A DNA stretch of 64,000 nt, taken from NCBI RefSeq assembly GCF_900215155.1, contig NZ_LT907980.1, forward strand, positions 2,852,001 through 2,916,000, written 5' to 3'. The notes under the pieces were generated by a model. That model did not search any database and was not told the DNA's origin. It saw nothing but the letters and a program-made list of their open reading frames with translations. Origin of the DNA: Marinobacter sp. LV10R510-11A. Lineage in GTDB: Bacteria; Pseudomonadota; Gammaproteobacteria; Pseudomonadales; Oleiphilaceae. Positions 1 to 64,000 of this stretch are shown here, piece by piece (within the stretch, counting starts at the first letter, position 1; every line of letters starts with the position of its first letter). The translations under genes and the position numbers were made by a program.

Positions 1-364
1 GCCAGAAATCATTCTGGCAACTTGAGTATAGTAAGTTATCCGACGTGCGTTGTTTTTCTTGTACGTTCGGCCACCTGTTGCTCTAGGGTCACCGTCAACG
101 TCTGTAACGCGTGTTGAGTGAACGCATAGTGCCGAAACGAAACAAGGACAACTGCCAAAGAAAACGCCAGCAAGCCCAGGCGGATTGAAAGGAAACCCTA
201 TGGCGTGCCATCTGTGTTAAAGAGTAGCGCAGCCTATTTAGGCTACAACTTTCGCCCTTCAGGTTCCGCGAAGTACTTGGCTTTAACCAAGCAATAGATT
301 TGCAGGGGATGTTCTATCATGAAGGCGCCCCGGCTGCAGAAACAGCCGGGGCCACCGAGAGGTT
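1..364. other. Intergenic stretch at the left edge
   Basis: I see no convincing gene in this stretch on either strand. It begins with a short inverted repeat, GCCAGAA and TTCTGGC around ATCA (1-18), and ends with a strong hairpin listed separately. No tRNA or rRNA signature is visible. The gap and hairpin separate the TRAP binding-protein gene from whatever lies to the left. Confidence 0.6.
327..352 (-). terminator. Hairpin, likely terminator of the TRAP gene
   Basis: A perfect 10-bp GC-rich stem (GCCCCGGCTG / CAGCCGGGGC) with a 6-nt loop lies 13 nt beyond the stop of the minus-strand TRAP gene. It is not followed by a clear T-run on that strand, so it may act as a processing or stability hairpin rather than a classical intrinsic terminator. 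Confidence 0.6.
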
Positions 365-1444
365 TTATTCGCCAGCAATACTGTTTAGGTAAGCTTTATC
401 TGAAATGTTGGTCCACTGACGAACCTGCTTCAGGTAACCAAGCTGAGAATCAATAATCTCTTTCGCCAGCTCGTCTTTGTCAGCGGCCTCTGCCAGCAAC
501 TTGTTGGTTGCCTCGCGCATCGCTTCGATAACTTCCGGCGGGAAGGTCTTGTGAGTGACTTCGGGATAATCTTCCTTCATCCGATCCCATGCTACACCGC
601 TTTCGTGAGTGGTCTGAATGTACATGTCATAGGCGGCTGTGCGCATGGCTACTCGCAGAATTGCCTGCAAATCCTTTGGCAATTTGTTCCAAGATTTGTC
701 GTTGATCAGGAACTGAACTTCCGCGCCTGGCTCCTGCCAGCCCGAATAGTAGTACTTCGCGATCTGGTGAAAGCCCATGGGGAAATCAAGAGCCGGCCCC
801 ACCCATTCAACCGCGTCGATCGTACCGCGCTCAAGCGCTGTGTATAGCTCTCCGGGAGGCAGGTTAGTTACTGCAACGCCGAGTTCAGACATAACTTCAC
901 CCGCAAACCCCGGGGTGCGCATTTTCAGACCCTTCAGGTCTGCTACGGTGTTGATTTCTTTGTTGAACCAACCGCCCATCTGGTTACCGGTATTACCACC
1001 CGGGAATGAAAGCAGGCCGTACGGCTCGTAGACCTTCTGCATCAGCTCCATGCCATCGTCATAATAGAACCAGGCATACATTTCTGGAGCAATCAGGCCA
1101 AAAGGGATCGTGGTAAAGTACATCGCATTCGGAATGGCGCCCTTATAATAATAAGAAGCGGTATGGCCCATGTCGTACTGACCATTGCGCACCATATCAA
1201 AAATGCCAAACGGCGCCTTGTGCTTATTCGCACTGTCGATACGGATTTTCAGGCGTCCGGCAGACATTTCTTCTGCCATCTCGGCCATATTCTCGGTGGT
1301 CTCACCAAGAATAGGCGAATTAGGACCCCAAGTTTGCGCAAGCCGAAGCGTATAGTTTTCTGCCGCTACGCTGAGCGAACTAACAGAGAACAACAGCGTC
1401 ACCGCTGCCATTCTGAACAGACGAGTCATCATCGTTGGCACCAT
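365..1444 (-). CDS. TRAP transporter substrate-binding protein (DctP family)
   Basis: The 359-aa product is the periplasmic solute receptor of a TRAP transporter, which delivers organic acids to a DctQM-type membrane pair. It has an N-terminal signal peptide (hydrophobic run about residues 8-27, cleavage near VAAEN). DctP-fold segments follow, including NTVADLKGLKMRTPGFAGEV and GELYTALERGTIDAVEWVGP, the conserved ligand-lobe region with the substrate-carboxylate arginine (KMRTPG). Length is normal for the family. The start is uncertain: Met5 and Met6 also fit. No dctQ or dctM gene lies beside it, so the membrane partners must be encoded elsewhere. The ligand cannot be read from sequence; the WVGP region resembles receptors for keto and hydroxy acids. 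Confidence 0.9.
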   Translation of the reverse strand: MVPTMMTRLFRMAAVTLLFSVSSLSVAAENYTLRLAQTWGPNSPILGETTENMAEMAEEMSAGRLKIRIDSANKHKAPFGIFDMVRNGQYDMGHTASYYYKGAIPNAMYFTTIPFGLIAPEMYAWFYYDDGMELMQKVYEPYGLLSFPGGNTGNQMGGWFNKEINTVADLKGLKMRTPGFAGEVMSELGVAVTNLPPGELYTALERGTIDAVEWVGPALDFPMGFHQIAKYYYSGWQEPGAEVQFLINDKSWNKLPKDLQAILRVAMRTAAYDMYIQTTHESGVAWDRMKEDYPEVTHKTFPPEVIEAMREATNKLLAEAADKDELAKEIIDSQLGYLKQVRQWTNISDKAYLNSIAGE

Positions 1445-1593
1445 TTATCGTATTGTTTTGTTGCGTTTTTGTCGTTCGAACGACTGCAATATTAGCCCTT
1501 CATCAACTCTCACGCCAAGAAAGCCTGTGAAAAAGTTCCTGGCGTAAGGAGCTTCTTCATTGCGCCGCTCTCATCAGCTCGCCTTTTTGATCC

Positions 1594-3270
1594 TCAAACC
1601 TTAAACTGACTCACCAAGTCCCGCAGACTCTCACTGAGCCGGGCCAGTTCTTGGCTGGCTTCGTTAGTTTGGGTAACACCCGTATCACTACGCTGGGCCG
1701 CATCGACAATGCGCACCACGTTCTGGTTTACTTCTTCAGCCACTTGGCTTTGCTGCTCTGCCGCAGTGGCTATCTGGGTAACCTGGTCGTGAATTTGCCC
1801 GATTGATTTCTCGATTGTCGCTAGGGCACCCGTCGCGTGGTTAATGCGCTCAACTGTCTCTGAAGAACGATCCCGGGAACGGTTCATGCGCTCAACTGCT
1901 GAACGTGATTCGTTCACGAAGCCATCAATCATTTCCCGAATCTGCTCTGCGGACTCCGCGCTGCGCTTAGCGAGCTGACGCACTTCATCCGCAACTACAG
2001 AGAAACCGCGGCCATGATCGCCTGCCCGGGCGGCCTCTATCGCCGCATTCAGTGCGAGAAGGTTGGTCTGCTCGGTCACTGCCTGAATAACATCCAGAAC
2101 CTTCTGAATGTCATCTGATTTTTCAGCCAAAGCATGAATACTGGAAGCGCTTTCCTGAATTTCCTCGGACAACTTATTTACCGCGCCCTGAGCACTGGCA
2201 ATGGTTTCACCACCCTCTCGCGCCATGCGATCAGCATCCGATGCAGCACCTTCAACCTCGCTGGCGTTACCGGAAATTTGCTGGATGGTCGCTGCCATCT
2301 CATTAATCGCAGAGGCAATCTGGTCAGTTTCCGAGCCCTGTTCCTGCACCGATGCGCGGGTTTCATTGGCGACACGGCTCAGCTCTTCCGCAGCAGACGC
2401 CACCTGATCCGTCGTTGCGCCTACTTCCCGAATGGTCGACTGGATTTTTATAACGAAGGCGTTGAAACGACGGCCCAGCTCGGAAAGCTCATCGGAGCCC
2501 GCTTCCGGCAAGCGCTGGCGCAAATCACCCTCGCCATCAGCGATTTCCTGCATCAAATCGCTAACGGTCTTCAGTGGACGAGTTACCGTGCGGCCAACCA
2601 ACACACCGATCAACAACGAGACAAACACCACAATAACGGTGACCAGCGAAATAAAGCCAAGAGTCGAAACGATATTTTCCTCGATCTCAACACGGGCCGC
2701 CGCAACCTTCTTGTCAATATCTGCAATGTACACGCCGGCACCGACCATCCAGTCCCACCCGGAGATAATGGTAGAGTATGAAAGCTTAGGTTCCTCGTTG
2801 CCAGATGCGGGGTTCATCCAATCGTAGCCGTAATACCCACTAGATTCCGCAGCATCGAACAGATTCGTTACCAGCCGCTTGAGCGTGGCATTATTGCTTG
2901 GCCCTTCTTTGGAAGGATCCGGAGCGTAGGCAAGGTTGTATACGTCACGTCTATATGCAAACACGTAGTTCGTCTTTTCAAAGCGAATAGCACGCAGGCG
3001 CGATGCTGCAGCGGCTTTCGCCTCGTCTTCAGAAAATTCGGGGTTATTTTTTGCTTCCACCACGACCGCTTCTGCAGCATCAATCAGGTTCTTCAACCCA
3101 GCTTTCCGGGCCTCCAAAAGGCTTGACTCGAGACGCTCTAGCTCTGCCAGCCCGTTGGTCTGGATCTGACTAACAGAAATCCAAGCGACCGTGGCCGCTG
3201 TAACGAGTACCGGAATCAGCACAGCCAAAAGTAAGCGGGTTCGTATGCGCAGGTTGTTCAGAAAATTCAT
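1594..3270 (-). CDS. Methyl-accepting chemotaxis protein with periplasmic Cache sensor
   Basis: This 558-aa chemoreceptor has a first membrane helix at about residues 11-32. A single-Cache (sCache_2-type) periplasmic domain follows at about 35-195, marked by KTNYVFAYRRD, GYDWMNPASG and GWDWMVGAGVYI. Then come a second membrane helix (about 203-228), a HAMP segment (RTVTRPLKTVSDLMQEIADG) and the long cytoplasmic signalling hairpin. The hairpin tip AVTEQTNLLALNAAIEAARA is the CheA/CheW contact region. Cache domains of this type usually bind small carboxylates or amines; the ligand is unknown here. No che genes are adjacent. No C-terminal CheR-binding pentapeptide is visible, since the protein ends in VSQFKV. 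Confidence 0.95.
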   Translation of the reverse strand: MNFLNNLRIRTRLLLAVLIPVLVTAATVAWISVSQIQTNGLAELERLESSLLEARKAGLKNLIDAAEAVVVEAKNNPEFSEDEAKAAAASRLRAIRFEKTNYVFAYRRDVYNLAYAPDPSKEGPSNNATLKRLVTNLFDAAESSGYYGYDWMNPASGNEEPKLSYSTIISGWDWMVGAGVYIADIDKKVAAARVEIEENIVSTLGFISLVTVIVVFVSLLIGVLVGRTVTRPLKTVSDLMQEIADGEGDLRQRLPEAGSDELSELGRRFNAFVIKIQSTIREVGATTDQVASAAEELSRVANETRASVQEQGSETDQIASAINEMAATIQQISGNASEVEGAASDADRMAREGGETIASAQGAVNKLSEEIQESASSIHALAEKSDDIQKVLDVIQAVTEQTNLLALNAAIEAARAGDHGRGFSVVADEVRQLAKRSAESAEQIREMIDGFVNESRSAVERMNRSRDRSSETVERINHATGALATIEKSIGQIHDQVTQIATAAEQQSQVAEEVNQNVVRIVDAAQRSDTGVTQTNEASQELARLSESLRDLVSQFKV

Positions 3271-3355
3271 GACTGCAGATCCTTGGGAAGGCGTTGTTTC
3301 AATATACTATCGGCCAAAGCCCGGGTATCTTGAATACGACGAAATTATTACCCAG

Positions 3356-3559
3356 TCAGAAATCTGGGGCAGCCCCATCATCACACTTGCGGCAATCAAG
3401 CTCAAAACCCAGCATGGCGCGCCGCCCCTCCTCGGTGGTTACCCAGGGCCGATTAACCCAAGGCGGGGTATGACGCACATGCTGATTGTGACCACAGGCC
3501 AGTCTGGCGACCCAGTGGTCTTCTTCATCTTTGTGATATCCAATGATCGGCTGCTTCAT
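3356..3559 (-). CDS. DUF3565 small protein
   Basis: A 67-aa protein with the DUF3565 pattern: GYHKDEEDHWVARLACGH near the N terminus, then RHTPPW.NRPWV and a final C.KC motif (LDCRKCDD). The conserved Cys and His residues suggest a metal- or redox-linked fold, but no function is established. It lies 10 nt downstream of the CDF-like gene on the same strand, so the two are probably cotranscribed. Confidence 0.85.
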   Translation of the reverse strand: MKQPIIGYHKDEEDHWVARLACGHNQHVRHTPPWVNRPWVTTEEGRRAMLGFELDCRKCDDGAAPDF

Positions 3560-3569
3560 ACCGCCTAAG

Positions 3570-4208
3570 TTAACTGACTAGGCTGCGTATGAAAATCGCG
3601 GGCCGCACAGGAAGCCCCTCCAGATGCCTGAGCAGATTCCATTTCAAGCGTTCAACACGCCCGGGCCAGTTGGCTGGAAGACTAATTTCCATCATCAAAT
3701 TCGGGCCAACCTTGGCCATTTTTACCTGCTCTGGAACAATACCCACAGAGTTCAACGCTTCGTGAATTTCTTCGACAAACTCTGCTGAAGGCGTGGCCAA
3801 CATTAGCTCCCGCACGGCGCCCACGGTCATCTTTACCGGTACGAGGATGAAGTAGACAGAGATGGCAATCATCATCATAGGGTCTGCATAAACCGACCAA
3901 GCCGCCCAAGCGCTTTGCTCCAACCACCAAGCAGCGCCAAACCCGATCAATACCGCGGCACTGAGTACCGTATCCATAAACCATTGCTGTTGTTCCGCAA
4001 CAACTAGGCCCGAAGACTCTTCGCGCTCGGCCCATTTCAGGTACAACCACACAGCAAGACAGCCCACCACACTCACGGCGGCAAATATTAGCGCCTTGTC
4101 TGCACTTACAGCCCGCCCGCCCTCAAGCAGAGCGGCTAGAGCAAACAGGCCAGCTGCTACCGCAGACAAACTCAGCGCCATATTTTCCCGCGCTATAGAC
4201 TTAAACAT
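3570..4208 (-). CDS. CDF-like cation transporter family membrane protein
   Basis: A 212-aa integral membrane protein with about four to five hydrophobic helices and a cytoplasmic tail. The segment MDTVLSAAVLIGFGAAWW followed by YADPMMMIAISVYFILVPV resembles the helix 5/6 region of cation diffusion facilitators, whose aspartates bind metal. The tail (about 145-212) fits their C-terminal domain. It is much shorter than a normal CDF protein (about 290-330 aa) and its N-terminal helices are divergent, so transport of Zn or Fe is not assured. The start has a good Shine-Dalgarno site (GGGAG). It heads a likely pair with the DUF3565 gene and is divergent from the LysR gene. Confidence 0.7.
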   Translation of the reverse strand: MFKSIARENMALSLSAVAAGLFALAALLEGGRAVSADKALIFAAVSVVGCLAVWLYLKWAEREESSGLVVAEQQQWFMDTVLSAAVLIGFGAAWWLEQSAWAAWSVYADPMMMIAISVYFILVPVKMTVGAVRELMLATPSAEFVEEIHEALNSVGIVPEQVKMAKVGPNLMMEISLPANWPGRVERLKWNLLRHLEGLPVRPAIFIRSLVS

Positions 4209-4303
4209 TTTGATCTCCCATGAATTACCGGCATATTATCGGCACACGTCATACAGCGTGAGTCAGTGGCCGACGGAAAACCCGGCGCTCAAGGAGCGAT
4301 CTG

Positions 4304-5086
4304 ATGAAAACGTCACAAATTAAAGTGTTTCTCGCAGTAGTACGCAATGGCACCATTGCGGCGGCGGCGCGGGAGCTCAACCGAAGTCGCACGACCATCG
4401 TCACAGACTGCCGGCGATTTGATCAGGTAGCAGGGCAGATTTTTGCCCGTTGCCAGCATCATTTCAGCGGGGCCGAATCGGTTTTGCGGATAGCCCGGGA
4501 CGACTCGGTTCCGGAACCCATGTGGCGCGATATTCTACGACGGCTCAAAATTCGCTTCCCACAAACCAGCCTGTCTGTGTGGCTGGCAACACCCCGAGAG
4601 CTGCCACGGCTGGTTAAGAGCCAATCCGTCGACGTCGCCTATGGCCTGATGCCCGAGTTACTGAGCGAGGGCTACCACTGGTTTCGCGAGCTTGCGGATG
4701 TGCGCATGCTAACAGTCGCCGCGCCAGACCACCCACTGAGCCAACTGAACCGGGTTACTCAGGACGATCTCATCAGCTACACAGAGGTCACGCTGGCGTC
4801 TATGCAAAACGACCGGCTGGAAGCCGAATCTCCCGAAACGGCCAATTATCTGGCGTTTACCCAATATGAGCTAATTCGGGATGCGGTAATTGATGGTGCC
4901 GGCTGGGCGGATCTTCCTCTGCCTCTGATAGCCGACGCACTAACCCAACGCACACTCAAGGTTATTCACCACCGCAGCGCCAAATGGTGGAAGGTGTTCA
5001 GTGCTTTAGAATCTGAACAGGCACAAGGTGGCGCCGTGGTGGGGTGGCTGGCTACCGAGCTGGAGCAGTATCTGGAATCTGTGTAG
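4304..5086 (+). CDS. LysR-type regulator with shortened DNA-binding region
   Basis: The 260-aa product has a LysR effector domain (about residues 60-258), with motifs such as VDVAYGLMPELLSEGYHW and TVAAPDHPLSQL. It starts with the first half of a LysR helix-turn-helix: SQIKVFLAVVRNGTIAAAAR then LNRSRTTIVT. The segment that normally follows (about 35-45 residues with the wing, the L.DRLG..LF.R motif and part of the linker helix) is absent: the chain passes from RTTIVT straight into DCRRFDQVAGQIFARCQ. The reading frame is intact. This looks like an in-frame internal deletion, and the protein may not bind DNA normally. The start is supported by AAGGAG seven bases upstream. Confidence 0.8.
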   Translation: MKTSQIKVFLAVVRNGTIAAAARELNRSRTTIVTDCRRFDQVAGQIFARCQHHFSGAESVLRIARDDSVPEPMWRDILRRLKIRFPQTSLSVWLATPRELPRLVKSQSVDVAYGLMPELLSEGYHWFRELADVRMLTVAAPDHPLSQLNRVTQDDLISYTEVTLASMQNDRLEAESPETANYLAFTQYELIRDAVIDGAGWADLPLPLIADALTQRTLKVIHHRSAKWWKVFSALESEQAQGGAVVGWLATELEQYLESV

Positions 5087-5092
5087 TGAACG

Positions 5093-5983
5093 CTAGGATG
5101 ACACCGGCTTGGCGCGTTCGACCCAGGCCGACCAGGAATAGAGCCCCAAAGCCACCCAAATCATCACAAAGCTTGTCAGCTTTTCGGTACTCAAGGGTTC
5201 GCTAAACACCATCAGAGCAATAAAAAACTGAATGGTGGGGTTGATGTACATAAGAAAACCGACAGTGGACAAGCGCAATCTGCGCGCAGCACCGGCAAAA
5301 GCCAACAGAGGAATGGCCGTTACAATCCCGCTAGAAAGCAGCAATAGCGTGGTTGCGGTATCAGTCCCAAAGTGAGAAGCCCCGGCGTAGCTCAGAGCCG
5401 TCAGGGCCAGAATACCCACCGGCAACAAGAGCAGCGTTTCCACAAACAGGCCGGAAAGCCCATCCAGCGCCACTTGCTTACGAAGTAACCCATAGGTTCC
5501 GAAGCTGAATGCCAGTACCAGCGTGATCCAGGGCACCACCCCCAAAAGGAAGAGCTGATAGAGAATGGCGATAGCCGCCAATACCACAGCCACAATCTGC
5601 AACCGGGTGATGCTTTCTTTAAGCACCAGCATACCCAGCCCAACATTCACCAGAGGTGTCAGAAAGTAGCCCAGGCTGGCCTGCAGCACCTGACGGCTTT
5701 CCACGGCGTATATATACACGCCCCAGTTCACCGCAATAAGCACCGCGCAGCCGAGAACAAAACCGAGTTTTTTAGGACGAGCCAACGCGGCCCTCACCGG
5801 CGGCCAGCGCTTCAAAAAGGTAACAATAACCGCCAGAAAAACGCAGGACCAGAGCACTCGGTGAATCACCACTTCCAAGGCAGGCACGCCCTCGAACAAA
5901 GCGAAGTAAAGCGGGAAACAGCCCCACATAATGTAAGCTGACAGGCCGTATGCAACGCCTTTACTGGTTTCCTGCTCGGCCAT
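5093..5983 (-). CDS. rarD: EamA-family transporter RarD
   Basis: A 296-aa inner-membrane protein with ten predicted helices. It carries the RarD signature near the N terminus (KGVAYGLSAYIMWGCFPLYF) followed by IHRVLWSCVFL, NWGVYIYAVESRQVLQASLG and PLVNVGLGMLVL.E. RarD proteins belong to the drug/metabolite exporter superfamily; the substrate is not known. I chose the ATG at 5983 because AAGGAAG lies just upstream and the protein then starts where the family starts. A longer open frame to 6163 overlaps the rhodanese gene and has no family match. Confidence 0.88.
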   Translation of the reverse strand: MAEQETSKGVAYGLSAYIMWGCFPLYFALFEGVPALEVVIHRVLWSCVFLAVIVTFLKRWPPVRAALARPKKLGFVLGCAVLIAVNWGVYIYAVESRQVLQASLGYFLTPLVNVGLGMLVLKESITRLQIVAVVLAAIAILYQLFLLGVVPWITLVLAFSFGTYGLLRKQVALDGLSGLFVETLLLLPVGILALTALSYAGASHFGTDTATTLLLLSSGIVTAIPLLAFAGAARRLRLSTVGFLMYINPTIQFFIALMVFSEPLSTEKLTSFVMIWVALGLYSWSAWVERAKPVSS

Positions 5984-6119
5984 ATAAATAGCTTCCTTAT
6001 TACACGATAGTGCTGAATTTAACACACTCTGTGGGTGACGACCTTGGGCAATATGTCTTAATCTGGAGAGGCACTCACGAGACGCCCACGGAACACTTAC
6101 ACACAACGGAGAGCAGGTT

Positions 6120-6500
6120 ATGAAAACAGCACAGGATTTTGTTGCCGAAGCCAAGCAGCACATTCAGGAAATTTCTTTGGCGGAAGCCGACAGCGCCATT
6201 CAGGCCGCAGACTTACTGCTAGATGTTCGTGATGGCGACGAATACCGGCAGAGCCACATCCCCCAGGCCACAAATGTTTCCCGGGGCCTGCTTGAGTTCA
6301 AATTCAGCAACGACCCGGCGCTGGCAAACCGGGATATGAGAATCGTGGTTTATTGCAAAACTTCAGGCCGCGCAGCGCTGAGCACAAGGGCCCTGCAAGA
6401 AATGGGTTACCTGCACGTGCAATCCATTGAAGGTGGGTTCGATGCCTGGCAGGAAGCAGGCAAACCCACAGCCAAACCCGAGCTGCCATCCTTCGATTAA
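6120..6500 (+). CDS. Rhodanese-like sulfurtransferase
   Basis: A 126-aa single-domain rhodanese. It shows LLLDVRDGDEYRQSHIPQA, the start of the rhodanese fold, and an active-site loop with cysteine 79 (VVYCKTSGRAALS) followed by GYLHVQSIEGGFDAWQEAGKP. It should be a cytoplasmic sulfur carrier or transferase acting through a cysteine persulfide. It is divergent from rarD and preceded by GGAG. The loop after Cys79 (KTSGRA) is the six-residue type seen in thiosulfate sulfurtransferases. Confidence 0.9.
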   Translation: MKTAQDFVAEAKQHIQEISLAEADSAIQAADLLLDVRDGDEYRQSHIPQATNVSRGLLEFKFSNDPALANRDMRIVVYCKTSGRAALSTRALQEMGYLHVQSIEGGFDAWQEAGKPTAKPELPSFD

Positions 6501-6542
6501 ACGCAGCTAGGGCAGGCATACTTTTCGCGGCCCGGAGAACCG

Positions 6543-6968
6543 TTAAGCCCGCCGCGTAACCGCCATGGTCAAACGGGAAATGCAGGTGGTCTTGCCCTCT
6601 TCATTTTCCATGCGGATCTCCCATACCTGGGTCGCGCTACCAATATGAATAGGCCTGGCGGTTCCGTATACCCAGCCTTTGGTGACAGGGCGGATATGGT
6701 TAGCATTGATTTCCAGCCCTACTGCAACGGTATTGGGATCTTTAAGGCAGCAATTGGCGGCCATGCTGCCTAACGTCTCGGCCAACACCACTGATGAGCC
6801 GCCATGGAGTACGCCAAAAGGCTGAACCGTGCGCTTATCAACCGGTATGCGGCCTGTCACGTAATCATCACCAATTTCGGTGTACTCAATGCCCATGTGG
6901 CTGACTGCCGTGTTAGCACTGGCTTTCGCCATGTACTCAAGATCCGGTTTAACCGTCCAGATTGCCAT
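6543..6968 (-). CDS. PaaI/YdiI-type hotdog thioesterase
   Basis: The 141-aa product matches hotdog-fold acyl-CoA thioesterases of the PaaI/YdiI group. The core is QPFGVLHGGSSVVLAETLGS, with the HGG turn (His55) and the likely catalytic Glu64, then GLEINANHIRPV and GTARPIHIGSATQVWEI. The closest functional types hydrolyse 1,4-dihydroxy-2-naphthoyl-CoA or aromatic acyl-CoAs, but the natural substrate cannot be decided. It stands alone, and no menaquinone or phenylacetate genes are nearby. Confidence 0.88.
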   Translation of the reverse strand: MAIWTVKPDLEYMAKASANTAVSHMGIEYTEIGDDYVTGRIPVDKRTVQPFGVLHGGSSVVLAETLGSMAANCCLKDPNTVAVGLEINANHIRPVTKGWVYGTARPIHIGSATQVWEIRMENEEGKTTCISRLTMAVTRRA

Positions 6969-7012
6969 ACTGATAAAACTCTCTAACGGGTGGGGAAATT
7001 ATCTCTACGGCA

Positions 7013-7462
7013 CTAAGGCGGCAGAGACATGTAGCGGGCCGTATATTCACGAACAAGCTCATCCAAACGGCCTGAATTGATCAGTGTATACAAGCGGTCT
7101 GCAATGCGCTCACGGAATTCGTAGGTGTTGCATGGGGAGTTCTTGGAAAAAGTGAAAAAAAGCCCTTCGTTGCTGATGGGCACAGCCAGGGCAACAAACT
7201 TATCCGCCAGCCCCAGGTGCTGAAGCTTTACCTGCCCCTGTAGCTGCTCATACAGAACGTAATCAACACGTCCGGCGAGGGCCATTTCAAAAGATTGCTC
7301 TATGGTTCTGACGCTAACAATCTGAAGATTATTTTCAGCATAAAGGTCAAAACCCTGCCCGAAACTGTTATTGATCAGCGTACTTCCGTGCTTGCCCTTC
7401 AAGTCCGGCCAGTGACGATATTCAAACACCTGGTCTTTAGGCGCTTGCAAGTGAGCGGTCAT
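7013..7462 (-). pseudogene. Amino-acid-type (SBP_bac_3) binding protein, N-terminal half missing
   Basis: The 149-aa frame encodes only the second half of a family-3 periplasmic solute-binding protein: WPDLKGKHGSTLINNSFGQG, TIEQSFEMALAGRVDYVLYE and the closing helix LVREYTARYM. Intact members are about 240-270 aa with a signal peptide, and neither the signal nor the first lobe is present here. The region upstream (7463-7690) does not continue the fold in any frame that I can recognise. I read it as a 5'-truncated gene; a short expressed remnant cannot be excluded. Confidence 0.65.
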
Positions 7463-7697
7463 CCTGTTTGCGGGCGTGGAGTTATATCTCTATATATTAA
7501 GGCACACGCTGAAGCGGTGCCCGGTTTACCACTGAGGATAACTGAGCGTACTGATCCGTGTACTTTAACACCAGATTTTCGTATAAGCGAAAAAGACACT
7601 TTACACGATGGTTGATTTAATAGCCTAACAGCACAAGTAACAGTAACAGGTCTTGAAAACAGTTCACTTCTACTTCTCAACGAAAAGGATAGACACT

Positions 7698-8381
7698 ATG
7701 AAGATCCTCATGGTTCTCACTTCCCACGATCAGATGGGCGACACTGGCCAAAAAACGGGCTTCTGGTTGGAAGAATTCACCGCGCCCTATTACGTATTCC
7801 GCGATGCCGGCGCAGACATCACCATCGCATCGCCAAAGGGCGGCAAGCCACCGATCGACCCGAACAGTGAGGCCGACGAAGCCCTAACCGAAACCACCCA
7901 CCGCTTTCAGGCGGACGCCCACGCAAAAGAAGCCCTCGCCAGCACGAAAAAGCTGAATGATGTGGACATGAGCGGGTTTGATGCAATCTTCTACGCGGGC
8001 GGTCATGGCCCACTATGGGATTTGGTGAACGACAAAAAATCGGTCGACCTGATCAAAGCTGCATATGAGCAAGACAAAGTCATTGGTGCTGTATGCCACG
8101 CGCCGGCTGTGTTCAAAAACGTGGAGATCAAGCCGGGACAGAACCTAGTTGGCGGCCGCGAAGTCACGGGCTTCAGCAACAGTGAAGAAGAAGCGGCTGG
8201 CCTCACAACGGTCGTGCCTTTCCTACTCGAAGACATGCTGAAGGAAAACGCCGCCACCTACTCCAAGGGTGATGACTGGGCTCCGCATATTGTTGTGGAC
8301 GGCAAGCTGATAACCGGCCAGAACCCGGCTTCATCTGAGGGTGCTGCCAAGGCAGTGGTTCAGACACTTCAGCAAGACTGA
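7698..8381 (+). CDS. DJ-1/PfpI-family class I glutamine amidotransferase-like protein
   Basis: A 227-aa cytoplasmic protein of the DJ-1/PfpI superfamily (Hsp31-like branch). It starts MKILMVLTSHD with GFWLEEF near residues 21-27 (conserved Glu). It has GGHGPLWDL at about 101-109 and the nucleophile elbow IGAVCHAPAVF with Cys133 and His134. Members act as glyoxalase III, deglycase-like or chaperone enzymes against aldehyde stress. The ATG at 7698 is chosen because AAAAGGA precedes it; a longer frame from 7653 adds non-conserved residues. It is monocistronic, followed by a GC-rich hairpin. Confidence 0.9.
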   Translation: MKILMVLTSHDQMGDTGQKTGFWLEEFTAPYYVFRDAGADITIASPKGGKPPIDPNSEADEALTETTHRFQADAHAKEALASTKKLNDVDMSGFDAIFYAGGHGPLWDLVNDKKSVDLIKAAYEQDKVIGAVCHAPAVFKNVEIKPGQNLVGGREVTGFSNSEEEAAGLTTVVPFLLEDMLKENAATYSKGDDWAPHIVVDGKLITGQNPASSEGAAKAVVQTLQQD

Positions 8382-8397
8382 TATTCGCCATACCCAA

Positions 8398-8426
8398 CCC
8401 CGGTCTGGCAATTTGCCTAGCCGGGG
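8398..8426 (+). terminator. Possible terminator after the DJ-1 gene
   Basis: CCCCGG pairs with CCGGGG across an imperfect stem that also pairs GGCA with TGCC, with a mismatched bulge. It starts 17 nt after the stop codon. There is no strong T-run after it, so the call is tentative. Confidence 0.4.
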
Positions 8427-8521
8427 GATCCTAATTCCTATGATATCCCGCCGATTAAGCATCAAGATCCGCCAGTGTGTGCTAACGTTTTGAAGAACAT
8501 CTCAAAAGGCTGGCTTTCTTC

Positions 8522-9250
8522 ATGAGTAACCCAAAACATACCCTTTTCTGGATGACCTTTTTTCTCGCGGTTGTCACAATCGTTGGCATTTTGATCCACA
8601 AGCCATTGATATCGGCCTTTATGGCCAACTGGGTTTTCAATCTAATGATTGTTGGCGTGCTGATCGTCGGTATCGGCCTTGCCTATCGCCAGGTCTTCGT
8701 GCTGTTTCCCGAGATGCGTTGGATTGCACAGTTTCGCACCGGCCACTCTGGTCTTTCCGTGGTACAGGAACCCCGCCTGTTAAAACCCCTGGCCCGGCAG
8801 CTGGGCGAAGAGTCCAAGCGTGATCGGTTTAAGCTATCTAATTTGTCACTGCGTACCGTCCTGGATGGCATCCATTCACGAATGGATGAACAGCGCGAAA
8901 TCACTCGTTACTTCATCAGTTTGCTGGTTTTTCTTGGTCTACTGGGCACCTTCTGGGGCTTGCTGGGCACCATCAATGCGGTTGGCGCCGTGATCACCAA
9001 CCTAGATATGGGCCAGGGTGATTTCGGCAAGGTGTTTGCGGATCTTCAAGCCGGGCTGCTAACGCCCTTGCAGGGCATGGGCACCGCATTCAGTTCGTCA
9101 CTGTTTGGTCTTGGCGGCTCTCTCATACTGGGCTTTTTGGATATCCAAGCCGGCCATGCTCAGAACCGGTTTTATGACGGGCTGGAAGAGTGGCTTACGG
9201 GCGTAACCACCTTGGTGGATCCGTTTAACAGCGATACCCCCCAACCATGA
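8522..9250 (+). CDS. MotA/TolQ/ExbB-like proton-channel protein
   Basis: A 242-aa inner-membrane protein with four hydrophobic helices, at about 9-27, 36-57, 135-157 and 190-212. The last two belong to the MotA/TolQ/ExbB channel fold (FLGLLGTFWGLLGTINAVGA and LLTPLQGMGTAFSSSLFGL). With the overlapping OmpA/MotB-like partner it should form a stator-type complex that uses the ion gradient to drive a periplasmic arm. It lacks the large cytoplasmic PomA/MotA torque loop and is not near flagellar genes. It is not a TolQ, since tolR, tolA and tolB are absent. Function unknown. Confidence 0.8.
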   Translation: MSNPKHTLFWMTFFLAVVTIVGILIHKPLISAFMANWVFNLMIVGVLIVGIGLAYRQVFVLFPEMRWIAQFRTGHSGLSVVQEPRLLKPLARQLGEESKRDRFKLSNLSLRTVLDGIHSRMDEQREITRYFISLLVFLGLLGTFWGLLGTINAVGAVITNLDMGQGDFGKVFADLQAGLLTPLQGMGTAFSSSLFGLGGSLILGFLDIQAGHAQNRFYDGLEEWLTGVTTLVDPFNSDTPQP

Positions 9251-10293
9251 GCGGATCCAGACGCCGAAACCGCAGCAGCATCAATGTCTGGCCTGGCTAC
9301 GTAGACGCACTATCAGCCCTGCTGATGCTGGTGATTTTCATGTTGCTGGTTTATGTGGTGAGCCAGCTTTACCTTTCTCAAACGCTGTCGGATCGCAATT
9401 CGGAGTTGGCCAGCCTGAACCAACGACTAAACGAAATATCTGAGCTGTTGGGGCTGGAGCAGAGCAAAACCGGAGCGCTCGAGCAGCAAATGCTCACTGT
9501 TCAGAGCAACTTCAGCGATAGCCTGGCTCAGAGCGAAGACCTGCAGCAACGCTTGGACGCCTCCCGTAATCAGTTAATGCAACAAACCGCCGATGCCGAA
9601 GCCAGGGCTGAAAGGCTGGCGAACATGAACCAGAAGCTGGATGACAAGGACGATATGTCCGCCAGCCAGCAAACCATGATCTTGCGGCTGTCAAACCGGA
9701 TTGCATCGCTTCAGGAACAGCTGCGGCAGATAGCCACAGCCCTAAACCTGCAAAAAGAAATGACGGCGGAGAAGGAAGGTGAACTGGATAATGTCAGTAA
9801 GCGGTTGAATACCCTACTGGCTAAACGGGTCAACCAGTTGGAGCAGTATCAATCCGAATTTTTCTCGCGGCTAAGGAACATTCTGGCGGCCAATGAAAAC
9901 ATCCGAATTGTCGGTGATCGCTTTTTACTGCCTTCGGAACTGTTGTTCGCGTCTGGCTCGGCCCAGCTCGGCACTGAAGGTCAGCGCGAGCTGGATAAGC
10001 TGGCCGGGGTGCTGCTTGATGTGGTGGAAACGATTCCCGCAGATCTTGATTGGATTCTGCGCATTGACGGACATACCGACCTTATTCCCATCAACACCCA
10101 GCAGTTTCCCTCTAACTGGGAGCTTTCAACCGCCCGCGCGGTGGCGGTCGTGCGCTACCTCTCGGGCCAAAATGTGCCACAAAACCGCATGGCTGCCGCC
10201 GGCTTTGGCGAGTTCTTCCCGGTTGCTGATGGCATGACGCCAGAGGCCTTGCAGAAAAACCGACGCATCGAAATCAAACTTACGGACCGTTAA
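9247..10293 (+). CDS. MotB/OmpA-like peptidoglycan-binding partner with coiled coil
   Basis: The 348-aa product has one N-terminal helix (about 20-42) led by VDALSALLMLVIFMLLVYVV. Asp20 sits where MotB-type proteins keep their proton-carrying aspartate. A long coiled coil follows (about 45-200, rich in Gln, Leu and Glu heptads), then an OmpA/MotB peptidoglycan-binding domain (about 215-345) with LRIDGHTDLIPI and NWELSTARAVAVVRYL. Its ATG overlaps the TGA of the MotA-like gene by 4 nt, so the two are translationally coupled. The layout recalls non-flagellar stator pairs, including Zorya ZorAB, but no ZorC, ZorD or ZorE partner follows. Confidence 0.82.
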   Translation: MSGSRRRNRSSINVWPGYVDALSALLMLVIFMLLVYVVSQLYLSQTLSDRNSELASLNQRLNEISELLGLEQSKTGALEQQMLTVQSNFSDSLAQSEDLQQRLDASRNQLMQQTADAEARAERLANMNQKLDDKDDMSASQQTMILRLSNRIASLQEQLRQIATALNLQKEMTAEKEGELDNVSKRLNTLLAKRVNQLEQYQSEFFSRLRNILAANENIRIVGDRFLLPSELLFASGSAQLGTEGQRELDKLAGVLLDVVETIPADLDWILRIDGHTDLIPINTQQFPSNWELSTARAVAVVRYLSGQNVPQNRMAAAGFGEFFPVADGMTPEALQKNRRIEIKLTDR

Positions 10294-10313
10294 TTCGAAA
10301 ACGGTCCGTAAGT
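10278..10313. terminator. Hairpin between convergent genes
   Basis: A perfect 13-bp stem (core CTTACGGACCGT / ACGGTCCGTAAG, 10-nt loop) spans the end of the OmpA-like gene and the gap before the convergent alcohol dehydrogenase. It could stop transcription from both sides. Neither flank has a long T-run. Confidence 0.6.
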
Positions 10314-10327
10314 ATTGAACGCAGGCC

Positions 10328-11572
<1,245 letters not shown>

Positions 11573-11581
11573 TCAGACAGA

Positions 11582-12005
11582 CGTCTGAGCTTATACAAAT
11601 GCCAGTCGAGCCCCTTGTTTCCCTTTATCGAGTTTTTCCTTCTGGGGATAATAACGCTCATTTCGAGGGCTTCTGCCTCAGCGCGTATCGTCTGACTGTC
11701 GTATCCTTTATCGGCTATCATACATAGCGGCCATCAATGAAGACCCACTCCAGGTCCGAGTCGGTTGTCAGCCCACTAAAGAGCTTTTTCCAGATGCCTT
11801 TTTTTGACCAGTGATTGAACGCCTTGTAGATGGAATTCCACTTGCCGAAATGCTCTGGCAGATCTCTCCATGGTATGCCAGTACGCATTCTGAACAGAAT
11901 ACCTTCGACTGTCCTGCGCAGGCCTGCCTTGTCATAGAGGCTGAATTGAAGCAATATTTCTCTCAGCTTGGACCACAGCTCCTCTGTGAACATGTATCTG
12001 GGCAT
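11582..12005 (-). pseudogene. IS5-family transposase remnant with internal deletion
   Basis: The first 95 codons (12005 down to 11718) encode the IS5/DUF4096 N terminus: LWSKLREILLQF, RTVEGILFRMRTGIPWRDLP, FGKWNSIYKAFNHWSKKGIW and FIDGRYV. After the stop, a shifted frame (about 11715-11582) gives the C-terminal part: MIADKGYDSQTIRAEAEA, MSVIIPRRKNS and KGLDWHLYKLRRL. The DDE core between them (about 70-80 residues) is missing and the extreme C terminus is absent. It cannot encode an active transposase. Confidence 0.82.
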
Positions 12006-12009
12006 TGCG

Positions 12010-12050
12010 GGCTCGTATAATTGTTGTTTCGGAACTTCATTATACGAGCC
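12010..12050. repeat. 12-bp inverted repeat at the 5' end of the IS5 remnant
   Basis: GGCTCGTATAAT and ATTATACGAGCC are perfect inverse complements separated by 17 nt. The site lies just upstream of the transposase start. It may be the IS end and promoter region, or a transcription-blocking hairpin against read-through into the transposase. Confidence 0.6.
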
Positions 12051-12156
12051 TGCTCTTATCTTTCAAAGGCTTACGAGCAATTGTCAACACCCCCTAGACA
12101 TGTCGAGTTGGCGATTTCGCCTGAATTTCACTAGCTGGGGCGGCATGGGAGCATTC

Positions 12157-12252
12157 ATGCCACGTTATTCCGAAGAACGTAAAGCGGCCGTTTTGAATAA
12201 GTTGTTGCCTCCGCAGAACCGAAGTGTCGTGCCGGTCGCAGCAGCTCGATAA
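12157..12252 (+). pseudogene. 5' fragment of a second transposase gene
   Basis: Thirty-one codons, MPRYSEERKAAVLNKLLPPQ followed by NRSVVPVA, match the start of an IS orfA-type helix-turn-helix transposase. Homologs continue with a second HTH helix (EEGISEATLYNWR-like), but here the frame runs into unrelated sequence and stops. The identification is from memory of the family start. Confidence 0.55.
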
Positions 12253-12357
12253 TTGTTTGATACTGACTGCTTTCATCACCACTAACCCGATGGCACTCAT
12301 CGATGATGATCATTGAGCATTCATCTCTGAACTGATCCAGATTAGCCGATAGAGACG
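12235..12357 (-). pseudogene. Superfamily-2 helicase fragment carrying motif II
   Basis: Read on the minus strand, this gives about 40 residues: SLSANLDQFRDECS then MIIIDECHRVSGDESSQYQ and TIIELL. IIIDECHR is a classical Walker B/motif II (DEAD/DEAH variant) of SF2 helicases such as restriction or repair helicases. The fragment is bounded by a stop upstream and by the transposase relic downstream, so it is a gene scrap. The parent family cannot be fixed from this piece. Confidence 0.55.
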
Positions 12358-12429
12358 TTCATACTAGCAAATACCGATGCCATGAGCAGGCGGTGGTTGT
12401 ACTCCACGATCGCAGAACAGACGATATGA

Positions 12430-12741
12430 GTGACGATGATCCGTACGCGGACTATAAAACCCCGGACCACCTTATGTGACAATCATTGGGTCGCTATTCT
12501 CGTTACCATGGCGAGTTGGCCGCTAGCAGCTCAGGAAAATGAAGAAGTATTTGGCCGGGAGCTGATGACCCAAACGGAGTTTCAGGAACACCGCGAGAAC
12601 GGCGTTGGACTGAAGAATGGAATGGGACAAGGTCCCGGTCAAGGCATGGGCAAAGGCCAGGGCATGGGCTCCGGGGGTAACGGCAAAAACCAGGAGTATA
12701 AGATCAAGGGGCCCGGTGGCCAGAGCGGTGGTAACCAGTAA
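12430..12741 (+). CDS. Small Gly-rich secreted protein, 5' end doubtful
   Basis: The frame encodes up to 103 aa. A signal-peptide-like run (WVAILVTMASWPLAAQ) is followed by a mature part, EVFGRELMTQTEFQEHR, then Gly/Met/Gln repeats (GMGQGPGQGMGKGQGMGSGG). I do not recognise a function. The first 20 residues (Arg/Thr-rich before the signal) look foreign, and the only starts are GTG 12430 or ATG 12436 without a good Shine-Dalgarno site. The original 5' end may have been lost at a junction near 12480. A strong terminator follows, suggesting the 3' end is original. Confidence 0.45.
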   Translation: MTMIRTRTIKPRTTLCDNHWVAILVTMASWPLAAQENEEVFGRELMTQTEFQEHRENGVGLKNGMGQGPGQGMGKGQGMGSGGNGKNQEYKIKGPGGQSGGNQ

Positions 12742-12767
12742 CCCGGAGTAAATTTTCCAGGTAACAA

Positions 12768-12800
12768 AAAAAGCGGGGCTGAAAATCAGCCCCGCTTTTT
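12768..12800. terminator. Bidirectional rho-independent terminator
   Basis: A 15-bp stem (AAAAAGCGGGGCTGA / TCAGCCCCGCTTTTT) with a 3-nt loop, with T-runs on both strands. It separates the Gly-rich gene (plus) from the CTERM-like relic (minus) and would serve both. Confidence 0.92.
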
Positions 12801-12826
12801 ATTTGCGCCTTTTAATGGCAAATGGT

Positions 12827-12990
12827 TCAGGCTTTGCTGAGACGCTTGCGCGCCCAAAGACCACCCAGAGCCATCGGGACCATACCGGGCAGAACCGGAT
12901 CAAATGGCGAACCCGATGCACCGGCGCTACAACCAAAGAGCGTGCCGCCACCAGAACCAGAAGAAGTGATCTCTTCATCATCGGTCCAGG
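12827..12990 (-). pseudogene. C-terminal relic with a CTERM-like sorting tail
   Basis: The minus strand encodes a protein tail: GSGGGTLFGCSAGASG, then PFDPVLPGMVPMALGGLW and ARKRLSKA. This is a Gly-rich linker with a lone Cys, a hydrophobic helix and a basic end. It resembles tripartite C-terminal sorting signals, in particular the Cys-containing JDVT-CTERM type. Only the tail remains: upstream (toward 13050) the frame has no recognisable domain. The terminator at 12768-12800 lies just after its stop, so this is the true 3' end of a lost gene. Confidence 0.55.
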
Positions 12991-13137
12991 CTATGTTGTG
13001 CCTGTCCATTCTTGTCCCCGAGGCCGGCAACAGACCAGCCTCGGGCATTTCCTGACGCTGAGAGGGGTCAACTCACGAAACGGAAAAAATCGTACGCTAA
13101 GGATCCTGCGCCTCTATTCGCGCATCGGGCGCGCTCT

Positions 13138-13324
13138 CGCGGCGGGTGGTTTTACCCATGTGATTGCCGGGTCAAACGAAATTTTCACTCTGGTGCTCAA
13201 TGGCGTCATGAATATCTTTACCGCCTTGATCTACCATATTTCCCCGGTATTGATCGGCAACATTCTCGGCGGTACAGGTTTGTTCGCGATGCTGGCCTTT
13301 GGCCAGATTCAGGAAGAAATGTGA
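13138..13324 (+). pseudogene. C-terminal fragment of a formate/nitrite-family channel
   Basis: About 60 codons encode GGFTHVIAGSNEIFTLVLNG, NIFTALIYHISPVLIGNILG and GTGLFAMLAFGQIQEEM before a stop. This is the last two helices of an FNT-family (formate/nitrite or YfdC-like) membrane channel, normally about 260-290 aa. Nothing upstream continues the family, so the first three quarters of the gene are gone. Confidence 0.72.
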
Positions 13325-13352
13325 TGCTCAAGGTATTAAATGTACGTCGAAT

Positions 13353-14369
13353 TTACTTCACAGGCGCAGTGATCAGGCCTTCTGCCTTCATCCAGTCGAA
13401 GGCCACAAAGGCAGGCTCCTCGCCATCAACATCAACTCGGGAGTTGAGTGTCTGCTGCTGCGAATTTGTCAGCTTCGAGGAAATCTGGGCAAAGATTTGT
13501 TGCAGTTGCGGGTATTTTTTTAGGGTTTCGCTGCGCACCACCGGGGCCACGTTGTAAGCGGGGAAGAAAGCTCTGTCATCCTCCAGAACCACCAGATCAA
13601 GCGCCACGATACGACCGTCTGTGGAGTACACCTCACCAAAGTTACACGCACCGCGAGCGGTAGCCGCGTAGATGGTGCCGGTGTCAAGAATTTTGACATT
13701 GGACCGGTTCACGCCGTCTGCGCTACCCAGCGTCAGGTTGTATTCTTCCAGCATAGGTTTGAAACCATCCTGCCGCGAATTAAATTCTGACTCCACGCAG
13801 AACGAACGCTCGCTCAAAGGAAGGTCTTTGATTTCTGATAGTTTGGTGATGCCATTAAGTTCAGGCACCGCGCTGGCTTTTACGGCAAATGCGTAGGTGT
13901 TGTTAAGTTCTGCGGGCTCCAGCCAGGTTATGCCATTTTTCAGGTCGGCATCGCGAACCGCCTCGTACTGCGGGCGCTCACCGGGTATGCCTGCTTCGTT
14001 GCCGAGATAGGCCAGCCAGGCTGTTCCGGTATAATCCCAGACAAAATCGACATCGCCGTTGAGCATCAGCTCGCGCACAGCCACACTGCCCGGTACATTC
14101 GACATATCGGTAACCTGAAAGCCGGCCACTTTTGCTGCAAGTACAGCCATTTTGCCGAGGATTAGCGCTTCGGTGTAGTTCTTGGAAGTAATGGTAATAG
14201 CTGCGCTGGCGGGCAGGCCCTCAATGGCCTGTATTGAACCGGGTGCGGCAGCGGGCACGAAGGAGCCTGCCGGCTCCAGGCCACATCCGGCAAGCGACAG
14301 CGCTGCCGCGAGCCCGGCACCGGTTAATGTGCCACGCCACATTGCATGAGTTCGGCGGTCGGTGATCAT
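13353..14369 (-). CDS. Osmoprotectant ABC transporter substrate-binding lipoprotein
   Basis: A 338-aa lipoprotein with lipobox LSLAGC (Cys29 anchor) and a glycine-betaine/choline/QAT-type binding domain. Motifs include ITSKNYTEALILGKMAVLAA, GDVDFVWDYTGTAWL and ARGACNFGEVYSTDGRI. These receptors bind quaternary amines through aromatic residues and pass them to the OpuC/YehWXY-type permease. It is the last gene of the four-gene minus-strand operon (permease, ATPase, permease, receptor), 3 nt after the previous stop. A shorter start at 14342 is possible. Confidence 0.9.
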   Translation of the reverse strand: MITDRRTHAMWRGTLTGAGLAAALSLAGCGLEPAGSFVPAAAPGSIQAIEGLPASAAITITSKNYTEALILGKMAVLAAKVAGFQVTDMSNVPGSVAVRELMLNGDVDFVWDYTGTAWLAYLGNEAGIPGERPQYEAVRDADLKNGITWLEPAELNNTYAFAVKASAVPELNGITKLSEIKDLPLSERSFCVESEFNSRQDGFKPMLEEYNLTLGSADGVNRSNVKILDTGTIYAATARGACNFGEVYSTDGRIVALDLVVLEDDRAFFPAYNVAPVVRSETLKKYPQLQQIFAQISSKLTNSQQQTLNSRVDVDGEEPAFVAFDWMKAEGLITAPVK

Positions 14370-14372
14370 AAT

Positions 14373-15140
14373 CTAAAGTCCTTTTGGGCGGGCATAGTGT
14401 TCAAACACTCGACCAAACCAGTCGATGAACAGGGCAAGTAGTGCGACGAGCAGGGCACCTGACACCAGTACGCTGGGTAGGAACAGGTTCACACCGGTGG
14501 TAATCAGAAGCCCCAGGCCCCCAGCGCCAATAAATGTCGCAAGTGTTGCCGAGCCCACCACCAACACAAGGGCGGTGCGGATACCGGACAGCATCACCGG
14601 CACTGCGAGTGGCAATTCAACGCGCAGCAACACCGAAGTCGCACTCATGCCCATGCCCCGGCCCGCTTCAACCAGCTGGGCATCCACGCTCTGAATGCCG
14701 ATCATCGTGTTCCTCAGCACGGGCAGTGCGGCGTAGGCAACTAGGGCGACCACAGCCGTCCAGAATGTGAATCCGAGCCAAAACGCAAGCAGCACCACCA
14801 ATCCGATGATCGGCGCCGCCTGGCCAAAATTGGCGATGGCCAAAATGGTGCCGCTGGCGCGCACGAACGGTCGCCGCGTCAGCAGAATTCCCAGTGGGAT
14901 AGTGATCGTCAGAACAATAATGGTCGAAACAAACGTCAGCGCCAGGTGCTCGCCTGTATAGGCCAGTAAAGCGGAAGGATTAAGAGTGGCCCGTTCCGTT
15001 GAAGACAGATTCGCCGTCGCCAGCCAGATTGCAAAAGCGGCCAGAGCCAGCAGGATTGCAACGAGTTGAATAACCAGGCTGCGCCCGGTTGTGCCGCTCG
15101 CGTCGCTGGCTGCCACCTTGTTGCGTGGAGCATCATTCAT
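14373..15140 (-). CDS. Osmoprotectant ABC transporter permease
   Basis: The 255-aa inner-membrane permease has about six helices. The BPD-transport EAA loop region reads VEAGRGMGMSATSVLLRVEL, and IGLVVLLAFWLGFTFW occupies the middle. It pairs with the second permease to form the channel of the OpuC/Yeh-type importer. I start it at ATG 15140, which overlaps the end of the ATPase gene by 8 nt; the longer frame to 15197 lies inside the ATPase gene. Confidence 0.88.
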   Translation of the reverse strand: MNDAPRNKVAASDASGTTGRSLVIQLVAILLALAAFAIWLATANLSSTERATLNPSALLAYTGEHLALTFVSTIIVLTITIPLGILLTRRPFVRASGTILAIANFGQAAPIIGLVVLLAFWLGFTFWTAVVALVAYAALPVLRNTMIGIQSVDAQLVEAGRGMGMSATSVLLRVELPLAVPVMLSGIRTALVLVVGSATLATFIGAGGLGLLITTGVNLFLPSVLVSGALLVALLALFIDWFGRVFEHYARPKGL

Positions 15141-16362
15141 TTGGCACCTCTGCGACTTCCGGGGAGTCGGTATTGGTGCCAGCGGGTGACTCGTCATCGG
15201 CTGTTTGCACGTCAGCGCGTAGTTGGTTTATGGACTTCATGACAATATCGAACGTGATCACCCCAACCAGAGCTTTGCTGCGGTTGGTAACCAATGCGGC
15301 GCCAAGCCTGGAGGCCAGCATGGCGTCGAGTGCATCGTTCAGCGTAGACCCCTCTGCCACCAGCGGTAGATCGGGGTTTTCCGATTGCCCGATGGTGTCG
15401 ATACGCGACAGTTGGCGCCGCGACAGCCAGCTTATAGGGCGGTCCCGGCCATCAATAACGACGACATAATCGTGATTGGTCTGCTGCATGCGCGCCAGCA
15501 CCTCGGTACCTTTTTCACCGGGCGAAGCAGTAACGGCGTCGTCAAGCTGCACGTCTCGCACCCGGGCCAGCGTCAACTGCTTGAGCCCTGCACCCGCGCC
15601 TATGAAGTCTGCAACAAAATCATTCGCCGGCTGTGCCAGAATTCGTTCCGGGCTGTCATATTGTACGATCTGCCCGTCTTCGCCAAAGATCACAATCCAG
15701 TCACCCAATTTTACTGCTTCATCGAAGTCGTGGGTGACAAAAACGATCGTCTTCTGCACCTCTTCCTGAATCCGGATTAGCTCGTCCTGCAAGCGCTGTC
15801 GTGTGATCGGGTCGACGGCTCCGAACGGCTCATCCATTAGCAGCACCGGGGGGTCTGCTGCCAGCGCGCGGGCAACGCCAACTCGCTGCTGCTGGCCGCC
15901 GGACAGCTCTTTCGGGTAACGATCGCGGTAGAGCGCAGGGGCGAGCGACACCAGATCCAGCAGTTCATCGATCCGCTTGGAAATCGCGTCTTTCGACCAG
16001 CCCAGCATCTTAGGGACAATCGCGATGTTCGCGGCCACTGTCATATGCGGAAACAGGCCGCCGGCCTGGATCACGTAACCCATTCGACGTCTGAGTTTGT
16101 CGCCGTCCAGATCAGTGACGTCTTCGTCCCCCAGCATAATGCGACCTGACGTTGGCTCAATAAGCCGATTGATCATCTTTAGTGTCGTTGTTTTGCCACA
16201 CCCGGAGGGACCAACCAGCATCACGATCTTGCCGGCGGGTATTTCCAGCGTAAGGCCGTCAACGGCGGGTTTCAATTGCCCCGGGTAGTGCTTGGTTACC
16301 TTGTCGAGCAGGATGGTACGTGAGGCCTGATCGTTGCTCTGTGTAGTGTTAGTTGCTGACAC
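15133..16362 (-). CDS. Osmoprotectant ABC transporter ATPase with CBS region
   Basis: A 409-aa ATP-binding subunit of the OpuCA/ProV class. It shows Walker A GPSGCGKTTTLKMINRL, the signature LSGGQQQRVGVARALA, Walker B PVLLMDEPFGAVDP and a switch histidine in VTHDFDEAV. The C-terminal part (about 280-395) looks like paired CBS motifs (GSTLNDALDAMLASRLGAAL, KALVGVITFDIVMKSI), which in OpuA-type systems sense ionic strength or bind cyclic-di-AMP. An acidic tail follows. It overlaps the upstream permease gene by 14 nt. Confidence 0.93.
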   Translation of the reverse strand: MSATNTTQSNDQASRTILLDKVTKHYPGQLKPAVDGLTLEIPAGKIVMLVGPSGCGKTTTLKMINRLIEPTSGRIMLGDEDVTDLDGDKLRRRMGYVIQAGGLFPHMTVAANIAIVPKMLGWSKDAISKRIDELLDLVSLAPALYRDRYPKELSGGQQQRVGVARALAADPPVLLMDEPFGAVDPITRQRLQDELIRIQEEVQKTIVFVTHDFDEAVKLGDWIVIFGEDGQIVQYDSPERILAQPANDFVADFIGAGAGLKQLTLARVRDVQLDDAVTASPGEKGTEVLARMQQTNHDYVVVIDGRDRPISWLSRRQLSRIDTIGQSENPDLPLVAEGSTLNDALDAMLASRLGAALVTNRSKALVGVITFDIVMKSINQLRADVQTADDESPAGTNTDSPEVAEVPNE

Positions 16363-17002
16363 GAATACCTCGCGAGATAGTCAGGCGGCCGATGCCGACA
16401 AGAAAAAGATCCAAAATGAAAGCCAATAAGATAACGCCGACCACACCGACCACAACGGCCTCGAGTGAATTTGCCCCACCCAGCCGTGACAGCCCGGAGA
16501 AGATAAAACTCCCAAGCCCGGGGCCCAGAACGTATGCGGCCACGGCAGCAATACCCATCGTCATCTGAGCCGATATTCTGACACCGGTGAGAATGATTGG
16601 CCACGCCAGCGGAAGTTCGATGGTCAGCATCGTGCGTGTACGGCTAATGCCAATGCCACGCGCCGATTCGACAATGTCTTTGTCGACACCGTTGAGCCCG
16701 ACAATCGCATTGCGCAAAATTGGCAGTACGGCAAAAAAGGTGACAACCACCATTGACGGTGTCACGCCAAACCCGAGCGGGGCAATAAGAAGGCCGATCA
16801 ACGCAAAAGAGGGAATGGTTAGCCCCACCGCAGACAGCCCGTTTGCCACCGCGCTCAGTTTCTGGCTGTCATAGACGAGGAAGGCGAGAATCAATGACAG
16901 TGCGACTGCTAACGTCAGGGATTGCACCACGAGTGATAAATGTTGCCACGAGGCGAACCAGATTTGGTCCGACCGGTCGATCACGAAACTCAAGAGCGCC
17001 AA
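16349..17002 (-). CDS. Osmoprotectant ABC transporter permease (first gene of operon)
   Basis: A 217-aa permease with about five or six helices and the EAA-loop segment VESARGIGISRTRTMLTIEL. It is homologous to the permease at 14373-15140 and forms the heterodimeric channel with it. I choose a TTG start at 17002 because AAGGAG stands seven bases upstream; the open frame up to 17053 has another TTG with no ribosome site. The operon promoter should lie in 17003-17148, shared with the divergent small membrane gene. Confidence 0.85.
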   Translation of the reverse strand: MALLSFVIDRSDQIWFASWQHLSLVVQSLTLAVALSLILAFLVYDSQKLSAVANGLSAVGLTIPSFALIGLLIAPLGFGVTPSMVVVTFFAVLPILRNAIVGLNGVDKDIVESARGIGISRTRTMLTIELPLAWPIILTGVRISAQMTMGIAAVAAYVLGPGLGSFIFSGLSRLGGANSLEAVVVGVVGVILLAFILDLFLVGIGRLTISRGIRVSN

Positions 17003-17148
17003 CTGATTTCTCCTTGAAGGGCTGAGCACGAATATTGGCAGGATATGTGCCAATAAAAAGCATTACTCCTCGGAATGATTCTTCTCACGATCTTCTATCT
17101 TCTTCAAGATATCCGCAATCAACTTAAAAGAAAGATCGGAGGAGAGTA

Positions 17149-17430
17149 GTGTACACCATCCCATCTTGGTTCGTTGTCGGCCTCGGTTTTTTCATTGCGA
17201 TTCACTTGACCCTTTCTCTAATCTATTTTGAGAATTGGTTTTATTTGAGAAAAGCTCGGCTGAAATATCACTTATTTTTGAAAGGATTGGTTTCAAAAGA
17301 GCCCGATGATAAAGAAGCTTCAAACAAAGCCAGCATCTGGTTAGGAGCCAGAGTAGCGGAGATCAAACGCAGGGTTCTTAAACTAGGACTCAACGGCGGG
17401 ATTCCGCAGAACACGCAGACGATTGTTTAA
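17149..17430 (+). CDS. Small membrane protein of unknown function
   Basis: A 93-aa protein starting at GTG with a strong GGAGGAG site. One N-terminal helix (about 7-28: FVVGLGFFIAIHLTLSLIYF) is followed by a basic cytoplasmic stretch (LRKARLKYHLFLKG) and a soluble tail. I recognise no domain. The local sequence is more AT-rich than its neighbours, suggesting acquisition or relaxed selection. It is divergent from the osmoprotectant operon. Confidence 0.6.
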   Translation: MYTIPSWFVVGLGFFIAIHLTLSLIYFENWFYLRKARLKYHLFLKGLVSKEPDDKEASNKASIWLGARVAEIKRRVLKLGLNGGIPQNTQTIV

Positions 17431-17659
17431 GCGCGGCTCCTTTATGGCTGCTGACTCCCTGCTCCAACTTTTAAACGAGTTTTCCGCTGACGTTCACCCC
17501 CTCTGCCAGCCAATCGCCACCAGCCACTGCCGCCTGACACCCGAAGACCGGGCACAAAGGGGAATCAGCGATGGCTTACTGCGATTGTCAGTGGGGCTTG
17601 AGGATACGGGGGATTTGATTGCGGATCTGGAGCAGGCGCTGGATAGTTTAGCGAACTAG
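17423..17659 (+). pseudogene. C-terminal fragment of a Cys/Met-metabolism PLP enzyme
   Basis: The last 45 codons (TSHCRLTPEDRAQRGISDGL, LRLSVGLEDTGDLIADLEQA) match the conserved C terminus of cystathionine gamma-lyase or O-acetylhomoserine sulfhydrylase enzymes (about 390-430 aa). The PLP-lysine domain is absent. The first 30 codons (ADSLLQLLNEFSADVHPLCQ) do not fit the family. It is a 3' relic. Confidence 0.75.
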
Positions 17660-17672
17660 CTGCGGCACTCCC

Positions 17673-17697
17673 GGGGACGGATTTCAAATCCGTCCCC
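17673..17697. repeat. Perfect palindrome, REP-like or terminator
   Basis: GGGGACGGATTT and AAATCCGTCCCC flank a single C, giving an 11-bp hairpin with a 3-nt loop. It lies 13 nt after the PLP-enzyme relic. GGGGACGGATTT-type palindromes are common dispersed elements next to REP-associated transposases, and a transposase relic of that type occurs at 21.0 kb. It may also terminate transcription. Confidence 0.55.
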
Positions 17698-17743
17698 TTA
17701 TCGCTACAAGCGCCTGTTCACGCTTCGAGTGCTTCGAGTTGGA

Positions 17744-18295
17744 TCAGAGGGCTGCCCGTCGCCCCTTGAGGCCCAAAACGGCACAGACGATTCCGATGAG
17801 CACCATCACGGCGATTACCCAGGTCGGCACGAAGAAGGTGTGGTAGACGTCCCAGCCGAACAGTTTCAGCAGTTCGGAGAACTGGGTCGTTGCCCCCACC
17901 AAGTGGCCACCTATGGTGCCGGTCGTGGCAAAGATTGAGATGCCGATCAACGCCAGCAGGAGCAGTACCCAGCGTCGGGCACCGTCGAATGCTGTGCTGC
18001 CGGCTCGCCAGACGAGCACGGTCAACATGCTGAAGACCCCCAGCGACCAGAGCGCCGTGAGAATGTGGTTGCGGGCCAGGGGGCTGGAGGTGCTGGCCTC
18101 GATCGGCCAGACCAGTAAGCCGCTGGTGATGGCAACCAGAGCGGCCAGCAGGCTCAGTACCAGCACCGGCAACAGGGCGGCGCGGCTGAGTTCGGCCATC
18201 CGGCCGGGCAGCAGGGCGCCGATCAGGATCATCAGAGTGGCGAGTGCCCAGAAGCCCAGGGGAAAGTGAACAAGCATATGGTGCAAGCCGCTCAT
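17744..18295 (-). CDS. DUF2231-type membrane protein
   Basis: A 183-aa inner-membrane protein with about five helices. It starts MSGLHHMLVHFPLGFWALA; the paired histidines near the N terminus and at about residue 67 (LARNHILTALW) are typical of DUF2231 proteins and may ligate haem. Its ATG (18295) overlaps the stop of the haem-binding gene, with AAGGAG upstream. The pair probably forms a membrane-anchored b-type haem module, perhaps moving electrons; the partner enzyme is not in the window. Base composition is GC-rich compared with flanking genes. Confidence 0.75.
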   Translation of the reverse strand: MSGLHHMLVHFPLGFWALATLMILIGALLPGRMAELSRAALLPVLVLSLLAALVAITSGLLVWPIEASTSSPLARNHILTALWSLGVFSMLTVLVWRAGSTAFDGARRWVLLLLALIGISIFATTGTIGGHLVGATTQFSELLKLFGWDVYHTFFVPTWVIAVMVLIGIVCAVLGLKGRRAAL

Positions 18296-19740
18296 GATGG
18301 TTCTCCTTTGCGGTTGTTGGAGGTGTTGCGGAAGGCTGGGAGCAACGCGACCACCACGCCGAACATGGCGATCAGTCCGGCGATCAGGGTCAGGATCCAC
18401 TGGCGGATGATGGCGTCGTTAAACTCCATCTCTACGCCGTAGATCGCCAGCTGACGTTCGCTGTGCCGGGCGCGAACCGGGGTACCCTCGGCGATGTCCG
18501 GTGCGCCGGCATGGGCGCGGCTGACCAGTAGCGGCCAGTCCACCTGACCGGGATAGAACAGGGTCATGTCGAACCACTCATCATCCCAGTCGGGGGCGCT
18601 GCCGGTGAAGGCGGTGGCCTGGAGGTCCGCCTGCCGCCCGAGCCCCAGGGTGTAGGGTAGGGAGACATAATGCCAGCGGCTGCCGGTGGCGTTGCGATGT
18701 ACGGCAAAGCCGATGTCGTAGACTCCCTGGTCGGCGAGGATCTTGTCATCCAGCGGGCTGCCTGTATCCAGGTCGCGCACTAGCGTCACGTCCCAGTAGC
18801 CGTCCTCCCAGCGCGCCTGGCCTTGGACGGCGATGCTGCCCCGAGAGCCCTCGGGCTGGCGCAGCAGGCGGCGAGGGATCACGTCGCCTTCCTGCCAGTC
18901 GTGGTCAGGATCGAAGTCGGTCCGGTTGTCCTCGGAGAGGTAGTAGAATCCGTCGAAGTCGACCTCGCCGGATACCACATCCTCCCAGCGCAGGGCTCGC
19001 TGGCCCGTTTTCTCGGGGTCTAGCATCCAGCGCGGACGATCGCTTTCGCTATCCCAGTTGGTGGTGTAGGGGCCAGAGCCGGCGTCACTGTTGCGATACT
19101 CGCCGACCCACTGATCGTCGGAGACCCCGATGGGGTTGGAGCGCCCGGCTCGCCAGTGCCAGAGGTCGAGGAAGTAGCCGGCCTCGCGCTGGGCGGCGAG
19201 CACGTCGGCATCCGCGACGCTGCGCCAGTCGCCCCGGTCGGTGCGGGTGTCTGGCAGGTACTTGCGGACGTCGCTTTGCCCCAGCTGCTGTCCGAGGTGG
19301 GGGTGCGCCGAGACTTCCGCCGGGCTCGCCGAGTCGCTGAAGAAGCGCATTTGGTCACCCACCGTGATATAGCCGCCATAGCGACCGAAATCAGGCACAC
19401 CGCCATCGTCCACCAGCATGGCGACCCGGTCCTCATAGGTGCCGTCAGGGTTGGGGCCTGGCATGGAACTGCCGTGGCGGATCCACTCGCCGTCCTCGTA
19501 GCGCAGCATGTCGTGGTAGACATGGGCCTGTTCGGCGGGCCAGCGATAGCGGAAGAAGATCCGCTCGTCGTTGTACGCGGCTTGAACCTGCAACGGCATG
19601 GTCAGCTCATCGGGGATTGAGATGTTGCGCTCCGGGTCGTCCTCGATCACCCCGCTGCCCTGGGTGACCCAGGCGAGCCCGAGCGCTATGGGTAGCCCTA
19701 GTGCCAGCCAAGGAATGCCAGTCTTGTCTTGACGTGCCAT
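18292..19740 (-). CDS. Ethylbenzene-dehydrogenase-related haem-binding protein
   Basis: The 482-aa product has an N-terminal hydrophobic helix (about 9-27), a large periplasmic domain of the EB_dh family (haem-binding gamma subunits of DMSO-reductase-type enzymes) and a C-terminal helix (IIRQWILTLIAGLIAMFGVV). Family-like segments include FFRYRWPAEQAHVYHDML, DDGGVPDFGRYGGY, QARWEDGYWDVTLVRDLDTG and DIGFAVHRNATGSRWHYVSL. The start at 19740 follows AGGAG. It is cotranscribed with the DUF2231 gene. It is markedly GC-rich and rich in Asp, suggesting transfer from a higher-GC, perhaps halophilic, donor. No molybdenum subunit is nearby. Confidence 0.82.
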   Translation of the reverse strand: MARQDKTGIPWLALGLPIALGLAWVTQGSGVIEDDPERNISIPDELTMPLQVQAAYNDERIFFRYRWPAEQAHVYHDMLRYEDGEWIRHGSSMPGPNPDGTYEDRVAMLVDDGGVPDFGRYGGYITVGDQMRFFSDSASPAEVSAHPHLGQQLGQSDVRKYLPDTRTDRGDWRSVADADVLAAQREAGYFLDLWHWRAGRSNPIGVSDDQWVGEYRNSDAGSGPYTTNWDSESDRPRWMLDPEKTGQRALRWEDVVSGEVDFDGFYYLSEDNRTDFDPDHDWQEGDVIPRRLLRQPEGSRGSIAVQGQARWEDGYWDVTLVRDLDTGSPLDDKILADQGVYDIGFAVHRNATGSRWHYVSLPYTLGLGRQADLQATAFTGSAPDWDDEWFDMTLFYPGQVDWPLLVSRAHAGAPDIAEGTPVRARHSERQLAIYGVEMEFNDAIIRQWILTLIAGLIAMFGVVVALLPAFRNTSNNRKGEPS

Positions 19741-19807
19741 ATGTACTCCTGAATCAGAGGGTGAGAGGGTGTGGCGAACTTTCAGTGTAGCCTCAAACCG
19801 GCGGAAT

Positions 19808-19827
19808 GATATGACATAGGTCATATC
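19808..19827. promoter_or_regulatory. CRP/FNR-type palindrome upstream of the haem-protein gene
   Basis: GATATGAC and GTCATATC are perfect inverse complements around ATAG. The site is centred about 77 nt upstream of the start codon. TGAC-N4-GTCA geometry fits CRP/FNR-superfamily regulators (FNR, DNR or HcpR-like). Inference from symmetry and position only. Confidence 0.5.
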
Positions 19828-19922
19828 GGGACCTGAATCCCGACTGCTGGAGCGAGCGGCCTAGCGTGTAGTGGTGAACTAAATTTGGTCGCCGCAGTCG
19901 TCATTATCTCCGCAGGATGGAG

Positions 19923-19937
19923 TAGGATTAAATCCTA
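19923..19937. promoter_or_regulatory. Short palindrome in the intergenic region
   Basis: TAGGATT and AATCCTA flank one A. It lies between the haem-protein gene and the S41 peptidase relic. It may be an operator or the remnant of a promoter; no regulator is implied. Confidence 0.25.
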
Positions 19938-19957
19938 TCTTATGGGGGAGACCCGTC

Positions 19958-20930
19958 ATGCGTCGCACAAACGGACCTGGAGTTTTCTATGAAGACTGGC
20001 TGAAAACGTGACCACTCCCCTGCGGCCCCTGTTTTCAGAGACCTCCAGGGTGCCTGGCGTTCTCAGGGTTACGGCAAAATACTGCTGATAGAGAGCGACC
20101 AATACACCCTGTTTGAAGAAACCACCATCAGTTGCCGGAAGCTTTATACGGGCGCCATCGCAGAGCTCAATCATTATTACGAAGATCTGGTAGTGTCCGC
20201 AACTGGGCGGGCGTTCAGTGCCCATCGTGTTAGCGGCGTGGCGCGCATCAGCTTTCGGCGCCTCAAAGCATTGCCGGCGAATGCCACTGCAACCCGGAAC
20301 CATGCCTCGAAGGATCCGGAATACAACTTCGAATTCTTTTGGAGAACGTTCGACGAGCAGTACGCCTTGTTCGAACTGAAAAGCGTGGCCTGGGACCAGG
20401 CGTACCACAGCTATCACCCGCAAATTAACGCGCGCAGCTCACGAGAAACCCTGTTTGCAACCATGGCAACCATGGCAACCATGCTGCGGCCGCTGAAGGA
20501 TGGCCACATCCGTTTGAATACACCCTGGGGCCATTACAATGCCGGCGCTCACCCCGCACTTTACCAGCGGCTGACACAGGAGCTTGAAGATGCCAACGAT
20601 GACCGGGAACTCGCAAGCTATCTGGGGGATCTGAAAGAATGGCTGCACGATGTGATCCACGAGGACTACCTCGGGAATGGCGTTAGCCATGGCGGCAACC
20701 GGCTACTGGAGTGGGGGCACCTCAATGACGCCGCCGACACCCTTGAGCGCCACCTGCCAAATGGCTGGCACCTGACGTTATCCAACGAAATCTACCGGGT
20801 CTACGATGGCCAGCTGTACGAAGATGTCAGTATCCCGCCCCATATCCGCCTGCAATATCTTGGTCGAAAGGGTCGTGAAGAAGGGAAAGATCCGATGCTG
20901 GAGCGGGTGCTTAGGCTCGTTGGCGGATAA
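19958..20930 (+). pseudogene. S41-family peptidase, degraded
   Basis: Three pieces of an S41 (C-terminal-processing/tricorn-like) peptidase can be read. A short opening (GPGVFYEDWLKT) ends in a stop at about 20010. After a frameshift the main frame runs GAWRSQGYGKILLIESDQYT, FFWRTFDEQYALFELKSVAW and LRPLKDGHIRL. The C-terminal end is LPNGWHLTLSNEIYRVYDG, YEDVSIPPHIRLQYL and DPMLERVLRLVGG. The catalytic core with the nucleophilic Ser and Lys between DGHIRL and LPNGW is largely missing and the signal peptide is lost. A small tandem repeat (ACCATGGCA) gives MATMATM at about 20459-20480. The product cannot be an active peptidase. Confidence 0.75.
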
Positions 20931-20940
20931 GGGGCAATGA

Positions 20941-20990
20941 GTGTGCCGGGGTCAGGTCTTGCGTTTTGCCCCTGCCTTGCCCTTTCGTTG
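20941..20990. repeat. REP-like sequence beside a RAYT relic
   Basis: The motif GGGGTCAGGTCTTGCGTTTT followed by GCCCCTG is typical of REP/RAYT-associated palindromes, in which GGGGTCAGG pairs with a CCTGACCCC-like arm. Here the second arm is partial. It stands about 50 nt upstream of the REP-associated transposase relic. Confidence 0.45.
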
Positions 20991-21042
20991 TAATCGTCTC
21001 AGTCTGTCCGGCCTCAATTAGAACCACGGAAGGAGCCAGGGA

Positions 21043-21243
21043 ATAGCCAGACCGCTGCGACTGGAATTTGCCGGTGCGTTGTACCATGTGACGTCTCGCG
21101 AAAATCGGCGTGAGATGATTTTTGAATCTAACGATGACCGCCGCGCCTTTTTTTCAGTTTTCGACGAAGTGTGTGAGACCTTCAACTGGGAATGCCACGC
21201 CTGCGGCCTGATGCGCAATCACTACCATTTTTTGATTGAAACT
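21043..21243 (+). pseudogene. REP-associated tyrosine transposase (RAYT), N-terminal fragment
   Basis: About 67 codons, ARPLRLEFAGALYHVTSREN, RREMIFESNDDRRAFFSVF and CGLMRNHYHFLIET, form the first part of a Y1 (IS200-like) transposase with the HxH-type metal site (NHYHF). The expected ATG before ARPLR is ATA here, and the catalytic tyrosine helix is missing: sequence switches to an old yellow enzyme at about 21243. Confidence 0.82.
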
Positions 21244-21863
21244 ATCCCCCTCTGCCCAACCGCATACTGATGTCTCCGCTTACCCGTTCGCGCTCAAGCC
21301 AACCAGGCGATATCCCGAACGACATGAACGCGCACTACTACCAGCAAAGGGCAACTGCAGGGTTGATTCTCAGTGAAGCGACTCAGATCTCTCCTCAAGG
21401 CAAGGGCTACGCTTTCACACCGGGCATTCACTCCCGGGACCAGATTGATGGTTGGAAAAAGGTTACCGGTGCTGTTCACACGGCCGGTGGCCGCATCCAC
21501 ATGCAGCCATGGCACGTGGGCCGCATTTCCCACCTGGACCTGCAGCCCAACGGCAACCAGCCAGTCGCACCCTCCGCTATCAAGCCGGAAGGTGCCAAGA
21601 CTTTTATCAGCGCAGACTCCGGCATGGTTGACGTGCCTGAGCCTCGGGCACTGGAATCCGCCGAAGAAGCCCGCACCCGTATCAGCGAAGGGCGTTGCGA
21701 TCTGGTGACCTTCGGCCGGCCGTTTATCGCCAACCCGGATCTGCCCGAGAGCTTCCGCCAGAATGCGCCGCTTAACGAGTGGGATGACAGCACCTTCTAC
21801 GGTGGCGATGAGCACGGGTATACCGACTACCCCACACTGGAAGAACTTGAAACTAACGCCTGA
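21244..21863 (+). pseudogene. NemA-type alkene reductase (old yellow enzyme), internally deleted
   Basis: The frame encodes the start of an OYE (PLPNRILMSPLTRSRSSQPG, DMNAHYYQQRATAGLILSEA, GRIHMQPWHVGRISH) and its end (GRCDLVTFGRPFIANPDLPE, WDDSTFYGGDEHGYTDYPTL). The middle of the barrel, about 150 residues with the HGANGYL substrate and FMN loop, is gone: the chain passes from PEPRALE to SAEEARTRISEGR. The true N terminus was replaced by the transposase relic. An in-frame product of about 200 aa could be made but would lack FMN-binding parts. Confidence 0.85.
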
Positions 21864-21896
21864 TCAGAAGTTTTTGATCGAAGCAGGAGCAAGACT

Positions 21897-22591
21897 ATGA
21901 GCAACACTAACGATCCGATTAACAGTGTCGTGGACCCACGCTGGTTCCAGTCCGGCCCGCTGCAAAGCAAGGCTATGGGCGAACATCGCTGGCGATTCCT
22001 CTGGCAAAGCTTGATCGCGCTTGAGCGCAGCCTCAGGCTCCTTGGCCAGAGGCTACACATCGCCTTTGGTGAACCGGAGAAGGTGATCCAAAACCTGGTT
22101 CACCAACACCGCATTGCCCGGGTGATTCGCTCGAGACAACCGGGCACACAGGAGACCGGACAGTGGCAGTGGATCAAGGGCCTGCTACCCGACACGCTGT
22201 TCCAGCAATTTGAAACCCTTAGCCTCTTCACCGGAGGAGAAAAAGCCGGCCTGGCGCGCCTGCAGGAGCTCCTGTTCGGCAACCACGCAATCGATAACTA
22301 TAAGCAAACGCGAAACGAATCCACGTACTGGCTGTGGTTCGAGCTGCTCTGGCGGGAATATTTCTACTGGTACGCCATGAAGCACGGGGCTGACCTTTTC
22401 CGGCGTAAAGGCGTGCAACGCAAACGCGGGCCGGTGTCGGTGCAGACCCCCGGGGCCTGCGCCAGTTCAACCTGGAAAAGCAGGCACAACAGTACAACCC
22501 GGCAGGTATCTTTGTTAACAAGTGGCGTGGCCACTGTGTGCAACCCGTGGGATTGCACACAGTGGATGCGGCAGACTGGCCGATTTCATGA
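21897..22591 (+). pseudogene. Cryptochrome-DASH/photolyase-like gene with several deletions
   Basis: Parts of a DASH cryptochrome are recognisable in order: VVDPRWFQSGPLQSK, MGEHRWRFLWQSLIALERSL, RVIRSRQPGTQETGQWQWI, FTGGEKAGLARLQELLFG, NESTYWLWFELLWREYFYWY and RRKGVQRKR. After a frameshift come [20 protein letters not shown] and [20 protein letters not shown]. Missing are the first beta strand, the linker before GGEKAG, the stretch between YKQTRNE and NESTYW, and about 90 residues of the FAD site before GADPRGL. It cannot be functional as read. Intact homologs are about 450-480 aa. Confidence 0.85.
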
Positions 22592-22639
22592 CATTATTGC
22601 AGTTGGCTATCCAACTTAATCAAGAGAGGATACTTGTTC

Positions 22640-23050
22640 ATGGCTCTGTTCAGCCAGAAGAACGCGCAGAAACAGTTGAATGCCGAAGCAGAAAAGGTAA
22701 ATCGTGCCGATCTGGAGACTCTGCTTGAGCGACAGCGGGCGATTGAAGACAAGGTCAAAGGCAGCGGAAAACTGAACCGGTTCAGCGCCGATATCAAACT
22801 GATGTTCTCCATGATCCGGGATTACTGGAACGGCAGTTACCGCGATGTCCCCTGGAAAAGCATTGCCGCGATCGCGGGTGCGCTTCTATACGTAATGAAC
22901 CCTCTGGATTTCATCCCGGATCTTATAATTGGATTTGGTTTTCTGGACGATGCCGGCGTGGTTGCACTGTGCCTGAAACTGGTGGAATCCGACCTGCACA
23001 AATACGCGGCCTGGAAAGAACACAAAGATGACGCCGGGCGATTCGCATAA
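22640..23050 (+). CDS. YkvA-family (DUF1232) protein
   Basis: A 136-aa protein. The N-terminal half is soluble and charged (possibly coiled coil, about 8-45). The DUF1232 core is WKSIAAIAGALLYVMNPLDF followed by IPDLIIGFGFLDDAGVVALC. The NPLDFIPD motif is the family hallmark. Function is unknown; members are small membrane-associated proteins. It is the only intact gene in the decay zone between 19.9 and 24.3 kb. A TTG at 22634 is an alternative start. Confidence 0.85.
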   Translation: MALFSQKNAQKQLNAEAEKVNRADLETLLERQRAIEDKVKGSGKLNRFSADIKLMFSMIRDYWNGSYRDVPWKSIAAIAGALLYVMNPLDFIPDLIIGFGFLDDAGVVALCLKLVESDLHKYAAWKEHKDDAGRFA

Positions 23051-23124
23051 GCACATTGATTGAATAATGAACTACAGGTAATCTCACCGCCCTGACCTTT
23101 AACCGCTACACCCCCGGAGAGCAC

Positions 23125-23532
23125 GTGGATTTTGCCACCCTGATCGGACTTGTTGGCGCCCTTGCACTCATCGCATCCGCCGTTATTCTCGGCGTATCAC
23201 CTGATGTTTTCCTGAATTCTGCATCACTGCTGATCGTTGTTGGTGGGACCATGCTTGTTGTGCTCGCCAAGTTCAGCATTCCACAGTTTCTCGGGGCTTT
23301 TAAAGCGGCTGCGCGGGCGTTCAAATTCAAGCTCCCGGAGACCCAGGCCAGCATTGAAAAGTTGGTGGACGTTGCTAATGTTTCCCGCAAAGAGGGAGTG
23401 CTCGGGCTCGAAGACCGAGAGGTGGCCATTCAGCAAGGCACAAACCCACGTATTATCGAACAGATGCTCTCCAGCTACTTGCCCCCGAACCAGCGTGACA
23501 CAGCGCCTGAGGCGGAGGCCAGCAGCGGATAA
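23125..23532 (+). pseudogene. MotA/PomA-like stator gene, internally deleted
   Basis: The 135-codon frame (GTG start) encodes the first two helices of a MotA/PomA protein (DFATLIGLVGALALIASAVI, SASLLIVVGGTMLVVLAKFS), the first part of the cytoplasmic loop (RKEGVLGLEDREVAI) and the family C terminus (QGTNPRIIEQMLSSYLPPNQ). About 120 residues with the torque-generating loop and helices 3-4 are missing, in frame. Intact PomA is about 255 aa. Without helices 3-4 it cannot form the ion channel. Confidence 0.85.
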
Positions 23533-23537
23533 GCCCC

Positions 23538-24288
23538 ATGGACGAGCTGCCAGAAGAGGAAAAGCCGGGCATCCCGGCCTGGGTTGTTACCTTTGCAGAC
23601 CTGATGTCGCTGCTGATGTGCTTCTGCTGTCGTTTTCTGAAATCGACGCGCAGAAGTTCAAGCAGATTGCCGGTGAGCTCTCACAAGCCTTCGGGGTTCA
23701 GCGTGAGGTACCGGCGCTGGAGATTCCGCAGGGCACCAGCCCGATCTTCGATAAGTTCTCGCCGGCGCCCCCTGAACCAACGCTGGTCAATGAAGTGAGG
23801 CATACCACAACCGATCAGCAGCCTGAACTGCAGACTTTGAAGACGGCCGCATTACGGTAGAAAAAGATCAGGATCAGCGCAGCATCGTCATACGGGTAGA
23901 GGAGAAAGGCTCGTTTCCCTCTGGCTCTGCAGAGCTCACCTGGGAATTTGAGGGCCTGCTTCTGGAGATGGCGAAAGTGCTGGCCGATATGCCTGGCGAG
24001 CTGGCGGTTGAAGGACACACCGACGACGTTCCTATCCGGACGGCCCGCTTCTACAGCAACTGGGATCTTTCTGCGGCACGCTCAGCGGCGGTGGAAAATG
24101 TCTCTTCGGAAAATCGCGCGAAGAACCGACGTGTTGAAATCATAATCAATATGTCTGGCCCACTGGAGGAGCAGCGTTTACGGCTTCGGGAACTGATTGA
24201 AAAAGATGCCGATGAGCGCGAGGCTATCATCGATATTTGCCCCATTAACCCTGATTCGGATTCGGATTCGGGTAGTATTACCTGGTGA
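23538..24288 (+). pseudogene. MotB/PomB-like stator gene, frameshifted and deleted
   Basis: The frame starts as MotB (MDELPEEEKPGIPAWVVTFA, DLMSLLMCF, including the ion-binding Asp). It shifts after MCF (about 10 nt lost in a CTG-repeat tract), continues as VLLLSFSEIDAQKFKQIAGE, and shifts again before DFEDGRITVEKDQDQRSIVI. It ends with an OmpA-like domain (LAVEGHTDDVPIRT) in which about 25 residues before ENVSSENRAKNRRVEI are missing. Paired with the broken MotA gene six nt upstream, it was once a second stator set. Confidence 0.85.
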
Positions 24289-24330
24289 ATAAAGCCATCT
24301 GATAAATATGGGCACCAGTCAAATCGGTGC

Positions 24331-25428
24331 TTAGTCGGCATACCCGGTCAGCTCCATATAGCCTTCTCCCTGATGGCTTCCAGACACGCTGACGGGACTT
24401 TCCCAATACGGATAAAGCCCCCGGTTGAGGTAATCACCGGATGGCGCACTCAGCTCCAGATCTACCTGATAGTCAGAAATTCTAAGCTGCCAGCGCACAG
24501 GCACACCCTCGCGCCGTTCCAGCTCCTGCAGGCTCAGATCCTCAGGGCCCAGTCGAACAGGATCGTCTTCCGCAGGGAGCCATGTTCCAGATTGGAAGGT
24601 ACCGCTGTCATCCCGCAAACGAAAAGCCATCAGCTTGTCGCCGTTATCCAGATGCAGCGCAAACCAGTCCCAGCCTTTCTGCCCAGTTTTCAAAAGCTGG
24701 CTGCTCCACTCCCGATCAAACCAGCCCTTGCCACTAACCGCTAGCACTTCACCATCCAGTGTTACCTCGCCGGAGATGGCAATATCCACCAAACTGAAGT
24801 ACATCGAGCCTTCCCCGTTGGCGGATTTGGCGCTGAATCCGCCCTCGCCGTGAGCCACCGGAGGCCCCTCAATGTTTAGAGTCAGGTCATAGCTCCAACC
24901 CTCCCCGGCAGCTTGCAGTTGCCAGCGATTATTATCGGCATTGCTGGTCAGCCGCCAGTTATCAAGCCACACTTTAAAAGGTACCGCCGTTGCACCCGCA
25001 TTACCCATATCGCCTCGGGCAAGTTTTTCCGCAAAATAATGTTGGCCTTTCCAGCTAACCGCGCCGTGGGCCATCCAGGCAGCTTGCAGTGGCCAGTCGG
25101 TTGCAGCCGGCGCGGGCTCGGCCGCCGCTCTGGGCTGGAGTGCTTGTCGGAACTGCGTCCATTGCAGCCCTACCGGCTCGCCGGCCGCAGTTTCGAGATT
25201 TGCGGTGAGGTACCACCACTCAATACGGTGCTGCGGATGCGGCCCGAAGTCGGCGGGAAACGTCAGTTGGTCTCCCGGGCCTGGCTGCAAATACGGCGTA
25301 TCGGCTTTATTATTCGTGCCACCGTTATTCTCAAGCCCTGTCAGGCCGGCAAAGCCCTCATCTCCGGCATCTCCGGAGCAACCGGCCAGCAACAACAGAA
25401 CCAGTGCAAAACCCAAGTACCGAGTCAT
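24331..25428 (-). CDS. AttH-type lipocalin-like (CrtC-fold) lipoprotein
   Basis: A 365-aa lipoprotein (lipobox LLLAGC, Cys17) with the carotenoid-hydratase/AttH lipocalin-like fold: FPADFGPHPQHRIEWWYLTA near the N terminus, GKGWFDREWSSQLL in the middle and a closing GYMELTGYAD. AttH proteins are encoded with AttEFG ABC transporters and may carry or process a hydrophobic ligand in the periplasm; no substrate is established. Its ATG overlaps the stop of the permease gene by 4 nt, and it is the last gene of the five-gene RND-Att operon. Confidence 0.88.
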   Translation of the reverse strand: MTRYLGFALVLLLLAGCSGDAGDEGFAGLTGLENNGGTNNKADTPYLQPGPGDQLTFPADFGPHPQHRIEWWYLTANLETAAGEPVGLQWTQFRQALQPRAAAEPAPAATDWPLQAAWMAHGAVSWKGQHYFAEKLARGDMGNAGATAVPFKVWLDNWRLTSNADNNRWQLQAAGEGWSYDLTLNIEGPPVAHGEGGFSAKSANGEGSMYFSLVDIAISGEVTLDGEVLAVSGKGWFDREWSSQLLKTGQKGWDWFALHLDNGDKLMAFRLRDDSGTFQSGTWLPAEDDPVRLGPEDLSLQELERREGVPVRWQLRISDYQVDLELSAPSGDYLNRGLYPYWESPVSVSGSHQGEGYMELTGYAD

Positions 25429-27752
25429 CGTTCACCTCCCGTCAGAGCACTGGCAGACACAGGCGCAACAGCGGATTTGCCAAGTTGCCGGCGCATCAGC
25501 GCCGCAATGCTCAGACCAATCGCCAGGCTCAGAATGGCAAGCTCCAGCCAGAAAGCCGGATAGACAGCCATGGGCAGAGACCAGCCAAATGCCAGGGGAT
25601 TGATTCTGTGTACCAATACCCAGGTCAGCCAGATGCCCAGTGGCAAAGCCAATACAGCGATACCGCCTGTCAGCAATAGCGCCAGCCTCAGCAACTGGCC
25701 TGCAACCTCCCGTTGTGGCAAACCCCAAACCACCAACAACCGGAAGTACCAGGCACGGGTAGAGAAAAACACCCAACCCATCATCAGCAACGCCGAGGCA
25801 GCCAGAATCAGGGTAAGCAGCGTCATCGCGCGGGTGAGCGCGAACGTTTGATCAAACACACCGGTTGCCAGCTCGCGGATGGTGCCGTTGTCTCTCATGG
25901 ATAACGCTTCCACGCCCCAGATTTGCTGAAGTGCATCGGTAATATGCGTGATCCCGGGCTCTCCCGGCGTAACAGACAGGCTCTCGAAACGGATGTCAAA
26001 AGTCTCGGGAAGGGTTTCACCGTTCACCAGAACTTCCCCAACCGGGCGGCCATAGTCCGGGTAAACGCCCAACACTGGCATGGCCTTTGGCTGATCGCCG
26101 AGACGCAGCTGCACACTGTCACCAACCCCAATGTTCTCCCTGCGCGCCAACTGCTCGTTAATCATGATCCCTTCACCGGCTGCCAAGGTTCCCCAAGGGC
26201 GATCCGCCGCTTCCAACAATGTCCATCCGCGTATCAAAGAGCCTACAGGTGTGATCGCAAATACATCCACCTGCTGGCTGCCGGCATCTGGCAGCTGAGC
26301 GTGCCCCCGAATCACCCGATGCCACTGCAAACCCGGAGCGCTCGCCTGCTGGCTGACGAGCCAATCGGCTGCTTTATCGCTGTCAGCTCCGGCCGGCACT
26401 TCAATGTAATAGGCTGCCTCCAACCGCTGCGCCAACCAGCGATCAAACGTATCTTCAAACGTGGTGACCAGAGCCTGAACAGCAAGCACCATAGCCAGGG
26501 CAAACTGCAGGGCAACCAGTGGCAGTGTCAGCCTGCGAACCAACACAGCAAGCTCCCGGTAGCGCCATCGAGCCAGCGACGCTTTCGATCGGCCGGCTCG
26601 CCAGTGGGCCAGATGCGTGACGGCGGTCGGTGTCAGCCAGCCGGCACCGGCGAACACCAGGGCAACCGCAACGAACACCCACGGCAGCGACGGTGCAAGC
26701 CAAGCCATCACCAGCCCGACTGCCAGCAAAGCTGTTGCCAACCCTGCCCGAGCGGGCACAGGCAAGGAAAGGCGCTCGCGGAACCTGAGAAAAAGCAGAT
26801 CTCCCAGGCACGCAATGACGACCACAGCCAGCATAACCAGAACCGGCGTTAACCAGCCCTGCCCTTGCCCTGCGTAAAGGGGAATATCGAACAGTCCGTC
26901 AAGAGCCTGACCGAATCCGCTACCCAGACCTGCCGCCAGCCATCGGCCCAGCCAGACGCCGGGCACGACACACACCAACGCCAGCACAAGAATTTCCAGC
27001 ACCAGCCAGCGCTGAACCTGCCCTGGCGACACACCAAAACGATGCAGCAGGGCAAAGCTATCTCGGCGCTGTGCCAGACCCAACAGGTAGACGCTGCGCA
27101 ACAGCAGTGCCGTGATCAGCAATACCAGCACACCCAAGGCCTCCAGGTTGAGCAGAAAGCTGTCTCCGAGTTCTCCGGTGTCTGGGCTGGTTGCGAAGGT
27201 TTGCAGGGTGTAATCGGGATGCAGGTCAGAGACTTGCGTGGTGTCAGGTGTCAGCAGGAAAAATCGGCTTTGCCGGGCGCTAATGCTCGCTGCGGAGTGA
27301 ATGTCCACAAAAGGTTTGCCATCCAGAGGCTGATCCAGAGCTTGAGATATGCCGGTTCCCGCTCCGAAGCAATGGGCAGCCAAGGGATCGATCCCGATAA
27401 GGCGATTGCCGGCTTCAGGTGTCACCTCCAACCAGGGCATAACACACACGCCGGCAAGGCGCAGCGACACAAAGTCGTCGATCGCCAGGGCCTCGCCATC
27501 GTCTCGCACCACCTGCTGGCGCTCCGCCACAGCCTGCTCACTCTGATCCAGGCTGTCTCTCGCCTGGCTGGTTAAATGGCTAACGCCCGTCCAAAGCATG
27601 GTGGCAAGAAGGATCATGATTGCAAGGGCGAGCAGTTGCAGGGGGTGCCGACGATAGTGGCTGAACAAAGCCCGAGGCATGTAGAAAGGTGGGATGAGAG
27701 GCCTGAAGTGAGGACTGAAGAAAGACCTGAAGAGAGACAGAAAGCCTTTCAT
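25425..27752 (-). CDS. AttFG-type FtsX-fold ABC permease
   Basis: A 775-aa permease with two FtsX/MacB-like halves. It has membrane helices near 45-65, then a large periplasmic domain, then a helix bundle (LLLNLEALGVLVLLITALLL and on, about 200-400), a second periplasmic domain (about 440-640) and three final helices. Fused AttF-AttG permeases of this layout work with the AttE ATPase. ATG 27752 overlaps the ATPase stop; an internal ATG at 27680 (MPRALFSHYRRHP) matches the family start better, but its ribosome site is weak. Likely substrate: lipid or lipoprotein-linked cargo, inferred only from the FtsX/LolCE relationship. Confidence 0.85.
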   Translation of the reverse strand: MKGFLSLFRSFFSPHFRPLIPPFYMPRALFSHYRRHPLQLLALAIMILLATMLWTGVSHLTSQARDSLDQSEQAVAERQQVVRDDGEALAIDDFVSLRLAGVCVMPWLEVTPEAGNRLIGIDPLAAHCFGAGTGISQALDQPLDGKPFVDIHSAASISARQSRFFLLTPDTTQVSDLHPDYTLQTFATSPDTGELGDSFLLNLEALGVLVLLITALLLRSVYLLGLAQRRDSFALLHRFGVSPGQVQRWLVLEILVLALVCVVPGVWLGRWLAAGLGSGFGQALDGLFDIPLYAGQGQGWLTPVLVMLAVVVIACLGDLLFLRFRERLSLPVPARAGLATALLAVGLVMAWLAPSLPWVFVAVALVFAGAGWLTPTAVTHLAHWRAGRSKASLARWRYRELAVLVRRLTLPLVALQFALAMVLAVQALVTTFEDTFDRWLAQRLEAAYYIEVPAGADSDKAADWLVSQQASAPGLQWHRVIRGHAQLPDAGSQQVDVFAITPVGSLIRGWTLLEAADRPWGTLAAGEGIMINEQLARRENIGVGDSVQLRLGDQPKAMPVLGVYPDYGRPVGEVLVNGETLPETFDIRFESLSVTPGEPGITHITDALQQIWGVEALSMRDNGTIRELATGVFDQTFALTRAMTLLTLILAASALLMMGWVFFSTRAWYFRLLVVWGLPQREVAGQLLRLALLLTGGIAVLALPLGIWLTWVLVHRINPLAFGWSLPMAVYPAFWLELAILSLAIGLSIAALMRRQLGKSAVAPVSASALTGGER

Positions 27753-28429
27753 AGGTCACTCAGGTGGCCAAGATCCAGGTGCTGCTGGCAACCGGCGGCA
27801 AGCTCGGCGTCGTGGGTCGCCAGAATCAGGCCGCAGCCGTGGCGCGTCTGAAGATCGAACAATACCCGGGTAACCTCGTCGGCCGTATGGCGATCGAGGC
27901 TTCCGGTGGGTTCGTCCGCCAGTATCAGCGCAGGCTCCATGGCAAAAACCATGGCCAGAGCCGCCCGCTGGCGCTGGCCGCCAGATACCTGATCCGGGTA
28001 GCGCTGCGCCAGCTCACCGATATCCAGGCGAGTCAGCCAGTCTTGACTGTTTACCGGGTCCCGCCCTGCAAGCTGGGCCCGAAGCCGCACATTGTCCAGC
28101 AGTGACAGAGCGGGCATAAGATTAGCCTCCTGAAACACCACCCCGATATGCTGCCGGCGCAACGCAGACCAGGCCGCGGCCTTTCGCCGTGTCGCTGCGC
28201 CGCCAGCCTCGAAAACCTGATCGCGCAGAGCGATGGTGCCGGCATCCGGCAGTTCCAGGCCACACAGCAGATTCAGCAGAGTGCTCTTGCCAGAACCGGA
28301 GCGGCCGGTCAGCGCAAGCGACTGGCCTTGCCCCAGGGTAAACGACAGCTTTTCAATAACCGGGACGGTTTCGTTACCGCTGACGAAATGCTTGCTCAGA
28401 CCCCGAACAGCCAGCAGAGAGTCAGTCAT
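27749..28429 (-). CDS. AttE-type ABC transporter ATPase
   Basis: The 226-aa ATPase belongs to the MacB/LolD class, with Walker A GRSGSGKSTLLNLLCGL, the signature VSGGQRQRAALAMVFA, Walker B LILADEPTGSLD and the His switch ATHDAEL. It powers the FtsX-fold permease encoded next, with which it overlaps by 4 nt. It also overlaps the RND pump gene upstream by 4 nt, tying the ABC and RND parts into one transcript. Confidence 0.92.
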   Translation of the reverse strand: MTDSLLAVRGLSKHFVSGNETVPVIEKLSFTLGQGQSLALTGRSGSGKSTLLNLLCGLELPDAGTIALRDQVFEAGGAATRRKAAAWSALRRQHIGVVFQEANLMPALSLLDNVRLRAQLAGRDPVNSQDWLTRLDIGELAQRYPDQVSGGQRQRAALAMVFAMEPALILADEPTGSLDRHTADEVTRVLFDLQTRHGCGLILATHDAELAAGCQQHLDLGHLSDL

Positions 28430-31400
28430 ACAAGCTCACCACCGTGGCGCCTGGCCCGCCATTCCCGGAACTGCTCCAGCCAAGACAACAGAGCGGGGAT
28501 AACCAGCAGTACCAGCCCGGTAGACAGCCCCAGGCCGAAGGCTATGGATGTGGCCATAGGGATCAGGAACTGGGCCTGTAGTGAGGTTTCAAACAGCAGA
28601 GGCAGCAAACCACCAATGGTGGTCAGCGAGGTCAGCAGCACCGCACGCACCCGCTGGACCGCCGCCTCATTCAGCGCCTCGTTAATACCCAGTCCTTTCT
28701 GGCGCTGCTGATTGTAGAAAGACACCAGAATGATCGCGTTGTTCACCACAATGCCGGCCAGGCCAAACAGCCCGAACAGCGATAGAACCGTAAGCTGCAG
28801 CCCCATCAGCCAGTGGCCCAGCAAGGCGCCTACTAGGGAGAAGGGAATAATCGCCATTACGATCAGCGGCAGGCTCCAGGAAGCGAACACCCAGGCCAGT
28901 ATCACGTACATCAACGCCAAGCCGATCAACAAACCGGTTTTCATATCCGCGATGGTTTCCCGCTGATCCGCCGACCTGCCCTCGAAGCTGTAGCGAACAT
29001 TGTAGCGGCTGGCAATATCCGGCAAGGCTTCCGCCTGCAGGCTCTCGATAATCTGCGCCGTAGTGCTTACCCGGGTGTTGAGGGCGGAGGTAACTTCCAC
29101 GGCCAGCTTGCCGTCGGCATGGCGCAGAGCCTCGAAACCCTGGCGATGGTCCAGGTTCATCACCTGCCCCAGGGGCACAAAGCGTCCATCGGGTATGCGC
29201 ACGGTAACGCGAGACAGTGTAGACAAACGTTCGCGCTGCTCCCGGGGCAGCTGCACCCGCACCTCCATCTCATCACGCCCGTCCTGATAGATCTGGGCGA
29301 CCCTGCCATCAAATGCTGCCCGCAGCTGACTGCCCAGGTCCGTCGTAGTGAGGCCCAGCGCCTCGCCGTAGGCACTGGTCTGATAGATCAGCTGTTCCCG
29401 GCCCCAGGGCATGTCATCTTCCACATCCAGCACGCCCGGCAGCGTCGATAACGCCTGTGCCAGTTCCTCTGCGGCAAACTTCAGGTTTTCCGAGTTGTCA
29501 CCGGTCAGCCGCACATTCACATCACGGCCCGGAGGCCCTGACTGGCGCTCTGAAATGGCCAGGTTATCCAGCCCCGCGGGCAGGGTCAGGCGGCTGCGCC
29601 ATTCGTTGATGAATTCCGGATTGCGCACCGGGCGCTGATCCGAAGGCACCATTTCAATCATTATGGAACCCAACTCATCACCGGCACGAGAGCTTCCGCC
29701 ACCGCCCAACGTGGCCCCCTCCGTCGTAACCGCATGCAGTATGAGGTTGCCGCCAAGCGCCGATTCCGCCTCATTCAATGCCTTTTGCATATCGACCATA
29801 AACCGACCAACGGTCTTGCTGTTCGTGCCCGCAACAAAGCTGGCATTGGCGTAGAGCACTGAGGGCTCCGGCGTCGGGAAAAAGTTGAACCCGAGGCGGC
29901 CACCCGCAAGCAGCCCCACGGTAACCAGGGCTAACGCCAGAACGCAGGCCATGGTGATACCCCGGTGCTCCAGACTGCGCAGGGAGAATCGGCGAAAAGG
30001 GCCTTCGCGAAAGCGATCAAACCGGCGTTCGAAACCAGCACGGAAACGCGCAACCGGATTACGGCTGGGGCGCGCAGGCTCTGGCGCACCTTTACCCGTG
30101 TGTCGGGGGCTGAAGGCATGCCGCAAGTGCGCTGGCAGTACAATAAAGCACTCTAGCAGCGACGCGATAAGCACGCAGATCATGACCACAGGTATATCGC
30201 CAAGAATATTGCCGATTACGCCACCCACAACCAACAAGGGCATAAAGGCGGCGACCGTGGTCAGAGACGAGGCCAGCACCGGCCACACCATGCGTTTGGC
30301 GGCGCCCTCTGAGGCGTAAATAGAGGCTTCACCCATGCGGGCGTGAGCGTCCGCATCCTCACCCACCACAATGGCATCGTCCACAATAACCCCCAGCGCC
30401 ATGATCAGCGCAAACAGGGAGATCATGTTGATGGAACCGCCGATGAGCCAAAGCACGCCCAGAGCCGCAAGAAATGCCGTTGGAATCCCCACGGCCACCC
30501 AGAATGCCACTCGTCCCGGAAGAAACAGATACAGCAGGCACACAACCAGTATCAGACCGCTGAGACCGTTGCTGGTCAAAAGGGAAATGCGGTCATTCAG
30601 CAGTTGCCAGGTCTGGTCGTAAACCTCGAGCTGTATCGAAGGTGGCAGTGTAGCCTGTGTCTCGTCGAGCCACTGTTGCAGAACCTTTGCCGCAGCCAGG
30701 GAGTCGCCGTTTTCCGAACGCTGGAGCTGCAGCTCAATGGCCGGGAAGCCGTTACGGGTGAGAGAAACCTGATTGTCGCGATCCTCTTGGCGGACAGTAG
30801 CGATGTCTCCGAGGCGTAACTGAGTGCGTTCGCCGCTGAGCACAGGCACGGATTCGAACGCCTGCGGGCTGCGCCGTTGCTCTAGCGATCGCAGCTCCCG
30901 CGCCGCATCCTGCTGGGCCATTACCCCAGCGGGCAAATCCCGCGAAACTGAAGCAACCCGTTCGGCAATCTGCCCAAGTGTAAGCCCCAGTGCCTCCAGC
31001 CTTTCCACGGGAACATCAATGCTGATCTGCTGCTCTGGCAGGCCTCTGAAAGACACCCGGTCTATACCTTGCTGCAGAAGTTCGTCTTCATAGCGGTAGG
31101 CCAGGGCTCGCAGCTCTCTGCGATCAACGTCTCCGAAAACCAGCATGCGGGCGACGGGCTCGTAGCGCTCGATCCGGGTAACCCGGGGCTCCTCGGCGTC
31201 TGCCGGCAGGTTGTTGAACTCATCTACCTGCTGGCGCACATCATCCAGTGCGGTGATCGGATTGGTGCCTTCCTGAAACTCCAGTGTGATGGACGCCACA
31301 CTCTGAGCCGAGGTGGAGGTCATCTTCTTGAGACCGTCCACGCTACGCAGGCGCTGTTCCAGAGGATTGGTAATGCCCTGTTCCACATCTTCCGCCGAGG

Positions 31401-31572
31401 CGCCACTCCAGATCACGCGCACGCTGACAACATCCAGTGCAAAGGTGGGGAAGAACTGAACATTCATGCGGGTAAGAGCTAACGTACCGGCAAGTAGCAT
31501 CATCAGCATCACCAGGTTGCCCGCGACCTTGTGATGTACAAAAAAGCCGATGACGCCTTTTCTGCGCCTCAT
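28426..31572 (-). CDS. RND efflux pump, inner-membrane subunit
   Basis: A 1048-aa RND transporter with 12 membrane helices and two large periplasmic loops. It has the N-terminal cytoplasmic segment and helix HHKVAGNLVMLMMLLAGTLA, and the helix 4 proton-relay motif LGVIVDDAIVVGEDADAH. The repeat LTVLSLFGLFGLAGIVVNNA follows in the second half. It belongs to the AcrB/HAE1-like side of the superfamily. It should expel hydrophobic compounds through an outer-membrane channel encoded elsewhere. It is encoded between its adaptor (overlap 4 nt) and the AttE ATPase (overlap 4 nt). Confidence 0.92.
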   Translation of the reverse strand: MRRRKGVIGFFVHHKVAGNLVMLMMLLAGTLALTRMNVQFFPTFALDVVSVRVIWSGASAEDVEQGITNPLEQRLRSVDGLKKMTSTSAQSVASITLEFQEGTNPITALDDVRQQVDEFNNLPADAEEPRVTRIERYEPVARMLVFGDVDRRELRALAYRYEDELLQQGIDRVSFRGLPEQQISIDVPVERLEALGLTLGQIAERVASVSRDLPAGVMAQQDAARELRSLEQRRSPQAFESVPVLSGERTQLRLGDIATVRQEDRDNQVSLTRNGFPAIELQLQRSENGDSLAAAKVLQQWLDETQATLPPSIQLEVYDQTWQLLNDRISLLTSNGLSGLILVVCLLYLFLPGRVAFWVAVGIPTAFLAALGVLWLIGGSINMISLFALIMALGVIVDDAIVVGEDADAHARMGEASIYASEGAAKRMVWPVLASSLTTVAAFMPLLVVGGVIGNILGDIPVVMICVLIASLLECFIVLPAHLRHAFSPRHTGKGAPEPARPSRNPVARFRAGFERRFDRFREGPFRRFSLRSLEHRGITMACVLALALVTVGLLAGGRLGFNFFPTPEPSVLYANASFVAGTNSKTVGRFMVDMQKALNEAESALGGNLILHAVTTEGATLGGGGSSRAGDELGSIMIEMVPSDQRPVRNPEFINEWRSRLTLPAGLDNLAISERQSGPPGRDVNVRLTGDNSENLKFAAEELAQALSTLPGVLDVEDDMPWGREQLIYQTSAYGEALGLTTTDLGSQLRAAFDGRVAQIYQDGRDEMEVRVQLPREQRERLSTLSRVTVRIPDGRFVPLGQVMNLDHRQGFEALRHADGKLAVEVTSALNTRVSTTAQIIESLQAEALPDIASRYNVRYSFEGRSADQRETIADMKTGLLIGLALMYVILAWVFASWSLPLIVMAIIPFSLVGALLGHWLMGLQLTVLSLFGLFGLAGIVVNNAIILVSFYNQQRQKGLGINEALNEAAVQRVRAVLLTSLTTIGGLLPLLFETSLQAQFLIPMATSIAFGLGLSTGLVLLVIPALLSWLEQFREWRARRHGGELV

Positions 31573-32825
31573 TGTGCGGAGCTCCCTTCACTTTCACTTT
31601 CACTTGCACCGGCAACGTCTACTTTAAGGCCGGTCAAGGCATTGGGCAGATGGGTGATAATCAGGCGTGCGCCTGGCTTCAGCGCCTCACTGGCGATTAA
31701 AAGGCTGCGTTCGCCATTTTCCGAGAGAACTTCGCCCACACGCTCCACGGAAACCCGCCGCATGCGGCTATCGTCGGCAACCAGATACACGCTGTCTGCG
31801 CCATACAGTGCGCTGAACGGAATGGCTACCGATTCGCTGCGCTCCGGCCGCTCAAGGCTCACCGGCAACAGGGCGCCCGGGCGCAAGCCTGCTGCGTCTC
31901 CGGCCAAGACAAGAATCGCCTCCGTTCCGGCAGGGTCACTGGTGCCCGCAAAGCGCTCAAGCCGGAAACGAATCTCTCGGTTATCACCGTAAGCGTAAAG
32001 ATCTTTGCCTTCGGCCAGTGCACCAAGCAGCTCGGCCCGATACCTATCGGGCACTCTGGCCCGCAGCTCCAATCCCTTAACGGCGTAGACCGAGAGCAGC
32101 TTCTGGTTTCGGGTCACCTGATCGCCCACGGCAACCTGAACATCCGTTATAACACCGTCAAAAGGAGCAATAACCCGGGAGCGCTCGGCATCACGCTGCG
32201 TTGTCGCCAGAGTCGCCTCGGCTTGGGTCAGCCGAGCCTCCAGGCTCTGCCGCCGCGCCGGGTGCTCATCAATCGCGCGCTGGCGAATACTTACGGTGAG
32301 TTCGGCTCTGGCGGCACCGTCGGTTACGCTTTCCAGGTTTTCACGGGAGGCAAGATTTCGGTCTACCAGCGAGCGGGTTCTCTCCAACTGCCGGCGCGCA
32401 TTCGCCAGAATCGCCTGCTCGCTTTTGAGCGCGGTCTGATCATTGCGGTAGCGCACCTGTTCAGATCGAATCTGCGCCTCGAGGTCGACCACCTGAGCTC
32501 TCGCCTGAGCCAGCACCGGCTCAATATCCTGAGAATCCAGAGCGACCAGCAAGTCACCCGCGCTCACCCGCTGCCCCTCGGCCACTGGCCGCTCACCAAT
32601 GCGACCGGCCAGAGTAGCAACCACAGACATCTGCTCCGGCGCCACCACCTCGCCGTATAGAGGTAACATCGGTGTGTGAGCGCCTGGCTCAACGGTTTGA
32701 ACCTGTACCCGCCAGCTACGCTCGGTGGCGCTCACTTGTGCCGGCTCCGGGCGGGTCATTTTCAGAAACAGGAAGCCCAGAACACCGGCTGCAAGAATAA
32801 CTAGTGGTATCAGTCGTTTGAACAT
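31569..32825 (-). CDS. RND efflux periplasmic adaptor
   Basis: The 418-aa membrane-fusion protein has an N-terminal anchor helix (LIPLVILAAGVLGFLFL), a lipoyl half-motif (GEVVAPEQMSVVATLAGRIG), a long helical hairpin (about 100-205, rich in Gln, Ala and Arg), the second lipoyl half (APFDGVITDVQVAVGDQV) and beta-barrel domains. A Ser/Glu repeat (SESESEG) forms the C terminus, from tandem ACTTTC-like repeats in the DNA. First gene of the five-gene operon. Confidence 0.9.
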   Translation of the reverse strand: MFKRLIPLVILAAGVLGFLFLKMTRPEPAQVSATERSWRVQVQTVEPGAHTPMLPLYGEVVAPEQMSVVATLAGRIGERPVAEGQRVSAGDLLVALDSQDIEPVLAQARAQVVDLEAQIRSEQVRYRNDQTALKSEQAILANARRQLERTRSLVDRNLASRENLESVTDGAARAELTVSIRQRAIDEHPARRQSLEARLTQAEATLATTQRDAERSRVIAPFDGVITDVQVAVGDQVTRNQKLLSVYAVKGLELRARVPDRYRAELLGALAEGKDLYAYGDNREIRFRLERFAGTSDPAGTEAILVLAGDAAGLRPGALLPVSLERPERSESVAIPFSALYGADSVYLVADDSRMRRVSVERVGEVLSENGERSLLIASEALKPGARLIITHLPNALTGLKVDVAGASESESEGSSAQ

Positions 32826-32917
32826 TACTTTTTAGCCCGCTCGGGAAAACAAAGCCACAGCCACGTCGCATGGGCGGGCCGGGAAGCACTGGTTAGGGCT
32901 GGTTTAATATCCCGACA

Positions 32918-35900
32918 TTACACCCACTTGCATCTGGCGAGTGTGTAGTAAAGTAAAGGCACCACCAGAACCGTAAGCACGGTTGAAAGCGCGAGCCCAA
33001 ACACTAGAGAGATAGCCAGACCGTTGAAAATCGGATCATTGAGAATGAAGTATGCGCCCACCACCGCCGATATGGCCGTAAGGGCGATAGGCTTGATACG
33101 CACCGCACCCGCCAGAACCACGGCCCTGTCCAACTCAACGCCTTCATCCAGAAGTTGCCGGATAAACACCACCAGCAAGATCGAGTTGCGCACGATAATA
33201 CCCGCCAAAGCAATCATCCCAATCATGCTGGTCGCGGTAAATTCCCGGCCCAGCAAAGCGTGCCCGGGCATGATGCCGATCAAGGTCAGCGGAATAGGCG
33301 CCATGATCACCAATGGCAGAATATACGAACGAAACTGTGCAACCAGCAGCACGAAAATCATGAACATGCCCACGCTGTAGGCGGCCCCCATATCCCGGAA
33401 GGTTTCATAGGTAATCTGCCACTCACCGTCCCACTTGAGCGTGCCTTTTTCCGGCAACGGCGGCTGGTCAATAAAGAACTGCTCCGGCGCGCCCTCCTGC
33501 TGCTTCAGGCGATCAACCATGGCAAACATGCCGTACAGGGGTGAATCTATCTCGCCTGCCATATCGGCCGTCACATAAGTCACCGGTAGCAGGTTTTTGT
33601 GATAGATCGCGCCCATCCAGTCGGCTTCGCGCACCTGGGCGATACTGGCCAGTGGCACCAGATTGCCGGCGCGGCTTCGCACCTGAAGGGACATAAGAAC
33701 CGACGGCTGTGCTTTGTCGCCCTCGTCTAGCATTACCCGAATAGGCACAGGGTATTTGGCATGATCATCGTGCAAAAAGCTGACATTCATACCTCCCAGT
33801 GCCACCTGTAGAGCCCCAACAACCTGGGCCTGAGATATGCCCAGTCGAGCCGCCCGGGCGCGATCCACTTCAATTTCCCATTGGCGTGTGGGCGCTTCCA
33901 GCGTGGTGTCGATATCCACCAGCCCCTGCACCTCAGCCATACCAGCCGCTACAGAGCGAGCCAGCTCAGCGCGCTGGTCAGGGTCAACGCCGTAGATCTC
34001 CGCCACCACTGGCGACAGCACCGGCGGGCCAGGTGGCACCTCAACAATTTTCACGCTGGCGTCGTAACGATTGCCGATGACGGTCAGCGGGTCCCGCAAC
34101 GCCTGGGCAATAACGTGGGACTGACGGGATCGCACATCTTCATCGCTGAGGTTTACCTGTATATCGCCCTGGTATGGGTCGCTACGCAGGTAATACTGGC
34201 GCACCAGCCCATTAAAATTGATGGGTGCAGCGGTGCCCGCATAGCTCTGCCAACTGGTCACTTCGCCAACGGTTTCCAGGTAATGCCCCATTTCCATAAG
34301 CACCCGCTGGGTCTGCTCAACCGGCGTGCTCTCGGGCATATCAACCACAACCTGAAGTTCGGATTTATTGTCGAAAGGCAGCATCTTCATGATAACCGCC
34401 TGAAACACCGGTAACGACGAAGCGGCCAGAGTCAGCAGGATCACCCCAAGCGCTAGCAGGCGACGACGCCAGCGATGGTCACCCAGAAACGGCGAAAGTA
34501 TACCCCCGAAGATTTTCAGAGACATGGGGCTAACACCATCGGCTGAACTGCCGGCCTCTTCGGCTTCTGTCGCGGCTTTGCCTCTTTGGTGTTTCAGCAG
34601 CCGCAAGGCCAGCCAGGGCACCACCACAAAGGCAACAATCTGGGATAGCACCATACCGGCGGACGCGTTGATGGGGATAGGGCTCATGTACGGACCCATA
34701 AGACCCGTTACGAACGCCATGGGTAGCAAAGCCGCCATAATGGTAAGGCTGGCCATAATGGTAGGCGTGCCCACTTCGTCCACCGCTACCGGAATGATAT
34801 CCCGCACCGGGAGGTTGGAGTTGCGGATCCGGCGGTTGATATTTTCGGTAATCACAATGCCGTCATCCACCAGAATACCGATAGAAAAAATCAGTGCGAA
34901 CAGCGAAACCCGGTTCAGGGTGAAGCCCCAGGCCCAGGAGAACACCAGCGTCAGCAGCAGGGTGATCAGCACGGCCACACCAACAATCAGCGCCTGGCGC
35001 CAGCCCATGGCCACCAGCACCAGCAACACCACGCACAGAGTGGCGGATATCAAATCAGAAATGAGTTTGCGTGCTTTGGCAGAGGCGGTTTCGCCATAAT
35101 CCCGGGTAACAATAACTTCCACACCTTCTGGCAGGATGTGGTTGCGAATCTGCTCCAGCCGCTGTTCGATAGCGGTTGTGATATCCACAGCGTTTTGCCC
35201 GGGTTTCTTGGCTATCGCCAGTGTTACTGCCGGGTAGACATCACCAGGCTGACCGACATTGCCCACATCCACTGCCGGCCCGAAGCCGGTCATGACACTC
35301 TGATCAGCAACGGTTCCGCCGCGGCTGACGTTTGCCACATCATCCAGATACACAGCCGCGCCGTTGTGCATGCCGACAACGAGAGCACGCACATCGTCCA
35401 CGCTCTTCAGCAAAGTGCCGACCTGAACCGGAATGGAGAGATTATCACGGGTAATGCGAGCTTCCTGACTGCTGCTGTTAGCAGCTCTCAGGGCATCGCG
35501 GATATCGCTGAGGGTAAGGTTAAACCCGGCAAGCAGGGCCGGGTCAAAATGGATGTCCACTCGGTCGGGCACTCCGCCCACGGTGTAAACATCCCGGGTT
35601 CCGGGCACCCGCTTGAGCGCCACTTCCAGCGTGTGGGCCAGGCGGGTGAGTTCTTCGCCAGTATGCCCGTTGACGGGGTCGTACAGGGTCAGCGTCATCA
35701 CCGGCACATCATCAATACCTTTCGGCTTGACCAGGGGTTGTGTGGCGCCAAGATCCGGCGGCAGCCAGTCCTGATTGGAATACACCTGGTTATAAAGCCG
35801 GACCAGCGCTTCCTGCCTTGGAATGCCGACTTCAAACTGCACAGTGATAACCGCCTGGCCCTGGCGGGATACGGAGTATACGTGCTCAACGCCGACGATT

Positions 35901-36148
35901 TCACTCATCACCTGCTCGGCTGGCGTTGCGATGGCACTTTCCACTTCCTTCGTGCTGGCGCCCGGGAAAGCGACCATGATGTCCGCCATGGTGACGTCTA
36001 TCTGCGGCTCCTCTTCTTTCGGCGTCACGACAACCGCAAGCACACCCAGAATGATGGCCAACAGCGCCAGTAAAGGCGTTAGATGGTTATCCTGAAAAAT
36101 CCGGGCAATGGTACCGGAGGGGCCGACCGGAGGCAGTTCGCGACTCAA
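32918..36148 (-). CDS. Second RND efflux pump, inner-membrane subunit
   Basis: A 1076-aa RND protein, distinct from the first pump. It opens with FQDNHLTPLLALLAIILGVL and PKEEEPQIDVTMADIMVAFP; the helix 4 motif is SIGILVDDGIVITENINRRI and the late helices include MIGMIALAGIIVRNSILLVV. The DDGIV.TEN pattern is of the HAE type rather than the metal-type (HME) pumps. The porter domains are long. It overlaps its adaptor gene by 4 nt. The substrate is unknown; no local outer-membrane factor is present. Confidence 0.9.
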   Translation of the reverse strand: MSRELPPVGPSGTIARIFQDNHLTPLLALLAIILGVLAVVVTPKEEEPQIDVTMADIMVAFPGASTKEVESAIATPAEQVMSEIVGVEHVYSVSRQGQAVITVQFEVGIPRQEALVRLYNQVYSNQDWLPPDLGATQPLVKPKGIDDVPVMTLTLYDPVNGHTGEELTRLAHTLEVALKRVPGTRDVYTVGGVPDRVDIHFDPALLAGFNLTLSDIRDALRAANSSSQEARITRDNLSIPVQVGTLLKSVDDVRALVVGMHNGAAVYLDDVANVSRGGTVADQSVMTGFGPAVDVGNVGQPGDVYPAVTLAIAKKPGQNAVDITTAIEQRLEQIRNHILPEGVEVIVTRDYGETASAKARKLISDLISATLCVVLLVLVAMGWRQALIVGVAVLITLLLTLVFSWAWGFTLNRVSLFALIFSIGILVDDGIVITENINRRIRNSNLPVRDIIPVAVDEVGTPTIMASLTIMAALLPMAFVTGLMGPYMSPIPINASAGMVLSQIVAFVVVPWLALRLLKHQRGKAATEAEEAGSSADGVSPMSLKIFGGILSPFLGDHRWRRRLLALGVILLTLAASSLPVFQAVIMKMLPFDNKSELQVVVDMPESTPVEQTQRVLMEMGHYLETVGEVTSWQSYAGTAAPINFNGLVRQYYLRSDPYQGDIQVNLSDEDVRSRQSHVIAQALRDPLTVIGNRYDASVKIVEVPPGPPVLSPVVAEIYGVDPDQRAELARSVAAGMAEVQGLVDIDTTLEAPTRQWEIEVDRARAARLGISQAQVVGALQVALGGMNVSFLHDDHAKYPVPIRVMLDEGDKAQPSVLMSLQVRSRAGNLVPLASIAQVREADWMGAIYHKNLLPVTYVTADMAGEIDSPLYGMFAMVDRLKQQEGAPEQFFIDQPPLPEKGTLKWDGEWQITYETFRDMGAAYSVGMFMIFVLLVAQFRSYILPLVIMAPIPLTLIGIMPGHALLGREFTATSMIGMIALAGIIVRNSILLVVFIRQLLDEGVELDRAVVLAGAVRIKPIALTAISAVVGAYFILNDPIFNGLAISLVFGLALSTVLTVLVVPLLYYTLARCKWV

Positions 36149-37176
36149 TTCCCTGTCTCCTCACCCGGATGGATCACGACTTGTTCGCCCTCACTCAAAC
36201 CTGCCAGGATCTCCAGGCGGTCTTCCTGCTGCATGCCGATCCGAACCTGCCGCAACCGCGGGCGGCCCTGATCATCAAGCACAAAAACGGCTCTCAGTTC
36301 GCTGCGCCGGACAAGGCTGCTGGCGGGTATCCAGAGTGCATCACGGGTTGCGACCGGAACACCGACTTTGACCAGCATGCCGGGAAACAGTGAACCGTTA
36401 GGCTCACTGAGGCGCATGCGAAGACGGAAGGTATGGGTAGCCGGGTTGGCATAGGGATAAAATGTCATATCGCCGGTTTCAAGCACCCGCCCGTCGGCAA
36501 GGGTGACCTGCGCCTGGCGCTCGCGCCGGGCAAGATCCGCGTACTGCTGTGGTAGGTCCACAACAACCCGTAGCTGTTCCAGTGAAAGACCACTGAGCAG
36601 GGGATGACCGGGGCTGACAGACTCGCCGATTTCCACGTGACGCTCGGTCAGTATTCCACCGTAGGGTGCAAGTATGCGGGTATAGCTCAGCTGCTCCCGA
36701 GCTTCAGCCAAAGCTGCCTCGGCGCGCTCAAGCCGCGCCTTGGCTCCAGCCAGGCTGTTCTGCGCCCGATCGAATTCCTGTCGCGAAACAAGACCGCGTT
36801 CTTGCACGGCTTCAATCCGAGTGAACTGCTGTTGGGCATCGGCAAAGGCTGCCCGCGCTTCGTCCCGGCCACCCTGCGCCTGGTTGACACGGGAGCGCTG
36901 CTCGCTGCTTTCCAGCTGCACAATCAGGTCACCGGCGACGACAGAATCATCCACATCAAACGGCAGTTTCTGCACGGTGCCGCTGGTCTGTGCGGACACG
37001 GTGCTCTGCTGAACCGCCTCGATCACGCCATCAAGCACAAGCGTTTCCTGCAGCTCACTGCGCTCAACAGGAATGGTCTCCGGCTTGCCAGATATCTCTT
37101 CACTCAGAGCCAATCCGGAACAAGCCAACCCAAGCACGATCGTGCCCAGTACGGCAATATGCTTCACCACCAGCAA
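36145..37176 (-). CDS. Second RND efflux periplasmic adaptor
   Basis: A 343-aa membrane-fusion protein with a signal peptide (HIAVLGTIVLGLACSGLALS), lipoyl halves (GVIEAVQQSTVSAQTSGTVQ and ILAPYGGILTERHVEIGESV), a helical hairpin with Gln/Arg heptads (about 90-155) and C-terminal beta domains. AlaCys near the cleavage site (GLACSG) resembles a lipobox, so it may be lipid-anchored. First gene of the two-gene RND operon. Confidence 0.88.
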   Translation of the reverse strand: MLVVKHIAVLGTIVLGLACSGLALSEEISGKPETIPVERSELQETLVLDGVIEAVQQSTVSAQTSGTVQKLPFDVDDSVVAGDLIVQLESSEQRSRVNQAQGGRDEARAAFADAQQQFTRIEAVQERGLVSRQEFDRAQNSLAGAKARLERAEAALAEAREQLSYTRILAPYGGILTERHVEIGESVSPGHPLLSGLSLEQLRVVVDLPQQYADLARRERQAQVTLADGRVLETGDMTFYPYANPATHTFRLRMRLSEPNGSLFPGMLVKVGVPVATRDALWIPASSLVRRSELRAVFVLDDQGRPRLRQVRIGMQQEDRLEILAGLSEGEQVVIHPGEETGN

Positions 37177-37289
37177 CCTCGAAAATAGGTATAAGTTAAT
37201 AACTATAGGCTATCACCGTTCTCAATACGACCACATATCAGCCTACCCGTAGCCAGAACTTAATTGTGATAATTCGCAAAGGCGCTCCT

Positions 37290-37325
37290 AAAAAACCCCA
37301 TGCAGGGAGTTGGTCCTGCACGGGG
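37290..37325 (-). terminator. Rho-independent terminator of the copper-receptor gene
   Basis: An 11-bp stem with one mismatch (CCCCATGCAGG / CCTGCACGGGG) is followed on the minus strand by TTTTTTA. It lies about 50 nt after the stop of the TonB-dependent receptor gene. Confidence 0.85.
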
Positions 37326-37375
37326 CAAAATGTCACCCGCCGGCTATGAGTCGCGGGCAACCGCCATTACAGGGT

Positions 37376-39391
37376 TTACCACTTGGCCGTCAGTGCTGCG
37401 CGCAGCATGCGCCCTGGCTCGTTCACACGCACCGCATCAGGGGTGAACGGATCAGTATTTGCGCGGCTCACGTGAGGCGCCCAGGTGTTATCAAACAGGT
37501 TGTCCAGAGCCCAGTTGAAAGTGAGATATTCCATCAGCGGGTGGCTGCCATAGAGGTTAAACACACCATATCCGGGTGACGTTCCCGCATCCTGCCCGGA
37601 TTGCGGATCAATGCGATCCTGGCGTCGGGCCAGCTGCCACTGGGCCTCAACACTGTGACCCATGCTCTGCCAGCCCAGGGTTTGCACAAATTGCACCGGC
37701 GGAATCTGCGCCAGCGCTTTATTATCATCACGGTTTTCACCACGAACAGAACTCAGAGCACTGCTGCTGTTCCACGTGCCGTCAGTCCAGCCAATCTGTG
37801 CCTCAACACCTAACAAGCGTGCATCAATGTTCTGGTAGCGGGTACAACCTCTGGGTTTGCCGCACTGGGCCGGCGTTTCTTTATAGCGCAGTACAAAGTC
37901 ATCCACCTGATCAACCCAGACCACCGGCTTCCAGCTCCACTGGTTTTTACTGCCGCTGAGGGTCAGCTCTACTTTGTGGTGCTTTTCAGTGTCCAGTCCA
38001 GGGTTACCAATCCAGCTGTCCCCCATGGTGTTCCGGGCAAGATAGCGCTCAGTAACACTTGGGCTGCGCAGGCTGCGGCTAGCAGTAAGGGTTAACGCCT
38101 GATTCTGCGGCAGGCGCCATTCACTGGTTACAAACCCGCTCACATTATTATCCTCGGCTTTCACATCGGTTGCGCCGTATGCGTTCTGATAAAGCATGGC
38201 CGGAGTCATGCTCATACTCCCAACGTTACCCGCTTTGGTAGCATCCATTTCCACACGGTCATACCGAATGCCTGCCCCAACTTTTATGTCCCGGGCAATG
38301 CGCCGGAAACCTTCAGCAAAAATCCCGGCACGCTCACGCTCCACACCCGGCCACATAAGCGAAACTGCCATGGGCATGGGGCTGGTAACGTTAAGCAGAG
38401 TGGCATCCCAATCGTTGGTCTCCAGATCTGCGCCCACTGCCCAGTCTGTTGAGCTATTGGGGCTCTGATCAAGGATAAAGCGCAGACCGCGGGTTTCCGT
38501 CGTGGAATCCGTCTGCATTTTCATCATGCCGGCTGGGCGCAGGCTGAAGTTATCCATGGTGTGATCCACATCGGCCTGCCAAGCCAGTAAGCTCCACTCG
38601 CCGTCAGCCACTGGCGCACCAAACTCCATCCGGTAAAGATCTGTGTCAGTTTTCGGAGCATCCATGCCGGCACCGGCGTATTTCACATCGTTTTCTTCCT
38701 GACGGCTGATCATGCCCTTAATAAAAAATCCGCTCTCAGCTGTCCAGGCAGCGTCGGCGCGACCTTCGGCATTTTTATAAGCGCTACGCACCTTGTTGCC
38801 ATCGCCATCTTCGTAATCGCCGGCTTCGTCGTAGCCGCCAGATAACCGCAACCAAGCTTCGTCACTACCTACGGCTGCGGCAGCATTCACCAGCTTTCCG
38901 TTGCCATTGTCTGAGCCACCAATAGTCACGTGGCCAGTAGTCGCATTACCATTGAACTGCGGGTCTGCGGTAGTCGCTATGACCTGTCCACCAGCAATAG
39001 GACCCCATCGCAAGGTGCGGTTGTTGGTTCTTACTTCCAGAGCCGGCGCCAACGCACTGCTCAAGCGGCTGGTTGGCGGATCCATCCGGTTGGGGCAGGC
39101 GCCCTCCACCCGAATGCCGTCAAGCAGCACATCCACTCTTTCCTGGCTTTGCCCTCGCACAATAGGTTCCAGGCCGCGGCCTCCCATACGGGAGAGAGAT
39201 ACTGAGGGGTCGGATGCCAGCCGGTTTACGGGTTCACTAGCCAACACAACACTGGCGTTGTCGCTAACCTGCCCCTCAGTTACCCGAATGATCAGGTTTT
39301 CGTTGGCAGCTTGTGCAGACACCAGCGCCGGGAAACCTGCAAAACCAATCATGGCGATCTGGGCAAATCTGATAAACTTGCGTTCCTTCAT
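37376..39391 (-). CDS. TonB-dependent copper receptor (OprC/NosA type)
   Basis: A 671-aa outer-membrane receptor. After a signal peptide (IAMIGFAGFPALVSAQA) comes a plug domain with VLLDGIRVEGACPNRMDPPT, the Cys-containing hallmark of the OprC/NosA copper receptors, then a 22-strand-type barrel that ends in an aromatic (AALTAKW). It should import copper, needed for denitrification or respiratory oxidases, through TonB. DEAGDYEDGDGNKVRSAYK also fits this subfamily. Monocistronic with its own terminator. Confidence 0.9.
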   Translation of the reverse strand: MKERKFIRFAQIAMIGFAGFPALVSAQAANENLIIRVTEGQVSDNASVVLASEPVNRLASDPSVSLSRMGGRGLEPIVRGQSQERVDVLLDGIRVEGACPNRMDPPTSRLSSALAPALEVRTNNRTLRWGPIAGGQVIATTADPQFNGNATTGHVTIGGSDNGNGKLVNAAAAVGSDEAWLRLSGGYDEAGDYEDGDGNKVRSAYKNAEGRADAAWTAESGFFIKGMISRQEENDVKYAGAGMDAPKTDTDLYRMEFGAPVADGEWSLLAWQADVDHTMDNFSLRPAGMMKMQTDSTTETRGLRFILDQSPNSSTDWAVGADLETNDWDATLLNVTSPMPMAVSLMWPGVERERAGIFAEGFRRIARDIKVGAGIRYDRVEMDATKAGNVGSMSMTPAMLYQNAYGATDVKAEDNNVSGFVTSEWRLPQNQALTLTASRSLRSPSVTERYLARNTMGDSWIGNPGLDTEKHHKVELTLSGSKNQWSWKPVVWVDQVDDFVLRYKETPAQCGKPRGCTRYQNIDARLLGVEAQIGWTDGTWNSSSALSSVRGENRDDNKALAQIPPVQFVQTLGWQSMGHSVEAQWQLARRQDRIDPQSGQDAGTSPGYGVFNLYGSHPLMEYLTFNWALDNLFDNTWAPHVSRANTDPFTPDAVRVNEPGRMLRAALTAKW

Positions 39392-39471
39392 ACTGCTACG
39401 TCCCCGTGGGCGGGATTGTCTGCATCAAAATATTAAATGCATGATAAACGAGCTTGTTTCCGCGCGCGTGA

Positions 39472-40977
<1,506 letters not shown>

Positions 40978-40994
40978 TCAAGGAGCAATAGCCC

Positions 40995-43571
40995 ATGACC
41001 GGGAACGGCGGAAACTCACAAGATCATAACCGAGTTTCTACCGGCCTCCCCAGTCTTGACGATATGCTCGATGGTTTGAGAATTGGTGACAACGTCGTTT
41101 GGCGAGTCAGCGACCTAGACGATTACCGCCGATTCGTTACGCCGTTCATTGAGTCTGCGGCGTCCGCCGGGCGCCGTATTATCTACCTGCGTTTTGGCCA
41201 GCACCCCCCGCTGGTGTCCGCGAAAGCCAACATTCACATCGAAAACGTAGACGCCCTGGGTGGCTTTGAAGCCTTCACCGGAAGAGTCTGGCGCCTGATT
41301 GAAGAGCATGGCCGCGGTGCTTTCTACGTGTGCGATTGTCTGAGTGATCTGCTTAATGCCTGGGCCACTGATGTCATGGTGGGAAACTTTTTCCAGGTGG
41401 TCTGTCCATTTCTCTTTGAACTTGAAACTGTCGCCTGGTTTGCTCTCTATCCCGATCGGCACTCTCGCACCACACTGGACCGTATCCGGCAAACAACACA
41501 GGTGATGGTCGATGTTCACCGCCTGGGGCACGACGTTCAGATCCAGCCCATCAAAGCCTGGTGCCGACAGTCGCCTACCATGTTTTTGCCACACCGGGAG
41601 CTCAACGGGCGCTTTGTGCCGGTTACTGACAGCAGTGACGCAACCCGGCTTCAGGCCGGGCTGGAATTAGCCCAACTTAACCGTCAACCGCTGCTGGATT
41701 ACTGGGATCGGCTGTTCCTGCAGGTTTCGAGCGCTATTGAGACTGGCGATAAAGAGCAGTCAGCAGACATTCTAGATCGCGTATTGAATGTTCTGATCAG
41801 CCGGGATCCACGTATGCTGGATCTCGCAAAGCGTTACCTTAGCCTTGAGAGCCTGCTCGCGATACGCGCCAGAATGATCGGCAGCGGCTATATCGGCGGC
41901 AAAGCGACAGGCATGCTGATAGCTCGCAGCATTCTGCTCGCCAATCAGCCCGATATCTGGCAGAAAAACCTGGAACCACACGATTCCAGTTATCTGGGCT
42001 CAGATGCCTATTACGCATTCCTTGTTCACAATGGACTGTGGCCGGCAATCATGCGACAGCGTTCTGCCGACGGTTACTTCAGCGAGGCCACGAATCTTCG
42101 CCAAGGCTTGCTGGCGGGCAGATTCCCTCCGGAAATCCGCGCCGAACTGGAACGGTTGCTGGATCACTATGGCCAGTACCCAATTCTGGTACGATCGAGC
42201 AGTCTTCAGGAAGACGGTTTCGGCAATGCATTTGCCGGCAAGTACGACAGCGTTTTCCTGGTAAATCAGGGCGCACCAGAGCACCGACTTACCGCGCTGG
42301 AGGATGCGATCCAGCAGGTTTACGCCTCTACCATGAGTGATGACGCGCTGGTTTACCGAAAGCAACGTGGGCTGGATCAACGAGAAGAGCCGATGGCCCT
42401 GCTGATTCAGCGGGTCAATGGCCGCTTCCACGGGCGTTATTATCTGCCGGATGCCGCCGGCGTCGGCGTTTCCCGCAATACCTTTGCTTGGGATACCAAC
42501 ATGAACCCGGCCGCCGGCATGGTTCGCTTGGTTATGGGGCTCGGTACCCGAGCCGTTGACCGGATTGAAGATGACCATGCATGCGTTATGGCACTGGACT
42601 ACCCCAGCCGCCAGCCCTTCCGCAATCAGGATGAAAGCTACCGTTTTTCCCAGCATCTTCTGGATGTACTGGATCTGTGGGAAGGGCAACTTGCTACTCG
42701 CCCTTTGAGCCAACTCACACTAGAGGTTTCGGATCTGCCGCTGGAACACCTTGGCGAAGTAGACCAACCCGCCAGCCGGCGGGCGGAGGAACTGGATCTG
42801 CCTGCGCCGGTATGGCGGCTGACGTTTAAGCCACTGGTACGCAATGGCCAGTTTGTTGCCCGCCTTTCCAGCCTGCTGAAAACGCTAGAAGCCGGCTATC
42901 AGCACCCAGTGGATGTGGAATTTACCCTGCACCTCGACGATATCGGTGAGCCGACTTTTAACCTTGTGCAGTGCCGGCCACTGGCAACCATCGGTGAAAC
43001 CACGGCGGCAGAAATACCCGCCGAAATACCCGACCACAAGCTTCTATTCCGGACACGTGGGCACTTCATGGGAGGCAATATAAACCTCTGCGTCCAGCGT
43101 GTTATCCGTGTGGATGCAGCGGTCTACAGCCGGTTGACCGTCAGCCAGAGGTACGAAGTTGCCCGCCTTATCGGCGAGCAGGTACGAACGGGCGACGATA
43201 AAACCATGCTCATTGGGCCAGGGCGCTGGGGCACCAGCAGTCCGGAACTGGGTGTGCCGGTGCGGTTTGCCGATATCGCCCGGGTTTCCGTGCTGGTTGA
43301 AGTGGCGGAAATGGACGGCGATATGGTGCCAGATTTATCCTACGGCTCACATTTTTTCCAGGATTTAGTCGAAACCGGAATCGCCTATGTCGCCCTTTTC
43401 CCCAATGGCCGGAACTGCACTTACCAGCTCGAACGGCTACCCGGCATAAACACTCACGTTCGGGATGCCTCTCCTGAGCGGGCGATACAGATCTTTGATC
43501 TGCGCGCAGATCCGCTGCAACTGACTGCAGACGTTGTCAGCCAGAATCTGGCCTGCTATTTCCCGGATTGA
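40995..43571 (+). CDS. PEP/pyruvate-binding-domain protein with RecA/KaiC-like N terminus
   Basis: An 858-aa protein of unusual build. Residues about 12-220 resemble a KaiC/RecA-type domain (RVSTGLPSLDDMLDGLRIGD), but the Walker A loop is absent. Residues about 300-680 resemble the ATP-grasp PEP/pyruvate-binding domain of PEP synthase: GYIGGKATGMLIARSILLAN, ILVRSSSLQEDGFGNAFAGK, PMALLIQRVNGRFHGRYYLP and VEFTLHLDDIGEPTFNLVQC. The phosphohistidine swivel domain and the PEP-utilising barrel are missing, so it is not PEP synthase. It may be an ATP-dependent phosphotransferase or sensor acting with the RegB-like kinase encoded next. AAGGAG precedes the ATG. Function is unknown. Confidence 0.75.
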   Translation: MTGNGGNSQDHNRVSTGLPSLDDMLDGLRIGDNVVWRVSDLDDYRRFVTPFIESAASAGRRIIYLRFGQHPPLVSAKANIHIENVDALGGFEAFTGRVWRLIEEHGRGAFYVCDCLSDLLNAWATDVMVGNFFQVVCPFLFELETVAWFALYPDRHSRTTLDRIRQTTQVMVDVHRLGHDVQIQPIKAWCRQSPTMFLPHRELNGRFVPVTDSSDATRLQAGLELAQLNRQPLLDYWDRLFLQVSSAIETGDKEQSADILDRVLNVLISRDPRMLDLAKRYLSLESLLAIRARMIGSGYIGGKATGMLIARSILLANQPDIWQKNLEPHDSSYLGSDAYYAFLVHNGLWPAIMRQRSADGYFSEATNLRQGLLAGRFPPEIRAELERLLDHYGQYPILVRSSSLQEDGFGNAFAGKYDSVFLVNQGAPEHRLTALEDAIQQVYASTMSDDALVYRKQRGLDQREEPMALLIQRVNGRFHGRYYLPDAAGVGVSRNTFAWDTNMNPAAGMVRLVMGLGTRAVDRIEDDHACVMALDYPSRQPFRNQDESYRFSQHLLDVLDLWEGQLATRPLSQLTLEVSDLPLEHLGEVDQPASRRAEELDLPAPVWRLTFKPLVRNGQFVARLSSLLKTLEAGYQHPVDVEFTLHLDDIGEPTFNLVQCRPLATIGETTAAEIPAEIPDHKLLFRTRGHFMGGNINLCVQRVIRVDAAVYSRLTVSQRYEVARLIGEQVRTGDDKTMLIGPGRWGTSSPELGVPVRFADIARVSVLVEVAEMDGDMVPDLSYGSHFFQDLVETGIAYVALFPNGRNCTYQLERLPGINTHVRDASPERAIQIFDLRADPLQLTADVVSQNLACYFPD

Positions 43572-43654
43572 TATCCCGCAATTATTTAAAAAAAGCGACT
43601 AAAAACACGCACCTGCTCCAACACTGCGTGCTCCGCCCTGCTAGAATCCGGGCC

Positions 43655-44923
43655 ATGGAATGGCTCACTCACTCTCAAACCGGTTTTCAACAGGCTGCTC
43701 GCTATTTGCTGAGCATGCGCCTCGCTGTTGTTGGCCTCCAGCTTGTTGCCATTGCGGTGGCGGAAACTGTTGTCACCCTCGCTCACCGGGCTGAAGCACT
43801 CGTGCTTTGCTTGCTCTATGGTGTTCTTGCAACACTGGGCTGGCTCTGGTTTACCCGCAGACCACCGCGTTCTACTATTAGCGTAAGCGCTGGCCTCGCT
43901 CTTGATCTGGCCTTGATCGGCGGCTGGCTGTTTCTGACCGGCGGCTACACCAACCCCCTAGTTTCCTTATTGCTACTGCCCATAGCCGTAGCGATTATTC
44001 TGGTTCCCCTGAGCCAAAGCATTGCACTAACCCTATCCGGAATTGCCGTTTATACAGCGCTGGTTATTTGGCACACGCCCATCACCCATGATCAACACGA
44101 TGCCAACCTGGCTCAGCTGCATTTGGCCGGCATGTGGGTTACGTTCGCCATGACGGCCGCGATTCTTCTGCTAGTTGTGGGTGCGCTGGCACGAAGAATA
44201 CACCAGCAACAGACGCAGCTATCCACCATTCGGGAAACCCGGCTTCGCGATGAGCAAATTATTGCCTTGGGCCTCTCCGCAGCCTCCGTAGCCCATCGCT
44301 TGGGCACGCCTCTGAACACCATGACATTGCTCGTTGATGAGATTCGTTCAGCCTTCCCAGACCCAGATCTAGCTGAAGACCTAGGTCTGATGGAGAAACA
44401 ACTTGCCCTTTGTGGCCAGCACCTGCAGCACCTTTCCAGCGCGGCAATACAGGCAAAAACCGCGCAACTGGAAAACCTCCCCGTTCGGGATTGGGTGGCA
44501 CGGTTAAGAGAGTCGGCAACACTTCTGTGGCCGGCGGCACCCATTGAGTGGACAGCAGCGGTTCCAGATTGCTGGGTTGCGGTAGATGCCACCGTGGACC
44601 AGGCCATTTTGAACCTTCTTGCCAACGCGCTAACTGCAAGCCCTTCATGGGTAGCCGTTAGTTTGCGGTGCGCAGAACCTAGCCGAATCGAAATGGTCGT
44701 AGAAGACCATGGTGATGGCCTAGACGATGCCTTCCAAGACGCCCCTGGAGACCAGATTGTGGGTTCGGAGAATGGCTTGGGCGTCGGTCTGTTCCTTTCC
44801 AATGCAACCATCCAGCGCTTGGGCGGCGCCCTGAAAGCGCGCGTTGATCAGCATGGCACAACCATGATCATCGATTTGCCGGAAGCCGGGGCGAATAAAA
44901 CAGAGATTGGAGGTATGAAGTGA
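43655..44923 (+). CDS. RegB/PrrB/ActS-type sensor histidine kinase
   Basis: The 422-aa kinase has six N-terminal membrane helices (about 20-195) and a phosphoacceptor helix with LGLSAASVAHRLGTPLNTMT, the RegB-type H-box HxxGTPL. A HATPase domain follows (DQAILNLLANALTASPSW, DHGDGLDD, GLGVGLFLSNATIQRLGG). RegB-type kinases respond to redox or quinone state. I use ATG 43655; an open frame begins with TTG at 43568 inside the end of the previous gene. It overlaps the response-regulator gene by 4 nt. Confidence 0.88.
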   Translation: MEWLTHSQTGFQQAARYLLSMRLAVVGLQLVAIAVAETVVTLAHRAEALVLCLLYGVLATLGWLWFTRRPPRSTISVSAGLALDLALIGGWLFLTGGYTNPLVSLLLLPIAVAIILVPLSQSIALTLSGIAVYTALVIWHTPITHDQHDANLAQLHLAGMWVTFAMTAAILLLVVGALARRIHQQQTQLSTIRETRLRDEQIIALGLSAASVAHRLGTPLNTMTLLVDEIRSAFPDPDLAEDLGLMEKQLALCGQHLQHLSSAAIQAKTAQLENLPVRDWVARLRESATLLWPAAPIEWTAAVPDCWVAVDATVDQAILNLLANALTASPSWVAVSLRCAEPSRIEMVVEDHGDGLDDAFQDAPGDQIVGSENGLGVGLFLSNATIQRLGGALKARVDQHGTTMIIDLPEAGANKTEIGGMK

Positions 44924-45453
44924 CCACTAACGAACGCTGGTTGCTTATTGACGATGACGCCGCCTTTGTAGAAGTGCTTCAACGTGCTTTGGGTCGTCAG
45001 GGAATTGAAGCCGCAGGCGCCCATTGTCATGCAGAGGCGCTCAGTGCCTTGAGCGAAAATGCGTTCCAAAAATGTGTTCTGGATCTGAACCTTGCAGGCG
45101 AAAGCGGCCTGCAGCTTCTGCCCGAACTCCTTGTTCGGCAGCCTGCTCTGGAAATTCTGGTGCTCACTGGCTACGGCAGTATTGCGACGGCAGTTGAAGC
45201 CATGCGCCGCGGTGCCGCCAATTATTTGTGCAAGCCGGTGACCGTTCATCAGCTCATCAGCGGCTTTAAAGCAATGGCAACAACCCCAGAACTACGCCCG
45301 GAGCCGCCATCGGTGGAAGAAATGGAGTGGGAGCACATTCAGCGGGTGCTTAATGAGCATGAAGGCAACGTGTCCGCCACGGCCAGAGCTTTGCAGATGC
45401 ACCGGCGAACCTTGCAGCGTAAGCTGCAAAAGCATTCCCGCTGGCGCAATTAA
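44920..45453 (+). CDS. RegA/PrrA/ActR-type response regulator
   Basis: A 177-aa regulator: receiver domain (LLIDDDAAFVEVLQRALG, phospho-acceptor Asp in VLDLNLAGESG, LTGYGSIATAVEAMRRGA, then the conserved Lys in YLCKPVT) and a Fis-type helix-turn-helix at the end (EGNVSATARALQMHRRTLQR). This is the RegA/ActR architecture. It begins with GTG overlapping the TGA of the kinase gene. The pair probably controls redox-linked carbon, nitrogen or respiratory genes; whether it controls gdhA upstream is not shown. Confidence 0.92.
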   Translation: MTTNERWLLIDDDAAFVEVLQRALGRQGIEAAGAHCHAEALSALSENAFQKCVLDLNLAGESGLQLLPELLVRQPALEILVLTGYGSIATAVEAMRRGAANYLCKPVTVHQLISGFKAMATTPELRPEPPSVEEMEWEHIQRVLNEHEGNVSATARALQMHRRTLQRKLQKHSRWRN

Positions 45454-45470
45454 GACAGCGAAACCCTATC

Positions 45471-47204
45471 TCACACGAGTGCCTTAAAGGGGGTTCGGCT
45501 ATCGGTGAGCGCCTGCCAGGCCTCATAGGTGCTGAGAAACACCTCACCACCCAGATGCGACAGAAGCTCTGTACTCTTAAGACGATCCATAACCGGCCCT
45601 TTTACCTCAGAGAGGTGCAACCGCACGCCGGCATCCTTCAGGCGTTCGTTTATAGCCTCCAGGCTTTCCAGTGCCGAAGCATCCACCAGGTTCACCGCCG
45701 GGCACACCAGTACCAAATCTTTCAGTTCCGGCTCGCCAATAGCCAGATCCATCACCGTCTCTTCCAGAAAGCGCGCGTTGGCAAAATACAGGCTTTCATC
45801 CACCCGCAAAAAAGTGACCTTCGGGCACAGTTCCACGTCGTGCCTAAGCACATTGCGGAAGTGTTCCGTGCCCGGCACCCGGCCAACAACCGCGCAATGA
45901 GGCCGGCTGGTACGATAAAGGAACAGCCCTATGGAGAGCGCCACACCCGCAATGATGCCCGCCTCCACACTGTGTACAAGGGTGAGCACAATGGTTGCCA
46001 ACATGGCGCCAAAATCCGTTCGGGAGTACCGCCACGTGCGGCCCAGCGCCGGGAAATCGATCAGCGTGGCCACGGCAACAATAATGGTCGCTGCGAGCGT
46101 CGCCTGGGGTAAGTAGGCGATGGCAGGCGTTAAAAATAATGTGGCAAGGGCAATTCCAACAGCCGTGTATGCGCCGGCTGCCGGGGTTTCCGCGCCGGCG
46201 TCAAAGTTAACCACCGAACGGGAAAAGCCGCCTGTTACAGGCATCCCACCGGAAAAACCTGCGCCAAGGTTGGCAGTGCCCAGGCCGATGAGTTCCTGGT
46301 CTGGGTCAATCCGCTGGCGCCGTTTCGCTGCAAGGGTTTGCCCTACGGAAACCGACTCCACAAAACCCACAATACTAATCAGCAATGCACTAACCGCAAG
46401 TTGCTGCCAGAGCCCCTTATCCATCGAGGGCATTGTCAGCCCGGGAAGCCCCGATGGCACAATACCCACCAAGCGCACGCCTTGGGTGTCCAGCCGGAGT
46501 TGCCAAGCGACCAAAGTGGTTACCAGCACCGCGAGAATCGGTGCGGTTTTGGTGAGGATGTCCGCCGAGCGGGCGCCCACGCCTGCACGAATCAGAAGGG
46601 GCTTCAGCTGCTTTCGGGCGAACATTAGAAACAGCAGTGCACCGGTACCGATCAACAGGGTCGGGATATTGGTATCACCCATCGACTGAATCAGTGACTC
46701 ACCAATCGTCAGAAGGTTCTGGCCAGACGCCTGTACTCCAAAGATATGCTTGAGCTGGCTGGCCGCAATCACAATCCCAGAAGCCGTGATAAAACCCGAG
46801 ATAACCGGATGGCTGAGGAAATTGGCAAGAAAACCCAGCCGCAAAACACCCATCAGCGTGAGCATGATCCCCGACATAACCGCCAGCAGAACCGCGCCGG
46901 CAACGTATTCAGTGCTTCCAGCCTGCGCCAGCGGCGCCAGTGCAGCAGCGGTCATCAGGGAAGCCACCGCCACCGGCCCAACCGAAAGCGTACGGCTTGT
47001 ACCGAAGATCGCGTAGATCACCAGCGGCAGAATACTGGCGTACAGGCCGACTTGCGCAGGCAAACCGGCCAGCAGCGCGTAAGCCAGGGACTGGGGAATC
47101 AGCATCACGGTTACGATAACCGCAGCCACCAAATCGCTGGTGGCCTGGCTTCGGCCATATTTTGGCGCCCACTGAAGAATGGGCAAATAGCGTTTGAAGT
47201 TCAT
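45471..47204 (-). CDS. SulP-family anion transporter with STAS domain
   Basis: A 577-aa transporter with the SulP core (LVAAVIVTVMLIPQSLAYAL, GLYASILPLVIYAIFGTSRT, GGMPVTGGFSRSVVNFDAGA) of about 12-14 helices and a C-terminal STAS domain (about 435-560, KVTFLRVDESLYFANARFLE and NLVDASALESLEAINERLKD). SulP proteins move sulfate, bicarbonate or dicarboxylates. Encoded 7 nt after the persulfide-dioxygenase-like gene, it may export sulfite or sulfate made in sulfide detoxification. The STAS domain can bind regulators or nucleotides. Confidence 0.92.
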   Translation of the reverse strand: MNFKRYLPILQWAPKYGRSQATSDLVAAVIVTVMLIPQSLAYALLAGLPAQVGLYASILPLVIYAIFGTSRTLSVGPVAVASLMTAAALAPLAQAGSTEYVAGAVLLAVMSGIMLTLMGVLRLGFLANFLSHPVISGFITASGIVIAASQLKHIFGVQASGQNLLTIGESLIQSMGDTNIPTLLIGTGALLFLMFARKQLKPLLIRAGVGARSADILTKTAPILAVLVTTLVAWQLRLDTQGVRLVGIVPSGLPGLTMPSMDKGLWQQLAVSALLISIVGFVESVSVGQTLAAKRRQRIDPDQELIGLGTANLGAGFSGGMPVTGGFSRSVVNFDAGAETPAAGAYTAVGIALATLFLTPAIAYLPQATLAATIIVAVATLIDFPALGRTWRYSRTDFGAMLATIVLTLVHSVEAGIIAGVALSIGLFLYRTSRPHCAVVGRVPGTEHFRNVLRHDVELCPKVTFLRVDESLYFANARFLEETVMDLAIGEPELKDLVLVCPAVNLVDASALESLEAINERLKDAGVRLHLSEVKGPVMDRLKSTELLSHLGGEVFLSTYEAWQALTDSRTPFKALV

Positions 47205-47211
47205 CTGGCGC

Positions 47212-48078
47212 TCAGAACAGGTTAACCGGTATCTTCAGGTAAACCTGGCCGTTGTCTTCAGCCGGTGGCATGTCTCCCGCCCGCATGTTGACCTGCACTG
47301 ACGGCAAAATCAGCCGGGGCATGTCGAGGGTCGCGTCGCGCTCCGTGCGCATCTGCACAAACTCGTCTTCGCTGATGCCGTCGTGCACGTGAACATTGGC
47401 CTCACGCTGCTCCGCCACGGTTGTCTGGTGAGCATACTCATCCCGACCTGGCGCTTTGTAGTCGTGGCACAGGAAAATACGGGTTTCGGAGGGCAGCGAC
47501 AGCACTTTACGGATCGACTGGTACAACACCCGGGCATCGCCACCTGGGAAATCGCAGCGGGCGGTCCCGAAATCCGGCATAAACAGGGTATCGCCTACAA
47601 ATGCGGCGTCGCCGATAACATAGGTCAGGCACGCAGGAGTGTGACCGGGGGTATGCATTACGCGGCCTTCAAGACCACCAATGGCAAAGGTATCGCCATC
47701 CCCGAAAAGGCGATCAAACTGGCTGCCATCACGGGCGAATTCTGTACCTTCATTGAACGCCTTGCCAAAAATCTCCTGAACATCCCGGATGTGGGCACCA
47801 ATAGCGGTTTTACCACCGAGTTTCTCGTGGAGATAAGGCGCGGCTGAAAGGTGATCCGCATGTACATGCGTCTCCAGAATCCATTCAACCTTCAGGTCAT
47901 GTGACCGGACGTATTCAACAATCTCGTCCGCAGAGCGCACATCGGTGGTTCCTGCCGCATAGTCAAAATCTAGCACCGAATCGAGAATGGCACAGGCCTG
48001 GCTGGCAGGGTCACGAACCACATAGCTGAACGTATTGGTGGGCTCATCAAAAAAATGCTGAACGATCGGGTTGCTCAC
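47212..48078 (-). CDS. MBL-fold hydrolase, persulfide-dioxygenase-like (ETHE1/Blh group)
   Basis: A 288-aa metallo-beta-lactamase-fold protein with THVHADHLSAAPYLHEKLGG, the mononuclear-iron HxHxDH motif, VMHTPGHTPACLTYVIGD with the next His ligand, GDTLFMPDFGTARCDFPGG and FLCHDYKAPGRDE. This spacing fits persulfide dioxygenases that oxidise glutathione persulfide to sulfite. I start at GTG 48078 because GGAGG lies eight bases upstream; the GTG at 48087 overlaps that site. It is transcribed with the SulP gene. Confidence 0.88.
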   Translation of the reverse strand: MSNPIVQHFFDEPTNTFSYVVRDPASQACAILDSVLDFDYAAGTTDVRSADEIVEYVRSHDLKVEWILETHVHADHLSAAPYLHEKLGGKTAIGAHIRDVQEIFGKAFNEGTEFARDGSQFDRLFGDGDTFAIGGLEGRVMHTPGHTPACLTYVIGDAAFVGDTLFMPDFGTARCDFPGGDARVLYQSIRKVLSLPSETRIFLCHDYKAPGRDEYAHQTTVAEQREANVHVHDGISEDEFVQMRTERDATLDMPRLILPSVQVNMRAGDMPPAEDNGQVYLKIPVNLF

Positions 48079-48103
48079 GATATTCACCTCCGTTGGAGTG
48101 GCG

Positions 48104-48124
48104 CCTTAGATATTTATTCTAAGG
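48104..48124. promoter_or_regulatory. Palindromic operator candidate (ArsR/BigR-like) upstream of the MBL gene
   Basis: CCTTAGA and TCTAAGG are perfect inverse complements around TATTTAT, 26-46 nt upstream of the start codon and probably overlapping the promoter. AT-rich centred repeats of this kind are bound by ArsR-type sulfide and persulfide sensors (BigR, SqrR), which commonly control this gene type. No such regulator gene is in the window. Confidence 0.5.
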
Positions 48125-48162
48125 ATATACCAAAACGGAATATAAGGTGAAATTCTCTTTTC

Positions 48163-49671
48163 TTATATGCGCGATACCCCTGATGCATCCACAAGGCAGT
48201 CTCGCCCCGCCTGCTTTGCTCGATAAAGCCGGTTGTCCGCCAGGCTGATAAGCGGATCTGGCGATGCTGGAATGCCACTCAACTCCCCAATGGAGGCAAC
48301 ACCCGCACTGACCGTTAGCGGTAAGATCCTTTCTTCAAAAATAAAATCGTGATCACGCACTGCGCGGATAATCCGGCTAACCGTGCGCCTAACGCCTGCC
48401 TGACTCACATCGCTGAAAGCGACAACAAACTCTTCCCCGCCAAACCGTGCCACCACGTCTGCGTCTCGAGTCTGCTCCAGAAGAATGTTCGCAAACTCGC
48501 GCAAACAGAAATCTCCCCCAAGATGGCCGATGGAATCGTTGATGTGCTTGAACCGATCCAAATCAAACATCGCCAGGGTGAAGTGCTCGCCGTAACGACT
48601 GGAGCGGCTCAGCATTTCATTCAACCTGGGCATCAGGTAGCGGCGGTTGTGCAGGGTAGTTAAGGGATCACGAACAGACTGATTAAGAAGTTCGCCCTCA
48701 AGCCGGCTGCGCTCAAGCGCCCCCGAGAGCAGGCCCGATACAATAATCAGAAGATCAGCCTGATCTTCACGCCATGCTCGTTTGCGGATGGAGTCCACGC
48801 CAAAAAAACCGGTGACCAGGCCCCTGACACGAACCGGCACGCAGAACATGGAACAGATACCCTGTTTCTCCAGCATGGTGCGTTCTGGGCCCCCTGGTAT
48901 CTGCTCAAGCTCTTCAACAAAAACGACCCGGTTGCCACCGACCATCTCATCAATCTTATCCTGCCACCACTCAAAATCGACGGTCAGTACGTTACGCTGG
49001 CTGTCGATAAGCGATGGCACGTCAGCTGCACACCATTCGTGGGTATTGTCCATGGTGCGATAGTCCGGCGAGAGGTCATACAGGTAAGCCCGATCCACCT
49101 CGAAGAAACCGCCAATGGTTTTCAGCAACTCAGAAATACACTGATCAATGGTGCCAAAGCCCAAGTTGATAAACTCGGTGGACAGTCTGGCAATTAACTT
49201 CTGAAAATCGGCTTGAAAAGCTGACTCGGCCTCGCCCTCCCTGAGCGTGCGTTCAAGATCTTTGTAGTGCTGGATATTATGAAGCTGGCCATACCAAACC
49301 GTGCTGCCATCGGCCTGGCGCTCTGGCGTTGCGTGGGCTTCAAACCACTCGTAGTGTCCGGCGCTCACTCTCATGCGGGCCTGATACCGCCAGGGCTTGG
49401 AGACCATAGCGGATTCTTCAATGCTGGCGCCAACACCGTCGATGTCCTCTGGGTGGACCGCAGAAAACATCGGATCGGCATTTTTGCGCAAAACATCAGG
49501 ATCGAGCCCCAGAATGCTATTCACCTGGTCGCCAACAAACAGATACCGATGAGACTCACTGTCGGCACTCAGCCAATAGGTAAAAAGAACGCCGGGAATG
49601 CCCGAAGCCAGCTTTCTAAAAAAATAATCAGAGTCGGTGTATCGCGGCCCCTGGCCGGTCTGTGTTGTCAT
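48163..49671 (-). CDS. Diguanylate cyclase with PAS and GAF domains
   Basis: A 502-aa cytoplasmic signalling enzyme. An N-terminal PAS domain (about 15-130, FTYWLSADSESHRYLFVGDQ) is followed by a GAF domain (about 165-320, ICSMFCVPVRVRGLVTGFFG) and a C-terminal GGDEF domain (about 335-500). The GGDEF domain has SVRDPLTTLHNRRYLMPRL and active-site RFGGEEFVVAFSD, so it should make cyclic-di-GMP. No RxxD inhibitory site is obvious just before GGEEF. It stands alone; c-di-GMP targets cannot be inferred. Confidence 0.92.
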   Translation of the reverse strand: MTTQTGQGPRYTDSDYFFRKLASGIPGVLFTYWLSADSESHRYLFVGDQVNSILGLDPDVLRKNADPMFSAVHPEDIDGVGASIEESAMVSKPWRYQARMRVSAGHYEWFEAHATPERQADGSTVWYGQLHNIQHYKDLERTLREGEAESAFQADFQKLIARLSTEFINLGFGTIDQCISELLKTIGGFFEVDRAYLYDLSPDYRTMDNTHEWCAADVPSLIDSQRNVLTVDFEWWQDKIDEMVGGNRVVFVEELEQIPGGPERTMLEKQGICSMFCVPVRVRGLVTGFFGVDSIRKRAWREDQADLLIIVSGLLSGALERSRLEGELLNQSVRDPLTTLHNRRYLMPRLNEMLSRSSRYGEHFTLAMFDLDRFKHINDSIGHLGGDFCLREFANILLEQTRDADVVARFGGEEFVVAFSDVSQAGVRRTVSRIIRAVRDHDFIFEERILPLTVSAGVASIGELSGIPASPDPLISLADNRLYRAKQAGRDCLVDASGVSRI

Positions 49672-50045
49672 GAACCACTCGTCTTACGGGCGTAAACCAG
49701 ATTGATTCCAAAAGTGTAGTCCACAGTTCCATGCACGGCTATTTCATAACCGGCGCATTCATTCGCTTCTGACTTTATGCGGTAATGCAGCCTTCAGACA
49801 TAATGATGGCGGTAATCGCGGCCATGGTGCTGGCATTCCCAACCCGCCGCGCGGCCTTCTACGAAGCACACCAGCGCGTACTAGCAACCTTCTACGGCAG
49901 CGCTACTTGTTGCCGGGTTAGATGTACTAACAGGCTGCCGAGGGGCTCAAAGCTGAAATCCGGCAGATTTAACAAATTTACAATCACCAAAAAAATTGAG
50001 TAGACTGCTGGAATATGAGTTGACCTACTGCGAATGGAATCGAAT
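49672..50045. other. Gene-free region between the GGDEF gene and the accessory island
   Basis: I find no gene I can support here. A frame near 49785-50003 (PSDIMMAVIAAMVLAFPTRR) has no family match. Composition shifts from GC-rich (49.7-49.95 kb) to AT-rich (after about 49.96 kb), which marks the likely left boundary of the AT-rich insertion carrying the next two genes. Confidence 0.5.
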
Positions 50046-50618
50046 ATGAAATACATAGGCAGGACAGCCTTAATCATCTTACTGAGCCTTTCAGAAATTG
50101 CCTGTGCCTCCCAAGATCTCAATGTGCTTGTGCCTGTCGAAGCAAGAGCAGCAACATCAGGCATTACAATAAACCGCACAGCCCATCCCATTATGCTTCC
50201 TCTAGGAACTCTTGCCGGTGCAACTTTTATAGGTAGCGAAGGGGAACTGATAGTCTACGAGGGTAACAAAGGTCTCTATGCCAGTGTCGTTACGCAAGAA
50301 GACTGGGGCACCACTCTGGCAGATTTTCACCGCGTACCAGAGTATGTTTTTAAACGTGACCTCGCCTCAATCCATGACCCAGAGTTTCGAAAGGAGCTTG
50401 AGGGCATAATCCTCATAACACTCGAGCCTGCTGTAGAAAAGGTTTTGAGCGTGATGACAATTGGTAAAATTACAGCCTACATTGCCTTCAACCCTGAAAA
50501 ATCAATCATCATGCTTTCCTCTCCAGATAAGCCAGACTTGTTTACACGACTGGTATTAAATAGGTTTAGCTGGGAAGAAATTGAAAACGAGATCTTGAAA
50601 GGAATCAAGGAACACTAA
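50046..50618 (+). CDS. Unknown secreted or periplasmic protein
   Basis: A 190-aa protein starting MKYIGRTALIILLSLSEIAC with a signal-peptide-like helix. The cleavage site could be type I after ACA, or a poor lipobox (SEIAC). The mature part contains MLPLGTLAGATFIGSEGELI and an alpha-rich C terminus. I recognise no domain. The sequence is AT-rich compared with flanking genes. It is 2 nt from the next gene and likely cotranscribed. Confidence 0.6.
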   Translation: MKYIGRTALIILLSLSEIACASQDLNVLVPVEARAATSGITINRTAHPIMLPLGTLAGATFIGSEGELIVYEGNKGLYASVVTQEDWGTTLADFHRVPEYVFKRDLASIHDPEFRKELEGIILITLEPAVEKVLSVMTIGKITAYIAFNPEKSIIMLSSPDKPDLFTRLVLNRFSWEEIENEILKGIKEH

Positions 50619-50620
50619 AC

Positions 50621-51049
50621 ATGCTCTCAAGGACGGAAAAAGAAGATCTTTTGGCGGTTATCGACATTCTTTTTGATGATAATCAGCTACGTAGATTAAA
50701 AAGCAACTTCAATGAAGATACCGCATATATTGTCGAGCAGGCTATAGAAGAGCTTATAAAGTGCAATGCCAGCATGAAAGAGCTTGTGACAGGATTAGTA
50801 GCGGGAGCTTCCATACTTACGGGCGGTTGGTTAAGACAATCGCTGGACAAAATTGCGCAAGCCCTTCGTGACAAGCAGTTGCAGTTTGATGGAATGGCGT
50901 GCCGGAACCAGGGTAGCAGCCAATTTCCGGCAACAAATCTACCTTTCCACCTTTTAGTAGCTGCCGGATACTTCGTATTCGGTATCATGCGTTCTTCTCT
51001 GGCAACAGGAGCCGGCCGTGACGGACCGCACCTCGCAATCCGATTCTGA
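50621..51049 (+). CDS. Unknown protein, C terminus possibly foreign
   Basis: A 142-codon frame. The first 90 residues form an amphipathic, charged protein (EKEDLLAVIDILFDDNQLRR, IEELIKCNASMKELVTGLVA). The last 50 residues (GMACRNQGSSQFPATNLPFH and on) look unlike a natural domain and overlap the start of cobS, so the original gene may have been cut at about 50895. Partner of the preceding unknown gene. Function unknown. Confidence 0.45.
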   Translation: MLSRTEKEDLLAVIDILFDDNQLRRLKSNFNEDTAYIVEQAIEELIKCNASMKELVTGLVAGASILTGGWLRQSLDKIAQALRDKQLQFDGMACRNQGSSQFPATNLPFHLLVAAGYFVFGIMRSSLATGAGRDGPHLAIRF

Positions 51050-51827
51050 CTCCTCAGCATTCGAACCACCACGCAGCTCGCTGCGTTCCCGTGAATGGCA
51101 GGCGTTCTGGCTGTCCATAGGTTTTCTCACCCGCATTCCCATGCTGGTGCGCATCGATTACTCCCAAAAGCTGATGAATCAGTGCAGCATGTACTTTCCG
51201 CTGGTCGGCCTCTTGCTGGGCGCACTCTATGCCGGATTATTCACGCTCCTCAGCTTGGCATGGAGCCCGCTGGCCTGCGTGCTGCTGGTGATGTGCTTCC
51301 ATCTGTTTATTACTGGCGCCTTCCATGAAGATGGCCTTGCCGACAGCGTGGATGCGTTGGGCGGAGGCTATACGGTTGAGAAGCGCTTGGAAATTATGAA
51401 AGACAGCCGCATCGGCACCTACGGCACCGTGGCTTTGGTGATGGCCCTGGGCTTGAAGGCTGCGCTGTTGATGGACACCCAAAGCATCTGGCTGGCGCTT
51501 TTGTTAGTGCCCGCTATCAGCCGTGTAACGCCACTGCTATTGATGGCGTTTATGCCATACGTAACCGATCCGGATAAAAGCAAAAGTAAGCCTGTGGCAG
51601 AAGCCTTTTCCCGCCGCCGATTGATGGTCAGCTGTGCTTTTACCGCGCTGATCGCGCTCGTATTCAGCTTCTGGTTGCCAGGGCTGTGGCTGGCGGCACT
51701 CACTGCAATCATTACTGTCGCGCTGCTATGGGGTTGGTATCTGCAACGGCAACTGGGCGGTTACACCGGCGATGCACTCGGGGCCAGCGTGGTGTTTTGT
51801 GAATTGGTGCTGCTTTTGGGAGTGTAG
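51018..51827 (+). CDS. cobS: Adenosylcobinamide-GDP ribazoletransferase (cobalamin synthase)
   Basis: A 269-aa membrane enzyme that joins adenosylcobinamide-GDP and alpha-ribazole, the last steps of cobalamin assembly. It has about six helices and the family motifs IGFLTRIPMLVRIDYS, GAFHEDGLADSVDALGGGYT with the Asp-rich metal site, MKDSRIGTYGTVALVMAL and GGYTGDALGASVVFCELVLL. It begins at GTG with AGGAG upstream. No other cobalamin gene is adjacent and no cobalamin riboswitch was seen, so it seems separated from its pathway operon. Confidence 0.92.
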   Translation: MTDRTSQSDSDSSAFEPPRSSLRSREWQAFWLSIGFLTRIPMLVRIDYSQKLMNQCSMYFPLVGLLLGALYAGLFTLLSLAWSPLACVLLVMCFHLFITGAFHEDGLADSVDALGGGYTVEKRLEIMKDSRIGTYGTVALVMALGLKAALLMDTQSIWLALLLVPAISRVTPLLLMAFMPYVTDPDKSKSKPVAEAFSRRRLMVSCAFTALIALVFSFWLPGLWLAALTAIITVALLWGWYLQRQLGGYTGDALGASVVFCELVLLLGV

Positions 51828-51835
51828 ACACTGCA

Positions 51836-51863
51836 TTGACTCCCAGTATCATGCCCTTATAGT
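51836..51863 (+). promoter_or_regulatory. Sigma70-type promoter for the HipA-like/DUF3037 pair
   Basis: TTGACT and TATAGT are 16 nt apart, 46 nt upstream of the GTG start of the HipA-like gene. A close match to the -35/-10 consensus; not tested. Confidence 0.5.
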
Positions 51864-51909
51864 GGTGTGACTTCTTTATCAGGCATAAGAGAAAGGAATC
51901 AACTAACCT

Positions 51910-52662
51910 GTGTCGCCTCCAGAACAATCCGTCGTCGAGATAGTCGAGGTTATCCGTCGCTCAGAGCAAGGTATAACTCGTCCATTTATTTGTCGTGGTG
52001 ACGACGATAATACGTATTTCGTGAAAGGGTTTGGTGCCGGCAGAGATAGTCAGATCAAGGAATGGATCGCGGGCAATCTTGCTCAAAACTTTGGCATACC
52101 TGTAGCGCCATTTAGCATCGTTTACGTACCTGAAGAGTTAATCGAATTACTTTCAGTCGAACAAGCTAGTGATCTTGGTACTGGGCCAGCTTTCGGCTCC
52201 GTTGAGCAAATGGTGACGGAGCTATCGTACTCTCAAGTTAACAACGTCGGTCCCGAGCTTCGGCGCGCCGTCCTGTTTTTTGACTGGTGGATTTCCAATG
52301 CAGATCGCATGCTGACAGAGAGCGGAGGAAATCCGAACCTATTTTGGGAGCCCAATACCCAGCGCTTAGTCGTAATTGATCATAACCAAGCTTTTGACTC
52401 AGAGTTCTCTAACGAGGAGTTCTTTAAATTTCATATATTTAAAGATTTCGCACCTGGTATCTCCGATGACTTATTGGAACGAGAGCACTATACTTCGAGA
52501 GCAGAGCAGGCTCTTCACAACTGGCGATCCATTATGGATAGTATTCCAGAGGAATGGCTTTATAGCGATCAGGAAATGACGATGAAAATCAACCTGAATC
52601 TGGATTCACTGCTTGAGAATCTTCAACGCTTTAACAACGGTGATTTCTGGAGTCGGAAATGA
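51910..52662 (+). CDS. HipA-like kinase-domain protein
   Basis: A 250-aa protein of the short HipA-like kinase group. Kinase features are an ATP-lysine in TYFVKGFGAG (Lys39), a catalytic-loop-like segment DWWISNADRM with Asp132 followed by NPNLFW (Asn143), and a metal-binding aspartate in LVVIDHNQAFD (Asp157). Classical HipA toxins (about 440 aa) phosphorylate GltX; this version lacks their N-terminal subdomain and has no HipB-like HTH partner. It starts at GTG and overlaps the DUF3037 gene by 4 nt (ATGA). Both lie beside a type I restriction system. Substrate unknown. Confidence 0.8.
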   Translation: MSPPEQSVVEIVEVIRRSEQGITRPFICRGDDDNTYFVKGFGAGRDSQIKEWIAGNLAQNFGIPVAPFSIVYVPEELIELLSVEQASDLGTGPAFGSVEQMVTELSYSQVNNVGPELRRAVLFFDWWISNADRMLTESGGNPNLFWEPNTQRLVVIDHNQAFDSEFSNEEFFKFHIFKDFAPGISDDLLEREHYTSRAEQALHNWRSIMDSIPEEWLYSDQEMTMKINLNLDSLLENLQRFNNGDFWSRK

Positions 52663-53507
52663 CTAGGTTCGCGTGTCAATACGCCATAGTGCGATTTATG
52701 CCTTACATTGAAACCGGCGAGTTTGCCAATGTCGGTATATTATTGTGGGTGCCAAAAACACGCCACTTAAGCTTCAAGTTATTGCGTCGAAAATACGCCC
52801 GGATCACCCAGTTTTTTGAAGAGTTGGACAAGGCTGTTTACCTGAAAACCATGGCTAACATAGAAGCAGAACTGTTTAGGGTTCAAAGTATGATGCTTCA
52901 TAACAAGACCACCGAGTTTAGTGGTAACGTCATGGAATACGGCTTCCATAATGGCATATTCGACGAGCTGATTCGTCCCAGAGAAACCATCGCGCGATTC
53001 AGCGAGCGGCGCAGCATCCTTTCTGAAGATCCACAGAAAACCCTGCAAGAGTTATTCGACTATTACGTTGGCCGGAACTTCGTAACCAGGGAATACCAGG
53101 AAACTATTCTGGAAAAAGGTATCAAAAAACTACTTGAACAACGCAACTTGGCTCGCCACTTCTCAAAACGCAAAGTTGAAGATCATCTTTATAGCGTCAC
53201 ATTCCCATTTGTCGAACAAGACGACGATAAAGCTATAAAAGTTATAAAACCCCTATTTCTTGGACAAGCTGACTCTACAGCGATTATCGAGCACGGCGGT
53301 CACTGGAAACTCAAGGTGAACCAGCTGAGGAAGCGTAACTTGCTTCATGGCCCAGTTCTATTTCCAGTTAAAGGGCCCGAAGACGTTCCCCCTTCAGACA
53401 TCAGATTTCAGGCCTTCGAAGAAGCGCGGGATTCTCTGGCGGACGATGCTATTGAGGTGGTGCTATACACTGAAAAAGACAGCATCCTAGAGTTCGCCGC
53501 TCATTAG
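52659..53507 (+). CDS. DUF3037 protein, partner of the HipA-like kinase
   Basis: A 282-aa soluble protein. The N terminus CQYAIVRFMPYIETGEFANV followed by GILLW is the DUF3037 hallmark. The rest is mixed alpha/beta with no catalytic motif that I can name (RPRETIARFSERRSILSEDP, LFDYYVGRN). Translational coupling by the 4-nt overlap with the HipA-like gene implies a fixed stoichiometry, perhaps target adaptor, antitoxin or effector. No function is established for the family. Confidence 0.8.
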   Translation: MTRFACQYAIVRFMPYIETGEFANVGILLWVPKTRHLSFKLLRRKYARITQFFEELDKAVYLKTMANIEAELFRVQSMMLHNKTTEFSGNVMEYGFHNGIFDELIRPRETIARFSERRSILSEDPQKTLQELFDYYVGRNFVTREYQETILEKGIKKLLEQRNLARHFSKRKVEDHLYSVTFPFVEQDDDKAIKVIKPLFLGQADSTAIIEHGGHWKLKVNQLRKRNLLHGPVLFPVKGPEDVPPSDIRFQAFEEARDSLADDAIEVVLYTEKDSILEFAAH

Positions 53508-53656
53508 CAGTTAAGAACCACGCCACTTACTCAGCGATGTGCCGCAGCGGCAACCGGCAGCGCGATCAGTTATGGCCATGTAACCAAAGGAAGTGGCTCA
53601 GTTATTATTGGGTAAGCTCAGAAGCCAACAAAAGGCAGCTCCAGAGTTTACTCGCT

Positions 53657-56600
53657 TCAAGATCCGTCGCTGACTTGGTGCTGCTTGAAATTCTCCGCCT
53701 GCTCAAAAATTTCCTTGTACACCTCATCACGGTCTACCGGCGGGTAGCCGTGTTTTGCCAGCAGAAGAATCAGACCAACTTTCAATTCGGCCTTAATGTC
53801 CTCGCGCTGGTTCCAATCGGTGTATTTTACTTTTTCCTGTACCACTACTTTGACGGCTTTCGCCAACGGTAACAGCTTGTCTTCCGGGTAACTGAAATCG
53901 TACTTAATGGCTAGGTCTTTCAGAATGTCGTAAAAGGCTTTCTCTTCAAGATCAATGCCCAGCTCTTCAAACGATCCGAGCTCCTGCTTCAGCGACTGAA
54001 TCAGATCCATATAACGGTCGATGATGGTATCGGTGAAATCTTCCAGCACATTGCCGACTAAAACATCATCTTCCTTGCGTTCGTTATAGTGCTCCACCAA
54101 CGCCTTGAGCTTCTTGGAGAAATCCACACCCTTAGCTTTGTTTACTTTTTTGAAGTCATCAATGGCCTTCGCCAGCAATTGTTGCAGCAGCTTGATTTTG
54201 GTATTTGGCAGTTTGATCTTGTCGATCTTGGCCAGGTAATCGGCGTCAAAAATGTCAGTTTCGCCTTGGCTCTCACTGCCCATCTTGAAAATCTCTTCCA
54301 CACCGTCACTTTTCAGCGCTTCTGCGACCATCTGGCGCACTTTGGCATTCATCTGAGCGCTGTCCGGCGCATTGCCACGGGTCAGTTTGAAAACAATGGA
54401 GCGCACCGCCAGGTAAAAATGAATCTGGTCACGCTCACCCTGGCTGACACCCTCCGAGCCGCTGCAAATGTCATAGGCCACTTTCAGGCGTTTAACCAGA
54501 TGCATAAAGCGCTTCTCAAACTTGTAAGTGGTCTGGGCAAACTCCGCCGCCTTGGTCAGGCAATGCAGCTGCTCTAAAGGGCTGCCGTGATAATAGAGCT
54601 GGCTGTCGAACGGGTGAAATAGTTTGTTGAGTAGATCGAGGTGGTCTTTCACCACCACAATGGACTGGTTGATCTCTTCGATATTCTGCTGATCCGCTTT
54701 GTTGTAGTGCGCCAGTGCCAGATTCATCTGTTTTTTGATGCCGATGTAATCCACCACCAGGCCCTTATCCTTGCCCTCAAACTTACGATTTACCCGGGAG
54801 ATGGTCTGGATCAGGTTGTGGCGCTGAATGGGCTTATCAATGTACAAGGTATCCAGAAATGGCACATCGAACCCGGTCAGCCACATATCCACCACAATAG
54901 CGATTTTGAAGTTGGATTTGGGGTCTTTGAACTGCGTGGCCAGATCCTTGCGGTAGTCTTTGGTGCCCAGCAAGTCGTAAAGCTCTTTGTCGTCATCCTG
55001 ACCGCGAGTCATGATCATTTTGATCCGCTCCAGAGGTTTAAGCGCCTTTCGTTCCTGTTCGCTCAACTCGGCTCCGGCTTCACACTCCAGCACTTCGTTC
55101 CATTGTGGTCGTAGGGCAATCACTTCCTGAAACAACGCCCAGGCAATATCTCGTTTGCTGCACACAAACATCGCCTTGCCTTTGACCGATGAACCCTCTT
55201 CAACCCGACGTTCGTAATGGTGCACAAAATCCAGCGCCAACGCCCGCAACCTGTCCGGGTCCCCCAGAATGGCGTTCATCTGCGCGCTGGCCTTCTTGCT
55301 TTCCTCGATCTGATAATCGCTGGCGCCGTCATCCGCACAACGGGCGTAATAAGCCTCAACTTCCTCCAGCTTGCCGTTATCCAGGATCACCTTGGCCGCA
55401 CGGCCTTCGTACACAATGCGCACGGTAATCTCATCATGCACCGACTCAGTCATGGTGTAGCTGTCCACCACCGGGCCGAACACATCCAGCGTCGCGTCAA
55501 TGGGGGTGCCGGTGAAGCCTACGTAGGTAGCGTTGGGCAAAGAGTCGTGCAGGTATTTGGCGAAGCCGTAGGTGCGCTGAACGCCTTTCTCGGTCACACG
55601 CACTTTCTGATCCAGGTTGACTTGGCTGCGGTGCGCCTCATCAGAAATGACAATAACGTTGGTACGATCGGTGAGTAGCTGGGCGTCTTCGGTAAACTTG
55701 TGAATGGTGGTCAGAAATACCCCACCACTGTTACGGCCCTTGAGCAGCTCACGCAGATGGGCGCGGCTTTCCACACTCACAACAGCTTGATCGCCAATGT
55801 AGTTTTTTGCATTGGTAAACTCGCGGGACAGTTGATCATCCAAATCGGTACGGTCGGTGATCAGCACAAGCGTGGGGCTTTCAAAAGCCAGGCTTTTCAT
55901 CAGCAACCGCGCCAAAAACAGCATGGTAAAGCTCTTGCCGCAGCCGGTCGCACCAAAGTAGGTACCGCCCTTGCCGTCGCCTTCCGGCTTACGGTGTTGC
56001 AGGATATTGGCATACAGCTTGTTGGCAGCGTAAAACTGCGGGTAACGGCACACCACTTTTACTTCCTGATTGGACACATCCGGAAAGTAGATAAAGTGAC
56101 GAATCACCTGGCGCAGCCGATCCTGGTTGAACAAGCCCTCAATCATGGTGTGCAGGCTATTAATGCCATCTTGCCCAATAATTTCGTTGCCGCTCACTTT
56201 GCGCCAAGTATAGAAAAACTCATAGGGCGCAAACAACGAGCCCATTTTGCTATTAACGCCGTCGCTGATTACACACAACGCGTTGTACTTCATCAACTGG
56301 GGAATATCCCGGGCATAGCGGGTGGTCAGTTGCATGTAGGCGTCATGAATGGTGGCTTCTTCGCGCACTGCACTTTTGAACTCAAACACCACCAGCGGCA
56401 GGCCGTTGATGTAAAGCACGGCATCGGGAATGCGCTTCTCGCTGCCGGTGATTTCCATCTGGCTCACCAGCTTGTAAATGTTGCGGGGGCCACCGTAGCT
56501 TTCCGGCACTTCCGCCGCCAGCGTGAATACCTCCCCTTCACGGGGCAGGCGCATTTCCGCCAGGCCTTGGTAATCAATCAGCTGGATATAGAGGTCTTTG

Positions 56601-56896
56601 CGGCTGCGGTCTTCCCTTTTTAACAAGAAACCGTCGGCGACCATTTTGTGAATCGCTTTGTTGGATTCGTACAAGTCGAGCGGGGAGAGGCTTTCCAGCC
56701 GGCGAATGATGGATTCGACTTCAGCCGCGGTAATGTGATCGCCTTCGTAACGCTTGGTTAGAAACGCCGTTAAATCGGCTTTAATCAGCACATCGGTGGG
56801 TTCGCGCACCAGGGAAGAACCGGGGCAATAGGGGTAACCCTGAGCCTGCAGCAGTTCGATGATGGCCTGTTCCAGCCGTGCTTCATTAAAGCCCAT
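53657..56896 (-). CDS. hsdR: Type I restriction enzyme, endonuclease/translocase subunit
   Basis: A 1079-aa HsdR. The N-terminal nuclease domain has RIPDAV (Asp158) and VVFEFKSA (Glu172, Lys174), the D-ExK site. The SF2 motor carries Walker A GATGCGKS (315-322), motif II ISDEAHRSQ (419-422) and later motifs DMWLTGFDVPFLDTLYIDKP and QTISRVNRKFEGKDKGLVVD. A helical C terminus binds HsdM. With HsdS and HsdM it forms the complex that cleaves unmethylated DNA. The gene looks intact. It follows higA by 9 nt and is separated from hsdS by about 1.1 kb. Confidence 0.95.
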   Translation of the reverse strand: MGFNEARLEQAIIELLQAQGYPYCPGSSLVREPTDVLIKADLTAFLTKRYEGDHITAAEVESIIRRLESLSPLDLYESNKAIHKMVADGFLLKREDRSRKDLYIQLIDYQGLAEMRLPREGEVFTLAAEVPESYGGPRNIYKLVSQMEITGSEKRIPDAVLYINGLPLVVFEFKSAVREEATIHDAYMQLTTRYARDIPQLMKYNALCVISDGVNSKMGSLFAPYEFFYTWRKVSGNEIIGQDGINSLHTMIEGLFNQDRLRQVIRHFIYFPDVSNQEVKVVCRYPQFYAANKLYANILQHRKPEGDGKGGTYFGATGCGKSFTMLFLARLLMKSLAFESPTLVLITDRTDLDDQLSREFTNAKNYIGDQAVVSVESRAHLRELLKGRNSGGVFLTTIHKFTEDAQLLTDRTNVIVISDEAHRSQVNLDQKVRVTEKGVQRTYGFAKYLHDSLPNATYVGFTGTPIDATLDVFGPVVDSYTMTESVHDEITVRIVYEGRAAKVILDNGKLEEVEAYYARCADDGASDYQIEESKKASAQMNAILGDPDRLRALALDFVHHYERRVEEGSSVKGKAMFVCSKRDIAWALFQEVIALRPQWNEVLECEAGAELSEQERKALKPLERIKMIMTRGQDDDKELYDLLGTKDYRKDLATQFKDPKSNFKIAIVVDMWLTGFDVPFLDTLYIDKPIQRHNLIQTISRVNRKFEGKDKGLVVDYIGIKKQMNLALAHYNKADQQNIEEINQSIVVVKDHLDLLNKLFHPFDSQLYYHGSPLEQLHCLTKAAEFAQTTYKFEKRFMHLVKRLKVAYDICSGSEGVSQGERDQIHFYLAVRSIVFKLTRGNAPDSAQMNAKVRQMVAEALKSDGVEEIFKMGSESQGETDIFDADYLAKIDKIKLPNTKIKLLQQLLAKAIDDFKKVNKAKGVDFSKKLKALVEHYNERKEDDVLVGNVLEDFTDTIIDRYMDLIQSLKQELGSFEELGIDLEEKAFYDILKDLAIKYDFSYPEDKLLPLAKAVKVVVQEKVKYTDWNQREDIKAELKVGLILLLAKHGYPPVDRDEVYKEIFEQAENFKQHQVSDGS

Positions 56897-56905
56897 TGTT
56901 TGCCC

Positions 56906-57286
56906 CTAAGCTGTTTGGCCGTTTCGATGAGTCGAGTGTTTTATCAGGCTTTCGGCTGGAATTGAAAAAGAGCTATGTAAACCCTCAATCATCCGAAGCG
57001 TCAGTGGGCGCTTACGAGCCAAAATTTCATAGACGCGATTCTTGCGCCCAATCACCGGAACAAGATCTTCTACCGTAAGCCCTTGCTGCTCCATACGGAA
57101 TTTGATGGCTTCAATAGGATCGGGGAAGTCGATTGGATAATGCTTTCGCTCATACGCTTCAACAAGGGTCACTAAAACGTCTAGACGATCACCTTCCGGC
57201 GAGTTTGCCTCCGCCATCATCAGAGACTCAATTTCTTTAAGCGTCTCACTATAGTCTGTGTCCGATTTAATGGGACGAATGTCCAT
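56906..57286 (-). CDS. higA: HigA-type antitoxin
   Basis: A 126-aa HigA-like antitoxin (COG5499 type). The N-terminal part reads DYSETLKEIESLMMAEANSP with YERKHYPIDFPDPIEAIKFR. The C-terminal helix-turn-helix reads MEQQGLTVEDLVPVIGRKNR and RPLTLRMIEGLHSSFSIPAE. It should bind its own promoter and neutralise a HigB RNase. Its own toxin gene upstream is broken (next entry). It sits directly in front of hsdR on the same strand with AGGTGA before the ATG, so it could now act as a regulator of hsdR. Confidence 0.85.
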   Translation of the reverse strand: MDIRPIKSDTDYSETLKEIESLMMAEANSPEGDRLDVLVTLVEAYERKHYPIDFPDPIEAIKFRMEQQGLTVEDLVPVIGRKNRVYEILARKRPLTLRMIEGLHSSFSIPAESLIKHSTHRNGQTA

Positions 57287-57294
57287 AATTCACC

Positions 57295-57402
57295 TTAGAT
57301 TGTCTGTACATCGATTTCGTCGTACTGCCGATGGGTACCGACAAAACGGATGTAAACCACTCGATATGGATAGTTAATCCAAACCATCAACCGATACTGT
57401 AT
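57295..57402 (-). pseudogene. HigB toxin, C-terminal remnant
   Basis: The minus strand encodes YRLMVWINYPYRVVYIRFVG followed by THRQYDEIDVQTI and a stop, the conserved C-terminal half of HigB mRNA interferases, 8 nt before higA as in intact higBA pairs. The first 60-65 residues are absent; the fragment ends where the RelB/ParE-like pair begins. The toxin is inactivated. Confidence 0.8.
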
Positions 57403-57428
57403 ACTGCTTTGAGAAGAGGAGACAAAAC

Positions 57429-57629
57429 ATGAGCGCTCAATTATCACCGATCGTGTCCGAATTTGAGACCGAGGAACAAGCGGTCAGCTATGATCACTGG
57501 TTCCGCGCCAAGGTGCAGGAAGCGATGAACAGCACAAAGCCAAAACTGGCACATGACGAAGCCATGTCGAAGGTGCGGGCTGAACTTGAAGAACGCAGGA
57601 AAGCCCGTGCTAACCGTCCGCTGGTCTGA
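57429..57629 (+). CDS. RelB/ParD-like antitoxin (stability-determinant type)
   Basis: A 66-aa antitoxin: LSPIVSEFETEEQAVSYDHW followed by FRAKVQEAMN and a basic, disordered tail (ELEERRKARANRPLV). This pattern pairs with ParE/RelE toxins. It has a strong ribosome site (AGAGGAG) and a TATACT -10 box at 57400-57405. Its end overlaps the toxin start by 23 nt. Operon points opposite to hsdR and hsdS. Confidence 0.82.
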   Translation: MSAQLSPIVSEFETEEQAVSYDHWFRAKVQEAMNSTKPKLAHDEAMSKVRAELEERRKARANRPLV

Positions 57630-57882
57630 GGAAGCCACCAGCGACCTTATTGAAATCATCGATTACATCGACCAGCGTAACCCCATAGCGGCGCTATCTC
57701 TACACTCTGAAATATTGCGCACCGTAGAAAGCCTTCCAGCAGCACCTCTGATCTTCAAAGGCGGGCGAGTAACCGGCACTCGCGAGGCGGTTGTCCACCC
57801 GAATTATCTTGTGGTCTATCAGGCGGGCGTCGAGTTCGTCGATATCCTGCGAATTCTGCACTCACGACAGGAATACCCTTAG
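57607..57882 (+). CDS. ParE/RelE-family toxin
   Basis: A 91-aa toxin with the ParE fold: VLTVRWSEEATSDLIEIIDY, IDQRNPIAALSLHSEILRTV, FKGGRVTGTREAVVHPNYLV and VEFVDILRILHSRQEYP. The RILHSRQ.YP ending and RVTGTRE strand are typical of the family. I start it at GTG 57607 (AGGAAA upstream); a longer frame from 57553 lies inside the antitoxin gene. ParE proteins inhibit gyrase and RelE proteins cleave mRNA; which activity this has is not clear. Confidence 0.87.
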   Translation: MLTVRWSEEATSDLIEIIDYIDQRNPIAALSLHSEILRTVESLPAAPLIFKGGRVTGTREAVVHPNYLVVYQAGVEFVDILRILHSRQEYP

Positions 57883-57967
57883 GGTTTCCCCGCCCTATAG
57901 GCGCTCGCAAGCCACCCCCTTTGGCTCATCCATGAACCTAGCCATGAAATCAGAGCACCTCGGCGAT

Positions 57968-59287
57968 TTACTGCTCGCCCTCGGGGATGCGGAGTTCGCC
58001 GGAGAGGAGTTTGGGAAGGAGGGTATCTCTCAGAGTTATAAGAGCTTCATTTGCAGTATCTAGAGCTTTTTTTCGACTCGTCATTGCTGAGACCTGTTTG
58101 CTGTACTCTTCGAGCGCTTGGAGCTTAGGAAACACCATTTTCTTTGAGTAAATTACGTTTCGATTGACCCCGGGAACTGCTGAGTCCTCGCCCATAGACC
58201 TAATATCGAACAGCTGAAGAGCTTGATAAATCCAGTACAGTGGAAGTCCAGAATTATTCACAACGTAGAAAACCGTGTCGATCGGGAAAAAATCTTTCTC
58301 TACCCAGTATAGCGAACCAACGGTGCCCTTCCTTCCAACGATGATTCCCGGCCCCTTTACAAGCGCCGCGTTATGGAACCCTGTAGCGCCCCCTGAACCA
58401 TAAACCGGGATCAATCCGGGAACCCGGACAGAAACGGCCAGTGACTTACCGTATGCAAGCTCAATTTTGGACCCAAAAGATGCAACCTCCCACCCCTCCG
58501 GCACCCATCCCATTTCCTCGGTTAACACAAACCGATCCGGGAACTGATGCTGAATGGCGACAGGCAGGGGTTTGCGCTGGTCACCCAGCGTTTTGCGGGC
58601 TTCGGCGCGGGCGCGGAAAGGTTCGGGAATGGGATTGCCGGCAGCCATGGCGTTGTCAATCACCGGGTCGAAATCGACGAACCAGCTTTTGAACAGGGCT
58701 TGGGCCATGGCTTCTAGGGTGGTGTTCATTTGGCGGTTGAGGTCGATTTTTTCGTCGAGGGTACCGAGAATACATGCTATTGCTTTTTGCTCTGTCAAAG
58801 TTGGCAATAGAATCGAAAAACTCTTGAGATAGTTTAGATTTGTTTTCGGAACGCCCGTTGACTCTGAGTCGCGTATGATTCTCTCGACACTACTCGCAGA
58901 CGACACATAATAGTACACAAAGAGTGGGTCAGCTTTACGCCGATCAACAGAAAGCTTCATTTGGTTTGAGGAAATTAAATACTTAGAAAACGGTGTATCA
59001 GGCACAAATCCTGTTTGACCCAATGTGCCTTTTTTCGTAAAAACTATATCGCTGGGAATACAAATGCTTCTCGAAAGCCTCTCAGCAGTTTCCTCAGACA
59101 CATACACAAATTCAGCAGCACGGAAACGACCTAGCCCCAACGTCAAATTACTCCCTCTTATAACTGGCACTCCTGATTCCGTATAAGATGAAGCTGGTAA
59201 ATTTGACCCAAAGGGTCCATCAACTAGGCCATGGTTTCCGGCGCGAGCGATTTCACCAAGAGTTGATAAGTTCCACTCACTCCCCAT
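57968..59287 (-). CDS. hsdS: Type I restriction enzyme, specificity subunit
   Basis: A 439-aa HsdS with two target-recognition domains: TRD1 at about 1-165 ([46 protein letters not shown]) and TRD2 at about 265-410 (PEGWEVASFGSKIELAYGKS, IIVGRKGTVGSLYWVEKDFF). The repeated helical spacers are LTEQKAIACILGTLDEKIDL and SKQVSAMTSRKKALDTANEA. The spacer region is GC-rich while both TRDs are AT-rich, as expected when TRDs are exchanged. The bipartite target site cannot be predicted. It overlaps hsdM by 11 nt. Confidence 0.93.
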   Translation of the reverse strand: MGSEWNLSTLGEIARAGNHGLVDGPFGSNLPASSYTESGVPVIRGSNLTLGLGRFRAAEFVYVSEETAERLSRSICIPSDIVFTKKGTLGQTGFVPDTPFSKYLISSNQMKLSVDRRKADPLFVYYYVSSASSVERIIRDSESTGVPKTNLNYLKSFSILLPTLTEQKAIACILGTLDEKIDLNRQMNTTLEAMAQALFKSWFVDFDPVIDNAMAAGNPIPEPFRARAEARKTLGDQRKPLPVAIQHQFPDRFVLTEEMGWVPEGWEVASFGSKIELAYGKSLAVSVRVPGLIPVYGSGGATGFHNAALVKGPGIIVGRKGTVGSLYWVEKDFFPIDTVFYVVNNSGLPLYWIYQALQLFDIRSMGEDSAVPGVNRNVIYSKKMVFPKLQALEEYSKQVSAMTSRKKALDTANEALITLRDTLLPKLLSGELRIPEGEQ

Positions 59288-60878
59288 AACCCAACCCCTC
59301 CAAATTCTCCCGAATCACCACATCCAGCCGTTCCGCTTCCGCCATCTGTTGATAAAGAGTCTTACTCAATTCGGTCATTTTCACTTCAAAGGGAATGCCG
59401 TCATCTTCAATCGCAGCTGCGCCCACGTAACGGCCAGGGGTGAGCACATAATCGTTAGCTTTGATGTCAGCCAGAGTGGTGGCTTTGCAGAAACCGGGTA
59501 GGTCTTCATAACCGCCGTCTTTGGCTTCGCCGCGCCAGGCGTGGTAGGTGCGGGTGATTTCGGCGATGTCGTCGGTGGTGAGCTCTTTGTGGGTGCGGCT
59601 GATCATGGAGCCCATGTTACGGGCGTCGATGAATAGCGTTTCGCCTTCGCGGCTACGGTGGTTGCTGTCGCTGTGGCCGGTAATGGTCTGTGCCTTTTTG
59701 TTCTTGGTAACGAACCACAGGCACACCGGAATCTGGGTGGTGTAAAACAACTGACCGGGCAGGGAGATCATGCAGTCCACCAGGTCGTTTTCGATCAGCT
59801 TCTGGCGAATGGCGCCTTCACCGCTGGTGTTGGTCGACATGGATCCGTTGGCCATAACGAAGCCGGCGGTGCCCTGTGCTGACAACTTGGACACCATGTG
59901 CAGAATCCACGCGTAGTTGGCGTTGCCGGTGGGCGGCGCATCGTAACCCGCCCAGCGCGGGTCGGTGCTGAGCTCGTCCGCGCCGCGCCAGGCTTTCATG
60001 TTGAACGGCGGGTTCGCCATGATGAAGTCGGCTTTCAAATCCGGGTGCTGGTCTTTGAAGAAGGTATCCGCCGGTACGTCGCCAAGGTTGCTGGCGATGC
60101 CGCGAATGGCCAGGTTCATTTTCGCCAGCTTGTAGGTGGTGGCGGTGTATTCCTGGCCGTATATGGAGATGTCTTTCTGGTTGCCCTCGTGGTTGCGCAG
60201 AAACTTCACCGACTGCACAAACATGCCACCGGAGCCGCAACAGGGGTCGTAAATTTTGCCCTGATAAGGCTCGATCATTTCCGCCAGCAAATTAACGATG
60301 CACTTGGGGGTATAGAATTCGCCACCGCCCTTGCCTTCGGTGGCAGCGAATTTGCCGAGGAAGTATTCGTACACCCGGCCCACCAGGTCTTCTTCATTGC
60401 CTCCGGGTTTGGTACTGCTTTGGTCACTCACGGTGGCAATGTTGTTGATGGAATCAATCAACGCAGCCAGCTTGCTGGCCTCCAACCCCATGCGAGAGAA
60501 GTAGTTATCCGGCAATGCGCCCCTTAATGACGGGTTCAGCTTTTCAATGGAATACAGAGCCGTGTCGATTTTTACGGCAATGTCGTCCTGCTTGGCCTGT
60601 TTTTGCAGGGTATTCCAGCGGGCGTGCTCCGGCAGATAGAACACGTTTTTCATGGTGTAAAACTCCACCATGTCTACGTAGGCTTCTTGTCCCTCGTTAA
60701 TCAGCGCCTGCTTGCGGGCTTCAAATTTGTCACTGACGAATTTCAGGAAAATCAGGCTCAGCACCACGTGCTTGTATTCCGACGATTCCACCGTGCCGCG
60801 CAGCTTGTCGGCGGTATCCCAGAGGGTTTGTTCGAAGGTGCGGGTGTTCTTTTTTACGAAGGAAGACTGCTTGCTCAT
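59277..60878 (-). CDS. hsdM: Type I restriction enzyme, methyltransferase subunit
   Basis: A 533-aa N6-adenine methyltransferase: N-terminal helical domain ([20 protein letters not shown]), [20 protein letters not shown], the SAM-binding motif [17 protein letters not shown] and catalytic motif [17 protein letters not shown]. Start at ATG 60878 is supported by AAAAGG and gives the usual HsdM length; the frame up to 60929 is not conserved. First gene of the hsdMS transcript. Confidence 0.95.
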
Positions 60879-60954
60879 GAACTGCCTTTTTACGGACTCG
60901 GTGGTAACAGATCCAATAATGGCAGGCATGATAGCGCTTACGAAGAGTAGGCGT

Positions 60955-61623
60955 CTAACCCTCCACGGAATACGACAAAATGCGCGATAACTGGCTGTAT
61001 GGCAGGCCTGTTTCCTGGTGCCAGTCGGTAAAAGCCGTCTGCGCTTGCTGCAGCCCTTTTATACTCGTTGGCGAGGCATCCAGAAGATCGGCGTGGCGAA
61101 GACCCGTAATCACATCGTGAGACAGAATGAAGCCATCCCAGCCGACACGGCGCAGAAAATACTGAGCGCTGTTACCACCCAAGCGGGCACCGTTGCGTTT
61201 AAGCCAAAGCAACAAACCAAACTGATCTTCCGACGGCCACTGCTGCAAGAAAGCACCAAAACTGCCGTATTCCCGCGCGGCATCCACAATCATGCGGGCG
61301 TTCTCCGGCACCGTTCGAATCTTCTGCATGTTGCGCACAATGCGTTCATCACGGGCCAGCTCTTCCAGAACATCCGGCGGCACCTGCTGCCAATAGGCGG
61401 GTACAAAACCGTGGAAAGCCGCTTCGAAACCCGCCCACTTGTTATCAATAACACGCCAGACAAACCCCGCTTTAAACACACAACGGGTGATCTCTGAAAG
61501 GTAGCGATCATCCGTTCGCAGCTCCAGCTCCGTGGCAGGTAGCAATTTTGGCAGCAACGCGTTCAGCGCTTCAACGCCACCTTTTCGCGCAATTGCGCGC
61601 TCATGAATATTCGAAAAACGCAT
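60955..61623 (-). CDS. DNA-3-methyladenine glycosylase I-like protein
   Basis: A 222-aa protein of the Tag family (helix-hairpin-helix-type base-excision glycosylase): ERAIARKGGVEALNALLPKL, RYLSEITRCVFKAGFVWRVI, GFEAAFHGFVPAYW and RNGARLGGNSAQYFLRRVGW. It should remove 3-methyladenine from alkylated DNA. It lacks the zinc-snap cysteines of E. coli Tag, as do many long-branch members, so the substrate range may differ. Lies 76 nt upstream of hsdM on the same strand. Confidence 0.82.
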   Translation of the reverse strand: MRFSNIHERAIARKGGVEALNALLPKLLPATELELRTDDRYLSEITRCVFKAGFVWRVIDNKWAGFEAAFHGFVPAYWQQVPPDVLEELARDERIVRNMQKIRTVPENARMIVDAAREYGSFGAFLQQWPSEDQFGLLLWLKRNGARLGGNSAQYFLRRVGWDGFILSHDVITGLRHADLLDASPTSIKGLQQAQTAFTDWHQETGLPYSQLSRILSYSVEG

Positions 61624-61851
61624 AATTTCTCGTCTTTTGGGTATTGATGGAACTCTTAGAATTTAATATCACATTCGTATTAATAGTGACCTAACTCAAT
61701 TCCAATTTGTCACTTCTCAACTACCCTGTTGGCTAACGATCTGGAAATCGTAGTCCCGCTTGGCTGGATAAGAACAACAACATTCACAGCCTGGATCGGG
61801 AATTTCATTGGCTCTATACATAGCTGTCGGTGTGGATAAAGGAGAAGTGCT

Positions 61852-63360
61852 GTGAATGATAAGAACCGCCCCACGGAAAACCCTTCGGATAACCCTTTAG
61901 ATAATTCTTTAAATAACTCGCCAGATGATCAGTCCAACGACCCAGAGCAGGATTTGGCAACGCGGTTTCCCACCGCCTATACCATTCTTTTTCTGCTGAT
62001 CATTCTCGTTGCTGCCCTGACCTGGATCATACCTGCCGGCCAATACGACCGGGCGATGAACGAAGAAGTCGGGCGCGAGGTAGCCGTGCCTGGTACCTAC
62101 CAGACCGTCGACCCCAACCCTCAAGGCTTTATGGACATTATGCTCGCGCCTACGGCCGGGTTCTATGATCCCGATAGCTATGTGGCCAACGCCATTGATG
62201 TTGCCCTATTCGTGCTCTTCCTTGGCGGTTTCCTTGGGGTGATGAACGCCACGGGGGCAATTGATACTGGTATACGCAGCGCCATGCGCCATCTCAAAGG
62301 CCATGAAATCTGGATGATACCAATCCTGATGACCCTGTTTGCCATCGGCGGAACAACCTATGGCATGGCCGAGGAGACCCTGGCTTTCTATGCCATTCTG
62401 ATACCAGTAATGATGGCCGCGGGGTACGACGCCGTAACCGGGGTGGCTATTATTTTGATCGGAGCCGGTATCGGCGTACTGGGCTCCACCATCAACCCGT
62501 TTGCCACAGTCATCGCCGCTAACGCGGCCGACATACCGTTTACTGACGGCATTGTCGTGCGCTTTATTCTGCTGATTGGCGGCCTGCTGATCTGTGCGGC
62601 GTACGTTATGCGTTACGCACTGCGCGTAAAAGCAGATCCCTCCCGCTCTGTTGTCGCCAAACAGTGGGATGCTCACCGCCGGCTGTTCCTAGGCAAGCAT
62701 GAGGATGAATTTCATGACTCCACACTCACCAGAACACAAATTATTGCCCTCCTGATCTTCGCCGCAACCTTCGTTGTCATGATCTGGGGCGTATCGTCAC
62801 AGGGCTGGTGGATGGCCCGTATGGGCGCACTGTTTTTTGGCGCAGCCGTTGTGATCGGTATTGTTGCCCGTCTTGGCGAGAAAAAGCTCACCGGCAGCTT
62901 TGTTGATGGCGCACGTGATCTCTTGGGTGTTGCGCTTGTTGTAGGCCTTGCACGGGGCATTGTGGTGATCATGGATCAAGGGATGATTGCCGATACCATT
63001 TTGCACAGCGCTGAAGCGTCTCTGGGCGGCCTGCCTGAATTGGCGTTTATCAACCTGATGTTCTGGATAGAGGTGGGCATGAGCTTCTTCGTACCCTCTT
63101 CATCCGGTTTGGCGGTTCTCTCCATGCCGATTCTGGCACCGCTTGCGGACTTCGCTAACGTGGGGCGTGATCTTGTCGTAACCGCTTACCAGTCTGCCAA
63201 CGGCCTGGTAAACCTGATCAACCCAACCTTTGCCGTAGTGGTTGGTGGGCTGGCGATTGGCCGTGTGTCCTACGATCGCTGGATCGCATTCATCTGGCCT
63301 TTGCTATTGATTCTTACCATTTTCATTTCGGTGGTTATCAGTGCAGCCGCACTGGTTTAA
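61852..63360 (+). CDS. YfcC-family carrier, probable arginine/ornithine-linked transporter
   Basis: A 502-aa transporter of the YfcC/DcuC-like superfamily with about 12 helices: TAYTILFLLIILVAALTWII, PAGQYDRAMNEEVGREVAVP, ALFVLFLGGFLGVMNATGAI and MFWIEVGMSFFVPSSSGLAV. A polar N-terminal tail contains Asp/Asn/Pro/Ser repeats (NPLDNSLNNSPDD). Starts at GTG after AAGGAG. It lies 14 nt before arginine deiminase, so it most likely exchanges arginine for ornithine in the deiminase pathway, as ArcD does in other bacteria. That assignment is from context. Confidence 0.82.
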   Translation: MNDKNRPTENPSDNPLDNSLNNSPDDQSNDPEQDLATRFPTAYTILFLLIILVAALTWIIPAGQYDRAMNEEVGREVAVPGTYQTVDPNPQGFMDIMLAPTAGFYDPDSYVANAIDVALFVLFLGGFLGVMNATGAIDTGIRSAMRHLKGHEIWMIPILMTLFAIGGTTYGMAEETLAFYAILIPVMMAAGYDAVTGVAIILIGAGIGVLGSTINPFATVIAANAADIPFTDGIVVRFILLIGGLLICAAYVMRYALRVKADPSRSVVAKQWDAHRRLFLGKHEDEFHDSTLTRTQIIALLIFAATFVVMIWGVSSQGWWMARMGALFFGAAVVIGIVARLGEKKLTGSFVDGARDLLGVALVVGLARGIVVIMDQGMIADTILHSAEASLGGLPELAFINLMFWIEVGMSFFVPSSSGLAVLSMPILAPLADFANVGRDLVVTAYQSANGLVNLINPTFAVVVGGLAIGRVSYDRWIAFIWPLLLILTIFISVVISAAALV

Positions 63361-63374
63361 CGGAGGATTGAACC

Positions 63375-64000
63375 ATGTCTGAACACAAGCTTGGAGTACA
63401 TTCCGAAACCGGAACCCTGCGGCAGGTCATTGTCTGCCGCCCGGGGCTGGCACACCGGCGCCTGACGCCGACCAACTGCGATTCTCTGCTGTTTGACGAC
63501 GTGTTCTGGGTTAAACAGGCACAGAAAGATCACGATGTGTTTACCAGCGTGATGCGGGAGCGGGGGGTCGAAGTACTTGATGTTAACGAGTTGCTGGCCG
63601 AGACCTTGGACATTCCCGAAGCCCGCAAATGGATCCTGGATCACCGGATTACTTGGAACGATATTGGCGTAGGGATGATTTCGGACCTGCGCGCCTGGAT
63701 GGACGAGCTTCCGGGCAGCAAGCTTTCAGAACACCTGATTGGCGGCCTTGAGATAGGGGATCTGCCGTTTGATCCAACCGGACTTTTTGGCAACCACCTG
63801 GGGCACTACGGATTTGTGCTGCCGCCGCTGCCCAACTATCTGTTTACACGGGACAACAGCGCCTGGATTTACAGTGGCGTGACGCTTAATCCCATGTACT
63901 GGGCCGCTCGCAAACCCGAAACACTGTTGATGGCAGGTGTGTACCGTTTCCATCCGAAATTTGCCGGAAAAGTAGACGTACTCTGGGGTGACCCGACAAA
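63375..64000 (+). CDS. arcA: Arginine deiminase, 3' end beyond the window
   Basis: The first 208 codons of an arginine deiminase (full length about 410-420 aa): [60 protein letters not shown] with the conserved FTRD motif, and [14 protein letters not shown]. It hydrolyses arginine to citrulline and ammonia, the first step of the ATP-yielding deiminase pathway. GGAGG precedes the ATG. The gene is cut by the window end; arcB and arcC are expected to follow. Confidence 0.95.

Follow-up and report, generated by a model that had tools for sequence, protein, structure and literature searches.

A HipAD-like kinase–DUF3037 gene pair on a defence island of Marinobacter sp. LV10R510-11A

Two overlapping genes in a 64,000-nucleotide stretch of the genome of Marinobacter sp. 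LV10R510-11A (contig NZ_LT907980.1, positions 2,852,001 to 2,916,000; this whole stretch is called the window below) are, judged by sequence comparison, homologues of the known phage-defence pair HipAD, and probably they form a toxin-antitoxin module in which the second protein, HipD, restrains the kinase HipA until phage infection. The claim rests here on homology, on the kinase residues, on the coupling of the two genes, on the defence island that they share and on relatives that lost the kinase but kept HipD. The kind of system, HipAD, is already known; what is added are the island, its absence in six relatives, the pattern of kinase loss and a fold prediction for HipD. A pair of genes first read as unknown is assigned to a named system of phage defence. 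Two handles on HipAD result, one on its trigger and the other on the role of the antitoxin's second domain.

The gene pair and its relation to HipAD

The two genes, the domains of HipD and the promoter-like site upstream are located as follows.

51836..51863, plus strand: promoter-like site TTGACT-16-TATAGT, 5' of hipA (10 of 12 consensus positions)
51910..52662, plus strand: hipA, HipA_2-family kinase, predicted toxin (GTG start, 250 aa; Pfam, PADLOC PDC-M66A)
52659..53507, plus strand: hipD, DUF3037 protein, predicted antitoxin (ATG start, 282 aa; Pfam, PADLOC PDC-M66B)
52680..53069, plus strand: DUF3037 domain of HipD, residues 8–137 (Pfam)
53076..53504, plus strand: C-terminal domain of HipD, residues 140–282, predicted restriction-endonuclease-like fold (structure prediction, fold comparison)

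Pfam assigned the kinase to HipA_2 (PF20613, E 1.9e-98, 329 bits at a cut-off of 27) and HipD to DUF3037 (PF11236, E 4.2e-25, 88.7 bits at a cut-off of 22.6), the latter being the only DUF3037 match in the source genome (4.44 Mb, one contig). In NCBIfam, no family was found for the kinase and the matches of HipD all lay far below the cut-off. An earlier, sequence-only reading of this DNA had described a HipA-like kinase gene overlapping a DUF3037 gene by 4 nt, with Lys39, Asp132 and Asp157 intact and HipB absent. Both frames, their overlap and both Pfam domains were confirmed, the three residues are present and invariant across an alignment of 71 kinases, and no HipB-like gene was found next to the pair, which is flanked by cobS upstream and by a convergent hsdR downstream. 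The "good promoter" of the same reading survived only in part: TTGACT-16-TATAGT is present, and L010 and L011, both close relatives, retain its two hexamers, but as promoter evidence the site is weak (five such sites were counted in 51780–53720, compared to 2.5 ± 1.8 in shuffles).

Among the PADLOC models, the kinase matched PDC-M66A (E 3.8e-15) and HipD matched PDC-M66B (E 6.2e-24). Phage records searched with HipD yielded three matches, only one of them annotated, in Escherichia phage PhiR5_1, where the pair is labelled "HipA toxin" and "HipD antitoxin" and likewise overlaps by 4 nt. The homology spans most of both proteins, with 87 of 250 columns identical between the kinases (35%) and 73 of 238 between the HipDs (31%). 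The low identity to the tested systems (31–35%) counts against the proposed function, and PhiR5_1 is a prophage whereas the window pair resides on a chromosomal island with type I restriction. In plasmid records, 22 matches to HipD were found, none of them more than 60% identical; a contig scan returned four loci only, probably because its query was a single sequence.

In its architecture, with the gene of a HipA_2 kinase ahead of that of a DUF3037 protein and no HipB, the window pair agrees with HipAD/DS-6 and PDC-M66. The DefensePredictor study (PMC13092281) describes this kinase–DUF3037 architecture for DS-6, for which the name HipAD was adopted from Brenes and Laub 2025, and states that a change in the kinase active site abolished defence and that AlphaFold3 predicted contacts between both proteins and, more weakly, with DNA. 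DUF1829 has been reported in the second protein of DS-6, DS-6B; Pfam gave no DUF1829 match in the HipD of the window or in that of PhiR5_1, and a genome search for this domain, being silent in the controls too, was uninformative. According to a report on Retron-Sda1 (PMC12548924), protection from phage Bas51 by a HipA/DUF3037 pair beside this retron, called PDC-M66 by PADLOC, does not require the retron, and within the operon deletion of the kinase abolished Bas51 defence and deletion of DUF3037 was toxic. Likened by its described domains, this pair has the same two domains as that of the window and is a standalone toxin-antitoxin defence. No reverse transcriptase was found among the window genes in 50034–63360 that were scanned with family libraries, and Rfam at the gathering score returned no family in the window, a retron RNA family included. 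HipAD homologues have already been tested in E. coli (PMC13092281, PMC12548924); because the same architecture was published as DS-6/HipAD and PDC-M66, the term "uncharacterised" applied to the pair by the sequence-only reading is untenable.

Membership in HipBA or HipBST was ruled out, there being no HipB or HipS. In contrast to HipBA, the window kinase has no gene for a helix-turn-helix antitoxin of the HipB type nearby (its neighbours encode CobS and the DUF3037 protein), and with 250 aa it lacks subdomain 1, the N-terminal stretch of about 100 aa that precedes the kinase core. HipT of HipBST is reported to act together with HipS and HipB (PMC8262856), whereas no hipB-hipS-hipT set occurs here and the gene upstream of the kinase is cobS. 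Both HipT and CtkA (Helicobacter pylori structure) are 13–14% identical to the window kinase; the predicted kinase model fits the structures of CtkA and HipA, its residues 20–250 aligning with residues 149–428 of Shewanella HipA.

The island and its type I restriction genes

Comparison with relatives delimited an island of about 9.1 kb with hipAD, hsdR-hsdS-hsdM, an antitoxin-like gene and PaaA2-ParE. Both neighbours named by the sequence-only reading, a type I restriction system and a toxin-antitoxin cassette, are present.

51828..60954, strand not applicable: island, about 9.1 kb, between cobS and an adenine-glycosylase-like gene (comparison with relatives)
53657..56896, minus strand: hsdR, type I restriction subunit (family libraries)
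56906..57286, minus strand: 126-aa antitoxin-like protein (N-terminal third of PADLOC PD-Lambda-2_B, E 4.3e-44)
57429..57882, plus strand: toxin-antitoxin genes, PaaA2-like (57429–57629) and ParE-like (57553–57882) (family match)
57968..59287, minus strand: hsdS, type I specificity subunit (PADLOC-type family match)
59277..60929, minus strand: hsdM, type I methyltransferase (family libraries)

The same site lacks the island in six relatives, which were those compared among eight stretches around the g61852 gene (L074 and L075 were left out, their cobS being located on another contig). In three of the six (L068, L070 and L073) a few tens of bases separate cobS from the adenine-glycosylase-like gene, and in the other three (L069, L071 and L072) the distance is about 0.7 kb; this interval contains a gene of the Ysc84 family in L069, and L072 has a similar frame there. 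No tRNA gene was found in the window and no tRNA integration site was seen. The 126-aa antitoxin-like protein, for which no Pfam family was detected at E 0.01, is adjoined (56906–57447) only by a 50-aa frame that by eye resembles the terminal part of a HigB-type toxin; the 126-aa protein may be another antitoxin retained on the island without its toxin.

A check for defence-island enrichment had been proposed from the sequence alone. In the genus, type I restriction genes, of several types, are located no more than about 10 kb away from 10 of the 12 HipD loci (those of G440 being fragments), although owing to shared descent these ten loci represent fewer than ten independent events. Near the remaining two (G009 and G018), BLAST detected no type I restriction gene; restriction genes at the fetched loci were sought by BLAST against a few references among longest-ORF calls, and absence in these two genomes is unproven. 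Given that the 37 genus genomes, each of about 4 Mb, hold 29 hsdR over the cut-off, the chance that a random place falls within 10 kb of hsdR is, by arithmetic, roughly 0.5%, the hsdR model missing some types (e.g., that of G040). The whole genome G000 has six hsdR over the family cut-off, two of them with an internal stop, which is many compared to 29 in all 37 genomes.

An hsdR at least 78% identical to that of the window occurs in 5 of the 37 genus genomes, and in all five HipD is present at the same locus; two genomes of other families (G051 and G054) have an hsdR 69–73% identical and no DUF3037. At four loci (L012, L018, L020 and L022) the pair is flanked by hsdS on one side and hsdR on the other. 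In G040, a genome from outside the family, hipA-hipD form the end of an hsdR-hsdM-hsdS operon that is of another type. Between hipAD and hsdR of L018 (7580–8149, 4061–5638) there are also a DUF6933 gene (PADLOC PDC-S63, E 1.4e-87) and a protein partly similar to PADLOC viperin models (E 1.9e-13). A divergent kinase-DUF3037 pair was observed in G034 (L023:9144–10768) inside another type I restriction locus, with one 246-aa gene, by eye of the SprT/YgjP metallopeptidase type, between the pair and hsdR.

Coupling of the two genes and loss of the kinase

Co-occurrence of the two genes, likewise proposed for checking, held for every DUF3037 gene found in the class sample: DUF3037 exceeded the cut-off in 11 of 369 gammaproteobacterial genomes, and a HipA_2 gene was located just upstream on the same strand in 11 of 11. 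HipA_2 exceeded the cut-off in 13 of those 369 genomes, the other two matches (G176 and G157) being weak and without DUF3037. At four of the 11 loci (L056, L058, L060 and L062) the DUF3037 frame is shorter (131–210 aa, stop to stop) and the kinase more distant, which suggests, from sequence, that DUF3037 alone may suffice as the partner of the kinase. These four loci possibly represent a second type of system without the long C-terminal domain. The HipD genes of two more of the 11 (G235 and G340) look degenerate.

The coupling extends to viral contigs, for which the counts refer to loci returned by two pattern scans, with some contigs in both sets. HipA sequence was present just upstream in 25 of 25 HipD loci (one broken and one cut by the contig end), and HipD sequence just downstream in 51 of 51 HipA loci (one with a short frame and one cut by the contig end). 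In the viral locus L134, a shortened HipD frame adjoins a kinase cut by the contig end.

Within the genus, DUF3037 was found in 12 of 61 genomes, and every one of these frames is open. The kinase is intact in eight of the 12, absent in three (G004, G434 and G447) and broken in one (G440); G440 and G447 are drafts of 83–85% completeness, in which assembly errors are possible. In G004 most of hipA has been deleted, and what is left in front of it is the leader with part of the promoter-like site. One weak, lone HipA_2-like match without DUF3037 was seen in G445. Four losses of the kinase compared to none of HipD, in few and related genomes, fit a toxin held by its antitoxin, and these natural kinase-loss alleles of Marinobacter are ready comparisons of HipD with and without the kinase.

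When the window was compared with L010 and L011, dN/dS was 0.19–0.23 for hipA, 0.055–0.073 for hipD and 0.055–0.067 for the first 1000 codons of hsdR. Between L010 and L011 the order of the two genes was reversed (hipA 0.08, hipD 0.14), and faster change of the kinase is therefore not general.

Proposed mechanism, alternatives and the second domain of HipD

HipD would bind and silence the HipA kinase, a step supported by the deletions reported for the homologue (PMC12548924). Phage infection would then disturb HipD, the freed kinase would phosphorylate a protein needed for growth or for phage replication, and the infected cell would halt before phage release. The tRNA synthetases or translation factors that the sequence-only reading suggested looking for would be possible targets, although the published passages on this family name none. 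In our view, the most likely trigger would be that the C-terminal domain of HipD recognises either phage DNA or a phage protein. The sequence-only reading had proposed a toxin-antitoxin or anti-phage module in which DUF3037 controls or targets the kinase. As to the kind of module it is borne out by the published homologues, the defence island and the pattern of gene loss, but not as to novelty; neutralisation is likewise supported by the published homologues, whereas for DUF3037 as the kinase target there is no evidence and this candidate was dropped.

On its island the pair is accompanied by hsdRSM and by another toxin-antitoxin pair, and HipD occurs in all 5 of the 37 genus genomes that have an hsdR of the window type (at least 78% identical). 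Toxin-antitoxin modules often stabilise islands, and the pair might accordingly be an addiction module that prevents the loss of the island, or of the restriction system, from the genome, with phage defence being secondary. We consider this improbable, because homologues are reported to protect against phage (PMC12548924, PMC13092281). Three genus genomes without the kinase, furthermore, retain HipD and the restriction genes, i.e., the loci persist free of the toxin, and pairs are found on phages and plasmids; at two loci of the genus no type I genes were detected with the pair. About equally doubtful is a back-up of restriction, in which the kinase would be held silent as long as the type I enzyme is intact, to be released when a phage anti-restriction protein blocks that enzyme; PrrC with EcoprrI is the model for such a release. 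The proximity of 10 of the 12 genus HipD loci to type I genes of several types would suit it, as would the hipA-hipD genes that end the hsdR-hsdM-hsdS operon of G040 and the four loci embedded between hsdS and hsdR, but plain clustering of defence genes accounts for the linkage equally well. Moreover, no type I system adjoins the retron-linked or the prophage homologues, which defend or occur without one; none was detected near two genus pairs, and G051 and G054 have an hsdR 69–73% identical without any DUF3037.

A regulatory or housekeeping kinase pair outside defence is by far the least probable explanation. The low dN/dS of hipA and hipD (window compared with L010 and L011) suits any conserved function; however, the presence of the pair is patchy (12 of 61 genus and 11 of 369 class genomes), its genomic places differ, sites without the island exist, and phages and plasmids carry it. 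A housekeeping role was rejected.

The second domain of HipD is of particular interest. This C-terminal half is predicted, from its structural model, to fold like a PD-(D/E)XK restriction enzyme. When solved structures were searched by a sequence profile of each protein, no credible relative was found (best E 0.094 and 0.25), and relatives among them emerged by fold comparison only. A canonical (D/E)XK site was rejected for HipD, as residue 195 is V, I or A, never acidic, in 63 of 63 closer and 22 of 22 diverse sequences. E148, K197 and E/D211 are conserved in 22 of 22 diverse HipDs (61, 63 and 61 of 63 in the closer set), and D175, which is not universal, in 13 of 22 and 55 of 63, respectively; the conserved residues are ordered as in the permuted site of the CCGG family. 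By our reading of the strand limits in the HipD model, Phe182–Phe184 rather than Asp175 lie opposite Lys197, which counts against an active permuted site.

A more specific proposal, which we regard as rather unlikely, is that the antitoxin in HipD is fused to a DNA reader resembling a restriction enzyme. The DUF3037 part would clamp the kinase. The PD-(D/E)XK-like domain, whose site would be permuted (E148...D175...K197...E211-H212) like that of CCGG-family restriction enzymes, would bind or cut phage DNA and thereby free the kinase. If true, HipAD would act as a single switch that couples the recognition of DNA to a phosphorylation that stops growth, and in Marinobacter it would serve as a back-up of the type I restriction system with which it travels. 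In a viral structure library, three matches fell under E 0.001, all of them unnamed, and a restriction endonuclease of a Synechococcus phage ranked fifth (E 5.4e-3), in weak agreement with the fold reading.
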